DNA of 23,380 nt from an uncultured Oribacterium sp. GTDB taxonomy: Bacteria > Bacillota > Clostridia > Lachnospirales > Lachnospiraceae. How positions within the stretch are numbered: position 1 is the first letter of the stretch; the number at the start of each line of letters is the position of its first letter. Position numbers and translations under genes: made by a program. The notes beneath the pieces are model-generated. The model was not told the DNA's origin. It worked only from the letters and a program-made list of their open reading frames with translations, and did not search any database. Below, piece after piece: positions 1-23,380 of this stretch. The stretch spans positions 1 to 23,380 of the forward strand of contig CAKQWR010000009.1 in NCBI GenBank assembly GCA_934279105.1. Direction: 5' to 3'.

Positions 1-345
1 CTCTGTGCGATGCATGCGGAGGTGGTGGCTGCCTATACGCCGCTTCTGCGAAATTATCTTGTGGCGGAAGCATTCGCTACCCTCTTGATTCCCGGCTGTA
101 CGCTGCGTGATATGATTCTTCAGCTCGAGTGGATGATCCTGGAGTATGTACTGATCATCCATGCCATGGTACTGCAGATGCTCTGTGAAAAGGATAGTCC
201 TCTCACGTATCCGAAAGCGCGGGAACTACTGATTCTGATTGCACGTATGACCGGTTATGATGGGGATGAAATCGAGGATTATCTACGGGAAAGCTTCGAG
301 AATCCGATCTGGCCGTGGGGATATGCGGATTATCTGCTTGCGTAG
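1..345 (+). CDS. FliB-like lysine-N-methylase, C-terminal end (partial)
   Basis: The reading frame is open from the first base of the window with no stop upstream, so the true start lies outside it. About 114 residues are visible. They form an all-helical segment containing LLRNYLVAEAFATLL, followed by a hydrophobic helix with LEYVLIIHAMVLQML and a C-terminal helix RELLILIARMTGYDG. This order (an NYLV-type motif, a long hydrophobic helix, then a helix near an acidic stretch) resembles the C-terminal part of FliB-type flagellin lysine-N-methylases. The Cys-rich N-terminus that would confirm this is off-window. FliB family members methylate lysines on surface proteins, but no flagellar gene is visible here, so the substrate is unknown. 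An alternative is an unrelated helical protein of unknown function. The stop is TAG at 343-345. Confidence 0.5.
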   Translation, partial: LCAMHAEVVAAYTPLLRNYLVAEAFATLLIPGCTLRDMILQLEWMILEYVLIIHAMVLQMLCEKDSPLTYPKARELLILIARMTGYDGDEIEDYLRESFENPIWPWGYADYLLA

Positions 346-432
346 GCGTGACATGGTGGAGGCGTATAAAAACGGCTTCCATCACGTTCGATGTGCAGCT
401 CGTTTCGATGGGCGTACAGCAGTTTGATCAAG

Positions 433-459
433 TCGATTCACAGAATCGATGTATATACA
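433..459. promoter_or_regulatory. Inverted repeat and palindrome upstream of the aspartate dehydrogenase gene
   Basis: TCGATTC and GAATCGA (433-439 and 443-449) form a perfect 7-bp inverted repeat around a 3-nt centre. It is followed at once by the self-complementary TGTATATACA (450-459), which contains a TATACA -10-like hexamer at 454-459. No good -35 box is seen at 17 bp. The 82 bases between here and the ATG would be the leader. It looks like an operator overlapping a promoter, but this is inference from symmetry only. The rest of the gap after 345 shows nothing else. Confidence 0.3.
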
Positions 460-540
460 ACGAAATATATGACCTTTTTCATCCATTACGATCTACGAAG
501 CGTAATGTGATGACAGGTACAAAACAAAGGAGTTTTGAAG

Positions 541-1335
541 ATGAAAAAAATTGCGATTATCGGTTGTGGCTTCCTCGGAAACATCATCGCAGATGCGATG
601 AAAAAGGGCTTACTGAATGACTATACCCTCGTGGGTGCGATGAGCCATAAGAAAGAATCGGCAGAGAAGCTCTGTGAAGGCCTCGGCGGCGAAGCTGTCG
701 AAACACTGGACGCACTGCTGGCGCTGAACCCGGATATGGTGATTGAGACCGCATCGGTTGCGATGGTACGTGAATCCTGTATTCCGACGCTTGAGCATGG
801 CGCAAGCTTTATTCCACTCTCTATCGGTGCATTTGCAGATGCAGAATTCTACCAGAAAGCGCAGGATGCAGCACGTGCACATAACGCACATATTTATATC
901 CCGCACGGCGCAGTCGGTGGCTTCGATGTGCTGCAGACCATTGCCTTGATGGCCGAGGCCGGAAAGCAGGAAATCAAGGCTGGTATCGAGACTCGTAAGG
1001 GTCCGAAGTCGCTGATGAACACACCGGTCTACAAGGATGAAATGGCAGGCGAGGATGAAGTCGAGGCATTCTATGGCACCTGTCAGGATGCCATCGCACT
1101 CCTTCCAACGAAGGTCAATGTTGCCGTCGCGCAGTCTCTTGCAACCATCGGACCGGAGAAGGCAACCGCACGTATCACCTCGGTGGCGCAGTTTATCGGC
1201 GATGACCATAAGATTACCGTCGAGACGGATGGCCTGAAGGCAATCGTGGACATCTATTCCAGCACCTCTGCCATCGCCGGCTGGTCGATCGTAGCGCTGC
1301 TTCGGAACCTTAGCAATCCGGTTTCGTTCTTCTAA
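541..1335 (+). CDS. Aspartate dehydrogenase family (DUF108) NAD(P)-dependent dehydrogenase
   Basis: The protein has 264 residues, the normal size for L-aspartate dehydrogenase, which interconverts L-aspartate and iminoaspartate/oxaloacetate with NAD(P) and ammonia in the cytoplasm. The N-terminus is a Rossmann fold with GCGFLG at residues 8-13. The family's middle segment IPHGAVGGFDVLQT and the later KVNVAVAQSLATIGPEKA are both clear. The C-terminal catalytic domain contains DDHKITVETDG, where the family normally has a His in a similar acidic and glycine context. The start is the ATG at 541, because AGGAG at 528-532 sits 8 nt upstream; a TTG two codons earlier is less likely. The next gene follows after 109 bp without an evident terminator, so the two are probably cotranscribed. 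No nadA or nadC is nearby, so a role in aspartate catabolism or in handling an unusual amino acid is as likely as NAD synthesis. Confidence 0.8.
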   Translation: MKKIAIIGCGFLGNIIADAMKKGLLNDYTLVGAMSHKKESAEKLCEGLGGEAVETLDALLALNPDMVIETASVAMVRESCIPTLEHGASFIPLSIGAFADAEFYQKAQDAARAHNAHIYIPHGAVGGFDVLQTIALMAEAGKQEIKAGIETRKGPKSLMNTPVYKDEMAGEDEVEAFYGTCQDAIALLPTKVNVAVAQSLATIGPEKATARITSVAQFIGDDHKITVETDGLKAIVDIYSSTSAIAGWSIVALLRNLSNPVSFF

Positions 1336-1444
1336 GCCAGCGTAAATACGACGAACAGAGCATCGAGGTTCTACTCGTCCATCGAATACGAAAAAATAAG
1401 GAAACAGAGAAGCTGTCTGTTGATAATTTTATAGGGAGTAAGTC

Positions 1445-2347
1445 ATGAAGAAATTTAAGAAACTTGTATCCATCGATAAGGTGGCACTGACCGAGAAGGG
1501 AATTCGTGAACTTAAGGAGTATGCAGAGAAAATCGAACTTGCGCAGGATATTCCGGAGAACGATGAGGAAATCGTTCAGCGCATCGGTGATGCAGATGCG
1601 GTACTTCTGTCTGCAAATTCACGTCTCGAAGCAGATGTTATGACGCAGGCACCGAACCTTCGCTATGTCGGTATGTGCTGCAGTCTCTACAGTGAGGAGA
1701 GTGCCAATGTTGATATCCCGTATGCACGTGCCCATGGCATCGAGGTGAAAGGCATCCGTGACTACGGTGATCACGGCGTCGTAGAGTATGTGATCTACCA
1801 GCTCGTAAAGCTCCTTCATGGCTATGAAGGCAGAATGTGGAAGTCTGCACCGATGGAAATCACCGGTTTGAAGGTAGGCTTCGTTGGTCTCGGAACTTCC
1901 GGCGGTATGACTGCAGATGCACTCCACTTCCTGGGCGCGGACATTTCCTACTTTGCACGTGCAGAGAAGCCGGAACGAACCGCACAGGGCTACCATTTCA
2001 AAGATCTGAAGACCCTGCTTGCTGAATCGGACGTGATCATCACTGCACTCAATAAGAATGTTATCCTGCTTCATGAAGACGAGTTCGAAGCACTGGGCAG
2101 TGGCAAGATCATGTTTAACACTTCCATCGGACCGGCGGCAGATATGGAGCCACTGAAGAAGTGGATCGATCATCCGGAGAACATCTTCTGCTGTGATACG
2201 AAGGGCGCCATCGGCGAAATCGCGGACGAAGTGATGGCATATCCGAATGTATACTGCATGAATGCAAGTGCCGGCATGACCTGCCAGGCGTATGAGCTTC
2301 TCAGCCGAAAGGTGCTCGATAATATCAAGAGCGTTCTGGAAGCCTGA
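1445..2347 (+). CDS. D-2-hydroxyacid dehydrogenase homologue with altered catalytic residues
   Basis: The protein has 300 residues. The NAD-binding motif is at residues 144-153 (VGFVGLGTSG), and the overall layout is that of D-isomer-specific 2-hydroxyacid dehydrogenases, which reduce 2-oxoacids to D-2-hydroxyacids. The catalytic positions are not conserved. The usual NTARG is NTSIG at 225-229 (Arg to Ile), and the DV..EP motif carrying the catalytic Glu is replaced by DTKGAIG at 251-257. The TPH.AG.T motif carrying the catalytic His reads MNASAGMT at 272-279 (His to Ala by my alignment). Either it uses different chemistry or it has become a binding protein. The RBS AGGGAG at about 1433-1438 precedes the ATG. 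It follows the aspartate dehydrogenase homologue and probably shares its transcript. It ends 11 bp from a convergent gene; the two stop codons lie in a small 6-bp inverted repeat (2342-2347 and 2359-2364). Confidence 0.75.
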   Translation: MKKFKKLVSIDKVALTEKGIRELKEYAEKIELAQDIPENDEEIVQRIGDADAVLLSANSRLEADVMTQAPNLRYVGMCCSLYSEESANVDIPYARAHGIEVKGIRDYGDHGVVEYVIYQLVKLLHGYEGRMWKSAPMEITGLKVGFVGLGTSGGMTADALHFLGADISYFARAEKPERTAQGYHFKDLKTLLAESDVIITALNKNVILLHEDEFEALGSGKIMFNTSIGPAADMEPLKKWIDHPENIFCCDTKGAIGEIADEVMAYPNVYCMNASAGMTCQAYELLSRKVLDNIKSVLEA

Positions 2348-2358
2348 ACTCGAAAACC

Positions 2359-3264
2359 TCAGGCCTCACGGATAGAACGCGTCAGTGTGTTTAAAACCAT
2401 TTTCTTGTCGGCGGACCAGAGCGGTGCGAGCAGCAGTCGCTTTGGTCCGTCGCCGGTTAAGCGATGAATTACGATGTCCGCTGGCAGGAGCTTCAGGCAC
2501 TTCACGACGAGTGCACAGTACTCGTCCAGTGAGAGCGTTCGGAAGGGTTCCGCCATATACATTCGTCCCAGCTCGGTGTTCTTCAGAACATGAAGGAGCT
2601 GAAGCTTGATGCCATCGAGCAGTGGATTCAGTGCGCCGAGGTAACGGATGGTCGCGAGCATGTCGTCTTCTGTTTCCCATGGAAAGCCGAGAATGACATG
2701 TACGATGACGGTGAAGCCAGCGGCTTTCAGGCGATGGTAGGCATCGGCAAATACAGGGAGAGGATAGCCTCGATGGATGCGTTCAGCCGTTGCTTCATGG
2801 ATGGACTGGAGGCCGAGTTCGATCCAGATATCCTTTCCGGATTCGTCGCGAAGTCGCTGAAGCATGGCAAGCATATCGTCCGGAAGACAGTCGGGCCGCG
2901 TTCCGAGGGAGAGAGCGACGATTTCCGGCTGTGCGAGAGCTTCCCTATAGAGCACTTCGAGGCGCTCGACCGGACCATAGGTGTTGGTGTAGGACTGGAA
3001 GTACGCGATGTACTTCTGTTCTTCCGCTGTTCGGCATTTCGGAAGCTTCGCCTGCACACGCTCTTTCGCGAGGCGAAGCTGTTCCTTCACAGGCAGAAGA
3101 GGGGTCGCAAAATCACCGGACCCACCCTCTGAGCAGAAAATGCAGCCACCGTAGGAGAGTGAGCCGTCACGATTTGGGCAGGAGCAGCCGGACTGGAGCG
3201 AGAGTTTATAGACCTTTGTACCATATTTTTCTTTAAGATGTTCGGATAATGTTATAATCTTCAT
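2359..3264 (-). CDS. TIGR01212-family radical SAM protein (YhcC-like)
   Basis: The protein has 301 residues, the full family length. The N-terminus EKYGTKVYKLSLQSGCSCPNR is characteristic of the YhcC/TIGR01212 radical-SAM family. The Fe-S ligands are C29, C41 and C44 (CPNRDG then GGCIFC), the family's long-spaced version of the radical-SAM motif. Downstream are LSLGTRPDCLPDDM, IWIELGLQSIHE, HVILGFPWE and LLHVLKNTELG, all family landmarks. A 5'-deoxyadenosyl radical chemistry is expected; the biological substrate is not known to me. The ATG at 3264 matches the usual family N-terminus, yet no Shine-Dalgarno sequence lies upstream. Instead an extended -10 sits only 6 nt away, suggesting a leaderless mRNA. 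The gene is divergent from the binding-protein/kinase operon. Confidence 0.88.
   Translation of the reverse strand: MKIITLSEHLKEKYGTKVYKLSLQSGCSCPNRDGSLSYGGCIFCSEGGSGDFATPLLPVKEQLRLAKERVQAKLPKCRTAEEQKYIAYFQSYTNTYGPVERLEVLYREALAQPEIVALSLGTRPDCLPDDMLAMLQRLRDESGKDIWIELGLQSIHEATAERIHRGYPLPVFADAYHRLKAAGFTVIVHVILGFPWETEDDMLATIRYLGALNPLLDGIKLQLLHVLKNTELGRMYMAEPFRTLSLDEYCALVVKCLKLLPADIVIHRLTGDGPKRLLLAPLWSADKKMVLNTLTRSIREA
3253..3258 (+). promoter_or_regulatory. Consensus -10 box (TATAAT) for the SBP-kinase-regulator operon
   Basis: A perfect TATAAT lies on the plus strand inside the first codons of the divergent radical-SAM gene. It would start transcription near 3265, giving a leader of about 36 nt to the ATG at 3301 with GGAGGAG at 3288-3294. 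The -35 region is weak (TCTTTA with 17-bp spacing). The two divergent promoters overlap each other's transcription start regions, so use of one should interfere with the other. Confidence 0.4.
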
Positions 3265-3285
3265 GTGGGTAGTATAGCATTTGAA
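3265..3285 (-). promoter_or_regulatory. Extended -10 promoter for a probable leaderless transcript of the radical-SAM gene
   Basis: Read on the minus strand, TGCTATACT (3279 to 3271) is an extended -10 (TGnTATACT). Only ACCCAC separates it from the ATG at 3264-3262, which would place transcription initiation at or within a base or two of the start codon. The bases just before the ATG contain no AGGAGG-like sequence. No convincing -35 is seen, as is common with extended -10 promoters. Confidence 0.5.
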
Positions 3286-3300
3286 CGGGAGGAGCGCGAC

Positions 3301-4431
3301 ATGCGCAAAAAATCAATCTGGGTCGGGCCTTGGATTGCGATCCTTTTACTAATATGCAGCACGGGAGCACTGGTTGCACGCTATGTGCATCTGATCACGG
3401 AAGAGGAGAAGCGAGAAGGAAACGAGAAGAGCTATCGCTATCATGTGGCGATGATCACAAATGATCAGGATGTTCCGTACTGGGATCAGGTCTATGCGGG
3501 TGCACAGGCACAGGCAGATACCTATGACACATTGATCGAGCGTGTTGGGGCGAATCTTCTGGAGTCGATGTCGGTTGCGGAACAGCTGGAGATGGCGCTC
3601 TATAGTGATGTTGATGGTGTGCTGGTATACCCGGAGGACAATTATGAGGTGCAGTGTGCCATTAATAAGGTGGTGGCAAACGGCGTTCCGGTGATTACGA
3701 TGCAGCGGGACTCGAGCAGCAGTCATCGGCAGGCCTTCGTAGGCATTAACGACTATTTTCTCGGACAGGAGTATGGTCGGCAGATTCAGAAAAGATCCGA
3801 TGACGGAAATCATGTCATCACGATTTTGTACCCGGGCAGTACCTTCGGCGCCGAAAGCCGAAGATGGTTCCTGCAGGGACTCAGCAGTACGCTCGATGCG
3901 CAGAAGTATGCGATTTCGAGCCATATCATCCTGGAAAATGATGGACTCTCAAATGCAGAGTTTACGATTGATAATATCATCGAGGGTACAAATAACGAAA
4001 TCGCTCCGGATATCATGATCTGCCTGAATGATACGATTACCGAGGTTGCGTACCGCATCGTCGAGGACCGTGGTGCAGAGGGCATCGTGCAGATCGTTGG
4101 AGGAAGTATCTCGGATACCATTATCGATGGTATCGAGAAGGGCGGAATTTCTTTCACCATCACCCCAAATCCGGAAGACACCGGGCGGAAGGCCTTTCAG
4201 GAGCTCGAGCGTTACGTCCAGCATGGCGTCGCGAATTATGCGAGCACCGTCGAACTGCAGGTTATCACGCCAGAAAATGTCGCTGCATATCGGGATGATG
4301 CGGCCAGTGTAGATGGGGTAAAGATCGCCCCAGGCGTCGGTATCGCTGCAGCAGAGGAAAATCCGGATATCCGGGCGGGTGCCGATATGGGAGAGCCGGC
4401 ATTGACCGAAACCGAGGAGGTGGACGCATGA
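3301..4431 (+). CDS. Membrane-anchored periplasmic-binding-protein-like solute sensor
   Basis: The protein has 376 residues. A single hydrophobic segment at residues 8-27 has no lipobox (LLIC lacks a small residue before Cys), so an uncleaved membrane anchor is likely. Residues about 46-345 resemble the sugar-type periplasmic binding fold (Peripla_BP_4/LacI-like): YHVAMITNDQDVPYWDQVYAG, then VDGVLVYPED, NGVPVITMQRDSS, FVGINDYFLGQEYG and PDIMICLNDTITEVAYR. The tail is acidic. The ATG at 3301 is preferred over an upstream GTG because GGAGGAG lies 6 nt before it. The stop overlaps the kinase ATG (ATGA), so the two are translationally coupled. In such three-gene units the binding protein is expected to present extracellular ligand to the kinase. 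The ligand is probably a sugar or autoinducer-like molecule, but the residues visible do not say which. Confidence 0.82.
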   Translation: MRKKSIWVGPWIAILLLICSTGALVARYVHLITEEEKREGNEKSYRYHVAMITNDQDVPYWDQVYAGAQAQADTYDTLIERVGANLLESMSVAEQLEMALYSDVDGVLVYPEDNYEVQCAINKVVANGVPVITMQRDSSSSHRQAFVGINDYFLGQEYGRQIQKRSDDGNHVITILYPGSTFGAESRRWFLQGLSSTLDAQKYAISSHIILENDGLSNAEFTIDNIIEGTNNEIAPDIMICLNDTITEVAYRIVEDRGAEGIVQIVGGSISDTIIDGIEKGGISFTITPNPEDTGRKAFQELERYVQHGVANYASTVELQVITPENVAAYRDDAASVDGVKIAPGVGIAAAEENPDIRAGADMGEPALTETEEVDA

Positions 4432-5939
4432 AAAAGACGAAGCCACGTTTTATGCAGTCACTCCAGACGCGTCTCATGGTGCCGCTGATGCTGGTACTGT
4501 TCCTCATTATTATGGTCAATGTCGGCATGTTTCTGCGTGTGAACCGTTCGATCGACAATCTGAATACGGTATACAGTACGAGTGTGGAGATCACACGCTA
4601 CGGCAATACGCTGAATGGTCTGCAGAAAAGTTTCACGGAGTATGTGAATACACATAGTGATGAAGCCCTTCGGGAGTACCAGGACTGGCACCGGGAACTG
4701 GAAGCGATGGTGCCATCCGATGAGATTCCCCTCACGGATCGTCCGACACGCATCCTCGAGAAAAACATTCGCAGCATGACGCTGAGCTATCTTGCGCTGA
4801 TGGATGCGTCCGTGGCGAAAAAGAATATGGACAATGCATACTATCAGAATGATTATCTCGAAGCCAGTAAGGTATATAAATACCTGGTTACGAATATTCG
4901 CGCGCTGGATGTGTTGCGTTTCCAGAATAACTCGGAGAACTATGAGACGGTATATGCGTCTCTTCGAACGCTTGAGCAGTTTATTCTGCTTGCGCTGATT
5001 GTGATGTCCTGTGTGCTTCTGCTGCTGGTATCTCTGTTCCTTCGAACCATCATCCGCCCGCTTCGTCTTTTGGCAGAGCAGGCAAGGGAGGCAGAGGCCG
5101 GAAATCTCGATGTGAAAATCAGCGCGTCGCCTTATCATGATGAGGTCGGTGTGCTGGCGGCTGCCTTCGAACAGATGCTGCAGGCGATACGGCAGAATAT
5201 CCTGGAAATTCGAGCGCATGCGGAGCGGGAGCTCGAGATGAAGGAGAAGGAGCTTGTGACAGCGAATCTCCTGAAGGATGCGGAGCTGAAGTTTTATCAG
5301 GCGCAGATCAGCCCACATTTCCTCTTTAATACACTGAACGCTGGGCAGCAGCTGGCGATGATGGAGGGGGCGGAGAGAACCTACAGCTTCATGGAGAACA
5401 CGGCAGAATTCTTCCGCGGTCAGCTGCGGAATAACGGTAGTGATTCTACGATTCGTGATGAAATCGAGCTCGTGGAGAACTATATGTACATCATGAATGT
5501 ACGTTTCGGCAACGAATACAAGGTCGTAAAGAATCTGAATGAAAAGCTTCTGGGAACCCGCTTTCCAGGCATGGTGTTGCAGCCGATCGTCGAAAATACG
5601 ATTCATTATGCTTTTCCTGAGTGGCCAGAGGAAAAGGAGAAGAAAATCATCCTTCGCGTCTATATGGAGGATGGGCAGGTGGTCGTCGAGCTGCAGGATA
5701 ACGGTATCGGCATCACGGAAGAGAAGATTCGGGATATCATGACCGGATCGGTCACCCCGACGCAGGTTGGTGAGAGTGCACGACCACAGGGGAATGGTGT
5801 CGGTCTTCGCAATGTGAGAGAGCGTCTTAAGCTGTTTTATAACCGGGAGGGTGTGTTCTGTATCGATTCCGAAGGCGAGGACGGCGGCACACGCGTCCGA
5901 ATCATCGTGCCGGAAGAAGCGAATGAAACACATGCATGA
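4428..5939 (+). CDS. YesM-type sensor histidine kinase
   Basis: The protein has 503 residues. It has TM1 at about 15-36, an extracellular helical sensor region at about 37-184, TM2 at about 186-206, and HAMP at about 207-260 (IIRPLRLLAEQAREAEAGNL). A coiled-coil linker follows, then a His_kinase domain with ISPHFLFNTLN, where H297 is the phosphoacceptor. The ATPase domain has the N-box VLQPIVENTIHYAF (N390), DNGIGI (D424) and GNGVGLRNV (455-463). All catalytic elements are present. The kinase would autophosphorylate when the neighbouring binding protein engages ligand and pass the phosphate to the YesN-type regulator downstream. Its start overlaps the binding-protein stop by 4 bases. A 94-bp gap with a small hairpin separates it from the regulator gene. 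Confidence 0.93.
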   Translation: MKKTKPRFMQSLQTRLMVPLMLVLFLIIMVNVGMFLRVNRSIDNLNTVYSTSVEITRYGNTLNGLQKSFTEYVNTHSDEALREYQDWHRELEAMVPSDEIPLTDRPTRILEKNIRSMTLSYLALMDASVAKKNMDNAYYQNDYLEASKVYKYLVTNIRALDVLRFQNNSENYETVYASLRTLEQFILLALIVMSCVLLLLVSLFLRTIIRPLRLLAEQAREAEAGNLDVKISASPYHDEVGVLAAAFEQMLQAIRQNILEIRAHAERELEMKEKELVTANLLKDAELKFYQAQISPHFLFNTLNAGQQLAMMEGAERTYSFMENTAEFFRGQLRNNGSDSTIRDEIELVENYMYIMNVRFGNEYKVVKNLNEKLLGTRFPGMVLQPIVENTIHYAFPEWPEEKEKKIILRVYMEDGQVVVELQDNGIGITEEKIRDIMTGSVTPTQVGESARPQGNGVGLRNVRERLKLFYNREGVFCIDSEGEDGGTRVRIIVPEEANETHA

Positions 5940-5958
5940 TGCGGCCATGATGGCAGTA

Positions 5959-5973
5959 CGTCGCATAGCGACG
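5959..5973 (+). other. Small intercistronic hairpin between kinase and regulator genes
   Basis: CGTCGC and GCGACG flank a 3-nt ATA loop, making a perfect 6-bp stem with no following T-run. It is not a terminator. It may set mRNA stability or the ratio of kinase to regulator. This interpretation is inference. Confidence 0.35.
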
Positions 5974-6033
5974 CTTCCGATAAAAGAAAGAAGCGGATGT
6001 ATCAACGTTTAATAAAGGAATGGAAGAACAGAA

Positions 6034-7611
6034 ATGTATAAGATTCTGATTGCGGATGACGAGGGCATCGTTCGCGAATCCCTGAAATTTATCATCGATA
6101 AGGACTTCAGCGACTGCGAGATTTATCTCGCCAAAAGTGGGCGACAGGCCATCGAGCTCGCAGAGGAAAACCGACCGGATATCGCACTGCTCGATATTCA
6201 GATGCCGGGCATCAACGGGCTGTCGGCACTTCGGGAAATCAAAACGATGAATCCGAAGATTCGCGCCCTGATTCTCACCGCCTACGATAACTTCGACTAT
6301 GCGAAGGAAGCACTCGAGCTTGGCGCGACGGACTATATCATGAAGCCGATTGACCGAAAGAAAATCGTCGAGGAGCTTACGAAGCTGATGCATAGCATCG
6401 ATGAGGAGCGGCGTAAACGGCAGGATGATCTCAATATCCGCGAACGTATGGAAGCTGTCGTGCCGATCATCGAGAACGGCTTCGTGCTGAGTCTGATCAT
6501 ACAGAATGAGTACGGATATTCCGGCTCACAGTATCGCTCACTGCTGAACCTCACAGAGGAGTATGGATTTATCACGGTATTCGAGTGGGGCGAAGGCTTC
6601 GAGAAGGATGCACCGGGAAATCCGGTCGGCGCGAGTGTTCGGGCTCAGAAATTTGCTGCGCAGATGGGCGGGCAGATTCGTATCTTTTTCAAGGCCTATC
6701 TGTCCGATATCATGGGGAACAAACTCATCGCAGCGATTCCATGGACGAATCTGGAGATGAGCTACCAGGAGCGTCTTCGTATGATCGAGCGTATGCGTTC
6801 CCTCGTGACCTCACTGAAGGAAATGGTCGGCATTGATTTCAAGGCGGGTATCGGATCCGTTGAATCCTGGGCGGATATGTTTGACAGTTATCAGGAAGCA
6901 CTGAATGCGCTCCGGCATGGCGTGCGAAAGGTGACCCACATCGATGATCTCCTGGTTCGGAACGATGCATCGAAGCAGCAGGCGAGCCTGCGTCGAACGA
7001 TGCTGGAGGCTATCCGACGAGGAAGCGAAGCCGATACCCTGCGAGAGAGTGAGATGCTTCTCGCCTGGTATATGGATCCTCGAAACTGCACACAGACCGA
7101 TGCGCAGATGTCACTGCTCGAAATTCTCCTAGAGGGACGCCGTATCGTCTCGGAGCAGGGAAAAGAACCGGGTACAAATGTCGGGAAAGAACTGATGCAG
7201 GCGACACGGTCAGAGGATATTCGCCAGATTTTTATAAACGGAGCACTTAGCCTCGCGCGGGAAATCGCAGAGAACAATCCAAAACAGGACAGCGTCATCA
7301 CGAAAGCACAGGAGTATATACGACAGAACTTTACGAAGGATATCTCCCTTGAGATGGCAGCGCAGCAGGTGAATGTGAGTCCGTATTACTTCTCGAAGCT
7401 TTTTAAGGAGGAGACCGGCACGAATTTCAGCGACTACCTGACGGACCTTCGTATTCAGAAGGCGAAGAACCTTCTCAAGCAGGATCCGGACCGGAACATC
7501 AAGGAAATCTCCATCGAGTCGGGCTACAGTAACCCGAATTATTTCTCGCGTATCTTCAAGAAGGTCACCGGCATGACACCGACCGAGCTCCGGGATTCAC
7601 TATCAGTATAA
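6034..7611 (+). CDS. YesN-type response regulator with AraC DNA-binding domain
   Basis: The protein has 525 residues. The receiver domain spans about 1-120, with the acidic pocket at DDE (8-10), phosphoacceptor D54 (ALLDIQMPG), T82 and K104 (MKPID). A long central region (about 125-415) has no motif I can name, as is usual for YesN proteins. The C-terminal AraC/XylS double helix-turn-helix is at about 424-522, with SLEMAAQQVNVSPYYFSKLF and the family signature GYSNPNYFSRIFKKVTGMTP. It is the partner of the kinase directly upstream. The likely targets are its own operon or the adjacent transporter operon, but no binding site can be assigned. The RBS is GGAAG at 6022-6026. Confidence 0.93.
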   Translation: MYKILIADDEGIVRESLKFIIDKDFSDCEIYLAKSGRQAIELAEENRPDIALLDIQMPGINGLSALREIKTMNPKIRALILTAYDNFDYAKEALELGATDYIMKPIDRKKIVEELTKLMHSIDEERRKRQDDLNIRERMEAVVPIIENGFVLSLIIQNEYGYSGSQYRSLLNLTEEYGFITVFEWGEGFEKDAPGNPVGASVRAQKFAAQMGGQIRIFFKAYLSDIMGNKLIAAIPWTNLEMSYQERLRMIERMRSLVTSLKEMVGIDFKAGIGSVESWADMFDSYQEALNALRHGVRKVTHIDDLLVRNDASKQQASLRRTMLEAIRRGSEADTLRESEMLLAWYMDPRNCTQTDAQMSLLEILLEGRRIVSEQGKEPGTNVGKELMQATRSEDIRQIFINGALSLAREIAENNPKQDSVITKAQEYIRQNFTKDISLEMAAQQVNVSPYYFSKLFKEETGTNFSDYLTDLRIQKAKNLLKQDPDRNIKEISIESGYSNPNYFSRIFKKVTGMTPTELRDSLSV

Positions 7612-7629
7612 AGATGGTAAGATTCTGAC

Positions 7630-7720
7630 AGGGGCATCGGATGACGGGCAACAGAAGCCATACGGAGAGTTCACCGAACTCGTAGTACTGCGCTTCTGTT
7701 GCCCGTCATCCGATGCCTCT
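7630..7720. repeat. Long inverted repeat with 26-bp perfect stem (hairpin element copy A)
   Basis: Positions 7633-7658 and 7692-7717 are perfect reverse complements (26 bp). They extend to about 29 bp with a G-T wobble and two more pairs. The 33-nt loop carries its own perfect hairpin, GAGTTC and GAACTC (7667-7672 and 7676-7681). It is not followed by a T-run; a separate terminator lies just downstream. The right half contains AGTACTGCGCTTCTGTTGCC (7684-7703), which recurs with one change at 22290-22309. The loop module CTCTCCGTATG (minus strand) recurs at 15109-15119. It therefore appears to be a mobile or dispersed hairpin element rather than a one-off terminator. Confidence 0.75.
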
Positions 7721-7724
7721 TTGC

Positions 7725-7767
7725 AGGATAGCACAATTTCGTGACAAGATTGTGCTATCCTTTTTTT
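7725..7767 (+). terminator. Rho-independent terminator after the SBP-kinase-regulator operon
   Basis: A perfect 13-bp stem (7725-7737 with 7749-7761), AGGATAGCACAAT paired with ATTGTGCTATCCT, is followed by seven T residues. It insulates the liv operon from the regulatory operon. Confidence 0.9.
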
Positions 7768-7866
7768 GTTTTCATAAAAAAGTAAAAATGGTATCCGGCG
7801 TTCACAAGTAAGTGCTAGCTGTACTGCGTTAAACTTATGACAGATTCAAGAAAGGGGGATCTTTTC

Positions 7867-8730
7867 ATGGGTAGTTTTTTGCAGGCAATTGCAAATGGAC
7901 TTATGATCGGCGGTTTCTATGCCATGATGGGTATGGGCCAGAATGTCATCTTCGGTGTTATGAAGATCATTAACTTCTGTCACGGCGAGATGCTGATGGT
8001 AGGTATGTATCTTACCTTCGTGCTCTGCAGCCTTTTCGGCTTAGATCCGTATATGGCGGTTCCATTTGTTGCGATTCTTATGTTCTGCATCGGTGCAGTG
8101 ATTCAGTCATCACTGATTACACCATCACTTGGAACCAAATCTTTTACCAACTTATTATTCCTGACGGTAGGTCTCGGAACCTTACTGTCGAACCTGGCAC
8201 TGGTTATTTTCGGATCATCCTTCCGTACGATCACCACCTCGTATTCCAGTAATACGGTGCAGCTCGGACCGGTTACGATGGCACTTCCGAAGCTCATCAG
8301 CTTCATCATCACCATCGTCATCACCATCCTGCTGTTTGCGTTCCTGAAGTATACGACACTTGGTAAGCAGATTCGTGCGGTTTCTCAGAACCCGATTGGC
8401 GCAGAGGTTGTCGGAATCAATGTGAAGCGTATCTACATCCTCGCGTATGGCCTCGGTGCTGCACTTGCCGGAACCGCAGGCGCTCTGCTGACACTGTTCT
8501 ATGTACTGTCGCCGACGGCAGGCTCGGTTTTCTCATTCCGTGCGTTGATCGTCGTCGTTGTCGGTGGACTCGGATCGATCCCGGGCGCGCTGCTCGCAGG
8601 TATCCTTCTCGGATTGCTCGAGACCATGGTTTCACTTCTCGTGAGCCCGATGTATAAGGATCTGATCGTATTCGTTACCTTCATCGTCATCCTCGTTGTC
8701 CGTCAGAATGTTATCGCAAGGAGGAAGTAA
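7867..8730 (+). CDS. livH: Branched-chain amino-acid-type ABC transporter permease LivH
   Basis: The protein has 287 residues and is a very hydrophobic inner-membrane permease of the LivH family. The N-terminus FLQAIANGLMIGGFYAMMGM, the segment GVMKIINFCHGEMLMVGMY, the cytoplasmic loop LGKQIRAVSQNPIGAEVVGIN that contacts the ATPase, and VVVGGLGSIPGALLAGILLG are all LivH landmarks. The start is the ATG at 7867 with AGGGGG at 7853-7858, rather than an in-frame ATG ten codons upstream. It is the first gene of livHMGFK. The substrate class of HAAT transporters is broad (Leu/Ile/Val, but also urea or other amides), so the true ligand is set by the binding protein. I could not find a convincing promoter in 7768-7866. 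Confidence 0.93.
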   Translation: MGSFLQAIANGLMIGGFYAMMGMGQNVIFGVMKIINFCHGEMLMVGMYLTFVLCSLFGLDPYMAVPFVAILMFCIGAVIQSSLITPSLGTKSFTNLLFLTVGLGTLLSNLALVIFGSSFRTITTSYSSNTVQLGPVTMALPKLISFIITIVITILLFAFLKYTTLGKQIRAVSQNPIGAEVVGINVKRIYILAYGLGAALAGTAGALLTLFYVLSPTAGSVFSFRALIVVVVGGLGSIPGALLAGILLGLLETMVSLLVSPMYKDLIVFVTFIVILVVRQNVIARRK

Positions 8731-8731
8731 A

Positions 8732-9832
8732 ATGGCAAACGAAAAAACTATGAACATTCGGCCGGAGGATATCCAGGCCAGCAATCGTTACCATCGGAAT
8801 GTGGCCATCGTCATCGGCCTCTTCCTCGCCGTTCTTCTGATCATCCCTGCGTTCTTTAAGGATATGCCGTATATCATGAATGTTTTCATTCTGGTATTCT
8901 ATATGACGACGCTTTCGATGGCATGGAACCTGCTCGGTGGTATGACCGGACAGAATTCCCTCGGTCATGCAGCATATATGGGACTTGGTGCGTATGCCTG
9001 CTGTCTCCTGATGACGAAGACTTCGGTCAATCCATGGCTCTGCGGCATCTTCGGTATGATCGTGGTTGGACTCGTATCCGGATTCATCTTTTATCCTTGT
9101 TTCATCCTCCAGGGTCCATACTTCACGCTTGTAAGTATCGCCTTCGGTGAGGCCATCCGTCAGTTCATTCTGAACTGGGATTTTGCGGGTAAGGCCATCG
9201 GTATTTCCCTTTCCTTCGGAGAGGATTCCTGGGCTGAATTCCGTTTTATGAGTAAGGTACCGTACTATTATGTGGGTCTCATCATGCTGATTCTCACGTA
9301 CATCTTTATGAAGAAGATCGACCGTTCGAAGCTCGGCTTTGCACTGAAGACCATTCGTGAGGATGAGGATACGGCAGCCGCCATCGGTATCAACCCGATT
9401 AAGTATAAGGTCATCGCCGTTGTGATTTCTGCGATGGTCGCTGGTATGGTCGGTTTCTTCTATGCAAGCTATAACCGTTACATCGATCCGGATCTGATGC
9501 TTCAGACCTACTCGGTCGAGTCGGTACTTCCGGCGGTCGTCGGTGGTGCATCCTTCGTGGAAGGCCCACTCGTTGGTGGTGGTATCATGATCACCCTTTC
9601 CGAGTTTCTTCGAAACGAATTCGGTGCGATCCTTCCGGGCATCAACCTGATCATGTATGCAATCGTGCTGATCCTTGTGATCCGTTTCCGTCCGTCCGGA
9701 CTGCTCGGCTGGTACATGGACAGCAAGTTTAAGAAGTGGGTAGACAATGTAGTCCTCAAGAAGCCTTCTCGTGAGGTGCTCGAGGCTGCACAGCTCGCCC
9801 GGGATTATAAGAAATTAGGTAAGGAGGCATAA
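8732..9832 (+). CDS. livM: Branched-chain amino-acid-type ABC transporter permease LivM
   Basis: The protein has 366 residues. After a hydrophilic N-terminus come multiple membrane spans with the LivM signatures GGMTGQNSLGHAAYMGLGAY, ILQGPYFTLVSIAFGEAIRQ, LGFALKTIREDEDTAAAIGI (ATPase-contacting loop) and PAVVGGASFVEGPLVGG. The start is the ATG at 8732, two bases past the livH stop, with AAGGAGG at 8719-8725 inside the end of livH. The C-terminal tail (about 40 residues after WYMDSKFKKW) is hydrophilic and somewhat longer than in the E. coli protein by my recollection. Confidence 0.93.
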   Translation: MANEKTMNIRPEDIQASNRYHRNVAIVIGLFLAVLLIIPAFFKDMPYIMNVFILVFYMTTLSMAWNLLGGMTGQNSLGHAAYMGLGAYACCLLMTKTSVNPWLCGIFGMIVVGLVSGFIFYPCFILQGPYFTLVSIAFGEAIRQFILNWDFAGKAIGISLSFGEDSWAEFRFMSKVPYYYVGLIMLILTYIFMKKIDRSKLGFALKTIREDEDTAAAIGINPIKYKVIAVVISAMVAGMVGFFYASYNRYIDPDLMLQTYSVESVLPAVVGGASFVEGPLVGGGIMITLSEFLRNEFGAILPGINLIMYAIVLILVIRFRPSGLLGWYMDSKFKKWVDNVVLKKPSREVLEAAQLARDYKKLGKEA

Positions 9833-9834
9833 TT

Positions 9835-10584
9835 ATGGCAGAACAGTCCATCATTGAAGTTCAGCATATCACGAAGCGCTTCAAAGGTCTGACCGCCGTG
9901 AAGGATGTTTCCTTCGAGGTCGCAAAGGGAAAGATCACCGGTATGATCGGACCAAACGGTGCCGGAAAGTCTACCACCTTTAATATGATCTGTGGTTACT
10001 ATCCGCCAACCGAAGGGAAGATCCTCTATAAGGGTATCGATATTACAAACAAGCCGGCATATGAATACACGAAGATGGGCATCGCCCGCACCTTCCAGAT
10101 CATGAAACCGCTGAAGAATCTGACGGTGCTGGACAATGTAATCGCATCGTCCTACTATGGCACGAAGCCGGCGAAGAACGCCATCGAAGCACGTGAAAAG
10201 GCACTGGACATTCTGAACTTCACCGGTCTTTATGAAAAGCGTCATGACCTTTCGAAGGACATGGGTACTCCGGATCAGAAACGTCTGGAGATGGCGAGAG
10301 CCCTCGCGACGAATCCGGAGATGCTCTTCCTCGATGAGAACATGGCTGGTCTTAACCCGACCGAGACGGATGAGGCGATTCAGCTCATCCGTCGAATCAA
10401 CGAGAGTGGTGTGACGATCTTCCTGATTGAGCACATCATGAAGGCGGTTGTCAGTCTTTGCGAGGATGTGATCGTACTTCATCATGGTGAGAAGATTGCC
10501 GTCGGCACACCAGAAGAGGTTATGAACGATCCATACGTTATGGAGGTTTATCTCGGACAGAAGAAGGAGGACGCACATGCTTAA
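9835..10584 (+). CDS. livG: Branched-chain amino-acid-type ABC transporter ATPase LivG
   Basis: The protein has 249 residues. It contains Walker A GPNGAGKST, the LivG-type insertion, ARTFQIMKPLKNLTVLDNV (Q-loop region), Walker B MLFLDE and the switch His in LIEHIMK. The ABC signature is unusual: the position normally occupied by LSYG-Q-RRLEIARAL reads MGTPDQKRLEMARAL, so the Ser-Gly pair that contacts ATP gamma-phosphate is not evident. Its partner LivF has a normal signature, so one of the two composite ATP sites in a LivF/LivG pair could be degenerate. Start: ATG 9835 with AAGGAGG at 9821-9827. It overlaps livF by 8 bases. Confidence 0.92.
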   Translation: MAEQSIIEVQHITKRFKGLTAVKDVSFEVAKGKITGMIGPNGAGKSTTFNMICGYYPPTEGKILYKGIDITNKPAYEYTKMGIARTFQIMKPLKNLTVLDNVIASSYYGTKPAKNAIEAREKALDILNFTGLYEKRHDLSKDMGTPDQKRLEMARALATNPEMLFLDENMAGLNPTETDEAIQLIRRINESGVTIFLIEHIMKAVVSLCEDVIVLHHGEKIAVGTPEEVMNDPYVMEVYLGQKKEDAHA

Positions 10585-11281
10585 GGTGGAAGGTTTAACA
10601 GCAGGCTATGGCTCCCTGAAGATCATCTGGGACGAGTCCTTCGAAATCAGAGATGGTGAAATCGTCGCCATCCTTGGTTCAAACGGTGCCGGTAAAACCA
10701 CCACGGTTCGTGCACTGACCGGTATGATCAAGCCATCCGCAGGTTCCATCGTATTCAATGATCAGGAACTTATGGGAAAGAACTCCCGTGTTATCCTCGA
10801 CAGCGGTATCGTACAGGTGCCGGAGGGACGTCAGCTCTTCACCGGTATGACCTGTCTCGAGAACCTCGAGCTTGGCGCATTTAATAAGACGCTGAAGGCA
10901 CATTTTCAGGAGAATCTCGAGAAGTGTTACAACTGGTTTCCGAAGCTGAAGGAGAGAGCCGGTCAGATTTCCGGAACTCTTTCCGGTGGTGAACAGCAGA
11001 TGGTTGCCGTCGCTCGTGCACTCGTAGGTGAGCCGAAGCTTCTCATCCTCGACGAGCCGTCTCTCGGCCTCGCACCAAATATCGTCGATGATATCCTGAA
11101 AGTAGCACAGGAGCTTGCGAAGACCGGCGTTTCCGTGATGCTGGTAGAACAGGATATCACGAAGGCACTCGCGGTTGCTGACCGCGGCTACGTTATCGAG
11201 AACGGACGCATCACACTGAGCGGAACCTCCGCAGAGCTGAGCGCGAACGAGCACGTAAAGAAGGCATATCTCGGTATTTAA
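10577..11281 (+). CDS. livF: Branched-chain amino-acid-type ABC transporter ATPase LivF
   Basis: The protein has 234 residues, the standard LivF length. It contains Walker A GSNGAGKTT, GIVQVPEGRQLFTGMTCLENL (typical LivF region), the canonical signature LSGGEQQMVAVARAL, Walker B LLILDEPSLGL and the switch region LVEQDITKAL. Its ATG lies inside the end of livG with AAGGAGG 7 nt upstream, so translation is coupled. It would form the cytoplasmic ATPase heterodimer with LivG. Confidence 0.95.
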   Translation: MLKVEGLTAGYGSLKIIWDESFEIRDGEIVAILGSNGAGKTTTVRALTGMIKPSAGSIVFNDQELMGKNSRVILDSGIVQVPEGRQLFTGMTCLENLELGAFNKTLKAHFQENLEKCYNWFPKLKERAGQISGTLSGGEQQMVAVARALVGEPKLLILDEPSLGLAPNIVDDILKVAQELAKTGVSVMLVEQDITKALAVADRGYVIENGRITLSGTSAELSANEHVKKAYLGI

Positions 11282-11288
11282 ACAGTTT

Positions 11289-11317
11289 TTGACATCCTGA
11301 CGTATGAGGGGTGCATA
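11289..11317 (+). promoter_or_regulatory. Possible internal promoter before livK
   Basis: A consensus -35 TTGACA (11289-11294) lies just after the livF stop. At 17-bp spacing the -10 would be TGCATA (11312-11317), a moderate match. A separate promoter would allow the binding protein to be made in excess over the membrane components, as is common. This is suggestive only. Confidence 0.35.
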
Positions 11318-11323
11318 GAGTAT

Positions 11324-11367
11324 GCGCAGATTCATCCGATACCAAATAAAACATATAGAATCTGCGC
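11324..11367 (+). promoter_or_regulatory. Intercistronic stem-loop between livF and livK
   Basis: GCGCAGATTC (11324-11333) and GAATCTGCGC (11358-11367) are perfect 10-bp complements with a 24-nt A/T-rich loop and no following T-run. The position, ahead of the highly expressed binding-protein gene, fits an mRNA-stabilising or processing structure. Confidence 0.5.
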
Positions 11368-11397
11368 CGTGCATGTAGGCATTGGCTTCAGAATCAG

Positions 11398-11416
11398 GAT
11401 GTGTACAATACACATC
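11398..11416 (+). promoter_or_regulatory. Inverted repeat abutting the livK ribosome binding site
   Basis: GATGTGTA and TACACATC (11398-11405 and 11409-11416) form a perfect 8-bp inverted repeat with a 3-nt centre. The livK Shine-Dalgarno AAGGAGG starts at the very next base (11417). It could be a protein operator or an RNA hairpin that keeps the RBS exposed or blocks it. Confidence 0.45.
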
Positions 11417-11429
11417 AAGGAGGAACATT

Positions 11430-12755
11430 ATGAAACTCAAGAAACTTATTTCCGCGTTCATGGCTGTAGCGATTACAGGCTCGATGCTTGTCGGCTGCGG
11501 ATCCACGACCACCACAACCACACAGACCGAGGCTGCAAAGACAACCGAGGCCGCAAAGGAGACGTCAGACAACGGCGCTGGTCAGCTGACCGGCGAGCCG
11601 ATCAAGATCGGTGCGATGTATGCACTTTCCGGCGATAAGGCAGCCATCGGTACCAACATCATGCGTGGCGTCGATTTCGCAGCAGCTGAGATCAACGCTG
11701 CCGGTGGTGTGAATGGTCGTCCGATCGAGATCGTTCGTGGTGATACCCAGGGCGACCCGAAGGTCGCACGTTCTGTTGCAGAGCGTCTCATCACACAGGA
11801 TAAGGTAAATGCCATCATGGGCTGCCACCAGTCCACACTGTCTGAGATCGTTGCAAAGGTTTGTGAGCAGTATAAGATCCCGATGATCACTGCAATTTCA
11901 ACCGTAGATAGCATTTCTACCGACAATCTTCAGTATTTCTTCCGTCTCTGCCCGCTCAACTCCGTATACGTTGAGGATATGCTCAAGTATCTGAAGGATT
12001 CCTCTGAGCAGACCGGCAAGGAAGTAAAGACGGTTTCTATCTTCGCTGATAACTCCAACATCGGCCAGGAGATCATCCGTTGCGTAGGCCTCTATGCAGA
12101 TAAGTATGATCTTCAGGTTGTCAAGGAAGTTCAGTACTCCAGTGGTGCTGCTGACCTCACATCTGAGGTACTCGCACTGAAGGAGGCCAATGCAGATGCT
12201 GTAATCTGTGAGTCCTACATCGCAGATGCAATCCTCTTCACGAAGACCCTGAAGGAGCAGAACTATCAGCCACCTATCGTGATCGGTAAGGCAAATGGTT
12301 TCGCAGATCCTTCTTACGTTCCGGCTACCGGCGCACTTGCAAACGGTATCACCACGGTCGTTGAGTTCAACCCTGACCTGAAGAAGGGCATCGAGACCAA
12401 CAAGCGTTTCAAGGCAGAGTATGACGTAGATATGAATGGTCACTCTGCAGAGGCATACACGGTAGTATGGCTGTTCAAGACTGCGTTCGAAATCGCCGGC
12501 ACCACCGATGGTGAGGCTGTCAAGGATGTACTTGATACCATCGATATCAAGGATTCCTTCCCGAATGGACCGGACATCATCCTTCCGTACGACGAGATCA
12601 AGTTCGAGGACTATGAGTTTGACGGTGCACAGCACACGAACGATAACACCAAGGCATCGGTAGCCGTTGCGCAGATTCAGGACGGCGAGTTTAAGACCGT
12701 ATGGCCGTTCGACTTCACGGACAGCAAGATCCAGTATCCGGCTCCTCTGTCATAA
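11430..12755 (+). CDS. livK: Branched-chain amino-acid-type ABC transporter substrate-binding lipoprotein LivK
   Basis: The protein has 441 residues. A lipoprotein signal peptide ends in MLVGC with the acylated Cys at residue 23, followed by a Thr-rich linker. The mature domain is Peripla_BP_6: PIKIGAMYALSGDKAAIGTN, AAAEINAAGGVNGRPIEIV, GDTQGDPKVARSVAERLI and IMGCHQSTLSEIVAKVCEQ are classic HAAT binding-protein motifs. It would capture an amino acid or amide outside the membrane and deliver it to LivH/LivM. The ATG at 11430 is chosen over an ATG 16 codons upstream because AAGGAGG (11417-11423) sits 6 nt before it and the signal peptide begins there. It is the last gene of livHMGFK and is followed by a terminator-like hairpin. 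Confidence 0.94.
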   Translation: MKLKKLISAFMAVAITGSMLVGCGSTTTTTTQTEAAKTTEAAKETSDNGAGQLTGEPIKIGAMYALSGDKAAIGTNIMRGVDFAAAEINAAGGVNGRPIEIVRGDTQGDPKVARSVAERLITQDKVNAIMGCHQSTLSEIVAKVCEQYKIPMITAISTVDSISTDNLQYFFRLCPLNSVYVEDMLKYLKDSSEQTGKEVKTVSIFADNSNIGQEIIRCVGLYADKYDLQVVKEVQYSSGAADLTSEVLALKEANADAVICESYIADAILFTKTLKEQNYQPPIVIGKANGFADPSYVPATGALANGITTVVEFNPDLKKGIETNKRFKAEYDVDMNGHSAEAYTVVWLFKTAFEIAGTTDGEAVKDVLDTIDIKDSFPNGPDIILPYDEIKFEDYEFDGAQHTNDNTKASVAVAQIQDGEFKTVWPFDFTDSKIQYPAPLS

Positions 12756-12814
12756 GAAGTCCACAACTTAATTTGATATACACGTATTCTCCTATATATG
12801 TATATGTAGACTGG

Positions 12815-12838
12815 AACCCCGGGTTTTCCCCGGGGTTT
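12815..12838 (+). terminator. GC-rich terminator hairpin after livK
   Basis: AACCCCGGG (12815-12823) pairs with CCCGGGGTT (12829-12837), a 9-bp stem with a TTTTC loop. Only three T residues follow directly, so termination may be partial. Confidence 0.65.
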
Positions 12839-12947
12839 CATCATGTTTAGAAAATATTTATGGAATTTCTCGCCTTTTCGGATTCATGAAATGGTAGTAG
12901 AATAAGTCCGGAATGAAATCAGAAACGTTTCGATGAGGAGAATGAAA

Positions 12948-13766
12948 ATGAAAATTACGATGCTGGGTACGGGCAATGCGCTCGTCACGGAGGTATATAA
13001 TACCTGTTATGTCCTGACGGATGAAGAGAAGCAGGGAACGGAAAAATATTTCATGGTGGACGCCGGTGGCGGTGGACAGATCGTACACCAGCTGAAGTAT
13101 GCCGGACTGAACTGGATGGATATGCGGGAAATTTTCCTGACGCATAAGCACATCGATCACTTCACCGGCATGATCTGGATGGTTCGTCTCATCACACAGA
13201 ATATGAAGGCCGGTAAGTACGAGGGCGAAGCGCATATCTATGGCCATAAGGAAGTCATCGAACTTCTCGATGATATCTCCCGGAAGCTGCTGCAGCCAGG
13301 ACAGGTGAAATTTATCGGTGACCGTCTGCACCTGATTCCGGTCGAGGATGGCGAGACACGTGTCATCAATGGCCATAAGGTGACGTTCTTCGATATCGGC
13401 TCTACGAAAGCGAAGCAGTTCGGCTATCTTTATGAAATGAACGATGGTCGCAAGATCTGCTGCTGTGGTGATGAGCCGTACAATCCGGAATTCGAAGAGA
13501 AGTATGCGAAGGGGGCAGATTGGCTACTGCATGAGGCATTTTGTCTGTATGAGGAACGTGACAGCTTCCATCCGTATGAAAAGCATCATTCGACCGTAAA
13601 GGATGCCGCAGAGCTTGCAGAGAGTCTGCAGGTACCGAATCTTCTTCTCTATCATACAGAGGATAAGAACATCGCGCGTCGGAAGGCACTTTATACGGCT
13701 GAGGCACAGGCATCGTATGCCGGTCATGTCGTAGTGCCGGAGGATCTCGAAAGTATCGAACTGTAA
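12948..13766 (+). CDS. RNase Z-like metallo-beta-lactamase-fold hydrolase
   Basis: The protein has 272 residues. The metal motif THKHIDH is at residues 65-71 (HxHxDH type). Further metal-ligand or family segments are CCCGDEPYNPEFEE (Asp), LLHEAFC, HHSTVKDAAELAE and LLLYHTED (His). The HST..DAAE segment resembles that of RNase Z and its small-molecule relatives. It could be a tRNA 3' processing paralogue, a phosphodiesterase or an arylsulfatase-type enzyme; the sequence does not decide. The ATG at 12948 is chosen because GAGGAG (12935-12940) lies 7 nt upstream; the two upstream in-frame ATGs overlap or abut that RBS. The CLC gene starts 21 bp after its stop, so the two are probably cotranscribed. 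Confidence 0.82.
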   Translation: MKITMLGTGNALVTEVYNTCYVLTDEEKQGTEKYFMVDAGGGGQIVHQLKYAGLNWMDMREIFLTHKHIDHFTGMIWMVRLITQNMKAGKYEGEAHIYGHKEVIELLDDISRKLLQPGQVKFIGDRLHLIPVEDGETRVINGHKVTFFDIGSTKAKQFGYLYEMNDGRKICCCGDEPYNPEFEEKYAKGADWLLHEAFCLYEERDSFHPYEKHHSTVKDAAELAESLQVPNLLLYHTEDKNIARRKALYTAEAQASYAGHVVVPEDLESIEL

Positions 13767-13787
13767 GGCAAAAAAGGGGGAAGAGTT

Positions 13788-15056
13788 ATGGGGGCAAATT
13801 ATATAGCGTACTGGAAGACATTACCATACAAACTGATGGTTGGCCTTAAGTGGATCGGTTTTGGTATTTTAACAGGTATCATCGTCGGTGGTATTTCTGC
13901 GTACTTTGCGAAAGCCATCGTCATCGCGACGAGCTTCCGACTGGCACATACGTGGATTGTGTTTTTACTGCCACTGGCGGGTCTCTTTATCGTCTGGTTT
14001 TATCATCGCCTCGGTGCGAGAAAGCCTCGTGGAACAAACCTCGTTCTGGAAGCCATCCGTGATAGTGAACGTGTGCCGGTGAAGATGGCACCGCTTATTA
14101 TCGTGTCGACGGTACTGACTCATCTCTTCGGTGGTTCTGCCGGACGCGAGGGTGCTGCGCTTCAGGTCGGTGGCTCGCTCGGTCATGGGCTGGGGCAGCT
14201 GCTGCACTTCCGGAAGGAGGAGCGTCGCCGGACCATCATGTGCGGTATGAGTGCAGCCTTTTCGGCGCTTTTCGGAACCCCACTGGCTGCGACGGTCCTC
14301 TCGATGGAGATCAGTACCGTCGGCGTGATGTATTATTCCTCGCTTGTGCCATGCGCGGTGTCTGCATTGACCGCACATTTCGTCGCACAGATCATCAATC
14401 CGGGAAGCGAAGCGATGCTGCTGTCGGCAGTACCTGCCTTTCATGTGCGCGATGCCGTCTGCACGATGCTCTTTGCATGGGCGTGTGCGCTGGTTTCGAT
14501 TCTCTTTGCGACCTCGATGCACAGCAGTAAGAAGCTGTTACAGAAGTATTTTCCGAATGATTATATCCGTGTGGCAGTTTCCGGTATGATCATCGTACTG
14601 CTGACACTTCTGATCGGCGACCAGACGTATAACGGAACCGGCTCGAATATCATCGCAAGTTGTATCGAGAATCCGACGTTTCAGCTGGCGTTTTATGCCT
14701 TCCTGCTGAAGATCATCTTCACGTCGGTCACCCTCGGCGGTGGCTTCCAGGGCGGTGAAATCGTACCATCTCTGTTTATCGGTGCGACCTTCGGACATGT
14801 GGTCGGCCTCTTTACCGGTATGGATCCAGCGCTCTGTTCTGCCGTCGGCATGGCCTGCGTCTTCTGTGGTGTGACGAACTGTCCGCTCGCATCGCTGCTC
14901 ATCGCATTTGAGATGTTCGGCTTCGATGCATCTTCCTACTTTATTCTCGCCATCGCGATCACCTATCTGTTCTCCGGAAACTACGGTATCTATGGTGCGC
15001 AGAAGATCCGCTTCAGTAAGTGGGATCCGGCGGAGATAGACGCGAATACGCACTGA
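13788..15056 (+). CDS. CLC-family antiporter, probable fluoride/proton type (CLC-F, EriC-like)
   Basis: The protein has 422 residues and about ten membrane segments. The gating-glutamate motif GSAGREGAAL (E121) and the later GGGFQGGEIVPSLFIGA (317-333) are present. The chloride-channel filter GSGIP is absent; the corresponding region is PRGTNLVLEAIRDSE. That filter difference, THLFGGSAGREG and the GGxFxGGExxP segment match what I recall of CLC-F fluoride/H+ antiporters, which expel cytoplasmic F-. In the members I recall, Thr follows GREG; here it is Ala. An anion exchanger with another preference remains possible. The RBS is AGGGGGAAG just before the ATG. No crcB-type fluoride riboswitch is seen before this gene or before the gene ahead of it. 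Confidence 0.85.
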   Translation: MGANYIAYWKTLPYKLMVGLKWIGFGILTGIIVGGISAYFAKAIVIATSFRLAHTWIVFLLPLAGLFIVWFYHRLGARKPRGTNLVLEAIRDSERVPVKMAPLIIVSTVLTHLFGGSAGREGAALQVGGSLGHGLGQLLHFRKEERRRTIMCGMSAAFSALFGTPLAATVLSMEISTVGVMYYSSLVPCAVSALTAHFVAQIINPGSEAMLLSAVPAFHVRDAVCTMLFAWACALVSILFATSMHSSKKLLQKYFPNDYIRVAVSGMIIVLLTLLIGDQTYNGTGSNIIASCIENPTFQLAFYAFLLKIIFTSVTLGGGFQGGEIVPSLFIGATFGHVVGLFTGMDPALCSAVGMACVFCGVTNCPLASLLIAFEMFGFDASSYFILAIAITYLFSGNYGIYGAQKIRFSKWDPAEIDANTH

Positions 15057-15082
15057 CTGGCGCACCGTGCAGTGATGGAGCA

Positions 15083-15140
15083 CCGAGTGCCGGCATCAGA
15101 AGCACAGTCTCTCCGTATGGCTTCTGCTACCAGCACTCGG
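15083..15140. repeat. Hairpin element copy B
   Basis: CCGAGTGC...CAGAAGC (15083-15103) pairs with GCTTCTG...GCACTCGG (15120-15140), 18 of 21 positions complementary, around a 16-nt loop ending CTCTCCGTATG. Compared with copy A read on the minus strand, it shares the CAGAAGC stem top, the CAGT and CTCTCCGTATG loop modules and GCTTCTG. It lacks the 17 nt that form copy A's cap hairpin. It lies 26 bp after the CLC gene stop. It has no T-run; the terminator is further on. Confidence 0.65.
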
Positions 15141-15183
15141 GGGGCTCTGTCTGTACGGCCACTTCACTGGTTATGGTAGCAGT

Positions 15184-15219
15184 TCAGCCGGGAAGTTTTC
15201 TTTACTCCGGCTGATTTTT
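15184..15219 (+). terminator. Rho-independent terminator after the CLC gene
   Basis: TCAGCCGG (15184-15191) pairs with CCGGCTGA (15207-15214), followed by TTTTT. It ends the MBL-CLC transcript and marks the left edge of the gene-free island. Confidence 0.8.
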
Positions 15220-15236
15220 AAGGGATGTCCATAATG

Positions 15237-15331
15237 GGCGTCTCTTTTTGTTTGCCTGCCCACCCATGGTACATCTTTTATCTACTTACATATCGGACCC
15301 GTCCCATGCGGGCAAACAAAAAAACGACGCC
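15237..15331. repeat. 20-bp imperfect inverted repeat with T/A-rich arms
   Basis: The left arm 15237-15256 (GGCGTC ... TTTTTGTTTGCC) and the right arm 15311-15331 are reverse complements apart from a 2-3 nt difference after GGCGTC. The spacer is 54 nt. The T-run lies within the left arm rather than after the structure, so this is not an ordinary terminator for either strand. It may be the terminal repeat of a very small element or the outer boundary of the adjacent array. Confidence 0.5.
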
Positions 15332-15351
15332 ATATCCATTCTCTTCGTCAC

Positions 15352-15907
15352 CATGCATACGATTGGCAGATGCACTGGTTTTCTGAATTCAGCATTACCA
15401 GTGTTGGCAGAGGCCTTGATTTCCAGAATTTAACATTGCCATCGTTGACAAACGGGCAGGTTTCTGAAATTCAGCATTGTCGTCGTTGACAGATGCCTTG
15501 ATTTCCCAAATTCAGCATTGCTGTTATTTTACAAAATCGAGCAATCCGGGAATTCAGCATTGCTGATTTTTCGCAGAATGAAGATTTCTGAGAAAATACA
15601 TTACCAGTCTCCTTGATTTTTTACACAGTATGAGCTGAATCAGAAAATCCACATTACAAATCGACAATGCTGATTTTCTGAAACCCTCACTTCTGTGTAA
15701 AATCCACTGATTTTTACGGGAGCAAAGGTAGAAGATAGCAATGCTGTTTTTCTGAATGTGCTCGGATTGCCAACACTGGCAATGCTGTTTTTCTGAATGT
15801 GTTTGGAATGTCAACACCAACAATGCTGTTTTTCTGAAAGTATCCGATCTGCCAACACAGGTAATGCTACTTTCCGGAAATGTTTCATCTGACGATTTTT
15901 TCTAATG
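15352..15907. repeat. 41-bp-period array arranged as a large imperfect palindrome (array 1)
   Basis: No gene is supported here. On the left arm, units begin with CATT (first one CATG) at 15352, 15393, 15434, 15475, 15516, 15558 and 15599, spaced 41, 41, 41, 41, 42 and 41 bp. The left-arm consensus is roughly CATTGCCATCGTTGACAGAT, then about 10 variable bases, then TTTCTGAAATTCAG. On the right arm the same units are inverted and end in AATG at 15743, 15784, 15825, 15866 and 15907, every 41 bp exactly. Left starts and right ends pair in register about one axis (sums 31341-31342). The centre is a hairpin: CAGAAAATC (15641) with GATTTTCTG (to 15680), and TTTTACACAG (15619) with CTGTGTAAAA (to 15702). 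The right arm has about 21 nt extra between the centre and its first unit. Confidence 0.8.
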
Positions 15908-15927
15908 TAGTTTTCCAATAAGCAGAT

Positions 15928-16022
15928 GTTTGAGGTCTCCTCATGAGCAGGGGGGCGGGTTCAATACATATAAGAAGCCACGAATTTCATGGGGGGGTGG
16001 GCGAATGAGGAGCGCTTCAAAC
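15928..16022. repeat. Inverted repeat flanking two G-rich blocks
   Basis: GTTTGAGGTCTCCTCAT (15928-15944) and ATGAGGAGCGCTTCAAAC (16005-16022) are complementary except in the middle few bases. Inside, G6-C-G3 (15950-15959) and G7-T-G3 (15991-16001) lie on the same strand. It follows array 1 directly. The function is unknown; a structured RNA or a decayed small element would both fit. No coding potential is evident. Confidence 0.5.
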
Positions 16023-16095
16023 TTCTTAGAAGAGCCAGGAAGGCTGAATTGTTACGGGTTATGAGCGATAGAACAATACATCATGGCGCGCTGCG

Positions 16096-16124
16096 TTGAC
16101 TTCGGAAATGCTGGGTGCTAAGAT
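16096..16124 (+). promoter_or_regulatory. Sigma-A-type promoter upstream of the CodA-type deaminase gene
   Basis: TTGACT (16096-16101), a 17-bp spacer and TAAGAT (16119-16124) give 5/6 and 4/6 matches to consensus. Transcription would begin near 16131. A terminator follows only about 20 nt later, before the deaminase gene, so most transcripts might be short unless read-through is allowed. Confidence 0.6.
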
Positions 16125-16152
16125 GTGGTGCATATGAAAAAGGCAGGCAAGG

Positions 16153-16184
16153 GCGCTGAGGATGTTGCATCCCCGGCGCTTTTT
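16153..16184 (+). terminator. Terminator (possible attenuator) in the deaminase leader
   Basis: GCGCTGAGGATG (16153-16164) pairs with CATCCCCGGCGC (16168-16179), with one G-U pair and one mismatch, followed by TTTTT. With the promoter at 16096-16124 it defines a transcript of roughly 55 nt. It also shares the lead-in GGCAAGGGCGC with the terminator after the deaminase gene (17633-17669). Confidence 0.75.
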
Positions 16185-16199
16185 GTTATGCTATGGGCA

Positions 16200-16265
16200 G
16201 AGTCTGTCTGCAGCTGTGAGCACGGCTGAAGTGTGTGCTTCGGCAGGATGAACTGCAGCGGGAGA
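16200..16265 (+). other. Possible structured leader between attenuator and deaminase gene
   Basis: Two CTGCAG hexamers at about 16209 and 16252 can pair, and they enclose a 7-bp hairpin GCTGAAG-TGTGTG-CTTCGGC. Together with the upstream terminator this could be a switchable leader RNA. It matches no riboswitch class I recognise; a purine-riboswitch core was looked for and not seen. The rest of 16185-16344 shows no gene. Confidence 0.25.
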
Positions 16266-16344
16266 GGAAGGAACTGCCCTGTGTGCGGGTATCCTTATGG
16301 TGTACTTACGCATGTCACTTTCATAAGAGGAGAGGTATAGGAAT

Positions 16345-17610
16345 ATGAAGAAGTTTATCAATGTCAGGTTAAAGGGGTCACAGAACTTAAATTCGATTTA
16401 TGTCGAGAATGGTGTGATCCGTAAGATCATGCTGGGTACGAGCGAGGATAACAGCCTGAGCGGTGAGGACTGTGAGACCATTGATGTGCAGGGACATCTG
16501 GTGGTGCCGCCATACGTGGATCCGCATCTTCATCTCGATTATGTGTTTACCGCAAGCCTCGGTGAGAATAATGGCTCGGGTACACTGTTTGAGGGTATCC
16601 AGCGCTGGAGTGAGTCGAAGGGACATATGACGGTACCGGAGATGAAGGAACGTATTTACAGTGGCATCAAGAAGGAGATGCTCCATGGTGTGCAGGCGAT
16701 TCGTACGCACATCGATGTGACGGACCCAAGCTTTACCGGACTCAAGGCAGCGCTCGAGGTGCGGGAGGAAGTAAAGGATATCCTCGATCTTCAGATCGTG
16801 GCGTTCCCGCAGGAGGGCATGTATGCCTACAAGGGCGGCGATGAGCTGGTAGAAGAGGGCCTCAAGATGGGCGCAGACTGTGTCGGTGCGATCCCACACT
16901 TCGAGCTGGCCCGGGAGTTCGGCGAGAAGTCGATTCATAAGACCGTCGAGCTGGCACTGAAGTATGACAAGCTGATCGATGTACACTGCGATGAAACCGA
17001 TGATACGCAGAGTCGTTTCCTGGAGCTGCTCAATGCACTCGTCCTGATGGAGGGCATCGGTACGAAGACGACGGCGAGCCATACCTGCTCCTTCGGTTCT
17101 GCGGACAACAGCTACGCCTTCCGCATGATGAAGCTCTTCAAGAAGTCCGGCATCAACTTCATTTCCTGCCCGACCGAGAACATCTACCTTGAGGGGCGTC
17201 AGGACAGCTATCCGAAGAGACGAGGCCTCACCCGTGTAAAGGAGCTCCATGATCAGGGAATCAATGTCTGCTTCGCGCAGGACTCGATGTCTGATCCGTG
17301 GTATCCGCTCGGAAACGGCAACATGATGATGATCCTCGACCATGGCATCCATATCGCACAGATGATGTCACCGGAGGAGATTCAGGATGATTTGGATCTC
17401 GTGACGACGAACGGTGCGATTACCATGCATATCCAGGATCGTTATGGTATCGAGGAAGGAAAGCCGGCGAACTTCATCGTGCTCGACGCGAAGAGTGAGT
17501 TCGAGGCGATCTGTGAGCGTGCAGGCATCCTCGCATCGGTACGGAAGGGCGAGTTCCTCTTTCAGAAGGAACCGGCGAAGGTAATCGGAGCAATCAATCT
17601 GCTGAAATAA
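16345..17610 (+). CDS. CodA-type amidohydrolase (cytosine deaminase family) with Ser at position 314
   Basis: The protein has 421 residues and is similar to E. coli CodA along its whole length, with almost the same numbering. The metal ligands are H61 and H63 (PHLHLD), H214 (DVHCDE) and D313; Q156 (FPQEG), E217 and H246 (ASHT) also fall at the E. coli positions. Other matches are SGTLFEGIQRW, RTHIDV, DLQIVAFPQEG, GAIPHFE, YPKRRG.TRVKE and DPWYPLG. The E. coli GHDDVFD loop is AQDSMSD here, so the substrate-contacting D314 is Ser and the preceding His is Gln. CodA hydrolyses cytosine to uracil and ammonia. With this change the natural substrate could differ (isocytosine, isoguanine, creatinine or another cyclic amidine). 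RBS AGGAGAGG precedes the ATG. A terminator follows, then an NhaC-type transporter. Confidence 0.88.
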   Translation: MKKFINVRLKGSQNLNSIYVENGVIRKIMLGTSEDNSLSGEDCETIDVQGHLVVPPYVDPHLHLDYVFTASLGENNGSGTLFEGIQRWSESKGHMTVPEMKERIYSGIKKEMLHGVQAIRTHIDVTDPSFTGLKAALEVREEVKDILDLQIVAFPQEGMYAYKGGDELVEEGLKMGADCVGAIPHFELAREFGEKSIHKTVELALKYDKLIDVHCDETDDTQSRFLELLNALVLMEGIGTKTTASHTCSFGSADNSYAFRMMKLFKKSGINFISCPTENIYLEGRQDSYPKRRGLTRVKELHDQGINVCFAQDSMSDPWYPLGNGNMMMILDHGIHIAQMMSPEEIQDDLDLVTTNGAITMHIQDRYGIEEGKPANFIVLDAKSEFEAICERAGILASVRKGEFLFQKEPAKVIGAINLLK

Positions 17611-17632
17611 ATAATAAGATAAGAGGGCAAGG

Positions 17633-17669
17633 GCGCCGTGAGATGTAGATCATCTCACGGCGCTTTTTT
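17633..17669 (+). terminator. Rho-independent terminator after the CodA-type gene
   Basis: A perfect 13-bp stem GCGCCGTGAGATG (17633-17645) with CATCTCACGGCGC (17651-17663) is followed by six T residues. It separates the deaminase from the antiporter gene unless read-through occurs. Confidence 0.92.
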
Positions 17670-17793
17670 AAAATTCCGAACACGCAGACGCGCGGACACA
17701 CCGGCTTCCGGCAGGAGCAGATAGACGCGATGTGAAGATGCAGGCGGCGGAAGCATTGGCCCAGAAAAAATACGGAAAAGGATGGACAGAATT

Positions 17794-19149
17794 ATGAGTT
17801 ACGGACTGATAGCAACCCTGATCGTGCTGGTGATCGTCGTCGGGGCGATCGTGACGAAAAAATGCGAGGCGTTCCTCATCGCGGGTTCGATGGTGGGTGC
17901 GCTGGTGCTGTGGAAGGGCGCGTTTCTTACACAGTGGGTGGCGACGCTCGAGGAGGTGATGGCAGATGAGGCCTATGTCATCTTGATTTGCGGACTGTTC
18001 GGCAGTCTCGTGGCGCTGCTGACCGCGTCGAAGGGGAGCTTCGGCTTTACGAAGATCGTCACGCGGATATGCAATTCAGAACGAAAAACGTTGGTGACGA
18101 CGTTTATCCTTGGCATCATTATCTTCGTCGATGATTATCTGAATGTGCTGTCCATCGGGACGGCGATGAAAGGTTCTTATGATAAGAAGAAAGTACCGAG
18201 GGAGGCGCTGGCGTATATTCTGGACAGTACCGGCGCGCCGGTGTGCGTGCTGATTCCGTTTTCGTCCTGGGCAGCTTATTTCGGTGCGATCTTCCTGCAG
18301 CAGGACTGTGTACAGGCGCTCGGTGCGGGCAGCCTGATCAGAACCTATATGATGGCGATTCCGTACTGCGTCTATCCGATCGTAGCGCTGCTCATCGTCT
18401 TCCTCTTCTGTATGGGCTGGTTCCCGAAGCTCGGGGGCATGAAGACGGCCTACCAGCGTGTGGCTGAAACGGGTAAGACCTACAGCGATGCAAGTAGAAA
18501 GTACAACCTCGCGTCCGAGTATGGTGAGGAAGAGGGCAACAGCGTATGGTACTTCATCCTGCCGCTGGCGATTCTCGTCGGCATCGCTGTCGTGACGGGT
18601 GATCTCGTGGTGGCCGCCGTCATTGCCATCCTCGTGTGCATGGTGATGTACATCGCCGGCAAGATCATGACCTTCTCGGAGTTCTGGGATACCTTCGTGA
18701 AGGGCTTCTCGGATATGCTGCCGATCATCATCCTACTGATCGCTGCGCTGACCTTCCAGAAAATCGCGAGTGAGATGCAGATGACCGAGTTCTTCGTCGA
18801 TGTGTGCAAGCCGATCATGTCCGGCACGCTGTTCCCGATGATCACCTTCATCATCGTCGGCCTGCTGGCCTTCATGATCGCCAATGCCTGGGGCGTGTGC
18901 ACGCTGGTGGCGCCGGTGCTGCTGCCGCTCGGTGCGAGCGTGGGCGCGAACATCGTCCTCGTCATGGCAGCGATACTGTCCGGCTGTGCCTTCGGAAACC
19001 ACGCCTGCTTCTACTGTGATACGACGGTGCTGGCGTCGAATGGTGCCGGTGTCGAGAACCTCGAGCATGCGGCGTCGCAGCTTCCGTATGTACTGATCGG
19101 TGCGGCGATTTCGATCCTTGGGTTCCTGGTGCTCGGCGTTATAATGTAG
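17794..19149 (+). CDS. NhaC-family Na+/H+ antiporter-type transporter
   Basis: The protein has 451 residues with about 11-12 hydrophobic segments. Family landmarks are IIFVDDYLNVLSIGTAMKG, the segment DSTGAPVCVLIPFSSWAAYF, and FGNHACFYCDTTVLASNGAG near the C-terminus. NhaC relatives exchange Na+ for H+, and some members exchange organic acids or amino compounds (for example malate/lactate), so a substrate-specific exchanger linked to the deaminase is possible. The ATG at 17794 is preferred over an ATG four codons upstream because a GGATGGA segment lies at a usable distance and the hydrophobic N-terminus starts there. Neither RBS is strong, so the start is uncertain by four codons. The gap 17670-17793 shows no promoter I can support. 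Confidence 0.85.
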   Translation: MSYGLIATLIVLVIVVGAIVTKKCEAFLIAGSMVGALVLWKGAFLTQWVATLEEVMADEAYVILICGLFGSLVALLTASKGSFGFTKIVTRICNSERKTLVTTFILGIIIFVDDYLNVLSIGTAMKGSYDKKKVPREALAYILDSTGAPVCVLIPFSSWAAYFGAIFLQQDCVQALGAGSLIRTYMMAIPYCVYPIVALLIVFLFCMGWFPKLGGMKTAYQRVAETGKTYSDASRKYNLASEYGEEEGNSVWYFILPLAILVGIAVVTGDLVVAAVIAILVCMVMYIAGKIMTFSEFWDTFVKGFSDMLPIIILLIAALTFQKIASEMQMTEFFVDVCKPIMSGTLFPMITFIIVGLLAFMIANAWGVCTLVAPVLLPLGASVGANIVLVMAAILSGCAFGNHACFYCDTTVLASNGAGVENLEHAASQLPYVLIGAAISILGFLVLGVIM

Positions 19150-19287
19150 AGCGTGATCCATCGACGCAGTACGGTTTATGCAGGTATCGCTGTGACCGCT
19201 CAGCCAGGGGCATTTGTCTAAGTGGTCAACAATCAAACGAAAAACCTGTTTTAGGAAAGAATACTGGATATACAGGGAGGCAGAACT

Positions 19288-19908
19288 ATGGAAAAGAAAA
19301 AATTCATCATCACCATCGCGCGTCAGTTCGGCAGTATGGGACGTCCGATCGCGAAACGGATGAGTGAGAAGCTCGGCATCGAGTTTTATGACCGTGATAT
19401 CGTCGAGGAGGCAGCGAAGAAGTTGAATCTGCCGGTATCGAAGATCAACGAAATCGAGGAGACGGCGCAGAAGAGTGCGAAGACAAACTCCTTCCGGCGG
19501 ATGATGTTTCCGCTGGGCACGCAGGCAGATGAGATGCAGGATAAGCTTTTCGAGACGCAGAAGAACATCATCCAGTTCCTGGCGGAGCGGGACTCCTGCA
19601 TCATCGTCGGCCGCTGCGGTGATTTCATCCTCGCGGATGAGCCGAACATCATCCGCATCTACATTTACGCCCCGTATGAGGCGCGGCTGGAGCACTGCCT
19701 CCACGACCTGAATCTCGACGAGGACACCGCGAAGAAGATGATGAAGTCGGTCGATGAGGCGAGAGACCACTATCACATGTACTATGCAGGATTTCTCCCG
19801 AATGACCAGCGCTTCAAGGAAATCATGATCGACAGCAGCATGCTCGGCATCGAAGGAACGGCGGATTATCTCGTTGATGCCGTGATGAAGAGATTCGAGC
19901 TGGACTGA
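19288..19908 (+). CDS. Cytidylate kinase-like family protein
   Basis: The protein has 206 residues and matches the cytidylate-kinase-like family (PF13189 type). It has a P-loop-like N-terminus ITIARQFGSMGRPIAKRMSE, then EFYDRDIVEEAAKKL, the central SCIIVGRCGDFIL, and IIRIYIYAPYEARLEH. The usual GSGGR is GSMGR here. The family is common in Clostridia beside transporters and regulators, and its substrate is not established to my knowledge. It is distinct from the essential Cmk. RBS GGGAGG at about 19275-19280. It is separated by 138 bp from the antiporter gene, in which I see no terminator, so shared transcription is possible. Confidence 0.85.
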   Translation: MEKKKFIITIARQFGSMGRPIAKRMSEKLGIEFYDRDIVEEAAKKLNLPVSKINEIEETAQKSAKTNSFRRMMFPLGTQADEMQDKLFETQKNIIQFLAERDSCIIVGRCGDFILADEPNIIRIYIYAPYEARLEHCLHDLNLDEDTAKKMMKSVDEARDHYHMYYAGFLPNDQRFKEIMIDSSMLGIEGTADYLVDAVMKRFELD

Positions 19909-19949
19909 AAAAAACGGCCCCGGTTCTATAGAACCGGGGCCGTTTTTTT
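19908..19949. terminator. Bidirectional terminator between convergent genes
   Basis: A run of seven A (19908-19914), a perfect 12-bp stem CGGCCCCGGTTC (19915-19926) with GAACCGGGGCCG (19931-19942), a TATA loop and seven T (19943-19949). It serves the cytidylate-kinase-like gene on the plus strand and the fructokinase gene on the minus strand. The A-run overlaps the last base of the plus-strand stop codon. Confidence 0.95.
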
Positions 19950-19950
19950 C

Positions 19951-20823
19951 TTAAGCAGTTGCGTCAATCGCGAGTTTGATCGCGCCCATGATACCTTGAT
20001 TATCATTCAGCGAGGCCGGGACGATGTAGTGGTCGAGGTCGGCGAGCTCGTCGGTGCGGATATAGCCGTTCACCATGGTCCGGACCTTCTCGCGGATCAG
20101 CGGGAAGAGCTGCTCCTGGTGCATGACGCCGCCGCCCAGGATGATGATCTGCGGGCTCAGGGTCATGATGAGGGTGGTGCAGGCTTCGGCGATGTAGTGC
20201 GCCTCGATGTCCCATACCTTCGGATCATCCTTCAGGGTGATGGCTTTCTGTCCCCAGCGCGCTTCGATGGCTGGGCCGGCGGCCATGCCCTCGAAGCAGG
20301 TACCGTGGTAAGGACAATGGCCTTCATAATGATCCTCCGGGTGTTTCATAAGCGGGATGTGACCGAACTCCGGGTGAAGCATACCGTGAACGAGGTGACC
20401 ACCGGAGAGGACACCGGCACCGACACCGGTGCCGATCGTGATATAAACGGCATCCGTGAGGCCGCGCGCCTGTCCGTAGGTGACTTCACCGAGGAGAGAA
20501 CCGTTGACATCGGTATCGAAGCCGACCGGCACGCCGAGCGCGCGCTTCAGTATGCCGACGATGTCAACATTGGCCCAGCCCTTCTTCGGGGTCGTCGTGA
20601 TATAGCCGTAGGTCGGCGAGCTCCGGCGAAGATCGACCGGACCGAAGCAGGCGACGCCGAGGGCGGCGATCTCCTTATCGAGGAACCAGTCGATGATCGC
20701 AGACAGCGTTTCCTTCGGTGTGGTCGTCGGGATGGATGTCTGCGCGAGAATCGTTCCGTTTTCATCGCCGAGCGCGCACACCATCTTCGTGCCGCCGGCC
20801 TCTAAAGCTCCGTAAAGCATCAT
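19951..20823 (-). CDS. Zinc-type ROK fructokinase
   Basis: The protein has 290 residues. The phosphate-binding motif EAGGTK is at 8-13; its E-A-G-G-T-K form followed by CALG is typical of ScrK/YdhR fructokinases rather than glucokinases. FDTDVNGSLLGE holds the expected general base (D105). GTGVGAGVLSGGHLVHG leads into the structural zinc motif H155 ... C170-P-Y-H173-G-T-C176, then EGMAAGPAIEARWG. It would phosphorylate fructose (or a related hexose) with ATP in the cytoplasm. The ATG at 20823 is chosen because AGGAGG (20831-20836 on the minus strand) lies 7 nt upstream; a second ATG follows directly. No sugar transporter is adjacent. It is downstream of the cyclophilin gene but separated from it by a terminator. 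Confidence 0.9.
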   Translation of the reverse strand: MMLYGALEAGGTKMVCALGDENGTILAQTSIPTTTPKETLSAIIDWFLDKEIAALGVACFGPVDLRRSSPTYGYITTTPKKGWANVDIVGILKRALGVPVGFDTDVNGSLLGEVTYGQARGLTDAVYITIGTGVGAGVLSGGHLVHGMLHPEFGHIPLMKHPEDHYEGHCPYHGTCFEGMAAGPAIEARWGQKAITLKDDPKVWDIEAHYIAEACTTLIMTLSPQIIILGGGVMHQEQLFPLIREKVRTMVNGYIRTDELADLDHYIVPASLNDNQGIMGAIKLAIDATA

Positions 20824-20854
20824 TTCATATCCTCCTGTTGGATGGGGCATCGAT

Positions 20855-20883
20855 GAAAAACAGAGCCTCCGGTAACCGGAGGC
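20855..20883 (-). terminator. Terminator after the cyclophilin gene
   Basis: GCCTCCGG and CCGGAGGC (20865-20872 and 20876-20883) form an 8-bp stem with a 3-nt loop. On the minus strand it is followed by TCTG and five or more T residues (20855-20860). It lies between the cyclophilin and fructokinase genes, so the kinase depends on read-through or its own promoter. Confidence 0.75.
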
Positions 20884-20905
20884 CCTAAATGTTAAGCGAT
20901 ATGAT

Positions 20906-21391
20906 TTACTCCTCGACCGTAACCTTCGTCATGGTGACGGCGACTACAGGAGCATCCTGCCAGCCGGTCGGGGTGGAAGCGATGCGGTCTACCTCATCCA
21001 TGCCGTCGATGACCTTACCGAAAGCAGCGTACTGACCATCGAGGTAGGAAGCATCTGCATGCATGATGAAGAACTGGGAACCAGCGGAGTCCGGATCCAT
21101 CGCACGTGCCATTGAAATCACGCCACGCTTGTGCTGAAGATCGTTCTTTACACCGTTGGAGGAGAACTCACCCTTGATGTTCCAGCCTGGGCCACCGGTG
21201 CCGTTACCCACCGGATCACCGCCCTGGATCATGAAGCCAGGAATGATGCGGTGGAAGGTCAGACCATCATAGAAGCCCTGCTTTACGAGCTTTACGAAAT
21301 TCTCTACCGTGATCGGTGCGATCTCAGGATACAGCTCGAGCTTGATATCCTTGTCGTCGTCCATATGAATCGTTACGATTGGATTAGCCAT
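20906..21391 (-). CDS. Cyclophilin-type peptidyl-prolyl cis-trans isomerase
   Basis: The protein has 161 residues and no signal peptide, so it is cytoplasmic. Cyclophilin motifs are complete: APITVENFVKLVKQGFYDGL, the active-site Arg in FHRIIPGFMIQGGDP, GTGGPG, GVISMARAMDPDSAGSQFFI (with the Q-F-F-I catalytic face) and YLDGQYAAFGKVIDGMDEVD. The usual tryptophan/histidine drug-contact position late in the fold is not evident, as in many bacterial forms. It catalyses Xaa-Pro isomerisation during folding. The RBS AGAGG lies about 9 nt before the ATG, and a promoter is seen further upstream (21428-21456). Confidence 0.95.
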   Translation of the reverse strand: MANPIVTIHMDDDKDIKLELYPEIAPITVENFVKLVKQGFYDGLTFHRIIPGFMIQGGDPVGNGTGGPGWNIKGEFSSNGVKNDLQHKRGVISMARAMDPDSAGSQFFIMHADASYLDGQYAAFGKVIDGMDEVDRIASTPTGWQDAPVVAVTMTKVTVEE

Positions 21392-21427
21392 AATTGAAAA
21401 CCTCTTTTCATTGATTTATCTCTATGG

Positions 21428-21456
21428 ATTCTATCAGTAAAACGCAGGCAGAACAA
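21428..21456 (-). promoter_or_regulatory. Promoter of the cyclophilin gene
   Basis: On the minus strand, TTGTTC (21456-21451), a 17-bp spacer and TAGAAT (21433-21428) are seen. TGA before the -10 makes it an extended -10 (TGATAGAAT). This gives a leader of about 30 nt. Confidence 0.6.
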
Positions 21457-21536
21457 TAGAAAATGGGAGATTCGCTGATTACAGATTCAGACTGTTCTCG
21501 TCCAGCAGAAAAATCCTCAGTCGGATAACACACCCT

Positions 21537-21578
21537 CTATTCCGACAAAAGGTGCAGATGCACCTCATTTCGGAATAG
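21537..21578. other. Two-tier hairpin in the gene-free region
   Basis: CTATTCCGA (21537-21545) pairs with TCGGAATAG (21570-21578), and AGGTGCA (21550-21556) pairs with TGCACCT (21559-21565). A symmetrical 4+4-nt internal loop and a 2-nt apical gap complete it (16 bp in total). There is no T-run. It may be part of a structured RNA or a protein-binding palindrome. Confidence 0.5.
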
Positions 21579-21673
21579 GCACATCATAAATCAAAGTATG
21601 GATAAAGCTTCAGTTTCTCTAAGGTCCTCCGCTATGATGATTCAACTTGAGATAATCAAAAAGAATGGAGGAG

Positions 21674-21702
21674 CTGCCTGTTCGAAATCAGGCAGGCTTC
21701 TT
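21674..21702 (+). terminator. Weak terminator-like hairpin
   Basis: CTGCCTG (21674-21680) pairs with CAGGCAG (21689-21695), followed by GCTTCTTTG. The T-tract is interrupted. If real, it would end a short untranslated transcript running through the two-tier hairpin at 21537-21578, but no promoter for such a transcript is convincing. Confidence 0.3.
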
Positions 21703-21774
21703 TGTGTAGAGGGCTATAGTTTGTGTTATTGTCATGAGAGCAGCTGTTTCACGAAATAAGGTCTTTCTTCATCC

Positions 21775-22206
21775 ATGACATTAAGAATTTCTGGGATTTT
21801 TACAATTCCTTGAATTTTCCTCTCTATGACATAAGCTGAGTTTCGCAAAACGTTGATATTCTGCCTCCATGCCATTAGTTTTTTCTTAGATTCTCACAGA
21901 ACTATCGATATCCTTCATCGTGACATTATCGGCTTTTCGCAAACTGCCTGAATTCTCACTTCATGCCATTATCTATTTTCACAGACGAATCCGTATCTTC
22001 AAGTGCGACATTATATTTCAACTCTCAAAGGCCGTATACATCCTTTTATTCGGAGACCTTTCGGCTTTGACTTAATGTCACTTGTTTTAAAAACGAGGTC
22101 ATTGCGTCAAAAAACGTAAATTCATTCAAAAATCACCTCGGGATATTTCGATGAGTTAATGTCACAAGTTTCTATAGAACACGGTCTGCGAAAATACCTG
22201 ATGTCA
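21775..22206. repeat. Second diverged palindromic array with 42/43/51-bp units (array 2)
   Basis: No gene is supported here. TGACATTA-like cores have CATT (once CATA) at 21779, 21830, 21873, 21924, 21967 and 22009, spaced 51, 43, 51, 43 and 42 bp. The 51+43 pair repeats as a 94-bp dimer: the 43-bp units at 21830 and 21924 share GAGTTTCGCAAA / GGCTTTTCGCAAA and both end in CATGC. The right arm has inverted cores TTAATGTCA at 22072 and 22156 and GATGTCA at 22200 (spacing 84 then 42). One expected unit near 22116 is unrecognisable. Left and right cores are in register about 22043 for the inner units. TTTTCGCA occurs at the same offset in a unit of array 1 (15558), so the arrays look related. Confidence 0.65.
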
Positions 22207-22264
22207 TCTCGTCGTAAATCAGCGATTTTGTGAAAAGAAGCAGAATAAGCTACCGCGTAAAAAC

Positions 22265-22325
22265 GTAGCAGTACAGGGCGTATCCCTGGAGTACTGTGCT
22301 TCTGTTGCCGGCCCTCCGGGGGCAC
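22265..22325. repeat. Hairpin element copy C (left arm apparently lost)
   Basis: AGTACTGTGCTTCTGTTGCC (22290-22309) matches 19 of 20 bases of copy A at 7684-7703. GCAGTAC (22268-22274) upstream can pair with GTACTG inside it. The long left stem arm present in copy A is not found, so this copy is rearranged or truncated. It lies directly after array 2. Confidence 0.55.
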
Positions 22326-22454
22326 GCTCATAATGTAACGAATTGATGCATATCGGTTGCGAAAATACTGTCCGGATACGCCTTGAATGCCTTAAATTAC
22401 ATAAAAAGAGCTGAATTGTTGAATATGGGCATGGAATTCTTCACGCCATAGTTC

Positions 22455-22460
22455 TATAAT
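22455..22460 (+). promoter_or_regulatory. Consensus -10 box upstream of the surface protein gene
   Basis: TATAAT at 22455-22460 would start transcription near 22467, leaving a leader of about 78 nt that ends in GAGGAGG, 5 nt before the ATG at 22545. The -35 at the right distance (TGGAAT) is poor. The stretch 22326-22450 shows nothing else I can support. Confidence 0.4.
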
Positions 22461-22544
22461 AATTAAAATGTAGGGTGATAGGAGAGACTAACTCGTACTT
22501 TCGCCTGATGGTTGTCATGGTTTTCTTTGACGAGAGGAGGAAAA

Positions 22545-23380
22545 ATGAGAAAGAAAAAGCTGACAAAAACGTTGGCGGTCCTTCTGACGGCGGGCATGCT
22601 GACGCAGACCATGCCGCTTTCTGTTCTGGCAGAGAACGTGGAAGCTTCTTATGAAGCGAGCATGTCCGGAACAGAAAGCAACACCGGAAAGGTGAGCGCA
22701 ACAGAAGCAGGAAACACATCCACTGTGGGGGGTAGAACGGACACAGAATACCGCAACAGAAAACACATCTGATGTGGGAAATTCCGAGAACACCGACACA
22801 GCTGCGGATGACGCTCAGAATTCGGTCACGAGCATTGAACGCCCATCGCAGTCGGATACAGTAGAGATGCTTCCAGGAACGCCTGCGCAGAACGGACTGA
22901 TCCCGAAGGAGGATACGGCCAATGCAGGCTCTTCGGAGTCGGGCACTTCCTCAACAGAGGCTGGTACCGCAAGTGGTACGAGTGGTTCCACGACGGGAGA
23001 AAGTGGAACAGCCGGCCCATCTACCGGAGCATCCGATACCACGGGAACGACATCCGGTGCGCCGAATGAACCCGGTCCAACTGGCAGTGCGGCAGACAGT
23101 TCCTCAGGTTCTGCCGATACGACAGGCGCAACCGACACATCGACAGGCACAGCCAACACTTCGACTGGCGCAAGCGACACGTCGACAGGCGCAGCCAACA
23201 CTTCGACAGATGCAACCGACACGTCGAATGGCCCTACCGGTACCGCGACGGAAACGACCGACACAAGTACGGACGAGATCAAAGAGCCGGATTACACGCT
23301 GTTGTACGATAAGGAAACGAAACATTTTAATATTACGTTCAACATCCAGGACGGCGCAGAAGGTGATCAGACCATCGAAC
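22545..23380 (+). CDS. Exported Ser/Thr/Gly-rich surface protein, frame interrupted at a G6 tract (partial)
   Basis: A strong GAGGAGG precedes the ATG. The product starts MRKKKLTKTLAVLL with a signal peptide ending near SVLAEN (residues about 1-30). In the frame as written it stops at 22770-22772 after 75 residues. Removing one G from the G6 run at 22727-22732 joins this frame to one that stays open to the window end (STVG|VERTQNTATENTSD...). The joined protein has a long Ser/Thr/Gly/Asp-rich, mucin-like region with 7-residue repeats. It then changes at about 23275 to a folded-looking segment (EPDYTLLYDKETKHFNITFNI) cut by the window edge. It is probably a large cell-wall or extracellular protein. 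The break is either a phase-variable tract, a pseudogene mutation or a sequencing error. Confidence 0.7.
22727..22732 (+). repeat. G6 homopolymer at the frameshift site
   Basis: Six consecutive G residues lie just after the signal peptide. With G5 the two open frames join without any stop; with G6 translation ends 13 codons later. Position (early) and gene type (exported, repetitive) fit a phase-switch tract, although six is short for high-frequency slippage. Confidence 0.6.
23122..23226 (+). repeat. Five tandem 21-bp repeats encoding TGAxDTS-type heptads
   Basis: Five 21-bp units begin at 23122, 23143, 23164, 23185 and 23206. They encode TGATDTS, TGTANTS, TGASDTS, TGAANTS and TDATDTS. D-T-S and N-T-S units alternate. 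They lie in the stalk-like region of the surface protein and are in the frame that is open downstream of the G6 tract. Confidence 0.85.

What the first reader, a model, noticed from the sequence alone, without database searches (positions are those of the whole stretch)
15352..15907. A 41-bp-period array folded into a ~560-bp palindrome, with no gene
Twelve recognisable units keep a 41-bp spacing with only one 42-bp step, although their sequences have drifted. They point toward a common centre in which two further stems share one exact dyad axis (15660.5). Left and right units pair in register after a single ~21-nt offset. Spacing conserved better than sequence suggests selection on geometry: 41-42 bp is about four helical turns, so a protein could bind one face in phase. 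A very long RNA hairpin is the other simple reading. Units are adjacent without unique spacers and too diverged for a recent tandem duplication. I know of no named element with this design.
Basis: seen in the sequence. Interest (0 to 1): 0.78.

Follow-up and report, generated by a model that had tools for sequence, protein, structure and literature searches.

The report
Hairpin array inside a jumping element
The repeated 41-base palindrome is the filling of an 880-base gene-less jumping DNA element in a bacterium close to the Lachnospiraceae, similar in design to the pneumococcal BOX repeats but larger, and is probably not a stand-alone regulatory site.

Summary
The array is real: 12 units, one 42-bp step, 41-bp autocorrelation 0.476 against at most 0.315 in 500 shuffles. 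It fills the middle of a gene-less mobile element, window 15176-16055 (880 bp), with 14-bp terminal inverted repeats (GTAGCAGTTCAGCC / GGCTGAATTGTTAC), an 8-bp target duplication (TGGTTATG / GGGTTATG) and a hairpin module near each end. The closest relative's locus lacks it. That relative (G001) has 67 sites matching the terminal repeat (5 in the control) and many copies with the same ends but other cores, whose best repeat lags are 94, 64-65 or 72 bp, or mosaics. At 8 bp, 7 of 11 complete pairs show target duplications; 0 of 110 cross-pairings do. In another relative, elements with the same ends carry 53-54-bp hairpin arrays. So 41 bp belongs to one core class and is no universal helical phase. 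Pairing between the arms is no better conserved than expected by chance in the one comparable copy, and unit numbers per arm differ. Best reading: a BOX-like modular non-autonomous element, perhaps moved by an IS66-related transposase, whose core grew by tandem and inverted duplication of hairpin units. Function of the cores: unproven.

The parts
15168..15175 (.). left copy of the 8-bp target duplication, TGGTTATG
   Evidence: 7 of 8 identical to 16056-16063; the relative L001 has GGGTTATG once in its intergenic stretch, at 11337
15176..15189 (+). left terminal inverted repeat GTAGCAGTTCAGCC
   Evidence: 1 mismatch to GTAACAGTTCAGCC; 67 such sites (up to 2 mismatches) in relative G001 against 5 for the control
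15236..15332 (+). left hairpin module (LH)
   Evidence: aligned with 19 copies from G001, 85% mean column identity; 3 pairs with changes on both sides, 11 cells, 9 broken cells
15349..15636 (+). left arm of the core: 7 units at 15349, 15390, 15431, 15472, 15513, 15555, 15596
15619..15702 (.). centre: nested stems on the axis 15660.5
   Evidence: fold; inverted repeat I9
15706..15910 (-). right arm of the core: 5 units starting (on the - strand) at 15746, 15787, 15828, 15869, 15910
15922..16026 (+). right hairpin module (GA)
   Evidence: 14 places in G001 (one a 27-bp fragment), none in 60 other relatives at E 0.01; aligned with 13 of the 14
16042..16055 (-). right terminal inverted repeat (GTAACAATTCAGCC on the - strand)
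   Evidence: homology with L001 resumes exactly at 16056
16056..16063 (.). right copy of the 8-bp target duplication, GGGTTATG
21740..22240 (.). second array in the window, of another core class (ATGMCATTA ... TTTTCRCARA units), without recognisable ends; not part of the element
   Evidence: lag 94: 0.492 in its left part, 0 of 200 shuffles reach it; words shared by eye with the class-B cores; no TIR, LH or GA match there

Best explanation
The array is the core of an 880-bp non-autonomous transposable element (window 15176-16055). Shown: terminal inverted repeats, 8-bp target duplications, hairpin modules next to both ends, absence from the closest relative's locus, and many sister copies with the same ends and other cores. 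Inferred: a transposase supplied in trans, perhaps of an IS66-related clade, recognises GTAACNGTTCAG ends; the cores grew by tandem duplication of short hairpin-forming units (41 bp in this class) plus one inverted duplication around 15660, and are swapped between elements by recombination. The regular spacing is then a record of tandem duplication with few indels, and the palindrome a by-product of an inverted duplication, not a protein-phasing device. Outside effects (bending, pausing, terminating or stabilising transcripts of neighbours) are possible, as for BOX, but untested.
For: The relative L001 (95% identical neighbour protein) has 243 bp between the two genes where the window has 1288; window homology on the right starts exactly at 16056, the base after the terminal repeat (108 bp, 88% identity), at the only GGGTTATG of that stretch. 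TIR sites in G001: 67 against 5 control. At exactly 8 bp, 7 of 11 complete TIR pairs have 7-8 matching flank bases; 0 of 110 cross-pairings do; lengths 5, 6, 7, 9 and 10 show no such signal. LH and GA modules recur in the same order around different cores: 12 of the 17 other elements or regions cut out match the window in both. Cores differ: best lags 41, 94, 64-65, 72. A class-A core homologous to window 15380-15815 (76% identity) lies at another G001 locus, C13. The exact 14-mer TIR occurs in 19 of 98 genomes (G001 among them), up to 157 times, control 3 in all; 5 of 13 pairs cut out there have 7-8 of 8 duplication matches; in G012 two such elements carry 53-54-bp hairpin arrays. IS66-type transposase genes lie between GTAACTGTTCAG-like ends in L253 and L247, and GTTACTGTTCAC ends in L255/L259; IS66 insertions give 8-bp repeats (PMC3916326, PMC11946415, passages read).
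Against: No gene-bearing element with exactly GTAACAGTTCAGCC ends was found; G001's own IS66 ends with GTAAGCGCTCAGTGT; no 8-bp duplication was found around L253 or L247; and G051, G017 and G038, which bear the TIR, have no IS66 hit. Class-A arrays also lie in G001 without recognisable ends (C13, C6; C29 is cut off by a contig end), so the core may be an older element of its own. L001 also lacks about 50 bp just left of the site and about 110 bp further right (window 16164-16292), so its 'empty' site is not perfectly clean. Four of 11 pairs have no target duplication.
Confidence: 0.82

Rival explanations
1. The array works as a very long structured RNA (or single-strand DNA) hairpin kept by selection, e.g. 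a transcript stabiliser, terminator or double-strand-RNA source.
For: Folding energy z -5.95 and -9.3; 11 of 17 cores of the family have z of -4 or lower on at least one strand, with only 12 shuffles each; the left hairpin module shows 3 compensated pairs in 20 copies; terminator-like sites 4 against 1.3 expected in 15057-16345; one core group (A7, 3 rows) has a covariation term above its column shuffles on the + strand, -4.35 against a mean of -9.51 in 8 shuffles, higher being better.
Against: Class-A arms: 92 of 124 (+) and 94 of 126 (-) pairs kept, null means 90.9 and 93.3; unit counts of the arms differ between copies; covariation terms of the other two core groups are about equal to or worse than column shuffles (A5, A6); Rfam gives no match at gathering score. 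The arm test has only two copies and is weak.
Confidence: 0.1
2. The units are binding sites for a protein bound on one helical face, or subterminal sites of the transposase itself.
For: 41 bp is close to four turns; units point in from both ends, as in transposons with subterminal repeats (recalled: Tn7, Ac/Ds).
Against: Elements with the same ends have cores with other lags and other words; a 102-bp copy, too short for such an array, and a 523-bp copy with a 230-bp core of another class both have perfect 8-bp duplications, so these units are not needed for movement.
Confidence: 0.04
3. The class-A array is itself an old independent palindromic repeat family that became captured between the LH and GA ends.
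For: Copies without LH, GA or TIR nearby at C13 and C6 of G001; metagenome frame P0001 runs into other flanking sequence, P0002 into a GA-like module (read by eye).
Against: In the window the array fills the space between LH and GA almost completely; free copies may be elements whose ends decayed.
Confidence: 0.3

Closest known systems
BOX elements of Streptococcus pneumoniae and S. suis (PMC3049150; passages read)
   Same: non-coding, dispersed, TIR and target duplications, different end modules with a variable tandem array of stem-loop-forming middle modules between them; several module types in S. suis; proposed mobilisation in trans by an IS with similar TIR
   Different: BOX are 67-637 bp, ten of the 11 complete pairs here 523-1231 bp (one mini form of 102 bp); cores here contain inverted arrays and several different unit classes; TIR and likely transposase differ; sequence relation to the published box models was not tested
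MITEs (miniature inverted-repeat transposable elements)
   Same: TIR, target duplication, no gene, high copy number
   Different: larger, and filled with periodic hairpin arrays; the 164-219-bp elements with the same TIR in G025, G051 and G060 look like ordinary MITEs
IS66-family insertion sequences
   Same: 8-bp target duplication; ends starting GTAA; several IS66-type elements in relatives have GTAACTGTTCAG or GTTACTGTTCA ends
   Different: no gene in this element; ends not identical to any IS66 found
REP/BIME and other palindromic repeats (recalled)
   Same: clustered short hairpins in intergenic DNA
   Different: no TIR or target duplication in REP (recalled); units here are in regular 41-bp arrays

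Membership tests
non-autonomous transposable element (MITE-like) | terminal inverted repeats | tested here: met
   15176-15189 and 16042-16055, one mismatch each to the family 14-mer
non-autonomous transposable element (MITE-like) | target-site duplication | tested here: met
   7 of 8 in the window; 7 of 11 complete pairs, null 0 of 110
non-autonomous transposable element (MITE-like) | multiple dispersed copies | tested here: met
   in G001: 17 LH sites, 14 GA places, 67 TIR sites
non-autonomous transposable element (MITE-like) | no transposase of its own | tested here: met
   no ORF of 80 aa or more inside except an 89-aa repeat frame
non-autonomous transposable element (MITE-like) | filled versus empty site in related genomes | tested here: inconclusive
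   L001 lacks it, has one octamer and resumes exactly at the right junction, but lacks about 50 bp more on the left
BOX elements | distinct end modules around tandem middle modules | tested here: met
   LH - core - GA in the window and in 12 of 17 other elements or regions
BOX elements | boxA/boxB/boxC sequences | not tested
   the published box models were not compared; I do not file it as a BOX
IS66-mobilised element | 8-bp target duplication | tested here: met
IS66-mobilised element | TIR identical to a resident IS66 element | tested here: not met
   G001 IS66: GTAAGCGCTCAGTGT; nearest in other genomes GTAACTGTTCAGAACC (L253)
IS66-mobilised element | movement by the transposase | not testable with these tools
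   needs a transposition assay

The most novel reading that the evidence does not exclude
These elements are shuttles for exchangeable, lineage-specific hairpin-array cassettes whose repeat period (41, 94, 53-54, 64-65) is renewed again and again between the same ends, because a long periodic hairpin core itself does something for the element or the host (for example protecting or silencing neighbouring transcripts, or raising transposition), so that geometry without fixed sequence is the selected cargo.
Probability: 0.15. Interest if true: 0.75.

Novelty: new variant of a known kind. Interest (0 to 1): 0.45.

Why it matters
It turns an apparently stand-alone palindrome into part of a mobile family whose ends occur in 19 of 98 related genomes searched, and it suggests that BOX-like modular, gene-less elements are not a streptococcal speciality. 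Because the same ends carry cores of different period, the family offers natural replicates for asking how periodic hairpin arrays arise and whether they do anything.

Tried and rejected
Rfam scans (whole window: 0 matches at gathering, 15060-16345: one chance-level match, a snoRNA family, E 0.33). Phage and plasmid searches with the array: the listed matches are short with E 2 to 7 (20 of 68 records listed, 2 records). Viral contigs with an LH and a GA word: 0 hits each. Blastn of the array in 98 relatives: only G001 at E 1e-4. Unit model R1 in 195 relatives: strong hits only in G001; 35 others have weak hits (best E 1.3e-4), of which I read two by eye (L112, a ribosomal-RNA-like region; L111), both unlike. 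R1 on 24 element and control loci: one weak hit, L219 1089-1125, E 0.0048. Autocorrelation surveys of 357 kb and of 168 kb outside long ORFs, both with overlapping loci: no further class-A array; rows from masked N runs and coding repeats I disregarded. Promoter-like sites 3 against 2.0 expected, terminator-like 4 against 1.3. Covariation tests: see the rivals; the - strand pair count (91 of 126) judged wobble pairs by the letters of the wrong strand and is replaced. The core lags had no control; supplies one. Literature: nine searches; no listing named a Lachnospiraceae element of this kind. One search was swamped by CRISPR papers, searches found no paper, and most subscription journals are not held, so this is weak evidence of absence.

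Full report
Observation. Twelve units step by 41 bp with one 42-bp step (three of the starts were read by eye), autocorrelation at 41 bp is 0.476 against a shuffle maximum of 0.315, and the two central stems do share the axis 15660.5. The arms are unequal, seven and five units. In the alignment of successive unit pairs from the window and G001, the invariant or nearly invariant columns lie around CAGCATT and TTGRCA, with a looser TTTCWGAAA.

What surrounds it. The nearest genome found, MAG L001 (G001 in the genome tool), has a 95% identical chloride-channel protein but 243 bp, not 1288, between it and the next gene. Window bases from about 15109 to 16055 have no counterpart there. The missing part contains, in order: a terminal repeat GTAGCAGTTCAGCC (15176-15189), a hairpin module (LH, 15236-15332), the array (15349-15910), another hairpin module (GA, 15922-16026) and the inverted terminal repeat (16042-16055). 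The flanks are TGGTTATG and GGGTTATG. Homology to L001 resumes exactly at 16056, at the only GGGTTATG of its intergenic stretch. L001 also lacks about 50 bp immediately to the left, including one arm of a terminator-like hairpin, and about 110 bp further right (window 16164-16292), so its site is not a perfectly clean empty site.

The family. G001 has 67 sites within two mismatches of GTAACAGTTCAGCC against 5 for the reversed control, 17 LH sites within one mismatch against 0 and 14 GA places, one a fragment. I cut out 18 elements or element regions, the window's included; of the other 17, 12 match the window in both LH and GA, four in LH only (C40, C41, C56, C66) and one in neither (C49). For 11 complete TIR pairs the flanks match in at least 7 of 8 bases in 7 cases, and only at length 8; 0 of 110 cross-pairings do so. 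Mini-palindromes of 39-50 bp and overlapping pairs were left out of this test; one search lists their flank matches, at best 6 of 8. The 11 pairs are 102 to 1231 bp long.

The cores. Elements share ends but not cores. Besides the window's class A (CAGCATTGCC..., lag 41) there are a class with GCCATTA...TTTTCACARA words, and classes with ATGCTGTATCAAAACAGC, ATCGTGCCTACGG and ATCCAGTATTTT words; some elements are mosaics, such as C64b (classes named by eye). Tested against 300 shuffles each, the best lag is 41 for the window; 94 for C6, C40, C41, C66 and C68 (0 of 300 each); 64-65 for C18a, C18b and C64a (0 of 300), C1 (4), C42 and C10 (5 each) and C32a (13); 72 for C49 (0). C32b, C5 and C64b show no lag clearly beyond shuffles (167, 205 and 18 of 300). 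Cores of one class are homologous, so these are not independent. In 17 cores folded on both strands z runs from -0.5 to -9.3 (12 shuffles each); 11 have -4 or lower on at least one strand. A second window array, 21740-22240, shares the words of the GCCATTA class and has no recognisable ends.

Where else. Class-A arrays: three further places in G001 (C13, C6, C29), and two translated metagenome frames, P0001 (80% identity) and P0002 (48%), found with the window's 89-aa repeat frame; by eye P0002 also runs into a GA-like module. LH within one mismatch: 3 of 397 genomes of the family, G001 with 17 sites and two genomes with one site each, which I count as chance since the control also hits once. 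GA: only G001 of 61. The TIR is far wider: exact 14-mers in 19 of 98 genomes, G051 157, G060 75, G012 45, G025 31, G019 28, G017 16, G001 15, with 3 control hits in all. Of 13 pairs cut out of other genomes, 5 have 7-8 of 8 duplication matches. Those of G025, G051 and G060 are short elements of 164-219 bp with inverted stretches by eye, but the G012 elements L288 (348 bp, 7 of 8) and L289 (378 bp, 3 of 8) are filled with 54- and 53-bp tandem units that contain short hairpins by eye. So filling such elements with periodic hairpin arrays has happened in at least two genomes, with different periods.

Mobilising enzyme. IS66-family elements make 8-bp duplications (PMC3916326 and PMC11946415, passages read), and the latter gives GTAAGCG as the start of their ends. 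G001's own IS66 has GTAAGCGCTCAGTGT. Among 32 IS66 loci examined, four have ends within one mismatch of GTWACTGTTCA on both sides: L253 (1824 bp, GTAACTGTTCAGAACC / GTATCTGTTCAGAACC), L247 (2207 bp) and two copies in one genome, L255 and L259 (2270 bp); L254 and L302 list only poor pairs, the other 26 none. L247 and the G001 proteins carry the IS66 transposase domain. Against this, no 8-bp duplication was found around L253 or L247, three TIR-bearing genomes of eight searched have no IS66 hit, and no gene-bearing element with exactly GTAACAGTTCAGCC ends turned up. I put IS66-type mobilisation at about 0.55, lowered from 0.6 when I put the missing duplications on record.

Is the hairpin selected? 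For class A I could compare only the window and C13. Of 124 aligned pairs of the + strand fold 92 are still paired in C13 (permuted substitutions 90.9, 769 of 2000 as good); of 126 on the - strand 94 (93.3, 860 of 2000). C13 has 5-6 left and 2 right units (alignment). The LH module, in 20 copies, has three pairs changed on both sides, 11 cells, with 9 broken cells. GA, in 14 copies, has none on the + strand and three pairs, 4 cells, with 19 broken on the - strand. For the other cores (8 column shuffles each; higher is better) the covariation term is about that of the shuffles for A5 (6 rows), is worse for A6 (5 rows), and is better for A7 on the + strand only (3 rows, -4.35 against -9.51). So the LH hairpin looks maintained or self-corrected; for the long class-A hairpin there is no such sign, though a test with two copies is weak.

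Mechanism. Shown: a dispersed, gene-less element with TIRs, 8-bp duplications and two sub-terminal hairpin modules. Inferred: transposition in trans; growth of the core by tandem duplication of self-complementary units (88% identity over 59 nt in the right arm; two nearly identical neighbouring C13 units, by eye) and an inverted duplication about the centre; exchange of cores by recombination. The 41-bp regularity then needs no phasing protein.

Comparison and novelty. The design matches BOX elements, which have boxA and boxC around a tandem array of boxB, TIRs and target duplications, stem-loop folding and a proposed IS-borne mobiliser, in sizes of 67-637 bp (PMC3049150, passages read). This family differs in TIR, size, inverted arrays and variety of cores; sequence relation to the box models was not tested. 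I file it as a non-autonomous transposable element working like BOX, not as a BOX. Novelty: new variant of a known kind.

Noticed in passing
window 21740-22240: A second, more degenerate inverted array of another core class (ATGMCATTA/TAATGTCA words, lags 43 and 94) without recognisable ends, between a peptidyl-prolyl isomerase-like frame and a secreted-protein-like frame (named by eye).
   Followed up: partly
L019 7047-7319 and L015 about 9575-9930: Just upstream of the chloride-channel gene two other genomes carry tandem 53-bp hairpin arrays at the same locus with different stem sequences (ATACGGAC... against CCCACTAA...), sharing ACTAAA; terminal repeats not looked for.
   Followed up: partly
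G051 (157 sites), G060 (75), G012 (45): The exact 14-bp terminal repeat GTAACAGTTCAGMC is very frequent in some relatives; the pairs cut out of G051, G060 and G025 are 164-219 bp long.
   Followed up: partly
L140 about 4796-4870 and L104 about 5784-5837: Single class-A-like hairpins next to T runs look by eye like bidirectional terminators, which hints that array units may descend from, or become, terminators.
   Followed up: no
window 23120-23227: 42-bp tandem repeat inside a reading frame at the window's end; not compared with the array beyond its consensus.
   Followed up: no
window 15076-15160: Terminator-like hairpin after the chloride-channel gene; by eye its descending arm is missing in L001.
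   Followed up: partly
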